Notes under the pieces: generated by a model | The model's database searches: none | Seen by the model: only the letters and a program-made list of their open reading frames with translations | What the model was told of the DNA's origin: nothing | Program-made: the position numbers and the translations under genes | Part shown: positions 1 through 64,000 of the stretch, in pieces | How the letters are laid out: every line of letters begins with the position of its first letter | How positions within the stretch are numbered: position 1 is the first letter of the stretch | Assembly: GCF_900112245.1 (NCBI RefSeq) | Contig: NZ_FOYX01000002.1 | Coordinates: forward strand, 62,001 to 126,000 | Length of the DNA stretch: 64,000 nucleotides | Source: Maribacter stanieri | Lineage (GTDB): Bacteria; Bacteroidota; Bacteroidia; Flavobacteriales; Flavobacteriaceae | Direction of reading: 5' to 3'

Positions 1-28
1 ATCTTATCATTCTAAAAAACAACATAAA

Positions 29-1042
29 ATGAAAGCAATAGGATACAAGGAGAACCTCCCAATAGAGGATGTAAAATCTCTACAAGACATCGAAATAGAT
101 ACTCCAAAAGCAATTGGCAAAGACATTCTAGTTGAGATAAAAGCAATTTCTGTAAACCCAGCAGATTATAAAGTAAGAGCAGGAATGCCTGTTGAAGGCG
201 ATGATTGGAAAATTATTGGTTGGGATGCTACCGGAATTGTAAAAGAAGTTGGAGATGATGTTACGTTATTTAATGTTGGTGACGAAGTTTGGTATGCGGG
301 CGATTTCACGAGACAAGGAAGTTATGCGCAGTATCAAGTGGTAGATGAGCGTATTGTGGGCAAGAAACCATCTAGCTTATCTTATGCAGAAGCTGCGGCT
401 TTACCATTAACTTCTCTTACGGCTTGGGAAATGTTGTTTGATAGATTAGAAGTTGCAAACGATGATGCCAGTAAATCTATTCTAGTCATTGGTGCTGCAG
501 GTGGTGTTGGTTCTATTTTGGTACAATTAGCCAAGAAGCTTACAAAACTGAATATTATAGGAACGGCTTCCCGTGAAGAAACTACAGATTGGTTAAAAGA
601 ATTGGGTGCTGACTCGGTTATTAATCACAAAAATAAATTGAGTGAGGAATTTGAAAAATACAAGCTACCTGCCCCTGATTATATTGTGAGTTTAAATGCT
701 ACCGAGCAACACGCAGACGAGATTGTAAAAGTCATTAAACCACAAGGTAAATTTGGTTTTATTGATGACCCTAAGTCATTTAATGTCATGCCTTTTAAAG
801 GTAAAGCTGTGTCTACTCATATTGAGTTGATGTTCACTCGTTCTATGTTCCAAACGGAAGATATGATTGAGCAACACAACATCTTAAATGAGGTTTCTAA
901 ATTGATAGACAACGGAACTATTAAAACCACTTTAGGAGAAAATATTGGAACTATTAACGCAGAGCATATGCGTAAAGCCCATGCTTTCTTAGAGACAGGA
1001 AAAGCAAAAGGTAAAATTGTTTTAGAAGGATTTCAAGATTAA
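29..1042 (+). CDS. Zinc-free MDR-family alcohol dehydrogenase / quinone reductase
   Basis: A 337-residue medium-chain dehydrogenase/reductase. Seen: an N-terminal GroES-like half, then a Rossmann half with the nucleotide-binding turn GAAGGVGS at residues 155-162. The cysteine ligands of structural zinc are absent, as in the quinone-oxidoreductase branch, so an NADPH-dependent reduction of enones, quinones or aldehydes in the cytoplasm is likely. The length is normal. The start is the only good ATG near the left edge. The cupin gene begins 22 nt downstream, so the two are probably cotranscribed. The substrate cannot be read from sequence. Confidence 0.9.
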
Positions 1043-1064
1043 CTATTTAGATACTGAAAATAAA

Positions 1065-1904
1065 ATGAAAAATATATTAACAATTTTAGCTGTAACGGTG
1101 GTATTTGCAAGTATCAAGATAACTGCACAAACACCAACAACAGATTCGGTAAAATCGGTAAACGAGGTGGTAACTGCAGATAATGTAGAATGGGGTTGGT
1201 TAAATCCGCTTCGAGGTGATAAAAGTCCGGCAGCAGGTGAACTTTGGGGAGACAGAACTAAAAACGAACCAGCGGGATTTTTGGTAAAATTCAAAAAAGG
1301 ATTTTCACCACCACCACATATTCACAATATAACCTATAGAGGTGTGGTAATTAAAGGTTTGTTGCACAATGATGATGAAAATGCCGAAAAACAATGGCTT
1401 CCGGCAGGTTCTTATTGGCAACAGCCAGCAGGCGAAGCGCATATTACTGCTGCTGACGGTGAAGAAAATATGGCGTTGTTAGACATTCAAGAAGGTCCAT
1501 ATTTGGTAAAACCAACATCAGAAGCCTTTGATAATGATGAAAGACCTGTAAATGTTGATAAAACAAACTTGGTTTGGTTAAACGCTAACGACATCCAATG
1601 GGTTTCTGAAAAGAGTAATGTGCAAACTGCCTTTTTATGGGGAAGTCATCAAAAAAATCAGCTACGTGCCGCACTTTTAAAATTGCCAGCTGGTTTTAAT
1701 GGAAAGATTAAAAACTTAAGTCCTAATTTTAGAGCAGTGATAATTTCTGGTGAGATAACACATCAGTTTTCTAAAAAAGATACTAAAAATGAGTTGCAGT
1801 CCGGTTCTTATTTTGGAGCGGAAGAGAATGCGACTTCAATCATTTCTACCGCTAAAGAAACAATTCTTTACATAAGTAGTAATGGAGATTATGAGGTAAA
1901 ATAG
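1065..1904 (+). CDS. Exported DUF4437-like cupin protein
   Basis: A 279-residue protein with a signal peptide over about residues 1-21 (cleavage near TAQTP), so probably periplasmic. Two cupin-like halves follow. The first carries a metal-type histidine cluster PPPHIH at residues 82-87 and GEAH at 123-126; the second half is degenerate. It resembles the DUF4437 family, whose biochemical role is unknown to me. Its position directly after an MDR reductase, and before a redox fusion gene, suggests a part in small-molecule detoxification, but that is inference. Confidence 0.75.
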
Positions 1905-1960
1905 ATTACAAACATTATCTTATGTTCAAGCTTATCACTATCTAAACAATCAAACCAATT

Positions 1961-3604
1961 ATGATCGATCCAAAATTTCCTGAATTAACCAATGTTCAGG
2001 TAGAAAAACTTAAGAATTATGGTGAAATAGAGTTCTATAAGGAGCCAACGGTAGTTTTAGATTTTGGAGATCAGCATTATGATTTTTTTGTGGTGCTCAC
2101 TGGCGGAATCAGAATTATAGACCCTGATAAAAAAGATGAAAATATTGCCATTCATACCAGGCATCAATTCTCAGGTTCTAGTAGTATTCTTTCGCACAGA
2201 ACCGTTGGGGTTTGTGGTGAAACCTTGGCAAATACGCAGCTTATAAGAACAAGTCCTGAAAACCTAAAAAGTGCCATTGCCAAGTTCAGTGATATTAGCG
2301 ATGTACTTCTGAATGCATTTTTATTGCGTGAAGACGCGCTGAAAAACAATGTTCAGGGTATTAAGCTAATTGGTTCTGAACACTCCAATGAAACCTACGC
2401 TATTCGTGATTTCATGGATAAGAATGATATTTGGTACAATTTTATTGATTCGGATAAAGAAGATGGATTGGTGCAACTATTGGAAACTTTCAATTTAAAA
2501 GAATCTGACCTACCTGTTTTGATTAATAGTCAGAATGAGATTTCCGTTCGCCCATCCATAGATGAAATTGGTACGTGTACCGGTGTTAGATTACAATTGG
2601 ATGATGATGTTTATGATGTTCTAGTGGTAGGTGCAGGTCCAGCTGGCTTGGCTGCTAGTGTTTATGCCGCTTCAGAAGGCTTAAAAGTGTTGACCATAGA
2701 TAGTAATTCCCCTGGCGGACAAGCCGGTAAAAGTTCTAAAATTGAGAACTATCTAGGGTTTCCTACCGGAATTTCAGGACGTGACCTTGCCAATAATGGC
2801 TACATACAGGCACAAAAGTTTGGTTGTACCATTTCCGTGCCTCATAGGGTAGAGGGCATAGCGCGCAAAGAAGGTTATTACGAAGTTAATTCTAATAACA
2901 CATCTATATTAAAAGCAAAAACGGTAATTGCCGCAACAGGTGCGGCGTATAGAAGACTACCTTTAGAAAGTATTGAAAAATTTGAAGGTTCCGGAGTGTA
3001 CTATAGCGCCACTTCTATGCATGCCAATATGTGTAAAAACAGCGAAATAGGTATAGTGGGCGGTGGCAACTCCGCAGGTCAGGCGGCATTGTTTTTAGCA
3101 AGCCATGCGCATAAAGTATATGTAATCATCAGAAACGAGGATATTGGCGCAAAAATGAGCGACTATCTAGTGCAGCGAATTTTCGCATGTGATAACATTG
3201 AAGTTTTAACAGGTAGTAATGTCGTTAAAGTTGACGGCGATACATATTTGGAAAAGGTAGAAATCAAGCAAAACGAAACTTTAGTCCTAAACAACATTAA
3301 TTACCTGTTTACATTCGTTGGTGCAAAACCGTGTACGGAGTGGTTAGATAATATTATAGACACGGATGCTAAAGGCTTTGTACACACAGGGCTCACTATT
3401 TGCGACAATGCTTTAAATGGCGAATCGGTATTCAAACATAGAAAACCATACACTTTTGAAACCAGTTTACCCGGACTTTTTGCTGTTGGCGATGTACGTT
3501 CTGGTTCGGTTAAACGTGTAGCTTCGGCAGTAGGTGAAGGGTCTATTGTAGTTAGTGACATCCACAAATTTTTAGCGCTTGAAACCGAAGCAAAAATTAT
3601 ATAG
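1961..3604 (+). CDS. cNMP-binding domain / thioredoxin-reductase-like FAD oxidoreductase fusion
   Basis: A 547-residue three-part protein. Residues 1-130 resemble a cyclic-nucleotide-binding (CRP-type) sensor fold. Residues 135-205 are a thioredoxin/glutaredoxin-like linker. From about 218 there is a thioredoxin-reductase fold with the FAD motif [10 protein letters not shown] (224-233), an NADPH motif GGGNSAG (367-373) and a C-terminal FAD contact GLFAVGDVRSG. The redox-active CxxC of true thioredoxin reductases is missing; the matching place reads ATSMHANMC with a single cysteine, as in the cNMP-fused subfamily I know. It is therefore probably not a classical TrxR. An AraC gene starts 14 nt downstream. 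Confidence 0.88.
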   Translation: MIDPKFPELTNVQVEKLKNYGEIEFYKEPTVVLDFGDQHYDFFVVLTGGIRIIDPDKKDENIAIHTRHQFSGSSSILSHRTVGVCGETLANTQLIRTSPENLKSAIAKFSDISDVLLNAFLLREDALKNNVQGIKLIGSEHSNETYAIRDFMDKNDIWYNFIDSDKEDGLVQLLETFNLKESDLPVLINSQNEISVRPSIDEIGTCTGVRLQLDDDVYDVLVVGAGPAGLAASVYAASEGLKVLTIDSNSPGGQAGKSSKIENYLGFPTGISGRDLANNGYIQAQKFGCTISVPHRVEGIARKEGYYEVNSNNTSILKAKTVIAATGAAYRRLPLESIEKFEGSGVYYSATSMHANMCKNSEIGIVGGGNSAGQAALFLASHAHKVYVIIRNEDIGAKMSDYLVQRIFACDNIEVLTGSNVVKVDGDTYLEKVEIKQNETLVLNNINYLFTFVGAKPCTEWLDNIIDTDAKGFVHTGLTICDNALNGESVFKHRKPYTFETSLPGLFAVGDVRSGSVKRVASAVGEGSIVVSDIHKFLALETEAKII

Positions 3605-3618
3605 AACTTTAAAGCCCT

Positions 3619-4482
3619 ATGCCACGTACAATAATCGAAAATATTGTAATTCAAGAGTACAAAGACCAAACCTTTTTTGAGTTTTGTAAATACACTACCA
3701 TCAGGTTTTTTGAGATTGTGTATTTTGAAAAGGGTAGTGGCACCATAAAAATTAACGGCAAAACGGTAAACTATTCGGCTAACAGCATTTTTGTTTTTGT
3801 ACCGGACGATATTTATATCGTAAATCCGGAATCGGCTACTACTACCATTGCCATTAAATTCTTGAAAAGCTTTTTTAGGGGAGATGCACCACAAAATGTA
3901 AATCTTCCGGTGAACGATTGGTTTAGAAAAATTGAAGGGATTCTAAACAGTGAAAGTCATCAATTACGAGAAATGCGTTTTGAAACCGAATCGGACAAAA
4001 TACATTTACTATCCTTGATAAAAATGGTGGCGGCAGAAAACGATAAAAAGAAATCATACGACCTGTTTATCATTCAAAATTCACTTTCTGTAATTCTTCA
4101 CCTTATTGCCCGTAACATACAGTTTTTAAATGCTGATATGAGTACTAAAATTGTGGAGTCCTCTAAAATTCAGCAAATCATCAACTTTATTCACGCCAAT
4201 ATTTACAATCCAGAATTGCTGACCACCAAAAACTTGGCAGAAGAGTTTCATATGGCGGACAATTACATCAGTGAATATTTTAAAAAACATACTGATGCGT
4301 CGCTAAAAAAGTACATTCTTAACTACAAATTAAAACTCGTAGAAACCCGATTAAAATATACGGATCTGCAGTTTTCTGAAATTGCAATGGAATTAGGCTT
4401 TACAGATTCTAGTCACCTTAACAAGACTTTCCAAAGTTATAAGGGGATGACTATTGGTGCTTATAAGGCAAGTATTTCCTAA
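3619..4482 (+). CDS. AraC-family transcriptional regulator
   Basis: A 287-residue regulator. The N-terminal portion looks like a small cupin-type effector domain (YFEKGSGTIKINGK). The C-terminal 100 residues form the double helix-turn-helix of AraC proteins, ending in the typical second helix FTDSSHLNKTFQSYKG. It lies 14 nt after the cNMP/redox fusion gene, so it is likely cotranscribed with it and may control the oxidoreductase cluster on both sides. No operator was identified. Confidence 0.9.
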   Translation: MPRTIIENIVIQEYKDQTFFEFCKYTTIRFFEIVYFEKGSGTIKINGKTVNYSANSIFVFVPDDIYIVNPESATTTIAIKFLKSFFRGDAPQNVNLPVNDWFRKIEGILNSESHQLREMRFETESDKIHLLSLIKMVAAENDKKKSYDLFIIQNSLSVILHLIARNIQFLNADMSTKIVESSKIQQIINFIHANIYNPELLTTKNLAEEFHMADNYISEYFKKHTDASLKKYILNYKLKLVETRLKYTDLQFSEIAMELGFTDSSHLNKTFQSYKGMTIGAYKASIS

Positions 4483-4554
4483 TAAATTACCATTTACCTC
4501 TTTTTTTACTAAAAGCCCTTTGTTTTTTACTTATCCAAAGCTTGAGTGCCTAGG

Positions 4555-4562
4555 TAACTTTG
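4555..4562 (+). promoter_or_regulatory. Bacteroidota -7 box before the crotonase gene
   Basis: TAACTTTG fits the TAnnTTTG -7 consensus and lies 46 nt before the chosen ATG at 4608. No convincing TTTG -33 element is seen about 19 nt upstream, so only half of the promoter is supported. Confidence 0.45.
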
Positions 4563-4607
4563 TACTGTAATAAAAACAGAACAATAATTAACCAAAAACT
4601 CAATAGT

Positions 4608-5453
4608 ATGGAATACAAGAATTTTCAAACATTTACGGCAGAACAAAAAGGTGGAATTTTAACAGTGACTATCAACTTTGGTCCTGTGAACGTACAAGGA
4701 CAAGAAATGCTTGCAGATTTAAGCAGTCTTTGTTTACGATTAGAGCGCGATAGAAGCGTAAAAGTAGTTGTTTTTGAATCTTCAAATCCAGGATATTGGG
4801 TATGTCATTATGATACCAACTTGCTTAGAGATATGTCTATGGAAGCGGTACCAAGAAACGAAGTACAGTTATTGGACTTACAGTCTGTTTTAGAAAGATT
4901 AAGCAATGTACCACAAGCAACCATAGCAAAAATTGAAGGTTTTGCACGTGGTGGCGGACACGAAATGGCATTGGCACTAGATATGCGTTTTGCAGCAAGA
5001 GGAAAAGCCAAATTTATGCAAATGGAAGTAGGTATGGGCATTTTACCTTGTGGTGGTGGCGCTTCACGTATGGCAAGACAAACAGGTTTAGGTAAGGCAT
5101 TGGAAATTATTTTAGGAGCCAGAGATTGGGACGCGGATGAAGCTGAAAAGTTCGGAACTATTAATAAAGCATTAGATGCAGATGAAATAGGACCTTATGT
5201 AGATGCTTTGGCAGAGCGCATTTCTAAATTTCCGGCAGATTCTATTGCAGCTAGTAAACGTGCAGTTTATGCATCCATAGACTTACCAATTAGAGAGGCT
5301 TTAAAAGAAGAAGCCTACCAATTGTTTCAGGCTACGAGCAGAACACCTGCCATAAAAAGATTCACCTACGCAGATGAAAATGGCGCTCAGTTTGACCATA
5401 ACAACCAAAAAAATTGGGAACAAATGGTAATGGATATTCAAGAAGTAAATTAA
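4608..5453 (+). CDS. Enoyl-CoA hydratase/isomerase (crotonase) family protein
   Basis: A 281-residue crotonase-fold enzyme. The ORF is open from 4560, but the ATG at 4608 (MEYKNF) is preferred, because the upstream codons overlap the promoter region and look non-coding. Seen: the oxyanion-hole region FARGGGHEMALALDMR and a downstream acidic/Gly-rich loop (MEVGMGILPCGGGASRMAR). These support CoA-thioester chemistry, or a CoA-independent relative. It sits between two MDR reductases. The substrate is unknown. Confidence 0.85.
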   Translation: MEYKNFQTFTAEQKGGILTVTINFGPVNVQGQEMLADLSSLCLRLERDRSVKVVVFESSNPGYWVCHYDTNLLRDMSMEAVPRNEVQLLDLQSVLERLSNVPQATIAKIEGFARGGGHEMALALDMRFAARGKAKFMQMEVGMGILPCGGGASRMARQTGLGKALEIILGARDWDADEAEKFGTINKALDADEIGPYVDALAERISKFPADSIAASKRAVYASIDLPIREALKEEAYQLFQATSRTPAIKRFTYADENGAQFDHNNQKNWEQMVMDIQEVN

Positions 5454-5526
5454 TGGCGCCGAGTGCCTTGCGCTATACGCTTTACGCCAATCGCATATCG
5501 CAGTTTGCGTAGAGCGTGTTGCGCAC

Positions 5527-5561
5527 AGCGAATAGCGAATAGCGAATAGCGAATAGCGAAT
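5527..5561. repeat. Five tandem copies of the heptamer AGCGAAT
   Basis: Five exact head-to-tail copies of AGCGAAT. They are preceded over 5456-5526 by a GC-richer, GCG-studded tract that looks like a decayed, partly inverted version of the same unit (TTGCGCTATACGC, TTGCGTAGAGCG). It lies in the gap between the crotonase and MDR genes. There are no coding signals in it. Confidence 0.9.
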
Positions 5562-5637
5562 AAAATAAAGTCTCTGTCCTAAGGCTAGAGATATTTCCAC
5601 AGATAAATAGATTATAACTATAAAAAGAAGAAAGATT

Positions 5638-6630
5638 ATGAAAGCAATGCTTATAAACAACTACGGAGAAAACGGAAATTTCGAAGTATCAGAAATTGAA
5701 AAACCAGCAGTAAAGGCAAATCACGTATTGGTAAAAATAGCGGCATCTAGTGTAAATACAATCGACACTATGATTAAGAATATGGGAACTGACTTACCAT
5801 TATCACCAGCTACACCAGCCTTATTAGGTATGGATTTCTCAGGAATTATAGAATCGGTTGGTGATGGCGTAGAAGGTTTTAAAGTAGGCGATGAAGTTTA
5901 CGGTTGTGCTGGCGGATTAGCCGATTTACCAGGAACCTTAACGGAATATATTGTAGCGGATAGCAACCTTGTAGCGCACAAACCAAAAGGCTTAACAATG
6001 CGCGAAACTGCAGCTTTACCATTAGTAGCTATTACAGCTTACGAAGGTTTAACTAGAGCAGGCGTAAAAGAAGGTCAGAAAGTACTGGTACACGGTGGTT
6101 CTGGTGGTGTTGGTCATTTAGCGGTACAATTGGCAAAGTATTTTGGAGCAGAAGTTTTTGCTACAGGTACTGGTGATAATCAAAAAGAAATTGTTGAAAA
6201 ATTTGGAGCAACCTTCATCGATTTTAAAACTGAAAAAGTAGCCGATTATACTGCAAAATATTCCGATGGTGGTTTTGATGTGGTTTTTGATACTGTTGGT
6301 GGAGCAAACCTGAACAATTCTATTGAAGCTGTTGCCTTAAACGGACACATTTCAACTACGGTGTCGTTATGTGAGTTAGATTTAACGCCGTTACACTTTA
6401 AAGGAGCATCATTACACGTGGTATTTATGCTAATACCAATGTTACATAATTTTAAAAGAGATGAACACGGTACTATTTTAGAGCGTTTAGCTGAAATTTC
6501 TAACGAAGGACACTTAACGCCTATACTAGATGAAAACAGGTTTTCACTAGAAGAAGTTGGTGATGCTTATGCACATTTACAAAGCGGAAAAGCTATTGGT
6601 AAAATAGTCGTTGAGAACGAAATTGAATAA
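5638..6630 (+). CDS. Zinc-independent MDR-family NADPH:quinone/enone reductase
   Basis: A 330-residue MDR enzyme, related to but clearly distinct from the gene at the left edge. It has an N-terminal GroES-like fold with LLGMDFSGIIESVG, then the cofactor turn HGGSGGVGHLAVQLAK and a C-terminal AIGKIVVE end typical of quinone-oxidoreductase members. The zinc-ligand cysteines are absent. The ATG at 5638 follows a purine-rich AAGAAGAAAG. A strong terminator follows at 6668, so transcription of this part of the cluster ends here. Confidence 0.9.
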   Translation: MKAMLINNYGENGNFEVSEIEKPAVKANHVLVKIAASSVNTIDTMIKNMGTDLPLSPATPALLGMDFSGIIESVGDGVEGFKVGDEVYGCAGGLADLPGTLTEYIVADSNLVAHKPKGLTMRETAALPLVAITAYEGLTRAGVKEGQKVLVHGGSGGVGHLAVQLAKYFGAEVFATGTGDNQKEIVEKFGATFIDFKTEKVADYTAKYSDGGFDVVFDTVGGANLNNSIEAVALNGHISTTVSLCELDLTPLHFKGASLHVVFMLIPMLHNFKRDEHGTILERLAEISNEGHLTPILDENRFSLEEVGDAYAHLQSGKAIGKIVVENEIE

Positions 6631-6667
6631 GGATTTGCAATGTATCCTTATGTTGATTAGTAGCGTT

Positions 6668-6699
6668 AAATGCCTCAATTTTGAGGCATTTTTCTTTTT
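6668..6699 (+). terminator. Rho-independent terminator after the MDR gene
   Basis: An 11-bp perfect stem (AAATGCCTCAA with TTGAGGCATTT) and a minimal loop, followed by a T-rich tail. Confidence 0.9.
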
Positions 6700-6769
6700 A
6701 ACAAAGTCAAACCTTGTTTTTTACTAAAACCACCAATTTTACTACCAAAAACAAACAGGTATTTGTGCT

Positions 6770-6777
6770 TAGTTTTG
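6770..6777 (+). promoter_or_regulatory. -7 box before the 2OG oxygenase gene
   Basis: TAGTTTTG matches TAnnTTTG, 50 nt before the ATG at 6827 and downstream of the 6668 terminator. This gives the oxygenase gene its own promoter. The -33 element is not clear. Confidence 0.45.
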
Positions 6778-6826
6778 CTGTAAATAATAACAACAATAGC
6801 AGTAGCTATATTTAAAACATATAATT

Positions 6827-7789
6827 ATGAAAACAATAGAATATACAAACGCACTTGCAGAAGCTCGTGCTCTAGAGTTACCATCACGAGAATTATCATT
6901 AAGACGCGATCCTTCTGTTTCTCAATTTTGGAATGAAAACCGTAAATTATTAGAAGCTGCTTGGGCGGAGTGGGAGATTGAAAACAAAAACGATTTACTA
7001 GTTCCTGACGAAACTTTGCTTGACCCACGTTTACGTAAAGCCATTAAAGAGGCTTGGGAAAACCCAGAAAAAGAATCTGCTGTGGCCGATTTATGGGAAG
7101 AAATTATACCTGGTGTTTATGTGGCACAGTTTTTTGATTTAGATCGCTTAGCAGATTTTCGCAACTATTTAGAAGCTGTAGCAAATTCTCAAGTACCTAA
7201 ACGCGCGCCTTACGGCATACAATTAAACCGATATGGAATGATGTTAGATCCACGTTCCCAAGGGCATTTGGCTGCACCTAATTTTCAAGCCTTTTATAAC
7301 GATATGATGGACCGTTTTATGCGTCCGATTGCACGTTTGTTATTGGGAACCTACGGTTATGATAATCAGACTTTTGGATTTTCAATACAATACAATCCAG
7401 ATAAAGACAAGGATTTACATGCGCATACCGATGCGTCTTCAGCAACTTTAAATATTAATATTAACTTACCAGATGAAACGTTTACAGGATCTGAGGTAGA
7501 TTTTTATGATAAAGCTTCTGGTAAAACAGTTCAAACAAAGTTCGAGCCCGGTAAAGCCATCATCCACAGAGGTAATGTACCACACGCAACACATCCAATT
7601 ACAAGCGGACAACGTAGTAATTTAGTAGTTTGGCTGTATGGTGACCGTATGCAAATACCACGTGGTAGTACCAGTAGTTACGGAAATATTAGCAGCGACT
7701 CCATTAAAGATGTTGCATTAGAAAACGTTACGGCTCGCCAACGTTGGAGTTTACCTGATGGTCCTAAAGATACCGTTGCACCATTCTAA
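6827..7789 (+). CDS. 2-oxoglutarate/Fe(II)-dependent oxygenase
   Basis: A 320-residue protein whose C-terminal 150 residues have the prolyl-4-hydroxylase-type double-stranded beta-helix. Seen: HxD iron ligands (H200, D202), a distal histidine (H253 in VPHATHP) and a 2-oxoglutarate-binding arginine (R263 in GQRSNL). H253-x9-R263 matches the usual spacing. No signal peptide, so cytoplasmic. The N-terminal 110 residues are family-specific. Together with the SDR downstream it may modify the same small molecule; the substrate is unknown. Confidence 0.85.
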   Translation: MKTIEYTNALAEARALELPSRELSLRRDPSVSQFWNENRKLLEAAWAEWEIENKNDLLVPDETLLDPRLRKAIKEAWENPEKESAVADLWEEIIPGVYVAQFFDLDRLADFRNYLEAVANSQVPKRAPYGIQLNRYGMMLDPRSQGHLAAPNFQAFYNDMMDRFMRPIARLLLGTYGYDNQTFGFSIQYNPDKDKDLHAHTDASSATLNININLPDETFTGSEVDFYDKASGKTVQTKFEPGKAIIHRGNVPHATHPITSGQRSNLVVWLYGDRMQIPRGSTSSYGNISSDSIKDVALENVTARQRWSLPDGPKDTVAPF

Positions 7790-7882
7790 TTAGAGCAAGC
7801 GTAGTTTATTATATTAAACAAAAATAAAATTATAAAACTGGCAATAGTTGTATTGCCAGTTATCATCAACATAAAAAATACA

Positions 7883-8665
7883 ATGAAACATATATTAATA
7901 ACAGGAAGCACAGACGGCATAGGAAAATTACTAGCCTTGCGTTTGGCTAATGAAGGGCACTTTGTAGCCATTCACGGTAGAAGTGATGCTAAATTAAGCG
8001 CTACTTTAAAAGAAATTAAACAGCAATCTAATAATGAAAATGTAATAGGTTTTTTAGCGGATTTTTCAGACTTAAATGCAGTAAAAAAAATGGCTGAAGA
8101 GGTTGCTGAAATAATGCCGGTAATTGATGTTTTGGTCAACAATGCAGGTGTCTTAATGACAAACAGCAATAGTGGCGCTACAGACATACGGTTTGTGGTA
8201 AATTACTTTGCACCTTATGTATTAACTAATGGTATAATAGCAAATTTAAAATCCTCAGACGCACCAAGAATTGTGAATTTAAGTTCTGCTGCGCAATCTA
8301 CTATAAATGTACAAGCATTAGAAGGCAAAACAGGCTTGGGCGCAAACGAAGCTTACGCACAAAGCAAACTGGCATTAACCATGTGGAGTTTTTATTTAGC
8401 GGAAAAAAAACCATCAATTACGGTAGTGGCGGTAAATCCGGGTTCATTATTAAATACTAAAATGGCTAAAGAAGCTTACGGGCAGCATTGGTCTCCTGCA
8501 GAAAAAGGCGTTGACATTCTGTACAATTTAAGTATGACAGATTTAGCAAAATCAGGTGAGTATTTTGATAACGATAAAGGTTCATATGCTACAGCGCACG
8601 CAGATGCTTATGATGCTTTAAAAATTGAAGGGTTATTAAAAAAAACTATGACTATATTGAACTAG
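7883..8665 (+). CDS. Short-chain dehydrogenase/reductase (SDR)
   Basis: A 260-residue classical SDR from the ATG at 7883. The frame is open from 7853, but MKHILITGST is the normal SDR start. Seen: cofactor motif TGSTDGIG (7-14), NNAGV, and the catalytic Ser/Tyr/Lys set ending in YAQSK. It reduces or oxidises an alcohol/ketone with NAD(P)H in the cytoplasm. It follows the 2OG oxygenase on the same strand with a 93-nt gap. Confidence 0.9.
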   Translation: MKHILITGSTDGIGKLLALRLANEGHFVAIHGRSDAKLSATLKEIKQQSNNENVIGFLADFSDLNAVKKMAEEVAEIMPVIDVLVNNAGVLMTNSNSGATDIRFVVNYFAPYVLTNGIIANLKSSDAPRIVNLSSAAQSTINVQALEGKTGLGANEAYAQSKLALTMWSFYLAEKKPSITVVAVNPGSLLNTKMAKEAYGQHWSPAEKGVDILYNLSMTDLAKSGEYFDNDKGSYATAHADAYDALKIEGLLKKTMTILN

Positions 8666-8796
8666 TTATAATTTTGGCAATGCTTTAGTATACTTATGTA
8701 TTGCACGTCGCAAAATTCATTTAGTTTTGCATTTTTTTTAAATGAAGGAAATGGTTATTTTCAAAGCCTGTACCCGTCAGATTACTTTGCAACATT

Positions 8797-9423
8797 ATGG
8801 ATGATTTAATTACATTTTCTATTGCTGTTTTTACCGGCTTTTTTGCGATTACAAACCCTATTTCAAACATGACGGTTTTCTTATCGCTTACCCAGGGTGC
8901 CGATGAAAAAACAAAAGCCGACATTAACAAAAGAGCGAATATCATTGCCTTTATAATCGTTCTGGTATTTGTCCTTTTAGGAAAATATATATTCGAGCTT
9001 TTTAATATTAGCATTCCTGCATTTAAAATTACAGGTGGAATTTTAATATTTTATATTGGTTTTGACATGCTGCAATCAAAACAGTCTAATGTTAAGAACA
9101 TTAAGCATGTAAATATTGATGAAAATATTGCGGTTTCTCCATTGGCAATTCCAATTTTAGCTGGTCCAGGTACGATTGTTACAGCAATGAACTTTGTATC
9201 AAGTGCTCAACCTGTTCATATAACTATAGTAATTGCGATTTTTGCTTTCATGAGTTTACTAACATATTTTACTTTTAGATTAAGTAACTTAATTGTTAGG
9301 CTTGTAGGCTACAATGTTATTTCTGTGATTGGTAAAATAATGGGTTTAATCATTGCCATTATTGGTACAGGTATGATCATAGAAGGAATAAAAATCTCTT
9401 TTAATTTGGTTACCGAACAATAA
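8797..9423 (+). CDS. MarC family integral membrane protein
   Basis: A 208-residue inner-membrane protein with about six hydrophobic segments and the family hallmarks TNPI near the N-terminus (residues 23-26) and LAIPILAGPGTIVTAM in the centre. The family is sometimes annotated as NAAT transporters. The link with multiple antibiotic resistance in E. coli has been disproved and the substrate is unknown. Confidence 0.88.
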   Translation: MDDLITFSIAVFTGFFAITNPISNMTVFLSLTQGADEKTKADINKRANIIAFIIVLVFVLLGKYIFELFNISIPAFKITGGILIFYIGFDMLQSKQSNVKNIKHVNIDENIAVSPLAIPILAGPGTIVTAMNFVSSAQPVHITIVIAIFAFMSLLTYFTFRLSNLIVRLVGYNVISVIGKIMGLIIAIIGTGMIIEGIKISFNLVTEQ

Positions 9424-9458
9424 GCAGCTTTAGCAATCTTTCTTTAACTTACTGAAAT

Positions 9459-9989
9459 ATGAAAAAAGTTCTTGTCTTATTTGCTCATCCAAAGTTTGAA
9501 AAGTCAAGGGCAAATATGGTCTTAGTAAATCATATTAAAAATAAAGAAGGAGTAACTTTTCGCGATTTGTACGAAGAATATCCAGATTTTCTTATCGATG
9601 TTCCTTTTGAAAAGAAATTATTAGAGCAGCATGATGTTATCATTTGGCATCATCCTATGTACTGGTATAGCTGTCCGCCATTGCTAAAACAATGGATAGA
9701 TATGGTTTTGGAATTTAATTGGGCTTACGGACCTAATGGCAAAGCGCTAAGCTCTAAAATATGCTTAAACGCTATAACCACTGGCGGAAGTAAAGAATTA
9801 TATTGTACCCAAGGTATCAATAGCTATACAATTACAGAATTTTTAAGACCTTTTGAGCAAACTGCAAATTTATGTCTCATGACTTACAAAAAGCCATTTT
9901 TAGTTATGGGAACCTATAAATTAACCGATGAAGAACTTGAAGTTTATGGAACTCAATACAGTTCTCTCATTGATAGCTTGCAACATTAA
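9459..9989 (+). CDS. KefF/KefG-type NAD(P)H-dependent flavodoxin-fold oxidoreductase
   Basis: A 176-residue flavodoxin-like protein. Seen: the first FMN loop FAHPKFEKSRAN, the HHPMYWYSCPPLLKQWID segment typical of the NQO/KefF family, and the TTGGS loop. In enterobacteria KefF and KefG are ancillary subunits that activate Kef potassium efflux. The next gene, 62 nt downstream, encodes a Kef-type antiporter, so the same partnership is likely here. Confidence 0.88.
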   Translation: MKKVLVLFAHPKFEKSRANMVLVNHIKNKEGVTFRDLYEEYPDFLIDVPFEKKLLEQHDVIIWHHPMYWYSCPPLLKQWIDMVLEFNWAYGPNGKALSSKICLNAITTGGSKELYCTQGINSYTITEFLRPFEQTANLCLMTYKKPFLVMGTYKLTDEELEVYGTQYSSLIDSLQH

Positions 9990-10051
9990 ATTTTCTTATT
10001 TAATCTTATTGAAAATTTTGCATTAATTAGGCTTACACTAAACCAACCAAA

Positions 10052-11950
10052 ATGACCGGCAGTATTCTTTTCGACGCAATTGTTTTCTTACTGGGAGCAA
10101 TAATATGCGTTTCTATAGCAAAACGATTTGGACTAAGCTCTGTTATAGGCTATTTAATGGCAGGTGTTCTTATTGGTCCTTATGTACTAGGCTTTATTGG
10201 CGAAGAAGGTGAAGACATTCTCCATTTTGCTGAATTTGGAGTTGTCGTTATGCTGTTTTTAATTGGACTGGAAATTGAACCAAAAAATTTCTGGAACATG
10301 CGAAAAACAATTGCCGGTATGGGAGGCCTACAAGTTGCCGGTACCATGCTTCTTTCTTTTATATTTTTCTCCCTTTTAGATTTTGAATGGAAAGTAGCGT
10401 TGGTTACTTCTATGGCGGTAGCATTATCTTCAACAGCGATTGCCATGCAGACTATAAAAGAAAAAGGATTAATGGAAACCACGTTTGGTAATTCAGCTTT
10501 TTCAATTTTACTATTTCAAGATATCATAGTTATATTTATGTTGGGTGCAATTCCTTTGCTAGCCAATACAGATGCAGTATCAACCACCACTACTCATGAA
10601 AACGCTGGTAATTTATTAGATACGCTACCTATGGGGTACCAAACCCTGGCAATTATTTTATCGGTAGTATTGATTATTGGTGCTGGGCAATATTTAATTG
10701 TTCCAATGCTTCGCAAGGTTGCGCAAACAGGTGTTCGTGAACTTTTAATAGCCTCGGCATTATTAATTGTTTTTAGCATTTCCTCTTTAATGGAATATGT
10801 AGGTCTTTCTCCTGCATTAGGTGCTTTTTTAGGCGGTGTAGTATTATCGAGCAGCGAATATAAACATGAGCTTGAAAGCACCTTAGAACCTTTTAAAAAT
10901 CTATTACTAGGTTTGTTTTTTATTGCCGTAGGCGCTTCCATAAATTTCGTTGTAATCGCAAAAATGCCATTGACCATTGGTGGAATTTTGGTAGCCGTAA
11001 TTTTAATAAAAGCATTGGTTCTATTTATTACTGGTCGTGTATTTAAAATGAAGCTTGACCAGAAACTATTATTAACCTTTAGCTTGGCACAAATAGGGGA
11101 GTTCGCCTTTGTATTATTATCCTTTGCATTTCAGTTGAATATTCTTGAACAGGAACAAATGGATATCTTATTGGTAATAACGGCGCTTTCAATGTCAATA
11201 ACACCAATTATTAGCATTATCAACGAACGACTAATTCTACCGAAAATAGGTACCAAAGAATCTATAAAAAGACCTATGGACCATATTGCAAAATCGCAAA
11301 ATGTTATTTTAGTAGGGTTCGGACATTTTGGAAGTACCGTTGGGCGTTTTCTAAGGTCTCACGGTATAGAGGCTACAATCTTGGATCAAGATTCTAACAG
11401 GGTAGACTTTCTTCGTAAAATGGGATTTGAGGTATATTATGGTGATGCCACTCGAATAGACTTATTGGAATCCGCAGGTATTGCTCAAGCTAAAATATTA
11501 ATCTGCGCTATAGACAACCCCAGTGTTACCAAAGAAATTACAAAATTGGTTAAAGAGAAATATCCACATGTAGAACTCATGATACGGGCACAAAATAGGT
11601 ATGATGCTTATGAATTGTTGAACATGGGTATGGAAAACATTTACCGTGAATCTTTAGATACATCGCTATCTTTAGCTAAAGATGTACTTAGTAAGTTAGG
11701 TTTTAGAAAATACACGTTAAATCAACAGGTTCAAAATTTCATTAAATATGATGAGAGTAGTTTAAGAAGATTGGCTGCAGAACCTGTGCAAGATGATAAT
11801 TATATTTTTAAAGCCAGAAAAGAATTAGAAGAGCAAGAAAGATTGCTTAACGAAGATTTTAAAAGAGGCATCGTAGAATATGATAACCATTGGGATAGCG
11901 AGTCTATACGAAAAGTACTAGAGGACCAACAAAAAGACAATCATTCATAA
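10052..11950 (+). CDS. CPA2-family K+/H+ antiporter with RCK domain (KefB/KefC type)
   Basis: A 632-residue inner-membrane protein. Residues 1-390 carry about 12 transmembrane segments with the CPA2 pattern (VGLSPALGAFLGGVVLSSS). Residues 415-535 form a TrkA-N/RCK Rossmann domain (GFGHFGSTVGRFLRSHG, then VYYGDATRIDLLESAG). The remaining tail is charged and acidic. Kef systems export K+ and acidify the cytoplasm on electrophile stress. This fits both the flavodoxin-like partner gene and the electrophile-reducing enzymes upstream. Confidence 0.92.
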   Translation: MTGSILFDAIVFLLGAIICVSIAKRFGLSSVIGYLMAGVLIGPYVLGFIGEEGEDILHFAEFGVVVMLFLIGLEIEPKNFWNMRKTIAGMGGLQVAGTMLLSFIFFSLLDFEWKVALVTSMAVALSSTAIAMQTIKEKGLMETTFGNSAFSILLFQDIIVIFMLGAIPLLANTDAVSTTTTHENAGNLLDTLPMGYQTLAIILSVVLIIGAGQYLIVPMLRKVAQTGVRELLIASALLIVFSISSLMEYVGLSPALGAFLGGVVLSSSEYKHELESTLEPFKNLLLGLFFIAVGASINFVVIAKMPLTIGGILVAVILIKALVLFITGRVFKMKLDQKLLLTFSLAQIGEFAFVLLSFAFQLNILEQEQMDILLVITALSMSITPIISIINERLILPKIGTKESIKRPMDHIAKSQNVILVGFGHFGSTVGRFLRSHGIEATILDQDSNRVDFLRKMGFEVYYGDATRIDLLESAGIAQAKILICAIDNPSVTKEITKLVKEKYPHVELMIRAQNRYDAYELLNMGMENIYRESLDTSLSLAKDVLSKLGFRKYTLNQQVQNFIKYDESSLRRLAAEPVQDDNYIFKARKELEEQERLLNEDFKRGIVEYDNHWDSESIRKVLEDQQKDNHS

Positions 11951-12144
11951 ATACAACTCACAGTTTATCATTTACTTAAAAAGGTGAACTTTTTTACTTC
12001 TATAAAATTGAAAGATTCGTAGATAGAATCCACCTTCTGGTCTATTTCTTCTGCATTTGCGAGGTTTCAAATTAAACCACAACTATAATTATATGTCTTA
12101 GTATTGAACGTAAAATAAAAGTTTAATCTTTTAAATTTAAAACG

Positions 12145-12729
12145 ATGAAAACAAATACTAAAACATACGTAGTACTAGGTTTATTTATAGTTGCATTTGC
12201 ACTGCCAAGTACAGCACAAACACGTAAAAGAACAACTACAAAAACTACAGTTTCGAGAACGGTAACAAAAACACCAGGTAGAGTTTCAAGTAAAAAAGTA
12301 GTTTACCGAACACCTACAAAAAAAGTTATATCGGTAAGAACAGTTCCTAATAGAACGGTGGTTAGGCATAATGGTCAAGATTACTATTATTCTAACAATA
12401 GATACTATACCGCTTCTAGAGGTAGGTATATCGCTATAGCTCCAAAAGTTGGTTTTAGAATAAGAACCTTACCATCTAATTCTGTTAGAATAAATTATAA
12501 TAATCATGTGTATTTTAATGTGGCAGGAACATTTTATCAACAAACTAATGCTCAATATGAGGTTGTTGAGCCAGAAATTGGAACTTTGGTTTATGAATTA
12601 CCAGATGGGTATGAGAAAGTGACTATTGATGGTTTAACATACTATGAGTATGCTAACATACTTTACGAGAAAGTTCAAGTAGATGGTTCTAGAGCTTATG
12701 AAGTTGTAGGTATCATTGATATGGAATAG
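12145..12729 (+). CDS. Exported Arg/Thr-rich DUF6515-like protein
   Basis: A 194-residue protein with a signal peptide (about 1-24, cleavage near TAQTR). A basic Thr/Lys/Arg-rich stretch (26-75) is followed by Tyr-rich repeats of the pattern G-x-x-Y-Y-Y-x-N-x-x-Y (three copies, near 115-180). It resembles DUF6515, a periplasmic or outer-membrane-associated family of unknown function. It stands alone, with its own terminator downstream. Confidence 0.7.
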   Translation: MKTNTKTYVVLGLFIVAFALPSTAQTRKRTTTKTTVSRTVTKTPGRVSSKKVVYRTPTKKVISVRTVPNRTVVRHNGQDYYYSNNRYYTASRGRYIAIAPKVGFRIRTLPSNSVRINYNNHVYFNVAGTFYQQTNAQYEVVEPEIGTLVYELPDGYEKVTIDGLTYYEYANILYEKVQVDGSRAYEVVGIIDME

Positions 12730-12752
12730 TATTTTTTAGGTTTAAATTCAGA

Positions 12753-12788
12753 AAGCGCTTACGCAATAATACGTAAGTGCTTTTTTTT
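12753..12788 (+). terminator. Terminator after the DUF6515-like gene
   Basis: Stem GCGCTTACG with CGTAAGTGC (one G-T wobble) and an 8-nt loop, followed by a run of eight T. Confidence 0.9.
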
Positions 12789-12890
12789 GTATTTCATATT
12801 CTTAAAAACATGACATTGCTCAGGTTTGGTAACTAGCTATTTTTTTAATTTTACCCAAACAACCAATAGGTTGTACTCAATTATTTAAAC

Positions 12891-13508
12891 ATGTCTTCAT
12901 TTTACCAATACATCATTGTTTGTTCTCTTCTTTTTTTTAATTCCGATTACAATCAATTTAACACCATAAATGCTTCTAAAAACACCTTGACTTTTGATAT
13001 CATTAATAAAAATGAAGTTATTGGAAACTTAAAGGCTACAAAGACTTCTACCGACACAAAAACTCATTATCAAAGTGTAACAACTATTTCTACCAAGATT
13101 CTAAAAGAAATCAAAGTAAACTACAAATACGATGTTACCTATGAACGGAATAAATTAAAAAAAGCCAATGTTTATATAGATGTAAATAATAAACCATATG
13201 CAGATATTTTAACCAATTGGGAAGTAAAACATTATCAAATCACCAAAAATGATAAAAAGGAAAAGGTAGTTGAAGATGAAATTAATTACGCGACTATTTT
13301 ATTATATTTTAATGAACCTTTTGATATTGAGCGTTGTTATTCTGAGCAAGATGGAAGTTTTAATACCATTGTGCCATTAGGAAATCACACATACAAAAAG
13401 ATAAATGCTAAGAATCATGAAAATATATATTATTATAAAAATGGTTTCTTGCAAAAAGGTGAAATAAACGGCGGATTAGTGAAATTTGAGATTATTGCTC
13501 AAAAATGA
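12891..13508 (+). CDS. Exported DUF6134 family protein
   Basis: A 205-residue protein with an N-terminal hydrophobic segment (about 4-18), probably a signal peptide. The body is beta-rich (TLTFDIINKNEVIGNLKATK, then RCYSEQDGSFNTI), as in the DUF6134 family of Bacteroidota, predicted lipocalin/SRPBCC-like carriers of unknown ligand. The patatin gene follows after 25 nt, which suggests a lipid-related pair, but that is inference. Confidence 0.7.
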   Translation: MSSFYQYIIVCSLLFFNSDYNQFNTINASKNTLTFDIINKNEVIGNLKATKTSTDTKTHYQSVTTISTKILKEIKVNYKYDVTYERNKLKKANVYIDVNNKPYADILTNWEVKHYQITKNDKKEKVVEDEINYATILLYFNEPFDIERCYSEQDGSFNTIVPLGNHTYKKINAKNHENIYYYKNGFLQKGEINGGLVKFEIIAQK

Positions 13509-13533
13509 TTAGTTAAAAAGTAAAATCAATTCC

Positions 13534-14310
13534 ATGAGCGTAGGACTAGTATTATCAGGTGGCGGCATTAGGGGAGTGGCACATATTGGTGTTATTAAAG
13601 CACTAGAAGAAAATGGTATTTACCCTACACATATATCTGGCACAAGCGCTGGTGCTATTGTTGGAGCGTTATATGCAGGCGGTGTTAAATGGAAAGAAAT
13701 TTTAGATTTTTTTAAAGTAATTCCAATATTTCATACCAATAAATTTGCTCGTAGAAAACCCGGATTTTTAGACACCGAGAAGTTTTACGATGAGTTCAAA
13801 AAATTCTTCCCTCATGATTCATTTGAGTCCCTTCCTAAAAAACTATTCATTACAGCAACAGATATTATTAAAGGGGAATTAAAGATTTTTGATGAAGGTG
13901 AATTGATAAAACCGGTGCTTGCATCTGCAACTTTTCCTGGTGTTTTTTCTCCAATAGATATTGATGGATCTTTCTATGTTGATGGAGGTGTATTGAATAA
14001 TTTCCCTATTGAACCTTTAATACCATCATGCGACAAAATAATCGGCAGTTATGTAAACGCACTAAAGGATATTAAAATAAAAGATTTAAAGCATTCGTAT
14101 AATGTCTTGGATAGAGCCTATAAAATTAAATCAGCCTCAGATTCGCTTGCCAAATTTCAAGATTGCGATTTTGTTATCTCCCCAGAAGCGCTTTGTGAAT
14201 TTGCCACCTTTGACATGAGGTATATTGATGCCATTTTTGAAATAGGTTATAATAGTACAGTCCAAGTTTTAGCAGAAAGAGATAAAATAACCAAGGCTCT
14301 AAATAATTAG
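13534..14310 (+). CDS. Patatin-like phospholipase, RssA type
   Basis: A 258-residue patatin-domain hydrolase. Seen: the oxyanion loop GGGIRG (9-14), nucleophile elbow GTSAG (36-40, Ser38) and the dyad aspartate in DGG (D150). All catalytic elements are present, so it is probably an active Ser/Asp acyl hydrolase of the small cytoplasmic RssA/YlbK type. It is convergent with the helicase-like gene, 7 nt away. Confidence 0.92.
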   Translation: MSVGLVLSGGGIRGVAHIGVIKALEENGIYPTHISGTSAGAIVGALYAGGVKWKEILDFFKVIPIFHTNKFARRKPGFLDTEKFYDEFKKFFPHDSFESLPKKLFITATDIIKGELKIFDEGELIKPVLASATFPGVFSPIDIDGSFYVDGGVLNNFPIEPLIPSCDKIIGSYVNALKDIKIKDLKHSYNVLDRAYKIKSASDSLAKFQDCDFVISPEALCEFATFDMRYIDAIFEIGYNSTVQVLAERDKITKALNN

Positions 14311-14317
14311 TAATTCA

Positions 14318-14929
14318 CTACACCTTAACATGATGTGCGCGCTCCATAAAGAAATCTTCAAAACGTTCTAATTTAGGATGCATTTTTTCTGAATATATAA
14401 CGTACTGACATTTCATGATACTTTGAGCAACCGTAATCATTGCCGTATAATCTGATTTTTGAATTAAAAAATCGCCATCATCAATACTGCAAATTTTTAA
14501 CTGAGAAGTACTTACGCCATTGGTTAAAAATAATTTATGAAGTGTAGTTGGGGTAGTGATAAGTATATCTATACCCTCAAATATCTCTGATTTCTGAATG
14601 TCTATATGTAATTCCTTATAACTTGCATATACTCTTAGTGAGGAGTAATTGGTGTATTTTAAAAATTCGTCATAAAGCTCTAATACTTTTTCTTTATTCT
14701 CAACAACGACAACGGCTCTAGGTGCATTACCCTCTGCTTTACATTTTAGTTTCTGTAAAGTAGTTAGTATCAAAGTGGTGGTTTTACCGCTTTCCTTTGG
14801 TGCTATACAATACACATTTGCTCCACTCTTTATTACCGGAATGCTTTTCTTTTGAAATGTAGTAGGCTCTTCTATTGAAAAACCTTCTAATGTTTCAAGT
14901 ATGTAAGGGTTTAATTTTTTAAAAGACAT
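14318..14929 (-). CDS. DEAD-box helicase N-terminal-domain-only protein
   Basis: A 203-residue protein matching only the first RecA-like domain of DEAD-box helicases. Seen: Q-motif glutamine at 26, Walker A-like APKESGKTTT (43-52, canonical is AxTGxGKT), and a motif II position reading IDDGD (149-153) in place of DEAD. The TPxxL stretch keeps only part of motif Ib. No helicase C-terminal domain follows on either strand. The ORF is intact from start to stop, so this is a compact pseudo-helicase rather than a fresh truncation. RNA binding or ATP binding without unwinding is possible. Confidence 0.75.
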   Translation of the reverse strand: MSFKKLNPYILETLEGFSIEEPTTFQKKSIPVIKSGANVYCIAPKESGKTTTLILTTLQKLKCKAEGNAPRAVVVVENKEKVLELYDEFLKYTNYSSLRVYASYKELHIDIQKSEIFEGIDILITTPTTLHKLFLTNGVSTSQLKICSIDDGDFLIQKSDYTAMITVAQSIMKCQYVIYSEKMHPKLERFEDFFMERAHHVKV

Positions 14930-15038
14930 AAAATTTTTCGCTTATTGAGAATACGTATTTAAACAAAGATACAGCCAACAATTGGGCTAACCCATTCTAG
15001 AAATGTATTTTCCAACGATATAAAAACAAAGTAGTTTC

Positions 15039-15938
15039 TTAAGAATACAAAATTAAAAACACGCCAATCATAATACCTGCTAAGGGCACAAGTTTTTTAC
15101 GCTTATTTTGTTCCTTAAAAATATAACCACCTACTACAACGGCAATTAATATCTGACTCCGCTTTATTGCTGAAAGCAACATAATCAGTGCTTCTGGATC
15201 TTGTAAAGCTTTAAAATAAAAATAATCTGCAATTTGTAAAAGTATACCAACTAAAGGTATCGTCCATCGCCACTTAAAAGCTTGTCGTTTTTCTTTATAG
15301 GGAAACCAAGTAATGGTTAGAATGATGAGCAGTAATAGTACTGTATAAAAACAAAACCAAAATTGTAATGTTTGTGGGTTCAGTATTAAACTTTGTACTA
15401 AAAACTTATCGTACAAACCACTTGATGCTCCTAAAAAAGTAGCACCTATTATAGCGAATATCCATTTATTTCGTTTAAAATGTATTCCTTCTTTTTTACC
15501 AATCCTTGAATATAAAATCACCGAAAATATGATAAGAAAAAATCCGACCCACTGCCAAGAATTCGGCTTTTCTTGATATATGGTTATAGCACCTATAAAT
15601 GTAAAAAACGGACCTGCAGATCGTATAGGTGTTACTATAGTAATCGGCAAATGTTTTAATGCCTGATATGCCAATACCCATGAAGCTGCCATTATTGCTG
15701 ACTTTATAGCTATAAAACCGTGAGTTTTCAGAGGAATATCCGTAATGTAGAATTCGATATCAATCATGAATTCTTTGAAAAACACAGAACCGAAATAAAA
15801 GGGTAGGAGTAATAAAAATCCAGAGGAGATAGTACCTAACAAAACAGGAAAAACTTCATTGCCCTGTACTGCATGTTTCTTACATAAGTTGTGTAAACCT
15901 AAGAAAAGAGCCGCTAAAAGTCCAAGGTACATCCACAT
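15039..15938 (-). CDS. EamA/DMT-family transporter
   Basis: A 299-residue inner-membrane protein with about ten hydrophobic segments arranged as two five-helix EamA repeats. Conserved signatures include the first-helix start (LAALFLGLHNLCKKHA) and TPIRSAGPFFTFIGAI at the end of repeat one. It is probably a metabolite exporter or importer; the substrate is unknown. Confidence 0.88.
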   Translation of the reverse strand: MWMYLGLLAALFLGLHNLCKKHAVQGNEVFPVLLGTISSGFLLLLPFYFGSVFFKEFMIDIEFYITDIPLKTHGFIAIKSAIMAASWVLAYQALKHLPITIVTPIRSAGPFFTFIGAITIYQEKPNSWQWVGFFLIIFSVILYSRIGKKEGIHFKRNKWIFAIIGATFLGASSGLYDKFLVQSLILNPQTLQFWFCFYTVLLLLIILTITWFPYKEKRQAFKWRWTIPLVGILLQIADYFYFKALQDPEALIMLLSAIKRSQILIAVVVGGYIFKEQNKRKKLVPLAGIMIGVFLILYS

Positions 15939-16026
15939 AATGCGCGCGAAGATATTGGTTTTTACACAATAATAACTTCGTAATTCTTATGATTAACGGT
16001 AGAAATTTTAAGATTAATCATTTGCA

Positions 16027-16214
16027 TCAATAATCCTTAAAATCAATACTCTCAACCTGTGCACTAAATTCTCTAATAGGTAAACCTGCTGAATCTAAAT
16101 TTTCCTGATCAGCAACATATGTTTCATTTGACATGATTTTGTTTAAATCATCTTTGCCATATGATGTAACGATTATTAAAAGAAAAACGAATAAGTAACA
16201 GAAATACCTTTCAT
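16027..16214 (-). pseudogene. Small exported-protein ORF with a probable frameshift
   Basis: On the minus strand an ATG at 16214 (MKGISVTYS...) stops after 12 residues. The next frame, open to the TGA at 16027-16029, reads a signal-peptide-like hydrophobic run (FCYLFVFLLIIVTSYGKDD) followed by about 42 polar residues ending DFKDY. Joining the two frames (188 nt, not a multiple of three) would give a normal small secreted protein of about 62 residues. Without a shift the only in-frame ATG is at 16134, which leaves 35 residues. I do not recognise the family. Confidence 0.4.
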
Positions 16215-16384
16215 CGTTATGTTTTAAATATCATTTAAGCAGTTACTTAAATTTTAAATAATTGACAATATTTAAAACTATTGGTTCCTGTTATTGAAGA
16301 AATACGATACTGGTAATGTTATAATATTACTCTCTAGAGTTTTACGATGAAATACATCAATCTTAATAAAATGATGACATATAA

Positions 16385-16415
16385 AAAGAGCCGCCTTAAA
16401 ATAAGACGGCTCTTT
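16385..16415 (-). terminator. Terminator of the YqhD operon
   Basis: Perfect outer stem AAAGAGCC with GGCTCTTT, extended by a C/G-rich inner stem, and followed by TTTTTAT on the minus strand, 27 nt after the yqhD stop. The plus strand also ends in A/T-rich sequence, so it may act in both directions. Confidence 0.85.
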
Positions 16416-16441
16416 AAAAATATATTGCTTGATATTATAGC

Positions 16442-17602
16442 TTAGTAAGCCATTTTTACAATTTTCTCAACCTTGTCCGGTGATAGATCTTGGTTCTCAC
16501 CCAATCCTTTCCATCCACGGGCTGTAAATCGTTTAGAAATTTCTTCAGCCGTACCTTCATAATCTTCAGTATAATCAGACAACTTAGTATCTATTCCCAA
16601 ACCTTGAAAAAATGCTTCAGTTTTCTCTATAGCTGCATATGCCTTATCATCTATACTACCCTCGGTAATATTCCAAACACGCTCTCCATACTGTGCCAAT
16701 TTCTCTTTCTTAGCCTCAATATTGTACTTGTAATGACTTGGTGCAATTACCGCTAAAGTACGTGCATGGTCTATTCCAAATAATGCTGTTAACTCATGAC
16801 CCATCATGTGTACGGCCCAATCACCAGGAACACCTTTTTGAATTAGACCATTAAGTGCCATTGTACAGCTCCACATAAAATCTGCAGCTGGTTTATAGTC
16901 CGTAGGGTCTTTAATTACTTTAGGTGCCACTTCAATTAAAGTCTGAAGAATGCTTTCTGCAAATCTATCTTGTAATGAAGCTCCTATAGGATAAGTCATA
17001 TATTGTTCCAATACATGGGTGAATGCATCTGTAATTCCATTTACTAATTGTCGCTCAGGAATTGAACTTATTACTTGTGGGTCTAAAATTGAAAACTCTG
17101 GAAACAAGCCTGGACCGCCCATTGCCAACTTCTCTTTTGTCTCCGCTCTTGTAATTACAGCACCAGAATTCATTTCTGAACCTGTAGCCGGTAAGGTTAA
17201 CACCGTACCAAAAGGCATTCCTTTTTGTGTTTTTACATTTTTAGTTAAAATGTCCCATGGGGTATCACCATCATAAACCGCCGCTGCAGACAAAAACTTA
17301 GTACCATCTATTACAGAACCGCCGCCAACTGCTAATAAATAATTAATACCTTTATCCTTAATTACCTGTAATGCTTCCATTAAAACAGCATACTCAGGAT
17401 TTGCAGGAATACCACCAAACTCAGTAACATCTACTTTTGACAGTGCTTTAGTCACTTGCTCGTAAATACCGTTCTTTTTGATACTTCCACCACCATAAAG
17501 CAATAATACTTTTGCATCTGACGGAATTTCACTTTCTAATTTTTCAATTGTATCCTTACCAAATATGATTTTAGTAGGATTCTTAAATTCAAAATTGTTC
17601 AT
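16442..17602 (-). CDS. yqhD: NADPH-dependent iron-containing alcohol dehydrogenase YqhD
   Basis: A 386-residue group III alcohol dehydrogenase, collinear with E. coli YqhD from the first residues (MNNFEFKNPTKIIFGK). Seen: NADP-binding YGGGS and VGGGS loops (36-40, 92-96), and metal ligands D192, H196, H265 and H279 with YqhD spacing. It reduces short-chain and peroxidation-derived aldehydes with NADPH in the cytoplasm. It is the last gene of a minus-strand operon with a nitroreductase, an NAD(P)-binding protein and a TetR regulator, which fits an aldehyde/electrophile response. Confidence 0.95.
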   Translation of the reverse strand: MNNFEFKNPTKIIFGKDTIEKLESEIPSDAKVLLLYGGGSIKKNGIYEQVTKALSKVDVTEFGGIPANPEYAVLMEALQVIKDKGINYLLAVGGGSVIDGTKFLSAAAVYDGDTPWDILTKNVKTQKGMPFGTVLTLPATGSEMNSGAVITRAETKEKLAMGGPGLFPEFSILDPQVISSIPERQLVNGITDAFTHVLEQYMTYPIGASLQDRFAESILQTLIEVAPKVIKDPTDYKPAADFMWSCTMALNGLIQKGVPGDWAVHMMGHELTALFGIDHARTLAVIAPSHYKYNIEAKKEKLAQYGERVWNITEGSIDDKAYAAIEKTEAFFQGLGIDTKLSDYTEDYEGTAEEISKRFTARGWKGLGENQDLSPDKVEKIVKMAY

Positions 17603-17647
17603 TTTCTCTCTTCTTTTAATTTTTATTCTGCAATTCTTTTTTAAAGA

Positions 17648-18280
17648 TTAATCAATAACTGTTACCAAATCTTTCATTGGCTTTCTTACTTTTACCAAAT
17701 TCACTAACCAATCTTCACTTTCTTTTCTATAGCCTAATGGCAATAGAACAGCACTACGCAACCCTTTTTCGCGTAAGCCTAAAATTTCATCTACTGCTTC
17801 TGGATCAAAACCTTCTATAGGAGTAGAATCTACCTCTTCAAAAGCGGCAGCAGCTATTGCTTGTGAAAAAGCGATATAGGCTTGTTTTGCTGCGTGGTTA
17901 AAATTTTCTTCAGCATCTTTCTGCGGATACGAATCCAATAACATTTGACGATAATTCTCCCATCCTTCGTTCTTGAAACCACGAATTTCATTGGTTAAAT
18001 CGAACATATAATTAATTCTATCTGCCGTATACGTATCCCATGCAGCGAAAACTAATAGGTGAGAACAATCTGTAATCACAGACTGATTCCACGCTACAGG
18101 TCTAATTTGTTCTTTTACTTCTTGGTTTTTAATTACAAAAATTTCAAAAGGTTGTAAACCACTTGAGGTAGGGGCAAGACGTGCCGCTTCTAATATGCGT
18201 TCTACTTTATCCTCGGCTACTTTTTCACCATTCATTGCCTTAGCGGCATATCTCCAATTTAATTTATCTAATAACTCCAT
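17648..18280 (-). CDS. Nitroreductase family NAD(P)H-dependent oxidoreductase
   Basis: A 210-residue FMN-dependent nitroreductase fold. Seen: an N-terminal RYAAKAMNG and the FMN loop LAPTSSGLQPFE; a later LGLREKGLRSAVLLPLGYR segment packs near the cofactor. A TTG at 18287-18289 overlaps the previous stop in the same frame, but the ATG at 18280 (MELLDKL) is chosen because it matches the usual family start. It reduces nitroaromatics, quinones or enones. It is the third gene of the TetR operon, 45 nt before yqhD. Confidence 0.9.
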   Translation of the reverse strand: MELLDKLNWRYAAKAMNGEKVAEDKVERILEAARLAPTSSGLQPFEIFVIKNQEVKEQIRPVAWNQSVITDCSHLLVFAAWDTYTADRINYMFDLTNEIRGFKNEGWENYRQMLLDSYPQKDAEENFNHAAKQAYIAFSQAIAAAAFEEVDSTPIEGFDPEAVDEILGLREKGLRSAVLLPLGYRKESEDWLVNLVKVRKPMKDLVTVID

Positions 18281-18285
18281 AGTAA

Positions 18286-18963
18286 TCAATCTTTCTTTAT
18301 GTTGCTTTTTGCTAATTGTTCAATATCTAATGACGTTATAATTACGTCGGTATTACTTGTTGTATTTGCTAAATTCACCATTGCTTGTGCAATGCTTTCT
18401 GCATTAATAATTCTATATTTTTTTAATGGACCAATAAAAAGTGGCTGCATAAGTCTGAAAACTTTTAATCCTATTTTCTCTAATATCCTTCTCTCTTCCC
18501 GTTCACCACCTATTAAAGAAGGCCTAAGTATAGAAGTATGTTGTATTCCTTGATGTAATACATCTTGCTCCATTTCACCTTTAGTTCTATTATAGAACAC
18601 CTTACTTTTCTTATTTGCCCCCATTGCTGAGACCACTAAAAAAGTAGTTATATTATTTTCTTTGGCAAGTTTAGCTGCAGAAACCGGTATACCATAATCA
18701 ATGTTTCTATACATTTTTTTATCTGGCGTTTTCTTTGCTGTAGTACCTATACAACAGTAGACTTCATCTGCGGTAAAATCGGTTTTAAATTGATCTAACT
18801 CCAATAAGTTTCCTATGAATTGCTGTACGGTATTTGGTAATCCTTCAATTCGCGTTCTAGAAAATAATTTTATAGTTTCATACCTATTGTCAACCATCAA
18901 TTTTTTTATTAGTAAACAACCGGTCAACCCTGTTGCCCCTAAAATTATAGCTGTCTTTTTCAT
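18286..18963 (-). CDS. NAD(P)-binding Rossmann protein, HTATIP2/YbjT-like atypical SDR
   Basis: A 225-residue atypical SDR with the N-terminal cofactor loop GATGLTG (9-15) and a central VVSAMGANKKSKVFYNRTKG whose Tyr-x3-Lys (YNRTK) fits the active-site pair. It resembles the HTATIP2/oxidoreductase branch. It lies 1 nt after the TetR gene and is followed closely by the nitroreductase, so it is clearly part of the operon. The reaction is unknown. Confidence 0.85.
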   Translation of the reverse strand: MKKTAIILGATGLTGCLLIKKLMVDNRYETIKLFSRTRIEGLPNTVQQFIGNLLELDQFKTDFTADEVYCCIGTTAKKTPDKKMYRNIDYGIPVSAAKLAKENNITTFLVVSAMGANKKSKVFYNRTKGEMEQDVLHQGIQHTSILRPSLIGGEREERRILEKIGLKVFRLMQPLFIGPLKKYRIINAESIAQAMVNLANTTSNTDVIITSLDIEQLAKSNIKKD

Positions 18964-18964
18964 A

Positions 18965-19549
18965 TTATTTACAAGCTTTTATACTACTCCAAGCTGCTTC
19001 AAATGCTTGATCCAATTCTTTGGCATCTAATTTTACGGATCCTCTATTTTGAGTGATCATTAAAAACGAAAGCGGATTTATAGAGTAGGCATACAGCATA
19101 TAATCTGACAGCGGTTTTATAATTCCCTCTTTTTTACCTCGTGCCCAAAGATCTAATAACGGCTGAAGGTGCTTTATACCTTCCTGCCTGCTTTCTTCAT
19201 CGATCATAGGAGTATTATCACACTGTGCCAAAAACATGGCATGTGCACTTTCTTTTAGCTTAAAATCTGCAATACGTTTCCATATAACTTCAAATCCTTT
19301 TTCAACAGACATGCTTTCGTCATATGTAGCAAAAGCATACGCAGTATAGTTAGATTTTACTTCTATATATGTTTTGTTTACCAAATCTTGCTTATTCTCA
19401 AAATAGAGATATATAGTTGCAGGTGATACACATGCCATTTTCGCTATTTTGCTCATTGGTGTTGCATGAAAACCATCATTGTTTACCAAGTCGATAGTAG
19501 CATTTATTAATGCGTTACGCTTATCTATACTTTTTTGAAGTGCTGCCAT
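18965..19549 (-). CDS. TetR/AcrR-family transcriptional repressor
   Basis: A 194-residue regulator. The N-terminal 50 residues are the TetR helix-turn-helix (NDGFHATPMSKIAKMACVSPATIYLYFENKQDL). The C-terminal part is a helical ligand-binding domain. It is the first gene of the operon that ends in yqhD. A perfect inverted repeat at 19580-19593, inside its promoter, is the likely operator, so autorepression and induction by an electrophile or aldehyde are inferred. Confidence 0.93.
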   Translation of the reverse strand: MAALQKSIDKRNALINATIDLVNNDGFHATPMSKIAKMACVSPATIYLYFENKQDLVNKTYIEVKSNYTAYAFATYDESMSVEKGFEVIWKRIADFKLKESAHAMFLAQCDNTPMIDEESRQEGIKHLQPLLDLWARGKKEGIIKPLSDYMLYAYSINPLSFLMITQNRGSVKLDAKELDQAFEAAWSSIKACK

Positions 19550-19566
19550 AATTGTAATATCTGAGA

Positions 19567-19574
19567 CAAAGATA
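19567..19574 (-). promoter_or_regulatory. -7 box of the TetR-YqhD operon
   Basis: The minus strand reads TATCTTTG, fitting TAnnTTTG, 18 nt upstream of the tetR start. The operator palindrome begins 5 nt upstream of this box. Confidence 0.6.
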
Positions 19575-19579
19575 TAAAA

Positions 19580-19593
19580 AATGAACGTTCATT
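19580..19593. promoter_or_regulatory. Perfect palindromic TetR operator
   Basis: AATGAACGTTCATT is a perfect 14-bp inverted repeat. It lies between the -7 box (19567-19574) and the expected -33 region of the tetR promoter, where a bound repressor would exclude RNA polymerase. TGAACGTTCA-type sites are common for TetR-family proteins. Confidence 0.8.
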
Positions 19594-19632
19594 CTTTTTT
19601 ATTAACAGAACTTTAATTTAAAGAAAGATTAT

Positions 19633-19676
19633 ATGGGTTGTCCTAATTGATTATTGACAATTACGACAACCCATAA
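19633..19676. repeat. Long inverted repeat (17-bp stem) in the tetR-patatin gap
   Basis: TATGGGTTGTC pairs with GACAACCCATA. After one C-C mismatch, TAATTG pairs with CAATTA around an 8-nt loop. No T-run follows on either strand, so it is not a typical terminator. The rest of the 19594-19855 gap is AT-rich, with nothing else I can name. Confidence 0.7.
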
Positions 19677-19855
19677 TTACTGGAGTTTTATTCAAAGTCA
19701 AAAAAAAATATAATTACCTCATATATTCTAAGAACATCCTACAAACATCATATTTTATATTTTTCTATATTTAAGTATTCCTATAAAGGTAGTTCCCACG
19801 TCCTTTTGGTTATCTAATTTAATCTCTCTTTTTAGGTAAACATATATTTTTGAAA

Positions 19856-21058
19856 ATGTATAAAATTCTATCCCTTGATGGCGGCGGAAGCTGGGCTATT
19901 ATTCAATTACTCACCTTAAAAGACAGATTTGGTAATATAAGAGGCCATCAAATATTACGAAAATTCAACTTGGTAATAGCTAATTCTGGCGGTAGTATTG
20001 TATTAGCTGCTCTTGCAGAAAACTATACCATAGACGAAGCAATTTCCCTTTTTAAAGAAAAGAAAAATAGGGAGAAGATATTTCATAAAAACACTTTTAA
20101 AGACCGTTATTTTCCAGTTGATTACTTAGGATTATTTAATGCTGGCTTTGGACCAAAATATAGTCAAAAAAAGAAGAAAGAGGCTTTTGAAAGTTTATTT
20201 CCAGAGATAGATAAAGTTCAAATGAACGAACTACCTAAATTCATTGGTAATGAGTCTCTAAAAATAGTTGTTGCCACGTATGATGCCTTAAATAATCGTG
20301 CTAAATTCTTTAAGTCTTTCTCGTCAAATCCTGAAAGTTATGATTCGGTAAGATTAACACAGGCAATAAACGGCTCTTCTAATGCTCCGGTCCAGTATTT
20401 TGATTTTCCAGCGCGGTTTAAGGCTAAGCAAAGTGATATTTATTATGAGCTATGGGATGGCGCATTAGGCGGATTCAACAATCCAATTTTAGCGGGAATA
20501 ATTGAAGCTTATAAGCTTGGAATTGACCTAAAAACAATTCAAGTTATCTCTCTAGGAACAAGTAACTCATTGATGTCATCTGATGCCAAAGAAAACTTTT
20601 GGAATTGGAAACAAATCGCCTTAAAATTTAGAAGAAAGAAATTGAGTTTTTCTAAATGGAAACCCCAATTAAACTTCTTCAAAGAAACCGTTTTACACCA
20701 AGCTAAAACTATTCTTTATCAACCGCCAGACACTGCAAATTATATTGCTATGATGTTCTTAAAAGTAGCTACTAGCAAAAACCTTAACGACCAAATTATA
20801 CGGTTATCGCCACTTATTCACTATGATGAGAACACTTCAAAAGCTATTGTACCATTAGTTCAACAATTATATCAATTAGATATGGATTTAACAACTGATG
20901 AAGAAATAGATACTCTTATTGCATGTTTTAATGCATGGAAAGATGGTAAACTATATAATCAACCTATAGAGTTTAAAGTAGAGCGCAATAACGACCTTTT
21001 GTTTTTGCAGGGAGATAGGTGGTATAAAAATGGAATGGAAAGATGGCGTGATTGGTAA
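19856..21058 (+). CDS. Patatin-like phospholipase domain protein (plant-patatin type)
   Basis: A 400-residue protein. The frame also allows a TTG at 19850, but the ATG at 19856 (MYKILSLDGGG) is the natural start. Seen: oxyanion loop DGGGSWA (8-14), a nucleophile-elbow-like ANSGG (42-46, Ser44) instead of GxSxG, and the dyad motif DGALGG near residue 200. The C-terminal 150 residues are helical and specific to this subfamily. It is likely a cytoplasmic acyl hydrolase. The missing first glycine of the elbow is unusual but also occurs in bacterial CBASS-like and stand-alone patatins. No nucleotide cyclase lies beside it. Confidence 0.8.
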   Translation: MYKILSLDGGGSWAIIQLLTLKDRFGNIRGHQILRKFNLVIANSGGSIVLAALAENYTIDEAISLFKEKKNREKIFHKNTFKDRYFPVDYLGLFNAGFGPKYSQKKKKEAFESLFPEIDKVQMNELPKFIGNESLKIVVATYDALNNRAKFFKSFSSNPESYDSVRLTQAINGSSNAPVQYFDFPARFKAKQSDIYYELWDGALGGFNNPILAGIIEAYKLGIDLKTIQVISLGTSNSLMSSDAKENFWNWKQIALKFRRKKLSFSKWKPQLNFFKETVLHQAKTILYQPPDTANYIAMMFLKVATSKNLNDQIIRLSPLIHYDENTSKAIVPLVQQLYQLDMDLTTDEEIDTLIACFNAWKDGKLYNQPIEFKVERNNDLLFLQGDRWYKNGMERWRDW

Positions 21059-21164
21059 GAATCTAAGAACATTACTTATTAATTATAAATTGCTTCTCTA
21101 GCAATGATGAGCTATTTTATCTAAGCTTTTTACCTATTTTTGAGAAACCACTATTCTATATATT

Positions 21165-21734
21165 ATGACATTAAGGCAAGCCATTATAATAATAGCAATT
21201 TTCATTGCTTCTCCTATAATTTCTCAAGAAACAATTCCATCAGAAAGTTTCTGGAACACTTTAAAATCTCATTGTGGCAAAGCGTATGAAGGCAGTTTGG
21301 TCTTGCCAGAAGAAGACGAAAGCTTTGGAGGTAAAAAACTGGTAATGCATGTTAAATCTTGTAGTCAAAATGAAATTAAAATTCCCTTTTATGTAGGTGA
21401 TGACAAATCTAGAACGTGGGTTTTAAAAAAAAACCAAGATATCATCAGTTTAAAACATGATCATCGTCACGAAGACGGTACTGAAGATGACGTTAATTTC
21501 TATGGTGGAACGGCAAGCAATGCCGGTAAAGAAGATATTCAGTTTTTCCCTGCGGATGTTGAAACACAAAAAATGATTCCTGGCGCAGCTACAAATGTTT
21601 GGTGGATAACGGTAAACGATTCTACTTTCTCTTATAATTTAAGAAGGCTAGGAACCGATCGTGTCTTTAAAGTGGTAATGGATTTAACCAAACCAATTGC
21701 AGAACCTACTGCACCTTGGGGATGGGTTGATTAA
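21165..21734 (+). CDS. Exported conserved protein of unknown function
   Basis: A 189-residue protein with a signal peptide (about 1-21, cleavage after SQE). The mature part has two cysteines (HCGKAYEG and KSCSQN), an HDHRHEDG stretch that could bind a metal, and ends in a Pro/Trp-rich tail (PTAPWGWVD). Similar proteins are, to my knowledge, common in Flavobacteriaceae without an assigned role. Likely periplasmic or surface-exposed. Confidence 0.65.
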   Translation: MTLRQAIIIIAIFIASPIISQETIPSESFWNTLKSHCGKAYEGSLVLPEEDESFGGKKLVMHVKSCSQNEIKIPFYVGDDKSRTWVLKKNQDIISLKHDHRHEDGTEDDVNFYGGTASNAGKEDIQFFPADVETQKMIPGAATNVWWITVNDSTFSYNLRRLGTDRVFKVVMDLTKPIAEPTAPWGWVD

Positions 21735-21852
21735 ACTATAGCAATATAGATTTTATAACATATACAGTATTATTGAAAATTAATTTTATCCTATTACCCT
21801 ATTTATATTTCACTTATAAGTAGTTTGATGTTACTCACTGCTTCACAGTAGC

Positions 21853-21860
21853 TATCTTTG
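21853..21860 (+). promoter_or_regulatory. -7 box before the DEAD-box helicase gene
   Basis: TATCTTTG matches TAnnTTTG, 14 nt before the ATG at 21875, implying a very short leader. A TTTG lies at 21824-21827, but the 25-nt spacing is longer than usual. Confidence 0.5.
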
Positions 21861-21874
21861 CTGAAAATTATTTT

Positions 21875-23209
21875 ATGTCAAGCCAATTTTCGGATTTAGG
21901 AATCAATAGTGAATTTCAAAAGAGTTTAAAGGAATTACAAATTTCTGTACCCACAGATATTCAGAAAAAATGTATTCCTGTTGTTCTGAATAAAAAAGAG
22001 GATCTTGTTGCTTTAGCTAAAACCGGAACTGGTAAAACAGCTGCTTTTGGATTGCCATTATTACAATTAATTAACGCCGAAAGCACCACAGTACAAGTGG
22101 TTATTTTAGCACCTACTAGAGAATTAGCACAACAGATTCACGCTAATTTATCTTCATACGCTTCTCATGCTCCTGCAATTTCTATTGCCGCATTATGTGG
22201 AGGTATTCCTATAAAACCACAAATAGAACGACTTAAAACGCCTACACATATTATAGTAGCAACACCAGGTCGTTTGGTTGATTTAGTAAAACGTGAGGCT
22301 ATAGATATTAAAAAATTAAAATACCTGGTTTTAGACGAAGCCGATGAAATGGTTACTGCTCTAAAAGAAGATTTGGATGTTATAATTTCGGGCATTCCAA
22401 AATCTCGTCGCACACTTTTGTTTACGGCTACCATGTCTGGCGCAATTAAACAGCTTGTTCAGAATTACATGTCTAAGCATGTAATACATGTAGAGGCAGA
22501 TATGTCTACATTAGGCCACCAAGGTATTGATCATGAATATGTAGTTGTAGAGCCAATAGAAAAGTTAGATGTGCTCATGCATTTCTTAAATACGAAAGAG
22601 GGGCAAAGGGGTATTATATTCTGTAAGACAAAAGCGGCGGTAAATAAATTAGCTAAAAACTTAGCTATAAATAAATTCTCATCTGGTGCTTTGCACGGTA
22701 GTTTATCCCAAGGTATTCGTGACCGTATAATGGGACAGTTTAGAGATGGTCATATAGATATTCTAGTAGCTACAGATTTAGCTGCCCGTGGTATTGATGT
22801 TAAGGATCTTGCTTACGTTGTTAATTATCATTTACCAGATACATACGATGCCTATGTACATAGAAGTGGACGTACGGCAAGAGCAGGAGCAAAAGGACTT
22901 TCTTTAACTATACTTCAAAAAGAAGAGGTTGCAGAGGTTGTAGATTTTGAAAAAGAGTTAGGTTTAACGTTCTCTAAATTCAAAAAAGCAGATGCACAGA
23001 GCATAGAGGAAAACAATACATTACTTTGGGCTAAAAAAATTTTTAAGACCAAACCTAACCGCGAAATATCGGAAGAGTTCAAAACAAAGGTTAAAACAGT
23101 GTTTCATCATTTAACCAAAGAGGAATTGGTTGAAAAAATATTAGCGAATTATATTTCGCAAAATACCGCTTCACAGTTAAAAGTAGAAGAACCTAAAAGA
23201 AAGAAATAA
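21875..23209 (+). CDS. DEAD-box ATP-dependent RNA helicase
   Basis: A 444-residue two-domain RNA helicase, cytoplasmic. In order: Q-motif (FSDLG...VPTDIQKKCIP), Walker A AKTGTGKT, PTRELAQQ, TPGRLVDL, DEAD box (LDEADEM), TATMS, then the C-terminal RecA domain with ATDLAARGID and HRSGRTARAG. All catalytic motifs are intact. The C-terminal tail (about 370-444) is Lys-rich. Such helicases act in cold-shock and ribosome or mRNA remodelling. Contrast with the one-domain stump at 14318-14929. Confidence 0.95.
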   Translation: MSSQFSDLGINSEFQKSLKELQISVPTDIQKKCIPVVLNKKEDLVALAKTGTGKTAAFGLPLLQLINAESTTVQVVILAPTRELAQQIHANLSSYASHAPAISIAALCGGIPIKPQIERLKTPTHIIVATPGRLVDLVKREAIDIKKLKYLVLDEADEMVTALKEDLDVIISGIPKSRRTLLFTATMSGAIKQLVQNYMSKHVIHVEADMSTLGHQGIDHEYVVVEPIEKLDVLMHFLNTKEGQRGIIFCKTKAAVNKLAKNLAINKFSSGALHGSLSQGIRDRIMGQFRDGHIDILVATDLAARGIDVKDLAYVVNYHLPDTYDAYVHRSGRTARAGAKGLSLTILQKEEVAEVVDFEKELGLTFSKFKKADAQSIEENNTLLWAKKIFKTKPNREISEEFKTKVKTVFHHLTKEELVEKILANYISQNTASQLKVEEPKRKK

Positions 23210-23232
23210 AGGGATACATTTAATTAAATGAC

Positions 23233-23269
23233 AAACAAAAAGCCGACTAAAATAGTCGGCTTTTTGTTT
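23233..23269. terminator. Bidirectional terminator between helicase and sigma-factor genes
   Basis: Near-perfect stem: AAACAAAAAGCCGACTA pairs with TAGTCGGCTTTTTGTTT around a 3-nt loop. The A-run and T-run on the two sides serve both convergent genes. Confidence 0.92.
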
Positions 23270-23292
23270 CAATATATGTAGCTATTAAAGAT

Positions 23293-24153
23293 CTATAAAT
23301 ATGCCTTCAACATTTCGTTATTAGATTTTCTTCTTAGAATTTTTACAGCTTTTTCTCTTATTTGTCTTACACGTTCTCTAGTAAGATCGAAAAGTTCGCC
23401 TATTTCACTTAAACTTTTAGGACTTCTATCTCCAATACCATAATAAAGCTTTATAATCTCACTTTCTCTACTTGGTAGCGTGTTTAACGCTTGATCAATA
23501 TCGAATTTCAAAGAATCCATCATCATTTTTGAATCTGGACTATTATTATCCTTTGAAGATACCACATCGTACAGATTTGAAGATTCGCCTTCTTGAAAAG
23601 GTGCATCCATAGATAAGTGCTTACCTGAGTTTTTCATGGCAAGTTTAACCTGTGCGCCGCTCATATCTAATTCTCTTGCAATCTCAACTGTACTTGGAGG
23701 TCTTTGGTAAGACTGCTCTAATGTTGAGTATACTTTTTTAATTTTACTTATTTCTCCAATCTTATTCAGAGGAATTCGTACCATACGAGATTGCTCAGAA
23801 ATTGCGGATAGTATAGATTGTCTAATCCACCATACTGCATAAGAGATAAATTTAAAACCTCTTGTCTCATCAAAACGTTTTGCCGCTTTGACCAATCCAA
23901 TATTTCCTTCGTTAATTAAATCTGAAAGTCTAATTCCACTTCCTTGATATTGTTTTGCTGTAGAAACTACAAAACGTAAATTAGCATTTACTAGTGTGTT
24001 AAGGGCAATTTGATCTCCTTCACGAATTCTTCTGGTCAGTTCCACTTCCTCATCTGCGGTAATCAAATCTATTTTTGATATTTCTTGAAAGTACTTTTCT
24101 AATGATTTGGTGTCTCTGTTGGTAATTTGTTTAGTGATCTTAAGTTGCCTCAT
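23293..24153 (-). CDS. RpoD-like sigma-70 factor, probable secondary (group 2) paralogue
   Basis: A 286-residue sigma-70 protein lacking region 1.1, as usual in Bacteroidota. Seen: region 1.2 (DLITADEEVELTRRIR), regions 2.1-2.4 (NEGNIGLVKAAKRFDETRGF, YAVWWIRQSI), region 3 (RPPSTVEIARELDMS) and region 4.2 HTH (LTRERVRQIREKAV). Compared from memory with the housekeeping flavobacterial RpoD, conserved places differ (YQGSGIRLSDLI instead of YQNQGLTLPDLI), and the tail lacks the usual ending. It is therefore more likely an alternative paralogue than the primary sigma. Transcribed alone. Confidence 0.8.
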   Translation of the reverse strand: MRQLKITKQITNRDTKSLEKYFQEISKIDLITADEEVELTRRIREGDQIALNTLVNANLRFVVSTAKQYQGSGIRLSDLINEGNIGLVKAAKRFDETRGFKFISYAVWWIRQSILSAISEQSRMVRIPLNKIGEISKIKKVYSTLEQSYQRPPSTVEIARELDMSGAQVKLAMKNSGKHLSMDAPFQEGESSNLYDVVSSKDNNSPDSKMMMDSLKFDIDQALNTLPSRESEIIKLYYGIGDRSPKSLSEIGELFDLTRERVRQIREKAVKILRRKSNNEMLKAYL

Positions 24154-24476
24154 ATATTTTTCTGTTTTTTATCGTTGTAAGAATATAACTTATATTTTAA
24201 CAATATCCTAATGAATCTAAATGTTTATTAAAATTCTTTTAATGATTTTAAATTATTTTTTAATAAATCCTAATTTTTACACTAACATTCAATGTAATTT
24301 TATCAAATTCATAATTTATAGGTAATTCTCATTAGATATTCGTTAGAAATTTTAATTAAAGTAATTCCAGAAGATTACCTAAATACCTTTATATAGGCGC
24401 ATATTCTCTTTTTTAATATGTGATAATTCGTTCTTATTTAAAAAAACTCGAAATTCGGAACACCAAATAAGCCGAA
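24154..24476. other. AT-rich intergenic gap between divergent sigma and aminopeptidase genes
   Basis: 323 nt, strongly AT-rich. It contains a widely spaced inverted pair (ATAGGTAAT near 24318 and ATTACCTAA near 24375). No ORF or clear promoter box that I would defend. Confidence 0.5.
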
Positions 24477-25832
24477 ATGAAAATTACCACAACCATTCTT
24501 CTTTTTCTTGTCTCTACTTTCTTTGCTTTCAGTCAGACTCCAGTTCAATCGTATTTTGAGTGGACAGATCTACCTTTTACCAAAGAGGAATTAAGCACAC
24601 GACGGGATAATTTAGCAAACACGTTAAAAAGGGAAGGTGAAACAGGATTAGCTGTAATACCTGCAAATGACGGATTTTCATTTGGTGAAACCTTTCGCTA
24701 AGCAGATGATTTTTATTACTTCACAGGTCTTGAATTACCCAACGCTATATTGGTTATGGACTTAAACCATAACACTACAGTAATTTATACTCCAGAACGT
24801 GATTTAAGATTTGAAAATGGTTCTAGGGTGAATGATTTTCCCGGAAGACCTTTATTAAATGACACCAGTATTTCTGATAAAACAGGTGTACCGTTGGCTT
24901 CCATGCAAGACTTTACAGAATTTATGAACAATGCCAGCAAAGAGAAAAATACAGTTTTAATAAATAACAATAGGGAAGGTGATATTAGATATGCGTCTAA
25001 TGAGTATGTAGCAACATATTCTCCCGTTCAAGTACTTTTACGGGCATTGAATAACAGGCATTCTGGCTTAAAACATAAAAATATGTACGAAGCCGTTGCA
25101 AATGTTCGAATGATAAAATCGAACTCAGAAATTGAAATTTTAAGAAAGGCTGCATCCATTACTGTTGAAGGTATAAAACAATCTGCAAAAACGATTAAAG
25201 CAGGTGTAGACGAACGTTTTTTAGAAGGAATATTAGAAGGCGATTTTAAAGTAAATGGCTCGCAAAGACTCGCATTCGGTTCTATCATTAAATCAGGACC
25301 AAATTCCCACTGGCCTTGGAGAATTTTGGCTACTCATTACAACCGTAGAAATAGGGTAATGGAAAATGGCGATTTGGTCATTTTCGATGTAGGTTGTGAA
25401 TACAATCAATATGTTAGTGATATTGGTAGAACCTTTCCTGTTTCGGGAACGTTTACAGAAAGACAGAAAGAAATTCTTGTAATGGAAACCAAAGTTGCCG
25501 ACAAGATCATTAAATTTCTAAAGCCAGGTATTACATTTAAAGATGTGCAAACTCTAACAAATAGTGTCATTCCTAATAATGCAAAACCATATATGCAAGT
25601 AGGTTTATTCTTTGGTCATCACTTAGGGCTTTCTACCGGAGATCCAAGTCTTTCTAATGCTATATTAAAGCCAGGTATGGTTTTTACCGTTGAACCTTGG
25701 TACTATAACCACAATGAAAACATATCGGTTTTTACTGAAGATATGATTGTTATTACAGAAGATGGCTGTGAAGTATTAAGTAAAGATTTACCAAGAACTC
25801 CAGAAGCATTAGAAGCTTTAATGAGGGATTAA
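24477..25832 (+). pseudogene. Exported Xaa-Pro aminopeptidase gene interrupted by one in-frame stop
   Basis: A single reading frame of 452 codons broken only by TAA at 24699-24701. The upstream part has a signal peptide (about 1-20) and the start of the creatinase-type N-domain. The downstream part continues without a frame change (ADDFYYFTGLELP) through the complete M24 metallopeptidase domain. All five metal ligands are visible: Asp in DVGCEYN, Asp in SDIGRTF, His in HHLGLS, Glu in VEPWYY and Glu in FTEDMIV. The family usually reads FRQxDDFYYFTG here, so CAA (Gln) to TAA is the simplest lesion. The rest is undamaged, so the loss is recent, a sequencing error, or suppressed. Confidence 0.85.
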
Positions 25833-26122
25833 TTATAGTATCATACATATTAGAAACAAACCATCACCATATTTCTATAACATACTACGTTGTAATTAAA
25901 CAATTACAAAATTCCAACATGTTACAACACCAATTACAATAAAGTACAAAATACCTATTTGCTTTACCGATAAAAATAACCCACCCGCTGATTAAAACCC
26001 CTTCTTCACTGAAAGGCTATTATTTCATTTAAACCATTATCTACATTTAAAATCTAATTGGGCATAAGCGGCTAGCCAAAATTATAGTTGCTTAAAAACA
26101 TCAATAACCCCTAAAAGATTAA

Positions 26123-27388
26123 ATGATGAGAAAAATGAAATTAAAGTATGGTACAGGCTCTTTGTTACTACTTCTTCTTGCTCATACTTCGTGTAGTGAT
26201 GATTCAGACAATATAACATTAAGCACTAATGACACTGACGAAATCATAGAAGTTAGCAGCACAGTAGACAGTAATTCCTATATATTGGCAGTGGAACCTG
26301 ATACTGGAGTGTTTTTAATTGACCATGATGGCAATACATTATTCGATTGGGACTTTGATGGCGACCAATTAGGTAATGATGCCGAACTACATGACGATGG
26401 TAGTCTAGTAGCCTCAATTAAAGTAAACAATCCACAAATAACTTTTGGAGGTTACGGCGGTGCCTTTAGAAAAATTAATGCCGACCAAACGATTGCATGG
26501 GAAATTAATTATTCAGGTGATTCTTACATTGCCCATCATGATATAAACTATTTATCTAACGGAAATATAATTTTTCCGATTTGGAAAAAGGTTAGCGCTG
26601 AAGAAGCTGCAGAATTAGGATTTTCTGGAAATTTCGACATTTACCCAGATGCTATTATAGAAATGAATCCACTTACCCAAGAAGTAGTTTGGGAATGGCA
26701 TGCTATAGACCATATTGTACAGGATTATGATGAAAGTAAAGCAAATTTTGGCGTAGTTGGTGACCTTCCAAATTTAATTGATATTAACTACAACAATGAC
26801 CAAACAGATGGGGATATAACGCATGTAAATGGTATAACATTAGATGAAGAAAACGACTTGTTGTATATGACCGTAAATTTTTATAGTGAGGTTTGGGTTG
26901 TTGACCATAGTACTACAACAGCAGAAGCGACTACAGGTACAGGCGGTAATTATAACCTTGGTGGCGATTTAGTTTATCGTTTTGGAAACCCTCTTGCTTA
27001 TGACAATGTAGGAGACGTAACAATGAACCGTGTACATTACCCTAATCTTTTTGATGACAATAAAATGTTGGTTTTTGTAAATAATAAATACGATAACCAA
27101 TCTGCCGTAGCAGAATATCAGTTGAGTCCGCCTTACGAGTTAATTGCTGGTCAGGATAACGAACCTACACTTATATGGGAATTTACAGATACCGACCTAT
27201 ATAGTAATGGACTTGGTAGTGGAGTTCGTATGAGTAATGGAAATACATTGATTTCAGAAGGCACGGGAACTATTTGGGAAGTTAATAACGATGGGGATGT
27301 TCTTTGGAAGTTTACCGATTACAATAGACCTTGGCGTGCTTATGCCTTTACCAAAGAAGACGAAGCAATAACCTCATTGGGTTTATAG
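26123..27388 (+). CDS. Lipoprotein, arylsulfotransferase (ASST)-like beta-propeller
   Basis: A 421-residue protein with a lipoprotein signal (LLLLAHTSC, Cys24) and an acidic Ser/Asp-rich linker. A six-bladed propeller-like domain follows with repeated pattern GxxLWDWxxDG (LFDWDFDGD, VVWEWHAID, LIWEFTDTD, VLWKFTDYN). Candidate active-site histidines lie in IAHHDINYLSNGN and THVNGI, as in arylsulfotransferases, which move sulfate between phenols in the periplasm. Starts at 26126 or 26135 (MKLKYG) are also possible. The true donor and acceptor are unknown. Confidence 0.8.
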   Translation: MMRKMKLKYGTGSLLLLLLAHTSCSDDSDNITLSTNDTDEIIEVSSTVDSNSYILAVEPDTGVFLIDHDGNTLFDWDFDGDQLGNDAELHDDGSLVASIKVNNPQITFGGYGGAFRKINADQTIAWEINYSGDSYIAHHDINYLSNGNIIFPIWKKVSAEEAAELGFSGNFDIYPDAIIEMNPLTQEVVWEWHAIDHIVQDYDESKANFGVVGDLPNLIDINYNNDQTDGDITHVNGITLDEENDLLYMTVNFYSEVWVVDHSTTTAEATTGTGGNYNLGGDLVYRFGNPLAYDNVGDVTMNRVHYPNLFDDNKMLVFVNNKYDNQSAVAEYQLSPPYELIAGQDNEPTLIWEFTDTDLYSNGLGSGVRMSNGNTLISEGTGTIWEVNNDGDVLWKFTDYNRPWRAYAFTKEDEAITSLGL

Positions 27389-27430
27389 TAGAATTGAAAA
27401 TTGAGTTTGGTTTAATTGATGTTGATGATG

Positions 27431-27460
27431 AGCTCTGGTAGTAATACCGGAGCTTTTTTT
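27431..27460 (+). terminator. Terminator after the ASST-like gene
   Basis: Stem AGCTCTGG with CCGGAGCT (one wobble pair) and an 8-nt loop, running into eight T. Confidence 0.88.
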
Positions 27461-27612
27461 GTTTGATCGGACATGTAATGAACCTCCTTAAAATACTTTA
27501 ATGATGCAAATACCGCCATTCACTAAAAACTTACAGGCATCCACTTAATACAACGCAACAGTAACGGATATTAGATTAGGTTTGGTGTGTTCACACAAAA
27601 TAAATCAACTAA

Positions 27613-28356
27613 ATGAAAGCATTTTTTTATCTGATAATGTTACTTAATATTGTTTGTAGCAACGCGCAAAATTCTCAAGACAATATTGTTTATGAGAGTT
27701 TCATAGATGATAAAAATGTAGTTGTAAAGCTAAGCACTATAGACCAAGCTACAATGCTATCTATGTTGCACGGGGGGGTCTATGTGTACTTTGATGTGAA
27801 AGGGAAAAAGAAAAAAAATGTTTCCATTCAGTATCCAATTAATGCTACACTGCCACAAAGACCGGACAAAAATGATAGAGAACGTAATAGAGAAGATAGG
27901 GATGAAGAAGCTCAAAAAGGACCTGACATAGCAGTCTTAATAGAAAAACTGCCTAAAACAGCCTCCTTTGTAAATTTCGATTCTGAACAAGAGTTTCATT
28001 TAGACTTAAACAATTTAGGTGTTACAATCACTTACAGCCTCGATGAAGAGGCTGAAGAATTATTATATATTCTTCAAATACCTAAGCACAATTTATTGTC
28101 GGGCAAGGGTAGTGATTTATCAAAATTATCAATAGGGGTTGTTTCTCCTAAAATTAAAACAGAATCAAAAAACGATGGTTCAGGGATTAGTTTTGGAGGT
28201 GGGAACCAAAGCGGCGGACCTGGTGGAAGTGGAGGTGGACCTGGAGGTCCAGGCGGTGGCGGTCGTGGCGGATCACAAAACGGACCACCTATTCAAGATC
28301 AAAGACAAGAAAAGGTTTCTCTTAATTTCTGGTTTAAAGCTTTTGAAAATAATTAG
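27613..28356 (+). CDS. Exported protein with charged linker and Gly-rich tail, unknown function
   Basis: A 247-residue protein with a signal peptide (about 1-18). Residues 20-80 are beta-rich. A highly charged segment (83-101, Asp/Arg/Glu repeats) follows, then a second folded part (105-180), and a low-complexity Gly/Pro stretch (195-223) before a short ordered end (VSLNFWFKAF). The Gly-rich run resembles surface linkers. I do not recognise the family. It is convergent with the lipoprotein gene that ends at 28401. Confidence 0.7.
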   Translation: MKAFFYLIMLLNIVCSNAQNSQDNIVYESFIDDKNVVVKLSTIDQATMLSMLHGGVYVYFDVKGKKKKNVSIQYPINATLPQRPDKNDRERNREDRDEEAQKGPDIAVLIEKLPKTASFVNFDSEQEFHLDLNNLGVTITYSLDEEAEELLYILQIPKHNLLSGKGSDLSKLSIGVVSPKIKTESKNDGSGISFGGGNQSGGPGGSGGGPGGPGGGGRGGSQNGPPIQDQRQEKVSLNFWFKAFENN

Positions 28357-28400
28357 AATTTTGTCGCTCTTGAATCTTAATAGCAAAATTGAAATTCATA

Positions 28401-29624
28401 TTAGTTACCATCAGGATCAAAAACTACTCCACCGTGTGTGTCTACAGTAATACCTTCTTCTAAAGTAACTCTGTAAAAGAATGATGTTTTAGATTCAGGC
28501 ATTTCATCTGCAACCATTTGCAAGTAAAACCTACCATCTTCGGTTTCGTAATTTTGCCAGATTTCGCTTCCTAATATTTCACCAGTTTCTACATTAACCA
28601 ATTCAACATCAACTATGGGGCTAGTGGCTATATAATATCTAAAAAAATTAGTAGTATATGACAAACTAAAAGCACCATTTGTAGCATTAGACATAAGTAT
28701 ATTTTTTTCTACAACACGAACTTTTCTGGTTTTTGAAACTCCAGTTTCCGATGTTACCGTATAAACAACATCTTCGGAAAAATCTTGTGGAAGTGAGGAA
28801 TCGGGAGTAATGCTAGCATAATCACTTATTTTAAAGTAATCGGGTGTTATATTAGTTAAATCTTGATTTTTTAAGGTGTAAAACAGGATATCATCTTCTT
28901 CCAAGCCTACTATATATTCTGGAAAAGCATCTCTTGCAAAGTTCGAACTAATAAACTCTCTTCTTATTGGCAAATTAATTCCTTTTATAAAATTATCAGA
29001 ACTCTGAATAGATAATTCATAAGTTTTGTCTAAACCTGGTATAGTTAATTGATGGTCTTTTATACTCAAATCTATGAAGTGATTATTTGCAGGTTCTGTT
29101 TCTAAATCATTTGTTGTTTCTATAGCCAAAAATGGAAATAACTCCCATGATTCCCACCTTTCTACAGCATCACCAGAGTAATCTATTTGTATTTTGTTGT
29201 TCAGTTCATTTATCTTACCTAAGTACCTATCAACTGCAATTTGTTTACCATCTTTCGATCCTAGCTTTAGTACAATTTCTTGTAACCCCTCTAACAAAAT
29301 TAACTCTGTCGTATATAATTTAAAGCTTCCGTCTTCTGCATAAACCCTGAATAAAATAGGATTGGTAAAGTCTACTTTTACATTTATTACTGGAGAGATA
29401 CTTGCCTTTTCAGAAATATTAATTGTTGGCTTCCAATAATAGAAATCTAAGGATGCCGGCGCATAAATTTTAATTATATCCCCATCAATTTCGGTCGTTA
29501 CTCCTTCAATTTCAAAAGTTGTTATTTCTTTAGCTTCAGATTTTATAACCTCTGGTTTTTCATCTTCTTTAGAACAACTAGATAATGTTAGCAAAAAAAG
29601 GAGAACTAAAATATTAGATTTCAT
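28401..29624 (-). CDS. Surface lipoprotein with DUF5018-like N-terminal repeats
   Basis: A 407-residue lipoprotein (LTLSSCSKED, Cys17). The first 110 residues show the beta-sandwich pattern of DUF5018-like proteins (AKEITTFEIEGV, then DGDIIKIYAPASLDFYYWKPTI). The later part has more beta-rich repeats ending in a Gly-Gly-Val tail. Such lipoproteins sit on the outer membrane of Bacteroidota. No binding-site residues can be named, and there is no SusC/D pair next to it. Confidence 0.65.
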   Translation of the reverse strand: MKSNILVLLFLLTLSSCSKEDEKPEVIKSEAKEITTFEIEGVTTEIDGDIIKIYAPASLDFYYWKPTINISEKASISPVINVKVDFTNPILFRVYAEDGSFKLYTTELILLEGLQEIVLKLGSKDGKQIAVDRYLGKINELNNKIQIDYSGDAVERWESWELFPFLAIETTNDLETEPANNHFIDLSIKDHQLTIPGLDKTYELSIQSSDNFIKGINLPIRREFISSNFARDAFPEYIVGLEEDDILFYTLKNQDLTNITPDYFKISDYASITPDSSLPQDFSEDVVYTVTSETGVSKTRKVRVVEKNILMSNATNGAFSLSYTTNFFRYYIATSPIVDVELVNVETGEILGSEIWQNYETEDGRFYLQMVADEMPESKTSFFYRVTLEEGITVDTHGGVVFDPDGN

Positions 29625-29793
29625 AGAATAGGGGTTGATTGTTTAGTAAAACGTAATCTAAAAATCGATATTGTTGTAATTCGACAATGGCAGTTCAGAA
29701 ATTCAATAAAAATGTTTCATCTATGAATTTGGATTATAGGTAGGCTAAATTTTGGCTTTGGTATATACTTCTTTATCTTGAGCTAGGTTAGTG

Positions 29794-29801
29794 TATTTTT
29801 G
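29794..29801 (+). promoter_or_regulatory. -7 box before the EF-hand lipoprotein gene
   Basis: TATTTTTG matches TAnnTTTG, 24 nt before the ATG at 29826. No clear -33 element. Confidence 0.5.
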
Positions 29802-29825
29802 CAAAATAATTTAAAACACATAACC

Positions 29826-30125
29826 ATGAAAAAAGTAGTAGCCTCATTTATTCTTATCGCAGCTTTAGCTAGTTGTAACAGTGTAAAAAACATGGATACC
29901 TCTAAGGTATCTGACGCAGCATCAATGTTAGCATCATTGAGCCCTAATTCTACAGTACAACAAGTAGCAAGTCTTTTTAAACTTCTTGATGCCAATAATG
30001 ACAACTCTGTTAGTTCAACTGAAGCTGTAGGCGCTGTAGCTGAAAATTTTGATACTTTAGATACAAACAACAACGCTGGTTTAGACCTTAGTGAACTACA
30101 AGGTATTCTTGCTTTATTAAAGTAA
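29826..30125 (+). CDS. Small EF-hand lipoprotein
   Basis: A 99-residue protein from the ATG at 29826; the open frame extends to 29799, but that part lies over the promoter. Lipobox LASC puts the lipidated cysteine at about residue 17. Two EF-hand loops are visible, DANNDNSVSSTE and DTNNNAGLDLSE. The first is close to the canonical 12-residue Ca2+ loop; the second is weaker at positions 9-11. Probably an envelope Ca2+-binding lipoprotein. It is monocistronic, with its own promoter and terminator. Confidence 0.85.
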   Translation: MKKVVASFILIAALASCNSVKNMDTSKVSDAASMLASLSPNSTVQQVASLFKLLDANNDNSVSSTEAVGAVAENFDTLDTNNNAGLDLSELQGILALLK

Positions 30126-30145
30126 ATAGTTCATATCTCTATAGC

Positions 30146-30175
30146 AAAGCGTATTCTTTTGAATACGCTTTTTTT
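30146..30175 (+). terminator. Terminator after the EF-hand gene
   Basis: Perfect 11-bp stem AAAGCGTATTC with GAATACGCTTT, TTTT loop, then a T-run. Confidence 0.93.
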
Positions 30176-30304
30176 GTTCTACAACTACCTGTTAATAATT
30201 GACAATTCTGTATATAGCATAGGTTTTACTGTAATATTGTAGCTTATTATACTATTTTAGTGAACTTAAGTCCGGCGGATATTATTGTAACAATTTAAAA
30301 TGCT

Positions 30305-31642
30305 ATGAAAAAACAAGATAATTTAAATAGGCAATCAGAATATCTTGAAAATCTTACAACAAAAGATGTAGAGCAGTTAGAAAAAGATAAAATTATTGAA
30401 AGACAATTACGCTTTCAAGAATTATTAATCAGTATTTCTACAAAGCATATTAATGCAGATTTATCGGATATTAATAAATTAATTAGAGAATCTTTACAGC
30501 AAATATGTCAGTTTGTTGAATCTGATAGGAGTTATATTTTCTCTTATGATTTTGTAAATAATACAACTTCCAACACCTATGAATGGTGTGCTGAAGGAAT
30601 TGAGCCTGAAATTGATAATTTACAAAATGTACCCATAGACTTTATTCCACAATGGATAGAAGCACATAAAAAAGGGGAACCCTTTTTTGTTGAGGATGTT
30701 AGTGAACTACCCGAAGATGGTGAGTTGGGTTTACGTGCCGTTTTAGAACCACAAGGCATTAAAAGTCTAATAACCATACCTAAAATTAAAAATAAGGAGT
30801 TGATTGGATTTATTGGTTTTGATTCTGTACACAAAATAAATAAATACAACGATCATGAAAAGGAAATTCTTTTTGTTTTTGCCAATATGCTCGTAAACGT
30901 ATTACAGAGAAAAGAGCAAGAAGAGCGTATAAAGGAACAGGAAGAGAAAAAAGAGGAATTATTACAATTCTTATCTCGCCAAAATGAAGAGTTGAATGAA
31001 TATGCACATGTTGTTTCTCATGATTTAAAAGCACCACTTATCAACATAAGCACGCTGACTAGTTGGTTTATGGATGACAATAAGGATGTATTAGATGAAA
31101 ATGCTATGGCTCCATTACATCAAGTGATGTTTAATGTAGAAAAAATGAATTTCTTAATTAAAGGGATTTTGGACTATTCTACCATTGATAAATTAGAAAC
31201 CGAAGACAAGCATATTGATTTTAACCAAATGATCGAAGAGGTGTTACAAACACTTCACATTCCAGACCATATTAAAATAACCGTCCAAGATAACTTACCT
31301 AGTTTGTACGGTAATGCATGGCGATTTAAGCAAGTGTTCCAAAACTTGATTCAGAATGCAATCAACTATAATGATAAAGAGAATGGTGTTGTTGAAGTAG
31401 GATATTCTGAGCAGGAAGATTGCCACCAGTTTTTTGTAAAAGATAACGGTGTGGGTATTAAATCAGATTATTTTGAACGAATTTTTAAAGTTTTTACAAA
31501 ACTAGAAAGTACAGGTTCTTCGTCTGGCATCGGACTTTCTATTGTCAAAAAAATCATTACTTTGTATAAAGGAACCATCTGGGTTGAAAGTCAAGAGGGG
31601 GTAGGCAGTACTTTCTATTTTACATTACTAAAAAACAGATAA
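30305..31642 (+). CDS. GAF-domain sensor histidine kinase
   Basis: A 445-residue cytoplasmic kinase with no transmembrane segment. In order: an N-terminal coiled region, a GAF domain (about 40-200), a charged coiled coil (200-232), an H-box VVSHDLKAPL with phospho-acceptor His239, an N-box QNLIQNAINYND, G1 DNGVGI, and G2 SSGIGLSIVKK. All ATP-binding boxes are present. No response regulator is adjacent. The orphan single-domain regulator at 34954-35331 is a possible but unproven partner. Confidence 0.93.
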   Translation: MKKQDNLNRQSEYLENLTTKDVEQLEKDKIIERQLRFQELLISISTKHINADLSDINKLIRESLQQICQFVESDRSYIFSYDFVNNTTSNTYEWCAEGIEPEIDNLQNVPIDFIPQWIEAHKKGEPFFVEDVSELPEDGELGLRAVLEPQGIKSLITIPKIKNKELIGFIGFDSVHKINKYNDHEKEILFVFANMLVNVLQRKEQEERIKEQEEKKEELLQFLSRQNEELNEYAHVVSHDLKAPLINISTLTSWFMDDNKDVLDENAMAPLHQVMFNVEKMNFLIKGILDYSTIDKLETEDKHIDFNQMIEEVLQTLHIPDHIKITVQDNLPSLYGNAWRFKQVFQNLIQNAINYNDKENGVVEVGYSEQEDCHQFFVKDNGVGIKSDYFERIFKVFTKLESTGSSSGIGLSIVKKIITLYKGTIWVESQEGVGSTFYFTLLKNR

Positions 31643-31730
31643 TATTGAATTGCAAAATATTTATTAACCTTCCTGTTTTAAGAAAACCATTACTGTAGTA
31701 ACCCGGCAGATTTAATAATTTTTAGTTGTC

Positions 31731-31763
31731 TTTTGTGACAAATTTGAAAATCTGCATACTAAT
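31731..31763 (+). promoter_or_regulatory. Promoter-like pair TTTTGTG / TACTAAT before small ORF A
   Basis: TTTTGTG (31731-31737) and TACTAAT (31757-31763) are separated by 19 nt and lie 17 nt before the small ORF. The same two words, 21 nt apart, precede the related ORF at 54026. Confidence 0.45.
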
Positions 31764-31780
31764 GAAACAAAACTATATAT

Positions 31781-31882
31781 ATGGCAATCAACAAAAACAA
31801 GGAAGAGAAATTATTAGTAGTTCTTACTAAGTTTTATAAATGTGAAATCAAGATTTTTAAACGCATACTTGGAATAAAGTAA
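31781..31882 (+). CDS. Unannotated 33-residue basic peptide, small ORF A
   Basis: ATG to TAA, encoding 33 residues that begin MAINKNKEEKL and end with the segment LTKFYKCEIKIFKRILGIK. Nearly the same C-terminal segment (LIKFYTCEVRTFKRILGLK) ends another short ORF at 54026-54124. Identical core: Lys-Phe-Tyr-x-Cys-Glu and Phe-Lys-Arg-Ile-Leu-Gly. Both are basic, have one cysteine and no signal peptide. Third-position changes between the copies are mostly silent or conservative, which argues for real coding. Function unknown. Confidence 0.65.
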   Translation: MAINKNKEEKLLVVLTKFYKCEIKIFKRILGIK

Positions 31883-31921
31883 GATTAGACATTAATAACA
31901 TAGACTACAGATTTACAATTG

Positions 31922-31960
31922 AAAAGCCCCTATTAAACTATGTATTTAATAGGGGCTTTT
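31922..31960. terminator. Bidirectional terminator after small ORF A
   Basis: A 16-bp perfect stem AAAAGCCCCTATTAAA with TTTAATAGGGGCTTTT and a 7-nt loop. It serves the plus-strand small ORF and the convergent outer-membrane protein gene. Confidence 0.93.
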
Positions 31961-31993
31961 TGTAATTTAAGAAAATTGACTCTTAAATTTCTA

Positions 31994-32854
31994 CTACTCT
32001 TTATTTAAGCGTTCAAACTTATAGGTAATACCTATGTTTAGTCCAAAAGAAGAATAAGGTACTTTTTGAGAAAGCTCCTTAGATGTATCCGTATTTGAAT
32101 TAGATAAATTATCTACATAGGTAGTTGTTCTGTTTATGCCTTCAGGTAAATTATCTAAAGTATATAAACCACTTACAGCAACCGTTCCATCAGGTAGTTT
32201 AACATCTGTATTGAAAGCCGAAATTTCAGAATCTTTACGCTTTAAACTTATTCCATAATACTCAGCTTCTGCGAATATGCTAAAATGTGAATCTAAGTCA
32301 TACTTGTACCCTAAAGCACCTACGAAGCCTAAAGGAAAATGTCCGTGAAAATCCTCTTTATAATTTGTTTCGGAATATGAACCTACCGGTACACCAAAAG
32401 CTTCAGCTTCAGCTTCAGAAAAAACTGATTTCTGATAAATAACACCTTCCGTTTTACCTCCTAATTTTAGCAGGGCTCCAAAGCGTCCATATATATTATT
32501 GGTAAACTTATATACCACAGAAGCAGAAGCTCCAAAGGCACGTGCTCTAGCAACTGCATTTACCTCTGTACTTGGTAAGTCAATAATAGATACATCTTGA
32601 TCCGTACCTTGTAGATAACCTACACTTAAATCAACCCCAAATGAATCATCAAAGAAATACGTTCCTCTTAATTGAACATTTGTGCCTTCACCATAACTAC
32701 CATAAGAATTTTCGGTTTCAGAGGTATTTATACGTTCTCCTAGTTTCATAGTTGCGCTCCCTAAGGCATAACCAGAACTCGCAGAAACTTGCCATTGACC
32801 ATATGATAGGGAACTTATCAATACAGCTGTACATAATGTTATTAAATGCTTCAT
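31994..32854 (-). CDS. Outer-membrane beta-barrel protein
   Basis: A 286-residue protein with a signal peptide (about 1-19, SYGQWQV). Alternating hydrophobic strands with aromatic girdle residues (ASSGYALGS, VDLSVGYLQG, GALGYKYDLDS, IFAEAEYYGIS) end with the C-terminal strand FGLNIGITYKFERL. It resembles the OmpA-like/OMP_b-brl superfamily. Upstream, GGATTTCAT (32892-32900) and ATGAAATCC (32937-32945) form a 9-bp inverted repeat in the leader region, which may fold in the mRNA. The rest of the gap to 33153 holds nothing I can name. Confidence 0.82.
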   Translation of the reverse strand: MKHLITLCTAVLISSLSYGQWQVSASSGYALGSATMKLGERINTSETENSYGSYGEGTNVQLRGTYFFDDSFGVDLSVGYLQGTDQDVSIIDLPSTEVNAVARARAFGASASVVYKFTNNIYGRFGALLKLGGKTEGVIYQKSVFSEAEAEAFGVPVGSYSETNYKEDFHGHFPLGFVGALGYKYDLDSHFSIFAEAEYYGISLKRKDSEISAFNTDVKLPDGTVAVSGLYTLDNLPEGINRTTTYVDNLSNSNTDTSKELSQKVPYSSFGLNIGITYKFERLNKE

Positions 32855-33153
32855 AATAAATGATTTTTAGAGTTAATGATGATTGAATTCTGGATTTCAT
32901 GAATTCCATATTCACATACATTCGCTATGAAATCCTAGCTTTTCAAATTCAGTAAAATTGTTTACTCAAAGTTACCTTTTTACAGAAATTTCTTGCAGGT
33001 CCCCTTTAGAATTAACAGCATTTTAAACTTTTAACATTAATATTATATTGGCTGTCATTAAAGGGGGCTTTTGGTTAATTTACAATAACTACAACGACAT
33101 TTTATTAAGAATTATGAAAGCCCTTTTTAGAGTTATTTTCTATTAATACTCTT

Positions 33154-34455
33154 TTATCGTAATCGTAAAGGTTTAAAACTGATAAATACTATGGTGTAGA
33201 TGAATAATAGCGATAAATACCAGGTATTAGAGACCAAATCTAAGTAATCTATTCTTCCTTTAGAAAAGCTCAAAATCATTAAAACTTGTGCTCCATAAGG
33301 TAATAATCCTTGAAAAATACATGCGAAAATATCCAAGATTGAAGCGGTCTTTTTGTTATCCAGCTCATACTCATCATTAATTGTTTTGGCAATAGGGCCA
33401 GCGATAATTATAGATACGGTATTATTGGCTATCGCCATGTTAATGGTGCTCACCAATGTGGCAATACCTAACTGTGCCGTTTTTTTGTTTTTTATAAGCT
33501 TTTTTATGTTTACCAATATAAACTCTATCCCTCCATTTCGTTCTACCAAAGCTGCCAAACCACCGGTAAGTAACGACAATAAGAAAATTTCTGTCATGTT
33601 GGTAAATCCGGTATAGGCGATTTTAGTTGATTCCAAGAGGGTGAAATCGCCATATACAATTCCTAAGAGTCCTGCAAAAAGAGAGCCTAAAAGCAAAGTG
33701 ACAAAAACATTTACTCCTACAATAGAAAGGATAATCACTAATAGATAAGGCATAATTTTAATGACCGAATAGCTATAAACTACTGCCTCTGTTTCTCCGG
33801 ACCGTAATCCTAAACCTTGAAAAACCAAAATAGCGATAGTAAATAGGGCAGCGGGTACGGCAATTTTGATGTTCTGTTTAAACTTATCGCTCATTTTACA
33901 ACCTAATGATTGTGTTGCCGCAATTGTAGTGTCTGAAATAACGGATAAATTATCCCCAAACATACTACCACCTAATAGCGCCCCACATAAAATAGCTAAA
34001 TCAGCACCGCTCTTATCTGCAAATCCTACTACAATAGGAGCTAAAGCTACAATTGCACCTACAGAAGTCCCTGTAGAAACCGATAAAAATCCAGCAATGA
34101 TAAAGATGCCAACATAAATATATTGAATAGCTATATAATCTAAACCTAAATTTACTATTGCGTCTACACTACCGGTTTCATTGGTAATTGCCGCAAAGGC
34201 ACCTGCAAGCAAATAGATTAAACACATGGTTAGTATTTTATCATCGCCACAGCCTTTTAAAAGCGTTTTAATTTTAGAATTAATAGATTGTCTAAACAGT
34301 AAAAATGCAGCAATTATACCCACTATTACCGCAATGGGAGCTGGTAAAGCATAAAAGTCATTTTGGTATATACCAACACCTAAAAATGTAAATACGAATA
34401 TAAATAAGGGTATTAAGGCTGTAAATTTGGGAGTTCTGTCTTTTGCGTTTGCCAT
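33154..34455 (-). CDS. NhaC-family transporter, probable methionine transporter (MetT type)
   Basis: A 433-residue inner-membrane protein with about 11 hydrophobic segments and NhaC-family signatures (STGTSVGAIVALAP, GGSMFGDNLSVISDTT). The frame is open up to 34503, but the ATG at 34455 (MANAKDRTPKF) follows a purine-rich AAAGAAAGAA and fits the usual family start. NhaC members were described as Na+/H+ antiporters. One branch, MetT, was assigned to methionine uptake because its genes lie behind SAM riboswitches (Rodionov and co-workers). Here a SAM-I-like element lies at 34531-34594, which favours MetT. Confidence 0.82.
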   Translation of the reverse strand: MANAKDRTPKFTALIPLFIFVFTFLGVGIYQNDFYALPAPIAVIVGIIAAFLLFRQSINSKIKTLLKGCGDDKILTMCLIYLLAGAFAAITNETGSVDAIVNLGLDYIAIQYIYVGIFIIAGFLSVSTGTSVGAIVALAPIVVGFADKSGADLAILCGALLGGSMFGDNLSVISDTTIAATQSLGCKMSDKFKQNIKIAVPAALFTIAILVFQGLGLRSGETEAVVYSYSVIKIMPYLLVIILSIVGVNVFVTLLLGSLFAGLLGIVYGDFTLLESTKIAYTGFTNMTEIFLLSLLTGGLAALVERNGGIEFILVNIKKLIKNKKTAQLGIATLVSTINMAIANNTVSIIIAGPIAKTINDEYELDNKKTASILDIFACIFQGLLPYGAQVLMILSFSKGRIDYLDLVSNTWYLSLLFIYTIVFISFKPLRLR

Positions 34456-34530
34456 TTCTTTCTTTATTCTAAAAAGGAAATAGCTGCAAATAAGTAGACA
34501 CATGAGTTAACATTTGTTCCAATTAATTGG

Positions 34531-34594
34531 CTTATCTATTTAGCACCTTGCTTGTTATTGCAGGTTGCTATCTCCTTTTTGAGATTCTTGATAA
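34531..34594 (-). promoter_or_regulatory. Compact SAM-I-like riboswitch candidate
   Basis: On the minus strand, 75 nt before the transporter ATG, the SAM-I core words appear in order: TTATCAAGA (P1 and J1/2), a short hairpin ATCTC-loop-GAGAT in place of P2, then AGCAACC, a P3 hairpin (CCTGC with GCAAGG), AAGGTGCTAAAT and GATAA closing P1 with TTATC. Missing compared with canonical SAM-I: the P2b part with kink-turn and pseudoknot loop, and all of P4. Total about 64 nt. A CCAATTAATTGG palindrome follows at 34519-34530 and may belong to the expression platform. Ligand binding is inferred. Confidence 0.6.
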
Positions 34595-34953
34595 TTATTT
34601 AAGGCGGCAAATGTAGTGTATAATTCTTTCTTGTAAATCTTAAAATAAGTTAATTTACTTAGGTGGATCCAATGTCTAAACAAAAGCTATCCTATCCATT
34701 AAAATCGATAAAATCCCAAGGAATAAACATCCATATTAAGTATAAGGAATATTGATTTGGATACAACGGTAGGGTAGAGGGCTACCAACTTTTAATCGTT
34801 ACTTATCGTCAGATATTCTCAATTAAAAGTATCATTACTATAAAATTGTAGTGTCCTATAACAATTTTATTGATGCATTAAGCTTCTATTCTAGCTTAGA
34901 TTGTGATTTAATTTATTGAAGAAATTTACTTGTAACTGTAAAGGTCATATAAA
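34595..34953. other. Intergenic gap upstream of the riboswitch
   Basis: 359 nt between the aptamer and the end of the response-regulator gene. AT-rich, with no ORF above 30 codons that I would support. It should contain the promoter of the transporter and the regulator's 3' end signals, but I see no clear terminator hairpin. Confidence 0.4.
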
Positions 34954-35331
34954 TTATGCACTAACTTTTCTTCCATATATTCTATTATAGACCAAATCTA
35001 TAGAATTATGGAGTTCACTCTTTGTAAAGGGCTTACTTATAAAATCTACACAGCCAAGTTCTCTGGCTATCACTTCAAATTCCTGTTTGGTAGAACTTGA
35101 TATAAATGGCATACGGTTACCGAACATTTCAAGAAATGAAAATCCGTTCATACCTGGCATTTCTATATCGGCCATAACTACCTGTGGTTTCGCTAATTGA
35201 ATATGTACCCAAGCATCATAAGAATCTTCAAAGGTAAGTACACTACGGACTAATGGATGTGATTTAGCAAGCTTTTCTGCTAATGACAGCCATAAAGCGG
35301 AGTCATCAACAATAATTAATTCAAGTTTCAT
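34954..35331 (-). CDS. Single-domain response regulator (CheY-like)
   Basis: A 125-residue receiver domain with no output domain. The frame runs to 35394, but the ATG at 35331 (MKLELIIVDD) is the normal start. Seen: acidic pair D9/D10, phospho-acceptor D55 in MADIEMPGMNG, the switch Ser/Thr in SSST (78-81) and K100 in SKPF. No kinase is adjacent, so it is an orphan. It may work in a phosphorelay with the GAF kinase at 30305, but nothing in the sequence proves it. Confidence 0.92.
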   Translation of the reverse strand: MKLELIIVDDSALWLSLAEKLAKSHPLVRSVLTFEDSYDAWVHIQLAKPQVVMADIEMPGMNGFSFLEMFGNRMPFISSSTKQEFEVIARELGCVDFISKPFTKSELHNSIDLVYNRIYGRKVSA

Positions 35332-35634
35332 AACTATTAAGTTTGAGTTTTCAGATTTGAGGTTTGAGAGACGAAAATTACCGCTATGCCTCATTTTGGA
35401 AAATAAATTCGGATGAAAGGTTAATAACTTGCTTGAAAAGTTAAAAGATCCTATTTACCCCTTTAAAACCTGAAAAAATTAAAAATAGGATGTCAGACAA
35501 ACCTGCCGATTTTATCGATTATAGCATACCAAAAAGTGTATCGCCCAATACTATTTTAACTATCCTATCCACATTTACCAATATCTATTTAACCATTTAG
35601 TCAAATGTTAAACTCGAATAGCCATTGAATAAAA
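35332..35634. other. Gap between response regulator and PoxB terminator
   Basis: About 300 nt. I see no ORF and no palindrome beyond short AT-rich ones. It must contain the promoter of the response-regulator gene. Confidence 0.35.
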
Positions 35635-35672
35635 AAGATTCTCTGTACCCAACATTAGATACAAAGAATCTT
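35635..35672 (-). terminator. Terminator of the PoxB operon
   Basis: On the minus strand AAGATTCTTTGTA pairs with TACAGAGAATCTT (12 of 13 pairs) around a 12-nt loop, followed by TTTT, 50 nt after the poxB stop. Confidence 0.85.
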
Positions 35673-35721
35673 CACATTATAGGTAGTATAACTTACAAAG
35701 ACTACCTCAACAAACTAACAA

Positions 35722-37467
35722 CTAATCAAAATACGATTGTAATTCCTTTTTTAAATTACCCCATTGTTTTTTATCACCACTAATTACCTGTCCGACTTCC
35801 TTTAATTTAGAAGTTCCAAAACCAATAGCTTCTTTTATTCCAATATGAGGAGGTAAGGACAATGCTCCGCTACTAACTACGGCATCTATAATAAAAGGCT
35901 TTTTACTATTCTTTGCCTGTAGTACAGCAGCATCAATATCTTTGGCATGTTCTACCCGTACACCATCTCCACCACATAATTTAGCATACTCGGCAAAATT
36001 GACATTGGTTTCATGCAATGCATCTAGACTAGCCGCTAAACCAACTTGTTCCATTTCTAGTTTTACAAAACTCAATTCAGAATTATTAAAGATGAGCACT
36101 TTTATAGGCAACTCATATTTAACGGCTGTTATAAAGTCTTGCATCGCCATATTAAAAGCTCCGTCTCCACTCAAACACCAAATTTCTTTTTTAGGATTAG
36201 CCATTTGTGCTCCAATTGCAGAAGGTAGGCCCACTGCCATAGAACCATGATTAAAAGAGCCTATTAAGCGTCTTTGACTATAAAACGATATATGATGTGC
36301 TGCCCATATTGCAGATGTTCCTGTTTCAACCGTAAAAATGGCATCATTAGAAGCATGTTCGTTTACCAAATCCGCAAATATCTGCGGGTGTAAAGGTTCA
36401 TTCTCACGGGAAGGGGAAGCCTGTTCCTTCATGTTCCCTTTCCAATCCTCAAAATTCTTTATTAGTTTATCTATAAAAGTAGTATCCTCTTTTTGTTCAA
36501 CTTTAGGGTTAAGGATTTCTAGGAAAGAAGAGATATCACTCCATACGCCTAAAGACACAGCGGTTCTATTGCCTATATTTTCTTGGCGAATATCTACTTG
36601 AATCGTTTTTGTTTCATGCGGAAGAAAATCGATATACGGAAAATCTGTTCCCAACATCAATAACAAATCACACTTCATAACCGCATTATATCCAGATGGG
36701 TTTCCTATCAATCCGGTTAACCCAACTACATTATCCGTATCGTGGTCAAAAATATCACTGGCTCGAAGACTGTGGGTTATGGGTGCATTCAGTTTTTTAG
36801 ATAATTCTATTACCGCAGCTCTGCTTTCCCTACATCCATCACCAGCCAATATACCTATCGTTTTAGCATTGTTCAAAAGATTGGCAGCTTCAATAACTAC
36901 AGATTCCTCTGGAACTAAGCTGGAAACGTATTTCTTGATAGGATGAACAAATTGCTCATTCTCGGCTTTCATTTCCGCTACATTTGCCGGTAGCTCAATT
37001 CTGCACACCGCATTATTTGCCATTGCAATTTTAATGGCACGTTGTATGACCATGGGTGCTTGCTCTGGAGTTTCAATAATTGCCTGATAATCGCAAACAT
37101 CGTCAAATACCTTTTTTAAATCCACCTCTTGAAAGAAACTAGTTCCTTGTTGTTTCTGATTGATTTGTCCCGTAATGGCAATCACCGGAGTACGTTCTTT
37201 CTTAGCATTATAAAGTCCGTTTATTAAATGTAGTGCTCCAGGACCAACCGTACCCGCACAAACAGCTAAATTTTCTGTGGTTTGGCTATGTCCGAAGGCA
37301 GCAAAAGAGGCATTTCCTTCGTGTTTCATACCTATCCAATCTACTCCATCACGTTCCTCAATAGCTTTTACAAAAAAGTTAAGGGCGTCACCCGTAACTC
37401 CATATACTTTTTCTACGCCAACACCTTGCAAAATATCCAGTAGTTGTTCTGATACATTTTTACTCAT
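35722..37467 (-). CDS. poxB: Thiamine-pyrophosphate-dependent pyruvate oxidase / pyruvate:quinone dehydrogenase
   Basis: A 581-residue TPP enzyme with the three-domain plan of PoxB. Seen: catalytic Glu50 in KHEGNASFAA, a central FAD/nucleotide domain (LAGDGCRES, LMLGTDFPY), and the C-terminal TPP motif starting GDGAFNMAMQDF and closing IFNNSE. PoxB converts pyruvate to acetate and CO2 with transfer of electrons to quinone at the membrane. The end (KKQWGNLKKELQSYFD) is amphipathic but unlike the E. coli lipid-binding tail. It is the third gene of a minus-strand operon with a flavodoxin-like reductase and a four-helix membrane protein. Confidence 0.9.
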   Translation of the reverse strand: MSKNVSEQLLDILQGVGVEKVYGVTGDALNFFVKAIEERDGVDWIGMKHEGNASFAAFGHSQTTENLAVCAGTVGPGALHLINGLYNAKKERTPVIAITGQINQKQQGTSFFQEVDLKKVFDDVCDYQAIIETPEQAPMVIQRAIKIAMANNAVCRIELPANVAEMKAENEQFVHPIKKYVSSLVPEESVVIEAANLLNNAKTIGILAGDGCRESRAAVIELSKKLNAPITHSLRASDIFDHDTDNVVGLTGLIGNPSGYNAVMKCDLLLMLGTDFPYIDFLPHETKTIQVDIRQENIGNRTAVSLGVWSDISSFLEILNPKVEQKEDTTFIDKLIKNFEDWKGNMKEQASPSRENEPLHPQIFADLVNEHASNDAIFTVETGTSAIWAAHHISFYSQRRLIGSFNHGSMAVGLPSAIGAQMANPKKEIWCLSGDGAFNMAMQDFITAVKYELPIKVLIFNNSELSFVKLEMEQVGLAASLDALHETNVNFAEYAKLCGGDGVRVEHAKDIDAAVLQAKNSKKPFIIDAVVSSGALSLPPHIGIKEAIGFGTSKLKEVGQVISGDKKQWGNLKKELQSYFD

Positions 37468-37515
37468 AATAGTATTCTTTATGTTTTTAAATTGGATGAC
37501 TTATGCATCCGTATT

Positions 37516-38250
37516 CTATCTATATTCAGGATTCTCAAAATTCCAACGTGTACCGTCATCCCATTCTTTTCTAGAATTCCCGTAAGAAGGATACCCACCA
37601 TTATCTTTCAACATTTTTGCTAGATGCATTAAGTTATAGCTCATAAAAGTGGTGTTCCTATTTGTAAATTCTGAATCAAAACCTACTGGCGGGTCAATAC
37701 TTTCCCCGTTCCATTGCGTATCACCATAGCTAGGTCCTGGTCCAACTTTACCAATCCAACCGGCATCTGCTTGCGGCGGAATGCTATATCCTAAATGTTG
37801 TAACGCATATAATATTCCCATAGAGCAATGTTTTACACCATCTTCATTACCGGTTACAATACAACCACCAGCCCTGCCATAATACACATATTGCCCTTTG
37901 TCATTTTGGTACCCACTCATAGCGTACAATCGTTCTATAAGTTTTGTTGCTATAGAAGACCGCTCTCCCAACCATATAGGCGTTCCTATAACAAGAATAT
38001 CTGCGGCTTTTATCTTATCATATATTTCGGGCCACTCATCTTTGTCATAACCCTCTTTAGTCATATCTGGTTGTACACCAACCGGAATATCATAATCCGC
38101 AAGGCGTAAAACCTCAACATCAACACCCTCAGATTCCATAATTTTAATAGATACATCCATTAGGTTACGTGTGTGACTTTTAGATGGTGATTTTTTTAAG
38201 GTGCAGTTTACAAATACTGCCTTTAGTGAACTGAAGTCTATATTTTTCAT
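37516..38250 (-). CDS. Flavodoxin-fold NAD(P)H-dependent FMN oxidoreductase
   Basis: A 244-residue protein with an FMN-binding loop (NCTLKKSPSKSHTRNLM), the substrate/FMN segment IGTPIWLGERSSIATKLIERL and GGCIVTGNEDGVKHC, as in NADPH-dependent FMN reductases and WrbA relatives. It is 48 nt before poxB and 14 nt after the membrane-protein gene, so cotranscribed. It may recycle quinones or flavins next to the quinone-reducing PoxB; that is inference. Confidence 0.85.
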   Translation of the reverse strand: MKNIDFSSLKAVFVNCTLKKSPSKSHTRNLMDVSIKIMESEGVDVEVLRLADYDIPVGVQPDMTKEGYDKDEWPEIYDKIKAADILVIGTPIWLGERSSIATKLIERLYAMSGYQNDKGQYVYYGRAGGCIVTGNEDGVKHCSMGILYALQHLGYSIPPQADAGWIGKVGPGPSYGDTQWNGESIDPPVGFDSEFTNRNTTFMSYNLMHLAKMLKDNGGYPSYGNSRKEWDDGTRWNFENPEYR

Positions 38251-38264
38251 AATTCTTTATATTC

Positions 38265-38681
38265 TTATTTTCCTATTGTTTTCACTGTAACTACACCAAA
38301 TACAAGATGCCCAATTAGCATGGCAACTAACCTCATCGGCATTGATCCGTTCACTGGTGGCATTTCTAACATCATACCCATTACCTGCATTCCTATTTGT
38401 GCTAGAATTAATGCTACTATACCAAAAGCGATACCTTTTAACCATATATTGGTAATAATTACATTGGGTGCAAAAAGATATCCATAACCTAGGGCAAAGA
38501 TTATCCCAATTACAAAGTGCATGATCCAACCTACAACTATTGGAACACCCATAGCCCCTGCTAATAATTTCCACGGTGCCATTTCGGGCATACCTAAATT
38601 TGGAGCCATTACCATAATAAGGGTCATGACTATTGTTCCTAAAATACCTGCTAATACGTATCTTGATAATTGCTTATCCAT
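38265..38681 (-). CDS. Four-helix membrane protein, DUF6789-like
   Basis: A 138-residue, Met- and Gly-rich membrane protein with four hydrophobic segments. The frame is open to 38768, but the ATG at 38681 (MDKQLSRYVLAG) is chosen, because the upstream codons are AT-rich leader. It contains motifs such as GWIMHFVIGIIFALGYGY with one histidine inside a helix. Function unknown. As the first gene of the PoxB operon it may assist membrane redox chemistry. Confidence 0.75.
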   Translation of the reverse strand: MDKQLSRYVLAGILGTIVMTLIMVMAPNLGMPEMAPWKLLAGAMGVPIVVGWIMHFVIGIIFALGYGYLFAPNVIITNIWLKGIAFGIVALILAQIGMQVMGMMLEMPPVNGSMPMRLVAMLIGHLVFGVVTVKTIGK

Positions 38682-39149
38682 TTTTGTTTGGTTTAAAATT
38701 TTTAATCTATTGTCTAATAGAAGATGGTAGAAATATATTTTGATATTCAACTGAATATCAATATGCAAGGTATATAGAGTTGATTGGTAGTATTAGTTCA
38801 TACGATTCTATTATTGCCGTATACACACACAGAGGTTAGTGCATTAAAAAACTAATTGATTATTGTAAGTGGTAATTGAAGTAACTGAACTTGTGCAGAA
38901 ATCCAGCACCAAATGAAATAACGGCTGTGTCTAATTTATTTTGAAATTATTAAAAAGAAAATTAAAGAAATTGGTGTAATACGCCTTAACAGGTAGTAGC
39001 TATTAGCATATGTTATTCAAAGAAGCGATATATAGTAATCCTTCCCCCCATGTAGTATAGGGGAGTGGTATAATAGATTATTAGACAGTTATCACATAAC
39101 TACAAACTCATAGCTGGTATTCTGATAAAAAATTAAAATTGAATGTTGA
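38682..39149. other. 468-nt gap between two minus-strand units
   Basis: No ORF over 20 codons and no hairpin with a T-run that I trust. A C-rich/G-rich pair near 39046-39066 (CCTTCCCCCC with AGGGGAG) could form a weak stem 3' of the next unit. It should carry the PoxB-operon promoter. Confidence 0.4.
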
Positions 39150-41177
<2,028 letters not shown>

Positions 41178-41200
41178 TTATAGTCGGATTAAATTATATT

Positions 41201-41218
41201 TATTATGCATGCATAATA
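41201..41218. promoter_or_regulatory. 18-bp perfect palindrome between divergent reductase and regulator genes
   Basis: TATTATGCATGCATAATA is its own reverse complement. On the minus strand it follows a -7-like TACCTTTT (41223-41230), placing it over the start of the reductase transcript, 24 nt before the reductase ATG. A dimeric repressor site is the simplest reading. Confidence 0.7.
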
Positions 41219-41436
41219 TTTGAAAAGGTACGTAAATTTATTAAAAACTATAATGCTTCGAATTTTGATAATATCATATAACACACTTACCATTGATGAT
41301 TCTTTGAATAATACACCAGATTCTAAATAAGAATCAATCTATTGATATTGAAATATTTACTGTGTTCACTTCAATAATTTTTATATTAAATTTATTACAG
41401 ATAAAAATGACGTAAGTTACAGTCTAAACCAACCCT

Positions 41437-42528
41437 ATGCCACTATTTTTGGATTTACACAACCTACCTGAAGGAATAACATCGGCTCATGTTGCAGAAA
41501 TGCATCAAGCAGATTTAGACCTAGAGCATAAGTATAAATGCCGCGGACTTACCTATTGGTGCGATGAAAAACGGAAAACTGCTTTTTGTTTAATTGAAGC
41601 TCCTAGCAAAGAAGCGTTAATTGCCTTACATGAAGATGCACATGGTGCTATTCCTACCCAAATTATAGAGGTTAATGATACTATTGTAGAATCTTTTCTT
41701 GGTCGCATAGAAGATCCCAAAAAATCTAAGAACGTTAGTCTTAATATTATCAACGAACCTGCTTTTAGAACGCTAGTGGTGGTTAAAATTATAAACAAAA
41801 CTCTTAGAACAACTAAGGTTTCTACACTAAACGCAGCCATAAGAGGCTATACACAATCTATTAAGGCAGCAGTATCAAATTATAAAGGGAAGGTGGTAAA
41901 ACATGAAAACAATACCTTTTTAATCTCATTCAATACCGTTACCAATGCCGTTCATTGCGGAATAAAAATAGAAGATGCATACCATGGTGTTATAACGCCA
42001 GACTTAGAATTTAAAATTGGTATTCATGCAGGGACTCCTGTTACAGAGAAAGACAGCATATTTGAGGATACCATAAAATCAGCAGATTACTTAAGTGATA
42101 TTGCAAAAGGTGACTTTTCTATAACGGAGGTCATTAAAGATCTTTACGAAGGGGAAAACCAGAACAAACCCTTAGCACGAAATACAATTACTATTTTAGA
42201 TACGGCAGATGAAAATTTTATAGTCTCATTAATGGACTATACCGAAAAAATATGGTCTCAGAATACCATCAACGTAGTCGATTTTGAGAAAAACTTAAGT
42301 TATAGTAAATCGCAATTGTATCGTACTATGATGACTTTAGTGGGAAAATCTCCTAATATATTTTTAAGGGAATATCGTTTAAGCAAAGCATTAGAGCTAT
42401 TAGAAAAGCAACAGAATAATATTTCCGAGATTGCATATCTCACTGGGTTTAGCAGTCCGGCTTACTTTTCAAAATGCTTTCAGAAAAAGTACAAAATTCT
42501 TCCCTCTAACTTTACCACTGAAAAATAA
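41437..42528 (+). CDS. DUF4242 / nucleotidyl-cyclase-like / AraC-HTH fusion regulator
   Basis: A 363-residue protein in three parts. Residues 1-90 resemble the DUF4242 domain (MPLFLDLHNLPEGIT, FCLIEAPSKEAL), thought to bind nickel or another small ligand. Residues 110-245 have the fold pattern of class III nucleotidyl cyclases (AIRGYTQSIKAAVSNYKGKVV, IGIHAGTPVTEKDS) without the usual catalytic metal aspartates. Residues 265-363 are an AraC-type double HTH (LTGFSSPAYFSKCFQKKY). Probably a ligand-sensing activator. Direct repeats at 42566 and 42587, just after it, are its likely target. Confidence 0.85.
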   Translation: MPLFLDLHNLPEGITSAHVAEMHQADLDLEHKYKCRGLTYWCDEKRKTAFCLIEAPSKEALIALHEDAHGAIPTQIIEVNDTIVESFLGRIEDPKKSKNVSLNIINEPAFRTLVVVKIINKTLRTTKVSTLNAAIRGYTQSIKAAVSNYKGKVVKHENNTFLISFNTVTNAVHCGIKIEDAYHGVITPDLEFKIGIHAGTPVTEKDSIFEDTIKSADYLSDIAKGDFSITEVIKDLYEGENQNKPLARNTITILDTADENFIVSLMDYTEKIWSQNTINVVDFEKNLSYSKSQLYRTMMTLVGKSPNIFLREYRLSKALELLEKQQNNISEIAYLTGFSSPAYFSKCFQKKYKILPSNFTTEK

Positions 42529-42565
42529 AATACTGTTTATCATATAGTTGACATTAAAATACTAC

Positions 42566-42594
42566 TGGTCTAAAAGTGTGTTTTTTTGGTCTAA
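42566..42594 (+). promoter_or_regulatory. Two direct repeats TGGTCTAA, 21 bp apart
   Basis: Identical octamers at 42566-42573 and 42587-42594, start to start 21 bp (two helical turns), ending 8 nt before the -33 TTG. This is the geometry of AraC-family activator sites, and an AraC-type gene ends 37 nt upstream. Confidence 0.6.
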
Positions 42595-42602
42595 TCGTAG
42601 AA

Positions 42603-42631
42603 TTGCCAAACGTAATTCCATTCTACTTTTG
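42603..42631 (+). promoter_or_regulatory. Promoter of the first NTF2-like gene
   Basis: TTG (42603-42605), 18-nt spacer and TACTTTTG (42624-42631) fit the Bacteroidota TTG-N17-23-TAnnTTTG promoter. The ATG follows 26 nt later. Confidence 0.7.
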
Positions 42632-42657
42632 TCTTGAACAATTTAAATATCTACAAG

Positions 42658-43161
42658 ATGAAAACAAATTTAACAGTAGCGTGCATCATGGCAATTGGCT
42701 TAGTATTTACCAGTTGCGAAAAAAAAGTTGAAAATCCCATTGTGGCTATCGACTTAATTTCTGAGGAGTTCCCAGACGAGAAACAAGAGGTCATGGAAAC
42801 TTTTGGTGCCATTGCACAAAGTATTAAAGATGGCGACATGGACAAACTGATTTCCTTTCATGCCTACAGTTCTAAGTTTACCGAATTCAAAAACGGAGAG
42901 CCTCGTAATGGAGGTGCAGCAAATGAAAATCATGAACGTACCGTTTTTGGTTCCGTAACCGAAGTAGTAAAGTTCGATGCTAAAGATTTACAGATTGCGG
43001 TGTATGGAGACGTTGCCAACTTAACCTTTCATTCAGACTTTCACCTTAAATTTGGCGATGACCTCGTAATTATTAATGATCAAATTACCTTGTTATTTGT
43101 AAATACCGATGATGGATGGAAGATGGTCCACGAACATCATTCTCCTTTAAACTTAGGTTAA
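42658..43161 (+). CDS. NTF2/SnoaL-like lipoprotein, copy 1
   Basis: A 167-residue protein from the ATG at 42658 (open from 42634, but the upstream codons overlap the promoter). Lipobox FTSC gives Cys20, so membrane-anchored. The body is a single NTF2-like (SnoaL/DUF4440) alpha+beta fold with the helix ETFGAIAQSIKDGDMDKLIS and an end strand DGWKMVHEHHSPL. The neighbouring gene is a close duplicate. NTF2-like folds bind small hydrophobic ligands or act as isomerases; no catalytic set is evident. Confidence 0.85.
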   Translation: MKTNLTVACIMAIGLVFTSCEKKVENPIVAIDLISEEFPDEKQEVMETFGAIAQSIKDGDMDKLISFHAYSSKFTEFKNGEPRNGGAANENHERTVFGSVTEVVKFDAKDLQIAVYGDVANLTFHSDFHLKFGDDLVIINDQITLLFVNTDDGWKMVHEHHSPLNLG

Positions 43162-43250
43162 TACAAGACCTTTAGGGTACGCCCAGCAGATATTTTACAG
43201 TATATTTAATACATAAGAAAACATTTGGTTTTCAAACTTCCCCTAAAAGT

Positions 43251-43270
43251 ATACTAGGTTAACCTGGTAT
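43251..43270. promoter_or_regulatory. 20-bp imperfect inverted repeat upstream of copy 2
   Basis: ATACTAGGTTAACCTGGTAT: 9 of 10 pairs match, the tenth being T-G. It lies 123 nt before the second NTF2-like gene. Possible operator. Confidence 0.35.
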
Positions 43271-43392
43271 CAATACACACATTTTAGATTAAATATTGCA
43301 TTGTTCCCCATGTACAGTTCTAACAGTCCTGTGCTTTTTGGAGAAGAATCGCATTGCCTATTCTTAACTATAAACTTTTAAAATATATTATC

Positions 43393-43896
43393 ATGAAATC
43401 AAAATTGACATTTACAGCGCTATTAATTTTTACAGGAATAGTACTTACCGGGTTCACCAAAACAATTGAAGTTGAATCTGACACAGACCTTATAAACAAT
43501 GAGTTTCCTGAGGCAAAACAAGAAGTTTTAGAAACCTTTGGTGCCATAGCACAAAGTATTAAAGATGGTGATATGGATAAACTTATCTCCTTTCATGCCT
43601 ACAGTCCTAAGTTTACCGAATTCAAAAATGGAGAGCCTCGCAATGGTGGTGCTGCCAATGAAGCTCATGAGCGTAATGTATTCGGTTCCGTAACTGAAGT
43701 AGTCAAATTCGATGCTAACGATTTAAAAATTGCCGTTTACGGGGAAGTTGCCAACTTAACCTTCCATTCAGATTTTCAACTCAAGTTTGGTGAAGACCTT
43801 GTTGTGGTTAATGATCAAATTACATTATTGTTCGTGAATACAACTGACGGTTGGAAAATGGTCCACGAACACCATTCACCTTTAAAATTAAACTAA
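43393..43896 (+). CDS. NTF2/SnoaL-like exported protein, copy 2
   Basis: A 167-residue duplicate of the preceding gene. From the EFP motif to the C-terminus (about 135 residues) nearly all positions are identical, mostly with conservative changes. The N-terminal 30 residues are different: the hydrophobic segment ends LTGFTKT and has no lipobox cysteine. This copy is therefore likely to be a soluble periplasmic protein or inner-membrane-tethered rather than lipidated. The start at 43393 is preferred over the open codons from 43354. The FAD oxidase gene follows after 38 nt. Confidence 0.85.
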   Translation: MKSKLTFTALLIFTGIVLTGFTKTIEVESDTDLINNEFPEAKQEVLETFGAIAQSIKDGDMDKLISFHAYSPKFTEFKNGEPRNGGAANEAHERNVFGSVTEVVKFDANDLKIAVYGEVANLTFHSDFQLKFGEDLVVVNDQITLLFVNTTDGWKMVHEHHSPLKLN

Positions 43897-43934
43897 CCAT
43901 CTCATTTTAAACATTTTAATCAATACCTCGAAAC

Positions 43935-45326
43935 ATGAAAAAATCAATAAAAGACCTCTCCGCACAAACTATACATGCCTTTGCCACTAAATTAAAAGGC
44001 AGTCTAGTATTACCGTCAGATGAAAATTATGATGATACTCGGCAAGTGTACAATGCCATGATTGATAAACGCCCAGGCGTATTCGCCATGTGCAAAAGCG
44101 TAGATGATGTTATCGCATCCGTAAATTTTGGAAGAGATAATAATATACTAGTAGCCATACGTGGTGGCGGACATAATGGTGCGGGTTTAGGTTTGTGTAA
44201 TGACGGATTGGTTATTGATTTGTCCGGATTAAAATTCGTTGAAGTAGACTCTGCAACCAATAGGGTAAAAGTAGGTGGCGGAAATATATGGAACGAGGTA
44301 GATGCTGTGATTCATGAGCATGGTTTAGCCATTCCTTCCGGTATGATTTCTACTACTGGAGTAGGTGGATTAACACTTGGCGGAGGTGTTGGTTATCTCA
44401 CCCGTAAATACGGACTTACCATTGATAATTTGTTAGAAGCGGATATGGTATTGGCAGATGGTTCTTTTGTAACCGTAAATGCTACTGAGAATATTGATTT
44501 ATTTTGGGCTATACGTGGTGGTGGTGGAAATTTTGGGGTGGTTACTTCTTTTACATTTCAAGCACATGAATTAAAAACGGTTATTGGCGGACCTACCTTA
44601 TGGCCTATTGAACAGGTAGAAGAAGTTATGGAATGGTACAATACCTTTATCCATGAGGCTTCAGAAGACCTTAACGGATTTATAGCTACTATGGTGATAC
44701 CTGAATCTCCGTTTCCAGAACATTTGCACAATAAGAAGTTCTGCGGTATTGTTTGGTGCTACGTTGGTGACCCAGATAATTTTGATGCTATATTCAAGCC
44801 TGTCTTAGATTTAAATCCTGTTTTTGCACACGTAGGCGAAATGCCATTTCCTGCATTACAGAGTATGTTCGACGGACTTTTACCGCCAGGACTGCAATGG
44901 TATTGGAGAGCAGATTTCTTCAACGATTTAGGTCCTGAGGTACGCGCCCAACATTTAAAATATGGTTCCAAGATTCCAACGCCTTTATCACAAATGCATT
45001 TGTACCCTTTAACTGGTGCAGCTAGTAGAGTAGGAGCAGAATTTACTCCTTGGGCGTATAGAGATGCTAAATATGCAGGTGTTTATATTGGAGTAGATCC
45101 AGACCCAAAAAATGCCGATAAAATTACTAAATGGAGTAAGGAATATCAAGAAGCTTTACACCCATATTCCGCGGGTGGTGCATATTCTAATTTTATGATG
45201 GAAGAAGGTCAAGATCGTATAAAAGCTAGCTATAAGCACAACTACAATAGGTTGGCTAGAATTAAAAACACCTACGACCCCAATAATTTTTTTAGCGTAA
45301 ATCAGAATATTGTTCCAAAGTTTTAG
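43935..45326 (+). CDS. FAD-linked oxidase, berberine-bridge-enzyme-like
   Basis: A 463-residue flavoprotein of the PCMH/VAO family. Seen: IRGGGHNGAG with His80, the likely covalent FAD-histidine; a second FAD segment STTGVGGLTLGGGVGYL (139-155) where bicovalent family members carry a cysteine but here none is present; and the C-terminal BBE motif YDPNNFFSVNQNI. No signal peptide. It oxidises an alcohol, sugar or heterocycle with oxygen or another acceptor. Following two NTF2-like genes, it may act on their ligand; that is inference. Confidence 0.92.
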   Translation: MKKSIKDLSAQTIHAFATKLKGSLVLPSDENYDDTRQVYNAMIDKRPGVFAMCKSVDDVIASVNFGRDNNILVAIRGGGHNGAGLGLCNDGLVIDLSGLKFVEVDSATNRVKVGGGNIWNEVDAVIHEHGLAIPSGMISTTGVGGLTLGGGVGYLTRKYGLTIDNLLEADMVLADGSFVTVNATENIDLFWAIRGGGGNFGVVTSFTFQAHELKTVIGGPTLWPIEQVEEVMEWYNTFIHEASEDLNGFIATMVIPESPFPEHLHNKKFCGIVWCYVGDPDNFDAIFKPVLDLNPVFAHVGEMPFPALQSMFDGLLPPGLQWYWRADFFNDLGPEVRAQHLKYGSKIPTPLSQMHLYPLTGAASRVGAEFTPWAYRDAKYAGVYIGVDPDPKNADKITKWSKEYQEALHPYSAGGAYSNFMMEEGQDRIKASYKHNYNRLARIKNTYDPNNFFSVNQNIVPKF

Positions 45327-45351
45327 CATATAAACACATTTAAAATACAGC

Positions 45352-45387
45352 AATGACCCTGTGCGATTACGTACAGGGTTATTTGTT
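45352..45387 (+). terminator. Terminator after the FAD oxidase gene
   Basis: AATGACCCTGT pairs with ACAGGGTTATT (one G-T wobble) around a 10-nt loop, followed by TTGTTT. The T-tract is moderate. Confidence 0.7.
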
Positions 45388-45443
45388 TAAAATATGCTTA
45401 TTCTGTCTATACAAATTAGTTATTTTCGTTATAAACCTTACGC

Positions 45444-46880
45444 ATGAAAATTAATTACTTTCTATTATCTGGGCTATGTACGCTATTTATAATTTCCTGT
45501 AATTCTAAAAAGGAAATAAATTATGATTTGGTGCTGCAATCGGTAACCGTAATTGATACCTATTCTGGGAACTTGAGCGAAAATCAGAGTATTGCAGTTA
45601 TAGGGGATTCCATTGCTGCTATTTTAGATGATGAAGGTGCAAAAATTTGGAAGGCCAAGAAAAAGGTAAATGCCAGCGGAAAGTTCGTGATTCCTGGTCT
45701 TTGGGATATGCATGTGCATTTTGGAGGTGGCGACAGTCTTATAACAGAAAACAAGAATTTATTACCACTATATATCGCCAACGGAGTAACTACTGTTCGT
45801 GATTGCTCGGCAGATATTAGTACCGCTGTTTTTGAATGGAAAGCTGAGGTTAATAAAGGTTCGCTTTTAGGACCCAATATTTTTTCATCAGGACCAAAAA
45901 TAGAAGGTATCAATTCCATCTGGCCAGGTGATCAAGAGATTGGTGATGAAGCAGGATTAGAACTTGCCTTAGACTCTCTTGAAACGGTACAAGCAGATTT
46001 TATAAAGATTACTGATAATACACTCTCTCCCGAACTTTTTGAGCTAGCGGTAAAAAAGGCACACGAACGTGGGTATAAAGTGTCTGGACATATTCCTTTT
46101 AGTTTAAAAGCTACTGATCTTGCCAAACAGGGAATGAGTACCATAGAACATATGTCTTATATGCTGAAAGCAGGTTCTCCTGAAGAGTCGGCTATCATAA
46201 AAAAGTATAAATTAAAAGAGCTTGATTACGCATCGGCAAACAAAGCACTTTACGATTCCTTTGATGATCAATATGCATTGTCTATTTACAAAGATTTAAA
46301 GGGTAGTAGTACTGCCGTTGTACCTACATTGATTGGAACCCGAATTACTTCTTTTCTAGATGAGGACGATCACTTAGCAGATGAGCAATTGCAGTATTTA
46401 GGAAAAGGATTAATAAAAACGTACGATTGGCGGGTTCAAAGAGCGAATAAAGCCAACGAAGAAGAAATAGTGGCACGTAAAGAGCGATATAATAAACTAG
46501 TGTCATTGATTCCGATCATAAAATCTTCGGGAATGGATATTATTGCCGGTACCGATGCAGGATTCTTAAACTCTTACATTTACCCAGGCTCTGCTTTGCA
46601 CGAAGAGCTAAAGATATTTGTGAATGCGGGATTAACTCCGCTAGAGGCACTTCAAACCTCTGTGATCAATGGACCTAAATTCTTCGGACTTCTAGACCAA
46701 TATGGCTCTGTAGAGAATGGTAAGAAAGCAGATTTGCTCCTTTTAAATTCAAATCCGCTAGAGGATATAGCAGCAACTAGCGATATTTTTATGCTCATCA
46801 GACAAGGACAATCCCTCTCCAAACAAGATTTAGATGATTTATTATCCAATTTAAAAGAGCTAAATAACGGCGAACAGTAA
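45444..46880 (+). CDS. Lipoprotein amidohydrolase (imidazolonepropionase-like)
   Basis: A 478-residue lipoprotein (IISCNSK, Cys19) with an amidohydrolase TIM barrel. Seen: MHVH with H90/H92, a lysine in DFIKITD, a histidine in VSGHIPF and another in TIEHMSY, and the metal aspartate in AGTDAGF. This is the complete ligand set of subtype I binuclear members. The end (GKKADLLLLNSNPLEDI) is the usual cap strand. A periplasmic hydrolase of cyclic amides, peptides or lactones; substrate unknown. Confidence 0.9.
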   Translation: MKINYFLLSGLCTLFIISCNSKKEINYDLVLQSVTVIDTYSGNLSENQSIAVIGDSIAAILDDEGAKIWKAKKKVNASGKFVIPGLWDMHVHFGGGDSLITENKNLLPLYIANGVTTVRDCSADISTAVFEWKAEVNKGSLLGPNIFSSGPKIEGINSIWPGDQEIGDEAGLELALDSLETVQADFIKITDNTLSPELFELAVKKAHERGYKVSGHIPFSLKATDLAKQGMSTIEHMSYMLKAGSPEESAIIKKYKLKELDYASANKALYDSFDDQYALSIYKDLKGSSTAVVPTLIGTRITSFLDEDDHLADEQLQYLGKGLIKTYDWRVQRANKANEEEIVARKERYNKLVSLIPIIKSSGMDIIAGTDAGFLNSYIYPGSALHEELKIFVNAGLTPLEALQTSVINGPKFFGLLDQYGSVENGKKADLLLLNSNPLEDIAATSDIFMLIRQGQSLSKQDLDDLLSNLKELNNGEQ

Positions 46881-46921
46881 ATTTCCTTTACATTGAACTT
46901 AATCTCATAAAGAGCATTACC

Positions 46922-47677
46922 ATTAAAAGAGCCACCACCATACCAGAAGTACTAGAGCAACTAGATAGCATTATTGACGATGCTATTGCAAATAACGACC
47001 GTATTGGTTATTTCGCTTATTTATATAGACGGGTAACTGCCCAAATTCTTAAAGAAGTACAACTAAAAAACTTTGAGGATAATGAGCGTATGGAAAAATT
47101 CGATGTGGCTTTCGCTAACTATTACTTAGATGCCTACAACGCTTATATCAATAATACCCCAATTAGTAAATCTTGGGCATTTGCATTTCAAAATAGAAAT
47201 GAACAGCTGACCATTCTACAGCATATAATGTTGGGTATAAATACGCATATCAATCTCGATTTAGGATTAGCTGTAAGTGCTGAAATGCATGGGAAGGATA
47301 TATTAGAAATTGAAAATGATTTTACTAAAGTAAATAGTATTCTCGCTAGCATTGTAAACGAAATGCAAGACCGACTTAGCCGCGTATCTAGTATGCTGTT
47401 CTTATTAGACCTTGCAGGTAAAAATACAGATGAAAAAATCATCAATTTTAGCATGCAAAAAGCACGCGAACTGTCATGGCATAACGGTAATTTACTTTGG
47501 GGTTTAGGTAGTGAACACCAAAATGGCGCAATAGACCAAATGGATTTAGTAGTGCTAAGTTTAGGTCAATTCATAAAAGCGCCTAAATCTAAAATTATTG
47601 ATTACATGCTTAGTTTTATAGCACGATTCGAAGAAAAAAATGTAGGTGTGGTAATTTCTAAGTTGAGACGAGAATAA
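46922..47677 (+). CDS. DUF5995 family protein with a non-ATG start
   Basis: A 251-codon ORF matching the full DUF5995 pattern, including the N-terminal part ATTIPEVLEQLDSIID and GYFAYLYRRVT. The first in-frame ATG (47090) would cut off about 56 conserved residues. Upstream there is no ATG in frame, but ATT AAA AGA GCC at 46922 stands where the family would read Met-Lys-x-Ala. ATG to ATT at 46924, either a real AUU start or a start-loss mutation, is the best explanation. The core has HINLDLGLAV and LSWHNGNLLW, which could bind a metal. Function unknown. It lies 41 nt after the amidohydrolase. Confidence 0.75.
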   Translation: MKRATTIPEVLEQLDSIIDDAIANNDRIGYFAYLYRRVTAQILKEVQLKNFEDNERMEKFDVAFANYYLDAYNAYINNTPISKSWAFAFQNRNEQLTILQHIMLGINTHINLDLGLAVSAEMHGKDILEIENDFTKVNSILASIVNEMQDRLSRVSSMLFLLDLAGKNTDEKIINFSMQKARELSWHNGNLLWGLGSEHQNGAIDQMDLVVLSLGQFIKAPKSKIIDYMLSFIARFEEKNVGVVISKLRRE

Positions 47678-47779
47678 ACATGTGTATGGATTGGCAGTTT
47701 TTAAATACCCTTCAAAAGATGTGTTGCCATAGTTTCAACATAAGGCAGTATTAACTAAATTAAATGTCCAAAACGGAAA

Positions 47780-49006
47780 TCAAGCCTCAGTAAAATCAAC
47801 ATTTAAAGACCCGTTCACCAATCTATTTTCATTATCTATACCGCTAAAAACACCTTCTTGATTTCTACTATTGTTCTTTAAATAGTAACTTTTAAAATAA
47901 ATATTGACCCGCTCAAGCGCTATAATTCCAGAAAAATTAAATCTAAAATTAATTACAGATCCTTTATTCAATAGCTCTATACGGTCCTTTTCTATATATA
48001 CATTTTCCGTTAGAGTAACTATTTCATAATTGGATGGTAGAATTTTAAATTTCAGTTTCTCTTTAAATCCATCCGCAAAATCAAAAGTTACATTATATGT
48101 TCCCGGTATTTTGCCATAGAGTGATGCATACGGACTATTACTTGACAATTCTAAAGCGTGCCTAGGTACTACGCTCGGGTTTACAATACGCTTGTTCCTT
48201 ATTTCCATAGCAATATAAGGTGGTATATTAGGGTCTTTAGATTTTTGCTCCATTTCTTGTTTACTCTCACATTTCTCTAAAATAGCCCTGCCGGCAACGG
48301 TATTTGTAAACAAATCAAAGGTACAATAGGTGCCTATCAAGTAATTTATATTTGATGGTGCTCTATGTCCCAAGTAGTAAATCTCACTAGCGCCATCAAT
48401 ATATCTATCTCCGGAAAGGGTATTGGTTTTAATGGTAAGGGTATCTCCTTGGCGTTTTATATTACCATGACTATAATATTCTCTCATGGTACCGTCTTCT
48501 AGGGGATACATGAATATATGCTGAATCTTTTTCCAGTTTTTAGAAATGATACTTTGCCCTTTTAAAATGGTATTATCCTCGCCAAAGTAGTAGTTAATAT
48601 AGTAATACGTAATATCCTCATCATTACTTTTAAGCAAAGTAAGTTGCTTTTCATGTTCGTCTTCAGATGGTTTATGCTCCGCTAAGAATGTTCCGTAATC
48701 TTTATATCCTAAAAAAAGTAAGATGATGGTTTTATAATAATGATTCAATTTTATTAATGGTTTACCCTTTTCAAAATCTCTAAACTTATCATATAGATAC
48801 TTGCCATTAATAAACTCGGACCCTAATGCCTCAAAATCACTTTTTAAGCTTGGTTTATTTTCATCAAAAGCCCCATAGCCATAGAGTTGAAATGTTTTGG
48901 GTAATTGTTTAAGACCATGCTTTTTAATAAACTCATCATGTATCTTGTCAATAAGAATTTTAAAATATTCCGATGTTAAAACCAATGAACCTGAAGCAAT
49001 TATCAT
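47780..49006 (-). CDS. Two-part protein of unknown function
   Basis: A 408-residue protein without signal peptide, one cysteine pair region (CESKQE) and no recognised catalytic motif. Residues 1-115 look like a helical N-terminal module (KIHDEFIKKHGLKQLPKTF, then HYYKTIILLFLGYKDYGTF), of a type I remember from Bacteroidota proteins that have variable C-terminal effectors. Residues 120-408 are beta-rich with Tyr/Lys patches. I do not recognise the C-terminal fold. It stands alone on the minus strand. Confidence 0.6.
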   Translation of the reverse strand: MIIASGSLVLTSEYFKILIDKIHDEFIKKHGLKQLPKTFQLYGYGAFDENKPSLKSDFEALGSEFINGKYLYDKFRDFEKGKPLIKLNHYYKTIILLFLGYKDYGTFLAEHKPSEDEHEKQLTLLKSNDEDITYYYINYYFGEDNTILKGQSIISKNWKKIQHIFMYPLEDGTMREYYSHGNIKRQGDTLTIKTNTLSGDRYIDGASEIYYLGHRAPSNINYLIGTYCTFDLFTNTVAGRAILEKCESKQEMEQKSKDPNIPPYIAMEIRNKRIVNPSVVPRHALELSSNSPYASLYGKIPGTYNVTFDFADGFKEKLKFKILPSNYEIVTLTENVYIEKDRIELLNKGSVINFRFNFSGIIALERVNIYFKSYYLKNNSRNQEGVFSGIDNENRLVNGSLNVDFTEA

Positions 49007-49115
49007 AAATTCCTATTTTAACAATAAAATTATTAAAAATATTTTTAGTATTCAGAATTAATCATAATTAATACATGTGTTTCTACATTTAGCAAACAAA
49101 TTAATATAACTGAAC

Positions 49116-51470
49116 ATGAAAAACTTACTCGTACTTATTTGTTTTCTGGTTTCTACCATTGGCTTTTCTCAAACCTTGGTAACTGGTAAAATAATAGATC
49201 AAAATAGTGAACCATTACCTGGAGCTAGTATTAGCGAAAAAGGAACAACTACTGGTGTAATTTCAGATTTCAATGGAAATTTTGAGATTACGGTCTCATC
49301 TAATGAAGCTGTATTATCCATTTCATATATAGGATATGAAACTCAAGAAGTAACCGTTTCGGGACAATCTCAATTGGATATCGAATTAGCGGAAACGGCT
49401 GTATCATTGACAGGTGTTACCGTACAAGGTTTCGCTGGTATCATGGGAAAGTCTAGAAAACGAACCGAATCTATACAAACCACTGCTGAGTCGGTTACGG
49501 CTTTAAATGCAGAAGGTATTGAAAATGCTGGTATTACAGATATAAGTTCATTCTCTACGCTAGTACCTAATTTAAAGTTTAACTCCTCACAATCTATCGG
49601 TTTAAACTTTATTACGGTTCGTGGTATTCCGCAGGTTAGGGGAGGTGATGCTCCTTTGGCTTTTGTTATTGACGGGGTTACCATTCCGGATCCTAGTTTA
49701 CTTAGTCAAGACTTGTATGATTTAGCCTTGGTAGAAGTGGTAAAAGGTCCACAAGGTGCACTTTACGGTAAAAATGCTATTGGCGGTGCCGTAAATATTT
49801 ACACTAAAGACCCTACCAATAAAATGAGCAATCAAATAAAACTTGGTGTTGGTAACGGTGGCTTTAAACAAGCACAGTTTATTTCTTCCGGTGCAATCGC
49901 CAAAGACAAATTGTTCTATCGCTTTTCTACTCAATACAAAGATTTTGATGGATTGTTAACCAATGAATTTTTAGATGAGAAAGTTGATTTTAGAGAAGAT
50001 ATTAATGTAAGAGGTCAATTAAAGGCGAAGTTATCATCTAATTTTTCTATTACGGGTTCTTACCAATATTTTAATATAGATGGTGGTGCTACCTATTACT
50101 CTGTTAACCCAACGGGAACTGATGGGGAGTTTACTGGCGGTATTCTAGATCCAAATCCTGCAGATGGTAATAATGTTATTTTCTCCGATGTATTAGGGAC
50201 TTCTAAAATGACAAACAATTACGGAACCCTAAAAATGGATTACAACTTAACTGGTGTTAAGTTACAGAGTATTACTTCTATCAATAAAGTAGATCGTTCT
50301 ACAAACGGAGATTTAGATTTCTTGGAGCTGGACGGATTAACGCAAGGTGAAGAAATTACCACTAAAACTTTTAATCAAGAGATTAGAATAAACAATGCTA
50401 AAACAGACACTAAGTTTGATTGGAGTTTAGGAGGATTCTACCAGAGAATAGAAAAGGATTTCTATCAAAATGGAACTACAGGTGTTGATTTTGGCGGACC
50501 TGATGCTTACGATACAGCAGACTATATCAACGAAACACAAACCATTGCCTTATTTGGTTTTGGAGATTATAAACTTACAGACAAACTAACCTTATCTGCC
50601 GGTTTCCGTTTAGATATGGACAAGTTTACACAAGATGATGTATTGTTCGTTACCAATTCAGAAAGAGACAATAGCGAAATTCAGCCTAAAGTCTCATTGT
50701 CATACCAAGCGAATAAAAATGTATTGGTATACACCAACTACGGTCGTGGATACAGAAATGGTGGTTTTAATGCACAACCAACTGATTTGTTTAACAGAGA
50801 TTTTGAAGATGAAACATCAGACAATTATGAATTAGGATTTAAAACAACTTCTTGGAATGATCGCTTTATTTTAAACGGTTCTGTTTTCTATTCTAAGCTA
50901 AACAACCAACAACAATATATTTTAGACTTAACCACCTTTATTGCCGGTGTATACAATTATGACAAAAGTGAAGTTTTTGGCTTTGAGCTAGAATCTAGAG
51001 CTAGGTTATCTAATTTCTTAGATGTATTTGCCAACGTAGGTATTACAGATGCTAAAATTATAGAAGGTGGATCTACTGGTGGCGATGATGGTACGTTTAC
51101 CAACAACTCTGCCTATGATGGTCAAAAAACACCATTTGTACCTGTAAGCACTTTCGCAGTTGGTTTAGAATCTAGTGTAAACATTACGGACGATTTAAAA
51201 TTTAATGGATTCTTAAACCTAGATACTACAGGTAAAACCTACTGGCACGAAAGTAATAGAGACGCTTTTACTACAGATGCTTATTCTCTTTTAGATGCTC
51301 GTTTAGGACTTTCATACAAAAACTGGAAGCTAGAGTTATGGGGCAAAAACCTAACGGATAAAGCATACTACCAAGAATTTTCTCCTGGAGAATTTGTAGG
51401 TAGCCCAGATGATGTTGCTTGGAGAGGGCAACCGTTAACTGTTGGAACGGCAATTTCTGTTAAGTTCTAA
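49116..51470 (+). CDS. TonB-dependent receptor
   Basis: A 784-residue outer-membrane receptor. Signal peptide 1-19 (IGFSQTLV), a carboxypeptidase-regulatory-like domain (20-100), a plug domain (about 115-225, with VVKGPQGALYGKNAIGGAVNI) and a 22-strand-type barrel to the C-terminal aromatic end AISVKF. There is no SusD partner. The next gene, 82 nt on, is an M29-type enzyme, then a nucleobase-type permease, which suggests uptake of a small N-containing substrate rather than a glycan. Confidence 0.95.
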   Translation: MKNLLVLICFLVSTIGFSQTLVTGKIIDQNSEPLPGASISEKGTTTGVISDFNGNFEITVSSNEAVLSISYIGYETQEVTVSGQSQLDIELAETAVSLTGVTVQGFAGIMGKSRKRTESIQTTAESVTALNAEGIENAGITDISSFSTLVPNLKFNSSQSIGLNFITVRGIPQVRGGDAPLAFVIDGVTIPDPSLLSQDLYDLALVEVVKGPQGALYGKNAIGGAVNIYTKDPTNKMSNQIKLGVGNGGFKQAQFISSGAIAKDKLFYRFSTQYKDFDGLLTNEFLDEKVDFREDINVRGQLKAKLSSNFSITGSYQYFNIDGGATYYSVNPTGTDGEFTGGILDPNPADGNNVIFSDVLGTSKMTNNYGTLKMDYNLTGVKLQSITSINKVDRSTNGDLDFLELDGLTQGEEITTKTFNQEIRINNAKTDTKFDWSLGGFYQRIEKDFYQNGTTGVDFGGPDAYDTADYINETQTIALFGFGDYKLTDKLTLSAGFRLDMDKFTQDDVLFVTNSERDNSEIQPKVSLSYQANKNVLVYTNYGRGYRNGGFNAQPTDLFNRDFEDETSDNYELGFKTTSWNDRFILNGSVFYSKLNNQQQYILDLTTFIAGVYNYDKSEVFGFELESRARLSNFLDVFANVGITDAKIIEGGSTGGDDGTFTNNSAYDGQKTPFVPVSTFAVGLESSVNITDDLKFNGFLNLDTTGKTYWHESNRDAFTTDAYSLLDARLGLSYKNWKLELWGKNLTDKAYYQEFSPGEFVGSPDDVAWRGQPLTVGTAISVKF

Positions 51471-51505
51471 AAAATCTAAACCATTAATTATTTACTGATT
51501 ATTAT

Positions 51506-51526
51506 GGGCATCGTTTTAAGATGCCC
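51506..51526 (+). other. Stem-loop between receptor and M29 gene
   Basis: GGGCATC pairs with GATGCCC around a 7-nt loop. No T-run follows, so probably an RNA-stability or partial-attenuation element, not a full terminator. Confidence 0.55.
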
Positions 51527-51552
51527 TTATCATCCTATTTCAAAAAATTATT

Positions 51553-52587
51553 ATGGAAACTAAAAGAGCTCGTTTTTCAAGAATACTAATGGAAGATATG
51601 TTTCAAGTAAAAGCTGGGGAAACCGTAGCCATTACTTCCGATCTAGGAACAGATAGAGAAACAATAGACGCCATGGCTCAAGCTGCAATGAACGCAGGTG
51701 CATTTCCATTGGTCATGTATATTCCACAGGCAAAAAAAGATGGTCAGGCGGGTATGGTAGATTGGCCTTCAGAAGCGTTAACGGCTGCATTGCTTAAAGC
51801 TGATGTTTGGATCGAGGCAAATTCTGTCGTTATTCTATATTCCGATATTTGGGAAACTGCCATGAGGGATAATAAAAAGCTTCGCTACTTGATTATTGCA
51901 GAAAGCACTATAGATTCACTTGACCGGGTATTTACAGGCTATAAAATTACCGATTTAAAAAAGCTATTGCTACCGTTGACCAACATGGCAAAAAAATGTA
52001 AAACAGTTCGTATTACCAGTACAAACGGAACTGATGTTTCTTACGATATAGATACTAATTATACGTTTGATTATGATGACGGTGATTTCTCCATCCCAAA
52101 ATTTGGTACGGCTCCAGGTTTTGTGAATATTGTGCCTAAATTAAATAGTATGAATGGTCGTATCGTGTTCGATTACTTACAGCATGCAGAGCTTTATAAC
52201 AAAGTAGAATTTGTAATGAGAGACGGTGTAATCACTGAGGTAGCAGGGGAGGGCGCTGCCCAATTCAAGGAATACCTTTCTTCATGGGATGATGAAAATA
52301 TGTATAAAGTCTCTCATAATATGCTAGGCTTAAACCCCAAAGTACATGCAATTACGGGCGAGTTGGTAGAAGATGAACGAATATGGGGCGGTGTAGATTT
52401 TGGCTTCGGACATACTAGTGCTATGGATATGCCGCCTTTCGGACAGATGGCAAAATCGCATTTTGATGGTGTTGTTGCCAAAACCAGTATTTATTTTGAT
52501 GACATACAAATTACCGATAATGGCGAAGTATGTCATGAAGAATTAAGACCTTTAGCAGAGAGCTTATTAAGCGCCACAAATGTCTAG
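51553..52587 (+). CDS. M29-family metallopeptidase / ring-opening dioxygenase homologue
   Basis: A 344-residue protein of the aminopeptidase T (M29) superfamily, which also includes the 2,5-dihydroxypyridine dioxygenase NicX. Seen: the two-domain plan, an N-terminal IEANSVVILYSDIWE segment, and the C-terminal metal-site region VSHNMLGLNPK, WGGVDFGFGHTS, HFDGVVAKTSIYFDD with histidine and acidic ligands. Either peptidase or pyridine-ring chemistry is possible. Its stop overlaps the permease start by 8 nt, so the two are translationally coupled. Confidence 0.8.
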   Translation: METKRARFSRILMEDMFQVKAGETVAITSDLGTDRETIDAMAQAAMNAGAFPLVMYIPQAKKDGQAGMVDWPSEALTAALLKADVWIEANSVVILYSDIWETAMRDNKKLRYLIIAESTIDSLDRVFTGYKITDLKKLLLPLTNMAKKCKTVRITSTNGTDVSYDIDTNYTFDYDDGDFSIPKFGTAPGFVNIVPKLNSMNGRIVFDYLQHAELYNKVEFVMRDGVITEVAGEGAAQFKEYLSSWDDENMYKVSHNMLGLNPKVHAITGELVEDERIWGGVDFGFGHTSAMDMPPFGQMAKSHFDGVVAKTSIYFDDIQITDNGEVCHEELRPLAESLLSATNV

Positions 52588-53848
52588 CACAGAAGATCAA
52601 TACGCAACAACCAAAGTACAGCCCAAAGACTTCGTGTCCGGTTGGGTTGTTGCGTTGATAATTGCAAGTACCGGACTCTCGGTTTCAACCTTGTTCTTGG
52701 GCTCTGAAATTGCCTTAAGCTTAGGTTTTGAAAAAGCCCTGATCGCTTTTGGTATTTCTACGTTGGTATTGACGCTTATGTGCATGGCTACCACTTTAAT
52801 TGGTAATCGCTCTAGGCTATCCACTTACATGATTCTTCATTTTAGTTTTGGAGAATACGGAGCCAAAATTGTCAATTTTATCTTTGGAGTTACTTTGGTC
52901 GGTTGGTTCGCAGTGGCATTAGAACTTTTGGCTATTGCCATATTCGATACCGCAGCAAGTACCTTTAGCTTTTCCGTATCAAAAGAGCTTATCATTATTG
53001 TAACCAGTCTCTTCATAACCATTACTACGGTATACGGTATCCGTAGCATTGAAAAAGTGGCTAATATATCGATCCCTATTTTAACTGCTTTTTTAGGTTA
53101 TATCTTTTACTTGTCCGTTGCGGAATTAGAAAGTTTCTCATCACTTTTTGACTTTGTACCTGAAGAAAATGGAATGACACTTTTTAAGGCTACTTCTATT
53201 TTAGTGGGTGCCGCTATATTGTTCCCCGTTTTAATGGCAGATTTCTCTAGATTCGTTAAAACGGATAAGCAAAGTTTGGCTTCGGTATTAGGTTTAACAA
53301 TTGGTACGCCGTTGGCTTATTTTCTTAGTGCCGTACCCTCAATACAAACCGGCGAGGTAGATATCATTAAAATAATGGAGGAATTCAACATGGTAATTCC
53401 TGCCTTTTTACTGTTGTTTATTTCCACATGGAGTACCAATGCAACTAATCTGTATTCGGCTAGCTTAACTTTTTCAACCATTAATAAAAAATGGACCTTT
53501 AAAAACGTGGTTATCGTATCTAGCATATTTGGCACCCTTTTAGCCTTGTTCGGTTTTGCTACCTATCTTTTCGAATTTCTGGAGTTTTTGGGCATTTTAG
53601 CTCCCTCTATTTCTTCCATTTATTTTATTCATTTCTTTTGGATTAAAAGACAGCGCTATAACTTAGACGACATAGCCAAGTGGGAACCCTCAGCTCTAAT
53701 TAGCTGGGTGTTAAGTTCGTTGATTAGTGTGTTTACCTATTTAGAAGTTTTTCAGATTACAGGGGCTTATTTCCTTGATTCTTTTCTACTTGGTGCCGTA
53801 ATCTATTTAGCATTTCAGTGGAAAGCTATTTTTAAACCCGCTCAGTAG
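52580..53848 (+). CDS. NCS1-type cytosine/purine permease family transporter
   Basis: A 422-residue inner-membrane protein with about 12 hydrophobic segments and CodB/NCS1-type features (first helix STGLSVSTLFLGSEIALSLG, FSRFVKTDKQSL). It imports nucleobases, hydantoins, allantoin or related N-heterocycles. It overlaps the M29 gene by 8 nt and completes a TonB receptor, enzyme and permease set. Confidence 0.88.
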   Translation: MSSTEDQYATTKVQPKDFVSGWVVALIIASTGLSVSTLFLGSEIALSLGFEKALIAFGISTLVLTLMCMATTLIGNRSRLSTYMILHFSFGEYGAKIVNFIFGVTLVGWFAVALELLAIAIFDTAASTFSFSVSKELIIIVTSLFITITTVYGIRSIEKVANISIPILTAFLGYIFYLSVAELESFSSLFDFVPEENGMTLFKATSILVGAAILFPVLMADFSRFVKTDKQSLASVLGLTIGTPLAYFLSAVPSIQTGEVDIIKIMEEFNMVIPAFLLLFISTWSTNATNLYSASLTFSTINKKWTFKNVVIVSSIFGTLLALFGFATYLFEFLEFLGILAPSISSIYFIHFFWIKRQRYNLDDIAKWEPSALISWVLSSLISVFTYLEVFQITGAYFLDSFLLGAVIYLAFQWKAIFKPAQ

Positions 53849-53965
53849 TTACAACTAGTTATTCTTAAAAAACGGCGTTCTTCTTCAGTTAAAAGTATTC
53901 TTAGTAAGTACTTCTCAGCCAAATTATTAAACACCCATTCCTACGTGAGATTGATTTATTTGCTG

Positions 53966-54000
53966 TTTTGTGTGATAATATGACGTATTGCTATACTAAT
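53966..54000 (+). promoter_or_regulatory. Promoter-like pair TTTTGTG / TACTAAT before small ORF B
   Basis: TTTTGTG (53966-53972) and TACTAAT (53994-54000) with a 21-nt spacer, 25 nt before the small ORF; the same words precede small ORF A with 19 nt. Confidence 0.45.
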
Positions 54001-54025
54001 AGCATAAATAAACAAATAAGACATA

Positions 54026-54124
54026 ATGAATACTGTAGCTAAAAAATTCAACCTTCAGAAAATCCTTATCAAATTTTATACCTGTGAGGTACGTACTTTT
54101 AAGCGAATATTAGGACTAAAATAA
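54026..54124 (+). CDS. Unannotated 32-residue basic peptide, small ORF B
   Basis: ATG to TAA, 32 residues beginning MNTVAKKFNLQK and ending LIKFYTCEVRTFKRILGLK, homologous over the C-terminal 19 residues to small ORF A at 31781-31882. The N-termini differ in sequence, but both are basic. No signal peptide, one cysteine. The surrounding 53849-54291 gap (443 nt) has no other feature I can support. Confidence 0.65.
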   Translation: MNTVAKKFNLQKILIKFYTCEVRTFKRILGLK

Positions 54125-54291
54125 CAGCGTCAAATTAGTATTGGTTCATCCAGCATTGAAACCGTTTCACTTGATATAAGGGCGTAATTATGTTACCTTT
54201 ATACTGGTGCTAGTTTTTAAAAGTACTACTATAAATAGCTATTTAGAGTTTAGCTGGTTAAATCAATAAAACGTGCATACAAGCTTTTCAT

Positions 54292-55179
54292 ATGAAGCAC
54301 ATCCCATTTAAAATGTTGCTAAAGAAATCATATCTCTATATCGTTTTTATCTTTTTGGGTTGTACGTCTACCAAAACAAAAAATCAGAACACAAACAGTT
54401 CTAATGCTGAACCTACTATCATACAAACACAAAACGAAACTGTTAAAGCAAAGCCTTTTATTCAAAATTTGGGTTTAGATGATCATTCATACATCAGTCT
54501 AACACCACCCCAAACAGAATCAACGATCCATCATAAAGATTCGCTTCTACAAGAGCATAGTAATACTCAACTAAGTAGTAGTTCTGAGGAGGTTAAGTTT
54601 AATAGCGATAGTCCCGTAGCGGATAGAATTGTTCAAAATTATCTGAATAGCGAAATTAAAGAGCCTGGCGGACATTGCCTTACCGTAAGTAAAACTCGGT
54701 TTGAAAAGGCATACAAAGAAGTGCACGGTCATTTGCCTTATCAAGATTTTCCCGATAGTATGGCTACGGCTACATATACTTCTAAACAGGTATTTAACTT
54801 GCTTTATGTGACTGCTTCTAAACCAGATAAAAGCTGGCAAAGCCTTCCCGAAAATTATAGGGGCAAAGGTAATGCGGGTGCTATTACCTACGCCGGTATG
54901 GGAACTTTAGTCGATTCTACCGGTATTTGGGGCGGAAAATTAAAACCGGGTGCCCTTATGCAAGTCTGGCGGTATAAAGAAGATTTTATAGAGGTGGTAC
55001 AAGGTGCCGATGTTGCAAAACTAGATCCTTACGGACATTCGTTTATTTTCATAAACTATGTACGTGATGACAAAGGTGTAATTACCGGACTCCGGATTGC
55101 GGATCAGGGTTTTCAGAGTTACAGACCACTAGTGCCTAGAGATTATGATGTCTGGTGGGCAGTGAACCTAAGCGTTTAG
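54292..55179 (+). CDS. Lipoprotein with NlpC/P60-like C-terminal domain
   Basis: A 295-residue protein with a lipoprotein signal (FIFLGCTSTK, Cys24). Residues 30-110 form a Ser/Thr/Gln/Asn-rich linker. The last 180 residues have a possible papain-like pattern: Cys in GGHCLTVSKTRFEKA, a Gly-rich turn (GNAGAITYAGMG), then His in YGHSFIFINYVRD and Asp in RIADQGFQ. This spacing resembles NlpC/P60 amidases that cut peptidoglycan peptides, but the family is not certain. A second protein of this kind follows 104 nt downstream. Confidence 0.6.
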   Translation: MKHIPFKMLLKKSYLYIVFIFLGCTSTKTKNQNTNSSNAEPTIIQTQNETVKAKPFIQNLGLDDHSYISLTPPQTESTIHHKDSLLQEHSNTQLSSSSEEVKFNSDSPVADRIVQNYLNSEIKEPGGHCLTVSKTRFEKAYKEVHGHLPYQDFPDSMATATYTSKQVFNLLYVTASKPDKSWQSLPENYRGKGNAGAITYAGMGTLVDSTGIWGGKLKPGALMQVWRYKEDFIEVVQGADVAKLDPYGHSFIFINYVRDDKGVITGLRIADQGFQSYRPLVPRDYDVWWAVNLSV

Positions 55180-55283
55180 CCAACGCATAAAAAGCATCAT
55201 AAAACTTTAACTTTTTATATGTAATTTACTCAGTACTAATACGTTCTAATCATAGTATCTTATCCCTAAATCTATTGTAACCT

Positions 55284-56063
55284 ATGTTTCTTTTTTCGAT
55301 ACTTCTTTCTTTAGGCTTTTCTAATGATATCTCACCTAAAACAAATAGGGTGATGCATCATAGTACTGCTGCTGTAAGAATTTCACCTGTATCGAAATCA
55401 ACTAATTTTAAGGAAGAAAAAACACTCGTGCTCAACATAACATCAGATTCTATCGCTGATTCTTATGCCAGTACTAAAGAAGATGCCCATCAACTTCGGT
55501 TGCGCTTAAAAGAAGATTTACGGGCAGGTACTATTTCTATCGATCATATTAAAACAGCTTTTGCCGATCAACTGGTAGATAAAATTATACCGCACTGGTA
55601 TGGTACTCCGTGGAGTTTTGGCGGACATACTGCTACGCCTAATGAAGGTAAAATTGCATGTGGTTATTTTATTTCAACCACTCTGCGAGATATGGGAATT
55701 AATATCAACCGTTATAAATTGGCTCAAAAATCGCCCATAGACGAGGCTAAAATGATCAGTTGTGGTTCGATAATTACTCAAGTGGAACAAGAAACCCATG
55801 AAAAAGCGTTTGAAGAAATAGATACATTAACCCAAGAGGGACTTTATTTTATAGGTTTTGATGAAGGGCATGTGGGCTATCTTTTAAAACGGGAGGGCGA
55901 ACTTTTCTTAATACACTCCAACTATCTTAACCCGGTGTCTGTTTGTATGGAAACTTTTAAAGAATCACGCGTTTTTAATCGTTTCACCAAATTTCATCTC
56001 GTAGCCATTTCTCATAATGATGCCTTATTACAACGTTGGTTAGACAACGGTACTGTTATGTAA
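55284..56063 (+). CDS. Exported NlpC/P60-like cysteine hydrolase candidate
   Basis: A 259-residue protein with an N-terminal hydrophobic segment (1-13). Conserved-looking core: IPHWYGTPWSFGGHTATPNEGKIACGYF, whose cysteine would be the nucleophile, then GHVGYLL with the histidine, and IHSNY. This is the order Cys, His, polar residue of the NlpC/P60 fold. The ATG at 55284 is preferred. I infer a periplasmic peptidase/amidase. No partner is known except the lipoprotein upstream. Confidence 0.65.
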   Translation: MFLFSILLSLGFSNDISPKTNRVMHHSTAAVRISPVSKSTNFKEEKTLVLNITSDSIADSYASTKEDAHQLRLRLKEDLRAGTISIDHIKTAFADQLVDKIIPHWYGTPWSFGGHTATPNEGKIACGYFISTTLRDMGININRYKLAQKSPIDEAKMISCGSIITQVEQETHEKAFEEIDTLTQEGLYFIGFDEGHVGYLLKREGELFLIHSNYLNPVSVCMETFKESRVFNRFTKFHLVAISHNDALLQRWLDNGTVM

Positions 56064-56108
56064 TTTTGCATGACTGCATTGAACTTACTTATATCATAAA
56101 CATATACC

Positions 56109-56134
56109 ATAGCGCTTTTTAGCGCTATTTTTTA
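56109..56134 (+). terminator. Terminator after the NlpC/P60-like pair
   Basis: Perfect 8-bp stem ATAGCGCT with AGCGCTAT, TTTT loop and a T-run. It overlaps the 3' end of the convergent ThiE-like gene. Confidence 0.9.
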
Positions 56135-56782
56135 TTCAAAAGTATGTCGTTGTTCTGCAGTTGAAGATGCTTGCAGTAATTGGTGAAATGTCTTTATACT
56201 ATCAAAATTGCTGGTAATTTCTTCTGATACCGCAATGCCAGATACTCCTGCTTCTAATAACCCTTTCACATCTGCCGTAGTAATACCACCAAAAGCAATA
56301 ATTGGGGTTTCAGTTTTTAAAGCTTCTACTAGTAACATGTACCCATTTAAACCCAAAACCGGACTCTTATCTTCTTCGTTGATATTTGCTTTAAACGGAC
56401 CTAAATTGATATAATCAACTTCTTTGGTCAATAGTGTTTCTGCGTCTTGTAAGGTGTTTGCCGTACCACCAATCATTTGCCAAGTGTATAGCAGTTTTCG
56501 TACTTCGGTAGGGGAGGTAGCTGTTTTATCTAATACAACACCATCTGCTTTAATGGTATGTGCAATCTTAAACTGATTCTCAATGATCAACCGCGTCTGA
56601 AAATGTGAAGTGATCTCTCTAGCTTCTTCGGCTATTTTTAAAAACTTCTTTTCTGATACATCTTCTAAACCTAACTGCACCAATTCTATACCCGAAGTAC
56701 ACGCCTTTTGTATATTTTCCAATACCTCTTTTGGTGAATTTCCTTTTGGTATGTAATGTAATTTAGGAATAATCATGTCCAT
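56132..56782 (-). CDS. ThiE/TenI-like TIM-barrel protein with diverged active site
   Basis: A 216-residue TIM barrel resembling thiamine phosphate synthase. Retained: INLGPFKAN and the phosphate loop IAFGGI plus the AGVSGIAVS strand. Changed: the substrate-binding QxRxK of ThiE reads QLGLEDVS; the metal-binding GxxLGQED region reads DGVVLDKTAT, without the usual Asp; and the GxSxH loop is GGTANT. It may be a TenI-like or non-thiamine member. It is alone here, with no other thi gene in the window. The start could also be the ATG two codons later. Confidence 0.7.
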   Translation of the reverse strand: MDMIIPKLHYIPKGNSPKEVLENIQKACTSGIELVQLGLEDVSEKKFLKIAEEAREITSHFQTRLIIENQFKIAHTIKADGVVLDKTATSPTEVRKLLYTWQMIGGTANTLQDAETLLTKEVDYINLGPFKANINEEDKSPVLGLNGYMLLVEALKTETPIIAFGGITTADVKGLLEAGVSGIAVSEEITSNFDSIKTFHQLLQASSTAEQRHTFE

Positions 56783-56910
56783 ATTTTTTGATGTAAATGT
56801 TGTAGTATTTAAGTTGGCAAAGTTACGGATGTATAAATGTATATTTCTGATTTAAAGTTGAAATTGAAAAAATAAATTTACTATTTACAATGACTTTTTT
56901 CACTAAATAT

Positions 56911-56947
56911 ATTAGGGCTAGAGTTGTTATCTAGCCCTAATCTTTTT
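56911..56947. terminator. Hairpin at the end of the ABC-2 operon
   Basis: A perfect 12-bp stem ATTAGGGCTAGA with TCTAGCCCTAAT and a 7-nt loop. The T-run is on the plus strand; on the minus strand, where it follows the operon's last stop, the tail is only AT-rich. Confidence 0.75.
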
Positions 56948-58287
56948 TATAATTTTTGAAGGTTCCACATGCCAAATACTCCAATGACCAAAGTAACCAT
57001 CAACGTAGGTAGTATTATATAAAACCAATTAAAATCACGGTTAATAGCATAGTATTTAGCTTCGTGTTCTTGCCAATTTACAGCGTCTGCCGTTTTATTG
57101 TCAAAAATTTTAGTGTAAAAACCTAAACGTAGATTTTCATGAAACTCCGTTAAGGCTTTTAAGAAATTTATGTGGCTAATCATATCCGTACCAGCTAGCG
57201 TATTAAAACTAAGTTGAGCGTGCATTGTAGGTACAAAGAGTGCAAACTTCTCACTTAAATTATTACGGAGCATTATTTTTTCGGTCATTTGTGCGCTTGT
57301 TTCCTTTGCCGCCAAATCACCCATATGTTGCATACCATAATACCAGATCCAACTAAATTTATCTTGGGGCACTTGGTAGTTTTTATATTGGGGATAAGCT
57401 TCATAAAATCCGGTCATGGTAACATCCTTTTCCAAATCCCATTTTTCATGATACCCATCGCGCTGTTCTACCATCGCGTGTAAGGCTTCGGGCACTTGAT
57501 ATTTGTTTATTACATAACTATTTACCATCGCCGGAATTAAAATTGTCAGTACCACCCAAATAGAGATTAAAGCCAATGCATTAAAACTTGATTTTTTTTG
57601 CAAAGAAATCATCCATAGGCATAATACGCTCCAAAACGTTATATACAAAAGGCTTTGAAGAAATAACGCCCAGAAATTTTGATTCATTGGTATATCAAGA
57701 ATAGCACTTGCCATAAACAGCAATACAATTAGAACCGTAAAGACAAAAAGTATTCTTACCACTAATTTTTTGAGCAAAAAATTAGCTCTTTTAGCGGTTT
57801 GCGACGCCAATATTCGCCACGTGCCCAGTTCTTTTTCTTCTGAATACAAATTAAAAGTCATGGCTATTAATACCAAAGGAAATAGATATATAATAACGAA
57901 ACTTAAATCTAAATTACCTGACATAAGTAATGATGGATTTTCAAAATCGGTATCATATTTTTGCCCTTCTAAACCCCTAATGGTCACCGCTTGCATAAGA
58001 GGATTAACATCGCTCTGACCAATTGAAATTGCGCTAATATTCGCTGGTTTTTTTATTAGCGTAAAGCGCAGGTAATATAAGAGTAAACCCAAATCATCTT
58101 TATGATAATTTATATTTCTCTTGATACTTTCTTCCTGAAATTCTTGAGCGGCACTAATTGTTTTTTCCTGTTTTACCAGGTATTGTTTGCCTATTAAAAT
58201 ACCAATGACCCCAACGGTCATTAATAATATTAGACCTACCAAAAATATCTTTGTTCTAAAAAATGATTTAAATAATAATCGATACAT
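56947..58287 (-). CDS. ABC-2 type transporter permease (DUF3526-like)
   Basis: A 446-residue inner-membrane permease: one N-terminal segment, a large periplasmic loop (about 35-130), then a cluster of helices with the ABC-2 motif YSEEKELGTWRILASQ, a second large soluble loop, and a C-terminal helix. It resembles NosY/DUF3526 permeases. It abuts the preceding permease gene with no gap, so the two are translationally coupled and probably form a heterodimer served by the ATPase at 62323. Confidence 0.88.
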   Translation of the reverse strand: MYRLLFKSFFRTKIFLVGLILLMTVGVIGILIGKQYLVKQEKTISAAQEFQEESIKRNINYHKDDLGLLLYYLRFTLIKKPANISAISIGQSDVNPLMQAVTIRGLEGQKYDTDFENPSLLMSGNLDLSFVIIYLFPLVLIAMTFNLYSEEKELGTWRILASQTAKRANFLLKKLVVRILFVFTVLIVLLFMASAILDIPMNQNFWALFLQSLLYITFWSVLCLWMISLQKKSSFNALALISIWVVLTILIPAMVNSYVINKYQVPEALHAMVEQRDGYHEKWDLEKDVTMTGFYEAYPQYKNYQVPQDKFSWIWYYGMQHMGDLAAKETSAQMTEKIMLRNNLSEKFALFVPTMHAQLSFNTLAGTDMISHINFLKALTEFHENLRLGFYTKIFDNKTADAVNWQEHEAKYYAINRDFNWFYIILPTLMVTLVIGVFGMWNLQKL

Positions 58288-59727
58288 CTAAATTGCTTTT
58301 AAGTTATTAGATAATTTAAACAGGCCATAAAACAATATGAATCCCCAAAACAGTAAGGCTAGTATGGAAATCAATTCATTTTGAAAGACCTTACGAATAC
58401 TCATAAATTGATATTGAAAAGGTGGAAATTCTTTCCAAAAATCACTAGAAATAGTATTAGGTCCGGCTTTTCCACTATTTGGTATAAATTCCATTTGCAA
58501 CTGATTCATTTCTTGTGCTAGATTATAGCGATACGTTTCTGCCATATCCTTAAAATGAAGAAAGGATTGAAAATCTGTTCCAGAGAAAGCCATGGATATA
58601 TTTTTAATAGCGGTATAGGGGTTTATAAATGCAGAATAGCGTTCTAAATTATTCTGCTTGGCATAAACCTTATACAATCTGTCTTGATGTTCCAAGTATA
58701 TTTTAGTACTTAAGGTTTCTCCCTTGGCCATTATAAAACCACCATAATTAAAAGGAAGGTCATTTGTAGAACTCACGTTATTAGCCAAAAGAACTGAATC
58801 TTTTATGGCTTTAAAATGTGCATCATCTGGATTATGACTATCGCCTTGCAATGAAAGATCATGTTCTACAGCCGTTTCCATTTCAATCTTAGAAGGAGTA
58901 GGGTATAGGTAGTACCCAATTGCCTGTAATGATTTTGGAACTATAATTACAAATAGCAACCAAACGCCCAAGAGCTTCACCAATGCACTCTTAGCTGTAG
59001 CACTAAAAGCCGATACTAAAATTGTAATTGCACTAAGAATTCCAAAAAACAACACATAGGAAAGTAATAGTACTCCGTATCTCATTAAACTTGTACCTGA
59101 ACTGGTGTCATGAGTACCAAACAGTACAAAGCATAATAAAATAAGAAATATGGGTATTAGAAAAATTAGAGATAAATTGTAAAGACCAAGCCACTTACCA
59201 CAAACAATTTCTTTTCTGGTAATACCTTGACCAATCAATAATTTTAAGGTACCATTTTCTCGTTCTTCGGCAATTGTTGCAAACCCAAGATAAAAAATCA
59301 GTAAGGGTACAATCACTTTTAAAAGCATTGCCAAACTTACTTCGCCAAAACGTAAAAGCCCGGTAGACATACTAGCTTCAGAAAAATTGACCGTATTCTG
59401 TTTATGTGCTTCTAGAAATACGGCGTTTCCAACAAAATTTTCCATTCCCAGATCAAAAACACTTAGTATATGTTTTATTCTAAGCGCAAAGGAACCGTAA
59501 TGTGCCATTCTATGCGGGTGCTTATCTGGATTGTTTTCCCAACTTTCTTGCACTTCATCTTGAATTGCATCTCGTGCATAGTTCTGATCATGGTAATTTT
59601 CCCAACCGCTGTAGCCAGAAAAACAAACTAGTAAGATCATTAAACCCAAAGCCACTACCATGACCTTAGATCTAAAAACATCTTTGCACAGTTGGTGTGC
59701 CAACAAAAAGATTACATTTTTTCTCAT
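58288..59727 (-). CDS. ABC-2 type transporter permease (DUF3526-like), second subunit
   Basis: A 479-residue permease with the same plan: ABC-2 signature AEERENGTLKLLIGQGITRKE, a helix bundle, and a large extracytoplasmic loop (about 250-420) rich in polar residues. It starts 2 nt after the TonB receptor stop. Part of the minus-strand operon of ATPase, receptor and two permeases. Confidence 0.88.
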   Translation of the reverse strand: MRKNVIFLLAHQLCKDVFRSKVMVVALGLMILLVCFSGYSGWENYHDQNYARDAIQDEVQESWENNPDKHPHRMAHYGSFALRIKHILSVFDLGMENFVGNAVFLEAHKQNTVNFSEASMSTGLLRFGEVSLAMLLKVIVPLLIFYLGFATIAEERENGTLKLLIGQGITRKEIVCGKWLGLYNLSLIFLIPIFLILLCFVLFGTHDTSSGTSLMRYGVLLLSYVLFFGILSAITILVSAFSATAKSALVKLLGVWLLFVIIVPKSLQAIGYYLYPTPSKIEMETAVEHDLSLQGDSHNPDDAHFKAIKDSVLLANNVSSTNDLPFNYGGFIMAKGETLSTKIYLEHQDRLYKVYAKQNNLERYSAFINPYTAIKNISMAFSGTDFQSFLHFKDMAETYRYNLAQEMNQLQMEFIPNSGKAGPNTISSDFWKEFPPFQYQFMSIRKVFQNELISILALLFWGFILFYGLFKLSNNLKAI

Positions 59728-59729
59728 CT

Positions 59730-62231
59730 CTAGAATTTATAGGTTGCGTTTAATAAAACATTTCTAGGGGCGCCCGGACCTAAACGTGAAGGATTTAGAC
59801 CACCTAACCAATACGTTTCATTAAATAGGTTGTTCGCCTTTAAGGTTAACTGTATGCCGGTATTATTAGGCTTGTAATAAAGAGCACCATCAAAAATTGT
59901 ATATGCAGGTAATAATACTCTGCCAGTGTCATATGTTGGGTTATACCACGTATATCTCTCATCTACATATTGCGCACCTAAACCAAAGCCAATACCTTTT
60001 AGAATGGTATTGGAATGAAAATCATACCTACCCCAAACATTTGCATTATGCTTTGGAGCACCACCAATGCGCTCTCCTATATATTCCTCAATAGCATCTT
60101 CTTCAATTGTAGCATCTGTAAAAGCATATGACATCGTTAATTGTAAATTAGACAACAGGTACCCAGAAATATCGGTTTCAAAACCTCTACTTCTTTGCTC
60201 GCCCCTTGTTGTTAAGTTATCCAGGTCATACGTATCACCGAGCAAGAGGTTTTTTTGGGTAACATTAAAAATTGCAAGATTGGCGAATAACTTGCCTTTT
60301 AAGAATTCTCCTTTAGCACCTATTTCCGTTAAGCTACTTTCTAAAGGATCAAATCTACTTGGTGAAGCCGACCAAAAGAATCCTTCTGCTGTAGGAGACA
60401 AGGATACCGTGTTGGTATGTGGCTGAAAGCCTTCTAAATACGTAGCATAGGCACTAATATTTTTGGTTACCTCATAGGTAAGGCCAATTCTAGGTACCAA
60501 TGCACTTGTGGTAAATTCTTCTTCATCAACCTTATAGTTGAAAATATCTGTAAACCACTCATATCGTAAGTTTAACAATGCTGAAAATTTACCGACCTTG
60601 AACTGGTTTTGAATATAGATACCATTAGAGGTGTTTAAGTTTGCAGGTATAAATAATTCTGCAAGGTTATAACTATTGGTATTTCTAGCTCCGTTGAAAG
60701 GATTTTCCAAATTAAAATGCGGAACCGCCGGTACTGGCATAGTTACCCCATCTACAGCCATTTGTTGAAAATTATCTGGATTACTAGGGTCGTAATTAGC
60801 CTGTCCGCCACTTACGGTCAAATATCTTCTGGCACGTAGAAAACCAGCTCCTATTTGTCTTTCCCATCGGGTAGCATCATATCCCACTAAAATTTTATTA
60901 GTGATGTTCCCCTTTTTTATATCATAATTAAAGTAGGTACTAAAGTTATCCGTTTCCCAAAATTGTTGTCTCTGGTCATATCGCATTCGTGCCAAGGTAG
61001 GTATCACATTACCATCTATATCTACTGCAGTGCCATCAACTCTATGCTCAGCTAAATCTTCGTTCCAGGTTTGTTTCATGAACTGGGCATTGAAACCAAA
61101 GTTCTCCGTAAACTTATGACCAAAGTTTGCCATGAATATGAGCTCCTTAGTTTTGTAATGATCATTAGATGCACCAACATTTCTAGAAATAGGCGTACTA
61201 TTCAAATCGTACTCACCATTAATGGCACCAAAAATTGGCTGACCTCTATCTAGGTTTCCTTCGGCGTTATTATAAATCATTTCTACATTTAAAGAGGTAT
61301 TTTCGTTAGGGATATAACTAAATGACGGTGAAATTAAAATGGCATTGTTATTTACAACATCCCTAAAAGAATCTGCTTCTTGAAACGCTGCATTGAAACG
61401 ATATAATAGGGTTTTAGAGTCATTTAAAGGTCCTGTAAAATCAGCCGTTGCTCTAAGTGTTCCAAAACTTCCCGCAGTAAAGCTTATTGAACTTCTTTTT
61501 TCTGTCAATGGCTTTTTCGTTACCATATTTACAGTTCCACCGGGATCGGCACTAGAAAACGTTACAGAGGAAGGTCCCTTAATCACTTCTACACGTTCTA
61601 AATGAGAGGTGATAGGTTGCAAAAAATAGTACTGTCTTGTACGCATACCATTAAGCATTTGACCATCATCTGCTTGCGTAATCCCTCTAATGTTATAATG
61701 ATTGTATAAACCAGTAGCCGACACACTACTTACCGTTTTTACGGCATCTGGTAATTGAAATGCCAGACGGTCATCAATAAGCTCTTTGGTTACGGTAGCC
61801 ACTGCTTGCGGTAATTCTTTGTTTTTGATAGCTACCTTGGTTGCAGAAAATGAATATTCACTATTGTAATCCGTTCTAAGACGACCAGTGACCTCTACCG
61901 ACTGTAATTGCTCTACAATTTCCTGTAGAACCAAGGTTCCTAAATCATAGTCCGTTAATTGGGTAAATTCTTTTTGAAAACTGGTTATTTTAGTACCAAT
62001 ATAACTTACAGTAAGTAGATAACTTCCTGTATTGGAAAGCTCAAAATTATACGTTCCGTCTTCATTGCTGATAGTTCCGCCAGATTTTTCAATGTTTTTT
62101 TCAGAGTAAGCAATTGTTGCCCCAAAAATGGGTATCCCCTCATTATTTGTAATTTTTCCTTTTACTGAGATTTGAGCAAATGATAGGTTAAATGCAAATG
62201 CCATCAGAAAGATTATAATATAGTTTTTCAT
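59730..62231 (-). CDS. TonB-dependent siderophore-type receptor
   Basis: An 833-residue receptor from the ATG at 62231 (MKNYIIIF; an in-frame ATG at 62246 adds five codons). Signal peptide, carboxypeptidase-regulatory-like domain (about 20-105), plug (LQSVEVTGRL to VNMVTKKP, with the IRGITQADDGQMLNGMR motif of siderophore receptors) and barrel ending NVLLNATYKF. It sits inside an operon with an ABC-2 ATPase and two permeases, which is unusual for a receptor. It would import a metal complex across the outer membrane. Confidence 0.93.
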   Translation of the reverse strand: MKNYIIIFLMAFAFNLSFAQISVKGKITNNEGIPIFGATIAYSEKNIEKSGGTISNEDGTYNFELSNTGSYLLTVSYIGTKITSFQKEFTQLTDYDLGTLVLQEIVEQLQSVEVTGRLRTDYNSEYSFSATKVAIKNKELPQAVATVTKELIDDRLAFQLPDAVKTVSSVSATGLYNHYNIRGITQADDGQMLNGMRTRQYYFLQPITSHLERVEVIKGPSSVTFSSADPGGTVNMVTKKPLTEKRSSISFTAGSFGTLRATADFTGPLNDSKTLLYRFNAAFQEADSFRDVVNNNAILISPSFSYIPNENTSLNVEMIYNNAEGNLDRGQPIFGAINGEYDLNSTPISRNVGASNDHYKTKELIFMANFGHKFTENFGFNAQFMKQTWNEDLAEHRVDGTAVDIDGNVIPTLARMRYDQRQQFWETDNFSTYFNYDIKKGNITNKILVGYDATRWERQIGAGFLRARRYLTVSGGQANYDPSNPDNFQQMAVDGVTMPVPAVPHFNLENPFNGARNTNSYNLAELFIPANLNTSNGIYIQNQFKVGKFSALLNLRYEWFTDIFNYKVDEEEFTTSALVPRIGLTYEVTKNISAYATYLEGFQPHTNTVSLSPTAEGFFWSASPSRFDPLESSLTEIGAKGEFLKGKLFANLAIFNVTQKNLLLGDTYDLDNLTTRGEQRSRGFETDISGYLLSNLQLTMSYAFTDATIEEDAIEEYIGERIGGAPKHNANVWGRYDFHSNTILKGIGFGLGAQYVDERYTWYNPTYDTGRVLLPAYTIFDGALYYKPNNTGIQLTLKANNLFNETYWLGGLNPSRLGPGAPRNVLLNATYKF

Positions 62232-62322
62232 AAGTGTGTACTTCATTTTGTGCTTTGTAACACGAAACTTTCAACTACTACTTCATTGATCTGAAGAATA
62301 TATGTATTGAAAGTGTTATGTT

Positions 62323-63012
62323 TTATATGGTTTCTAAGTAGAGTTGATTTAATTGACCTGCGTCTATATCGCTTGATTTAATTTGTTGTACTAGCGAACC
62401 TTCTTTCATAATGCCTATGGTCGTCGCCAATTCTACAGCATTAAAAATATCATGGGTAGCCATAAAAATAACTTTGCCCATTTCTGCCAGCTCTTTACAG
62501 ATTTTCGTGAATTCTGAAGTTGCTTTAGGATCTAGTCCAGAAGTAGGCTCATCCATAAAAATAACAGCTGCATTTTTGGCAAGTGCAATGGCAATTCCTA
62601 CTTTTTGACGCATTCCTTTAGAATAGGTAGATAACCTTCTTTGATGCGCCTCTGATTGAAGTCCTGTTTTATTTAAAAAAGTTTCTAATTCTGAGGTGGA
62701 ATAAGAAAAACCGGCCAAGCGACTAAAAAAATCAAGATTTTCAACTCCAGATAAGTTGCCATATAGCTGAACGGTCTCTGGAATATAGGCGGTAAGGTGA
62801 CTGGTCTCGTCTATACCTACTTCTTTATCACCAATAAAGGCTTGGCCATTATCCATTTTAATGAAGCCTAAAAAGATATTTATTGTAGTTGTTTTACCTG
62901 CTCCATTTTGACCTAAAAGACAAAATATTTCGCCTTTGGCAACTTCAAAAGTTACGATCTTTAATGCAAGTTTACCATCGTACGACTTTGTTATGTTTAT
63001 TGCTTTTAACAT
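62323..63012 (-). CDS. ABC transporter ATP-binding protein (NosF-like)
   Basis: A 229-residue single nucleotide-binding domain. Walker A LGQNGAGKTT, signature LSTYSKGMRQKVGIA (a diverged LSGGQ form common in ABC-2 exporters), Walker B AVIFMDEPTSGLDP, and H-loop MATHD. It energises the two permeases at 56947 and 58288. It is the first gene of the operon; the receptor starts 91 nt later. Confidence 0.95.
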   Translation of the reverse strand: MLKAINITKSYDGKLALKIVTFEVAKGEIFCLLGQNGAGKTTTINIFLGFIKMDNGQAFIGDKEVGIDETSHLTAYIPETVQLYGNLSGVENLDFFSRLAGFSYSTSELETFLNKTGLQSEAHQRRLSTYSKGMRQKVGIAIALAKNAAVIFMDEPTSGLDPKATSEFTKICKELAEMGKVIFMATHDIFNAVELATTIGIMKEGSLVQQIKSSDIDAGQLNQLYLETI

Positions 63013-63265
63013 AAAAAAAATGTTTGAGTTAATTATGAAAGTGAATGCTACAAACAGTCAATTATAACTGTACTACACAGTAAACTGATGTTTGAGAATT
63101 TTGAGAAATATCCGAAAAGAATGAATGGGAAGTCCACCGTTTGCAAACTATGTTCGCATACAAATAATTAAAAAATAGAGACCTAAAAACGGTCAAATAT
63201 GTACAACTAGTTTATAAACAAGATGCACCTATTCTGTAATTAGAATGGTTAGTAAAAAAAATGGA

Positions 63266-63568
63266 CTATGTGAATAGTGGGGGAGGCCTGGTAAAGAGAA
63301 AACTCGATAAATATTGCTTGTTTAAAGAAACAAACAGCGCTTTATCATTAATTTTTTGTTCTGTAAAATAAAAATCTACAGGTGGTAAGGCAATAGTTTC
63401 CGTTTCAATTAGCGGTATAAAATTTACTGCAATTGAAATATGACAAACTTCGCAATGCTGAATAGCTGAATCGTCATCTTGATGCGCAAATGCATGTAAT
63501 GATGCCACATTGAATAATAAAAACAATGCGACAAAAAACGAAGTAATAAAGTTTTTACCGTTTTTCAT
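63266..63568 (-). CDS. Small exported His/Cys-rich (HCxxCH) protein
   Basis: A 100-residue protein from the ATG at 63568 (MKNGKNF). Signal peptide to about residue 27, then H29 and the metal-type motif H38-C39-x-x-C42-H43, and a Phe/Pro-rich end FLFTRPPPLF. Such proteins are, to my knowledge, frequent just before TonB-dependent receptors in Flavobacteriaceae; their role is unproven, with copper or other soft-metal binding likely. Here it precedes the ABC/receptor operon by 253 nt on the same strand. Confidence 0.75.
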   Translation of the reverse strand: MKNGKNFITSFFVALFLLFNVASLHAFAHQDDDSAIQHCEVCHISIAVNFIPLIETETIALPPVDFYFTEQKINDKALFVSLNKQYLSSFLFTRPPPLFT

Positions 63569-63814
63569 AATCAATGTTAAAAGTAGCCAATATTTTAAAT
63601 CTAACTAGAAATATTAAAAAAATGTTAGTGTAAAATACAATCACACATGTAATTAAATAATGTTAAACAATACAAAATCAAAACTATAGGCGTAAATACG
63701 TAATGCGTAATTAATAGAAAAACTAAACTTTATATATTGCTTTTAATCATTAGAGTTAAAAATAATTGGCACCTATTTTATTTTAAAACACTAAAAAAAA
63801 TAAAACAGTTACAG

Positions 63815-63822
63815 TAATTTTG
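63815..63822 (+). promoter_or_regulatory. -7 box before the right-edge gene
   Basis: TAATTTTG matches TAnnTTTG and lies 22 nt before the TTG start at 63845. Confidence 0.45.
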
Positions 63823-63844
63823 TAGTTCATATAATTACAGCATA

Positions 63845-64000
63845 TTGCTAGAGAAAAGAAATCAATTACCCCAAGAGCAATTTATAGATGAAGAAAACTT
63901 CATTTATTGTTTAGAAGGCGTTCAAGATATAGAAACGGATAAGGTTACCGAAGCTCAAGAAAGCTTGGAGCAACTGGCCATGAAATATGGCATAGCAAGT
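63845..64000 (+). CDS. 5' part of an unidentified gene cut by the window edge
   Basis: An open frame of 52 codons from a TTG at 63845 (LEKRNQLPQEQFIDEENFI) to the last base. It is acidic and helical (VTEAQESLEQLAMKYGIAS), with no signal peptide. An ATG start is not available upstream in frame. I do not recognise the family from this fragment. Confidence 0.5.
   Translation, partial: MLEKRNQLPQEQFIDEENFIYCLEGVQDIETDKVTEAQESLEQLAMKYGIAS

Follow-up and report, generated by a model that had tools for sequence, protein, structure and literature searches.

Background

SAM-I/IV riboswitches carry a pseudoknot between the loop of P3 and the 3' tail, and a crystal structure of the class was reportedly presented by Trausch et al. 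in 2014. The reference for the ligand core is the set of letters that SAM-I has at its SAM-contacting positions. SAM-I/IV variants without an internal loop in P2 are described in the available part of Weinberg et al. 2010 (PMC2864571), and the accessible text of Zhang et al. 2019 (PMC6890682) gives SAM-I/IV, compared with SAM-IV, an undivided P2 and no PK-1; an undivided P2 without a P2-loop pseudoknot is normal for SAM-I/IV. Because the Rfam model for this class, RF01725, holds no helix from P3 to the 3' strand of P1, we tentatively read the P4 of Zhang et al. as the 3' hairpin here named P5. The same source, in the text available, sees the differing peripheral structures of the clan as potentially accompanying different regulatory switch subdomains, and RF00162 is treated in a SAM riboswitch context in the accessible portion of PMC13273304.

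The element described here lies on the minus strand of the window, by which we mean the whole 64-kb stretch of Maribacter stanieri DNA that was analysed. It shares with SAM-I/IV (RF01725) P1, an undivided P2, P3, the 3' hairpin, the pseudoknot between P3 loop and tail, and the core letters, and none of its peculiarities—it is AT-rich, with a P2 of 5 bp and a pseudoknot of 5 bp—removes it from that class. Its ligand-core letters are also those of SAM-I (the S box, RF00162), from which it differs in lacking the P2 internal loop, the P2a/P2b division with its kink-turn, the P2-loop pseudoknot and the helix between P3 and P1 (P4). An S box precedes metT in C. perfringens, according to the available part of PMC2940859. 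SAM-IV (RF00634), as presented in the accessible text of PMC6890682, resembles the element in having P5 and a PK-2 between P3 loop and 3' tail, whereas the P2a/P2b split and PK-1 of SAM-IV are missing from the window element.

Class and anatomy of the aptamer

The sequence-only reading had placed at this site a minimal SAM-I-like aptamer, ending at 34531 and lacking a pseudoknot and P4, upstream of a transporter gene. An Rfam scan of the 64 kb instead returned a match to the whole of RF01725, with the following parts.

34503..34599, minus strand: whole SAM-I/IV aptamer (RF01725), Rfam match to model positions 1-99 of 99
34594-34590 with 34536-34532, minus strand: P1, UUAUC/GAUAA (alignments and fold)
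34585-34581 with 34574-34570, minus strand: P2, AUCUC/GAGAU, loop AAAAAG (alignments and fold)
34569-34567 and 34564-34560 with 34551-34550, 34548-34546 and 34544-34542, minus strand: P3, with internal AA (alignments)
34519..34530, minus strand: P5 hairpin, CCAA-UUAA-UUGG (97.9% of cells paired in the metT-type rows)
34508..34557, minus strand: pseudoknot of the P3 loop UAACA (34557-34553) with the tail UGUUA (34512-34508), covarying across relatives

The match (34599-34503) scored 64.6 bits against a curated cut-off of 41.1, with an E value of 2.1e-8, far beyond chance and in agreement with the earlier placement of the site in the SAM clan; the uniformly poor scores to SAM clan models that would have spoken against that placement did not occur. 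It was the sole Rfam match at curated cut-offs within the 64-kb window—RF00162, RF00634 and RF01724 (SAM-Chlorobi) gave none there—and at E <= 0.001 RF01725 matched nowhere else in the genome (4.46 Mb, 9 contigs). Since the full model is covered, the element belongs to a known class and is not a minimal variant; judged by its sequence, it is a SAM-I/IV riboswitch aptamer, a new member in an ordinary gene context. A new minimal SAM-I-like class without pseudoknot and P4 has next to no probability: while 34594-34531 by itself holds just P1, P2 and P3, such a class is ruled out by the end-to-end match, and the pseudoknot and P5 lie directly downstream. With the match to a known class, a minimal SAM variant at this site is no longer tenable, and neither is the suggestion that the element might be among the smallest members of the clan or a distinct variant.

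A permissive Rfam scan of 34400-34720 again put RF01725 at the top, with one weaker overlapping match to a family of the same clan. That scan also listed mir-283, rli43, MIR529 and tmRNA_permuted at the site, all under their own cut-offs; the mir-283 match lies on the opposite strand of the same stretch, whose two halves are mutually complementary. Two exact core patterns searched against viral_contigs found 0 stretches each.

Several details of the sequence-only reading hold. The SAM-I words occur on the minus strand in the order given, namely TTATCAAGA (34594-34586), AGCAACC (34569-34563), the P3 hairpin, AAGGTGCTAAAT and GATAA (34536-34532); P2 is indeed 5 bp long, undivided and free of an internal loop (AUCUC-AAAAAG-GAGAU); and the joint between P3 and P1, only 5 nt (34541-34537), leaves no space for P4. 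J1/2 is AAGA, and the core of P1, P2 and P3 spans 34532..34594. Beyond 34531, however, the element continues with the hairpin 34530-34519 and the tail 34512-34508, and pairing of this tail with the P3 loop contradicts the supposed absence of a pseudoknot. The P5 hairpin is only 50.9% paired (cells) in a diverse alignment, where its length varies and the alignment is poor.

At the SAM-contacting positions listed in the available text of PMC6890682, the window and all 56 metT-linked relatives have the core letters of SAM-I. Because the pattern used to parse the leaders itself contains the contact letters, this 56 is the same count and not separate evidence. A core that binds some ligand other than SAM is very unlikely, as the contact letters are those of SAM-I and the gene context is one of predicted methionine import. 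In favour of such a core, riboswitch aptamers can switch ligand by few mutations, and PMC10853860 reports that a close variant of a SAM aptamer forms a spermidine class.

Covariation and the pseudoknot

Two alignments were compared with shuffles. The first, A1, holds the window and 34 of 56 parsed metT leaders, hand-picked with near-duplicates left out; the second, A2, holds the window and 42 of 60 fetched genome elements, after exclusion of 11 near-duplicate metT elements and of 7 that were long or weak. These 60 comprise 58 of the 63 matches in a scan of 397 family genomes plus 2 from a scan of near relatives. In the 43 diverse rows, 84.5% of cells were paired versus 64.6% after shuffling, both-side changes occurred in 17 of 22 pairs (P5 pairs counted), and the covariation score was 0.452 versus 0.165, a value reached by 0 of 500 shuffles; since the RF01725 model served to find every A2 row, paired letters in P1, P2, P3 and P5 are favoured there. 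The 35 metT-type rows had 98.9% of cells paired (P5 and pseudoknot pairs counted), which 53 of 500 shuffles reached; as these rows are nearly invariant, their high pairing says little. The covariation that the sequence-only reading had proposed to test in P1, P2 and P3 is thus strong across Flavobacteriaceae but almost nil within the little-varying metT-linked group.

For the pseudoknot, both-side changes among relatives include GUAACG/CGUUAC, AACAC/GUGUU, ACUCGU/ACGAGU and UCUCGUU/AACGAGA. Across 99 distinct elements (from 117 parsed), loops paired with their own tails at a score of 9.97 versus 8.49 for permuted tails, and 0 of 2000 permutations scored as high. The own score was reached by 1 of 2000 permutations for 39 non-metT elements, and by 637 of 2000 for the metT-type group (n=60), because the pseudoknot barely varies there. 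Elements with the P3 loop GCACAAAAG (L122, L125, L130, L131, L139, L145 and L168-L170, the last with GCATAAAAG) show no clear P3-loop/tail pairing by permutation, yet match RF01725.

An ATG within the pseudoknot tail, shared by 46 of the 57 leaders, begins a frame of 14 codons in the window (MLTHVSTYLQLFPF) and might on that account be read as the start of a leader peptide (uORF) acting as an attenuator. We rejected this reading, which is highly improbable: the ATG is not universal, being replaced by ACG or TTG in 11 of the 57, its frame has only 3 codons in 4 leaders, the stop positions are scattered, and the pseudoknot accounts for the letters.

The downstream gene and its promoter

33154..34455, minus strand: NhaC-superfamily transporter, 433 aa, predicted methionine importer MetT (PF03553, 95.5 bits)
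34608..34615, minus strand: predicted Bacteroidetes-type -7 element TACATTTG (consensus match to TAnnTTTG)

The transporter reached 90 bits with TIGR00931, whose cut-off is 370, and is hence not NhaC proper. Its start is likely the ATG at 34455 (codon 34455-34453) and not 34503, judging by other loci: the longest frame begins at the matching ATG in eight of nine forward-lying metT loci, and the ninth (L012) shares the window's upstream extension. According to PMC2940859, MetT belongs to the NhaC superfamily, potentially transports methionine and has S boxes upstream; PMC4239095 treats it as a predicted sodium-dependent methionine permease. Here too, an NhaC-superfamily protein (PF03553) follows a SAM-type riboswitch (RF01725), which supports the earlier suggestion of a SAM-clan aptamer ahead of a gene of the MetT kind. 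The protein is probably a methionine importer, MetT, a name that draws on the riboswitch context and the literature.

We scanned 79 distinct loci from the best 80 of 126 relatives, whose hosts include Maribacter, Zobellia, Cellulophaga, Winogradskyella and Arenibacter. Within this set, RF01725 lies just upstream of the transporter in 56 of 57 closer relatives (L032-L088) and in 0 of 22 relatives at 40-43% identity; a separate letter-pattern search gave the same counts. The exception, L082, is the most distant of the closer relatives at 57% identity, the others standing at 73-99%. Before any gene, RF01725 was found in 25 of 120 near relatives and 54 of 397 family genomes, the genome studied being counted in both.

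Elsewhere in that genome are two RF00162 (SAM-I) matches, and the genes behind them, read by eye, encode an acetylhomoserine sulfhydrylase and the N-terminal part of MetH. No PF03180 MetQ-type lipoprotein was found in the genome, while 7 of 14 control genomes have one; given this and the two SAM-I switches at those genes, the importer is a sensible further target. The genome holds a second PF03553 protein elsewhere.

TAnnTTTG, quoted as the Bacteroides -7 motif in the accessible part of PMC2483708, occurs 19-25 nt upstream of the P1 AUC in 52 of 57 leaders, as a plain count. This placement suggests a predicted transcript start at or just before P1.

A putative switching segment between aptamer and start codon

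34471..34489, minus strand: switching segment UUGCA-GCUAUUUCCUUUUU, anti-aptamer against 34580-34567 and 34562-34558
34452..34483, minus strand: predicted start-codon hairpin over the AUG, formed by 34483-34471 and 34464-34452 (fold model)

Downstream of the aptamer, UUGCAGCUAUUUCCUUUUU (34489-34471) is complementary to the loop and 3' strand of P2 as well as to some of the 5' side of P3. The predicted anti-aptamer helix of the window has an energy of -24.1 kcal/mol against a shuffle mean of -10.9, and 0 of 200 shuffles were as good. Over 57 leaders, the mean z was -3.26; in 45 of them at most 10 of 200 shuffles were as good. In the other 12, where no anti-aptamer stands out clearly, more than 10 were, the worst leaders being L077, L060, L032, L076 and L034. 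When partners were permuted among 20 leaders, hand-chosen at up to two per genus, own partners averaged -18.28 versus -16.71 for permuted ones, and 2 of 5000 permutations were as good (0 of 5000 with 68 distinct leaders, 2 of 5000 with a 17-leader set). The effect is modest, in that the own partner on average equals or beats 62-67% of foreign partners (only 62% in the 20-leader set), and the leaders, being related, are not independent of one another. Offered the whole aptamer as target, the segment has a mean z that drops to -2.09, with 18 of 57 leaders beating all 60 shuffles; its main target is then P2 in 23 leaders and J2-3/P3 in 18 (together 41), and the stretch from P3 to the tail in 16. 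On A1, 75.0% of anti-aptamer cells are paired (28 of 500 shuffles reach this) with a covariation score of 0.154 (7 of 500), again modest.

The segment can also pair with the start region, as CUAUUUC/GAAAUGG in the window. In terms of predicted pairing, the downstream segment is therefore complementary both to the P2/P3 strands of the aptamer and to the start-codon region. The start-codon hairpin on A1 did not rise above column shuffles (202 of 500).

Exposure of the start was then calculated with a fold model that takes no account of pseudoknots or SAM. Across 57 leaders, mean exposure was 0.278 with the aptamer imposed and 0.411 unconstrained, the unconstrained value being higher in 52. Twenty sets with shuffled downstream sequence gave aptamer-imposed exposures of 0.423-0.526, well apart from the real 0.278, and a change on freeing the aptamer that ranged from -0.061 to +0.027, where the real leaders changed by +0.132. 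The unconstrained 0.411 is not above the shuffled range (0.402-0.490), so that without the aptamer the real leaders are no more open than chance, and the energy gap between free and imposed states does not differ (-5.90 real, -5.86 shuffled, 57 leaders). In the model, the whole of the exposure signal comes from how far the start is hidden when the aptamer is imposed.

For the window itself, the modelled start is closed both when the aptamer is imposed (exposure 0.00) and without constraint (0.01), its exposure reaches 0.76 when the anti-aptamer is imposed, and the anti-aptamer ensemble (-32.8) lies about 3 kcal/mol above that of the aptamer (-35.9). Growing prefixes behave differently from one another: those of 125, 131 and 141 nt favour the anti-aptamer, at 150 nt the aptamer and start hairpin return, and at 171 nt the predicted fold is mixed. 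As the window's start is closed even when unconstrained, the proposed switch would need a co-transcriptional choice there.

A SAM-I/IV riboswitch that acts on transcription, by termination or pausing at the CCUUUUU run, is unlikely. The switching segment does close with a U run (34475-34471), and the S box before metT in C. perfringens acts by premature transcription termination according to the available text of PMC2940859, but a scan confined to the window found 0 terminator-like sites in 34400-34660, in 45 of 57 leaders the end of the segment lies 11-17 nt ahead of the AUG, and the segment folds onto the start beyond the level of shuffles.

Other RF01725 elements in Flavobacteriaceae

Of the 60 fetched loci, 41 (within L114-L170) carry RF01725 elements of a second group, which precede mostly small unknown proteins rather than metT. 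Single cases lie before genes of mobile-element type, namely those for a VapE-like protein (L153), a phage-type integrase (L161) and an HTH_17 protein (L163, under the Pfam cut-off), and one before an N-formylglutamate amidohydrolase (L158); eight of the proteins were Pfam-scanned at fetched length, four without a match. Five of the 397 family genomes hold 2-4 RF01725 matches apiece.

In this group, a downstream strand is complementary to the 5' strand of P1 and J1-2 (L116, L125, L129, L148, L152, L159 and others), with a mean z of -2.28; over 41 elements, own partners averaged -10.29 versus -7.07 permuted, and 0 of 5000 permutations were as good. With the whole aptamer as target the P1-strand signal is not visible (mean z -0.35), so this test rests on a region picked after looking. 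The putative platform of the second group, with its P1-side strand, differs from that of the metT leaders.

Four further loci were read by eye. At L021:1501-1602 and L028:1501-1603, the tail UGUUUA and the ATG that opens the downstream frame share letters (AAAATGTTTAA), so that the pseudoknot itself could cover the start codon; the L021 frame appears interrupted. Behind the metT-type aptamer of L020 and L022, from family f5 genomes, no transporter frame is obvious at close range; P2 is different here, and its AGAUGGGA has a complement, UCCCAUCU, in a strand downstream.

Proposed mechanism and implications

We consider it probable that this SAM-I/IV riboswitch shuts off translation of the methionine importer at high SAM. 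Transcription would begin just ahead of P1. With SAM bound, P1, P2, P3 and the P3-loop/tail pseudoknot would stay together, and the segment 34489-34471 would be free to fold onto the AUG at 34455 and block initiation; without SAM, the segment would, on emerging from the polymerase, invade P2 together with the 5' strand of P3, and the AUG would stay open.

More tentatively, the platform may be one in which the downstream strand competes not for P1 but for P2/P3, the interior that binds the ligand, which it invades and with which it co-evolves, before handing over to the start-codon hairpin. It could thus possibly be a co-transcriptional translational off-switch common to flavobacterial metT genes, with sister SAM-I/IV RNAs before other genes using a different, P1-invading strand. 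In the literature searched, we found no description of an expression platform for SAM-I/IV in Bacteroidetes; the aptamer class is known, and the platform may be new. The locus would give a full-length, testable model of SAM-I/IV in Bacteroidetes—promoter, aptamer, switching strand and start codon—together with 56 natural variants.
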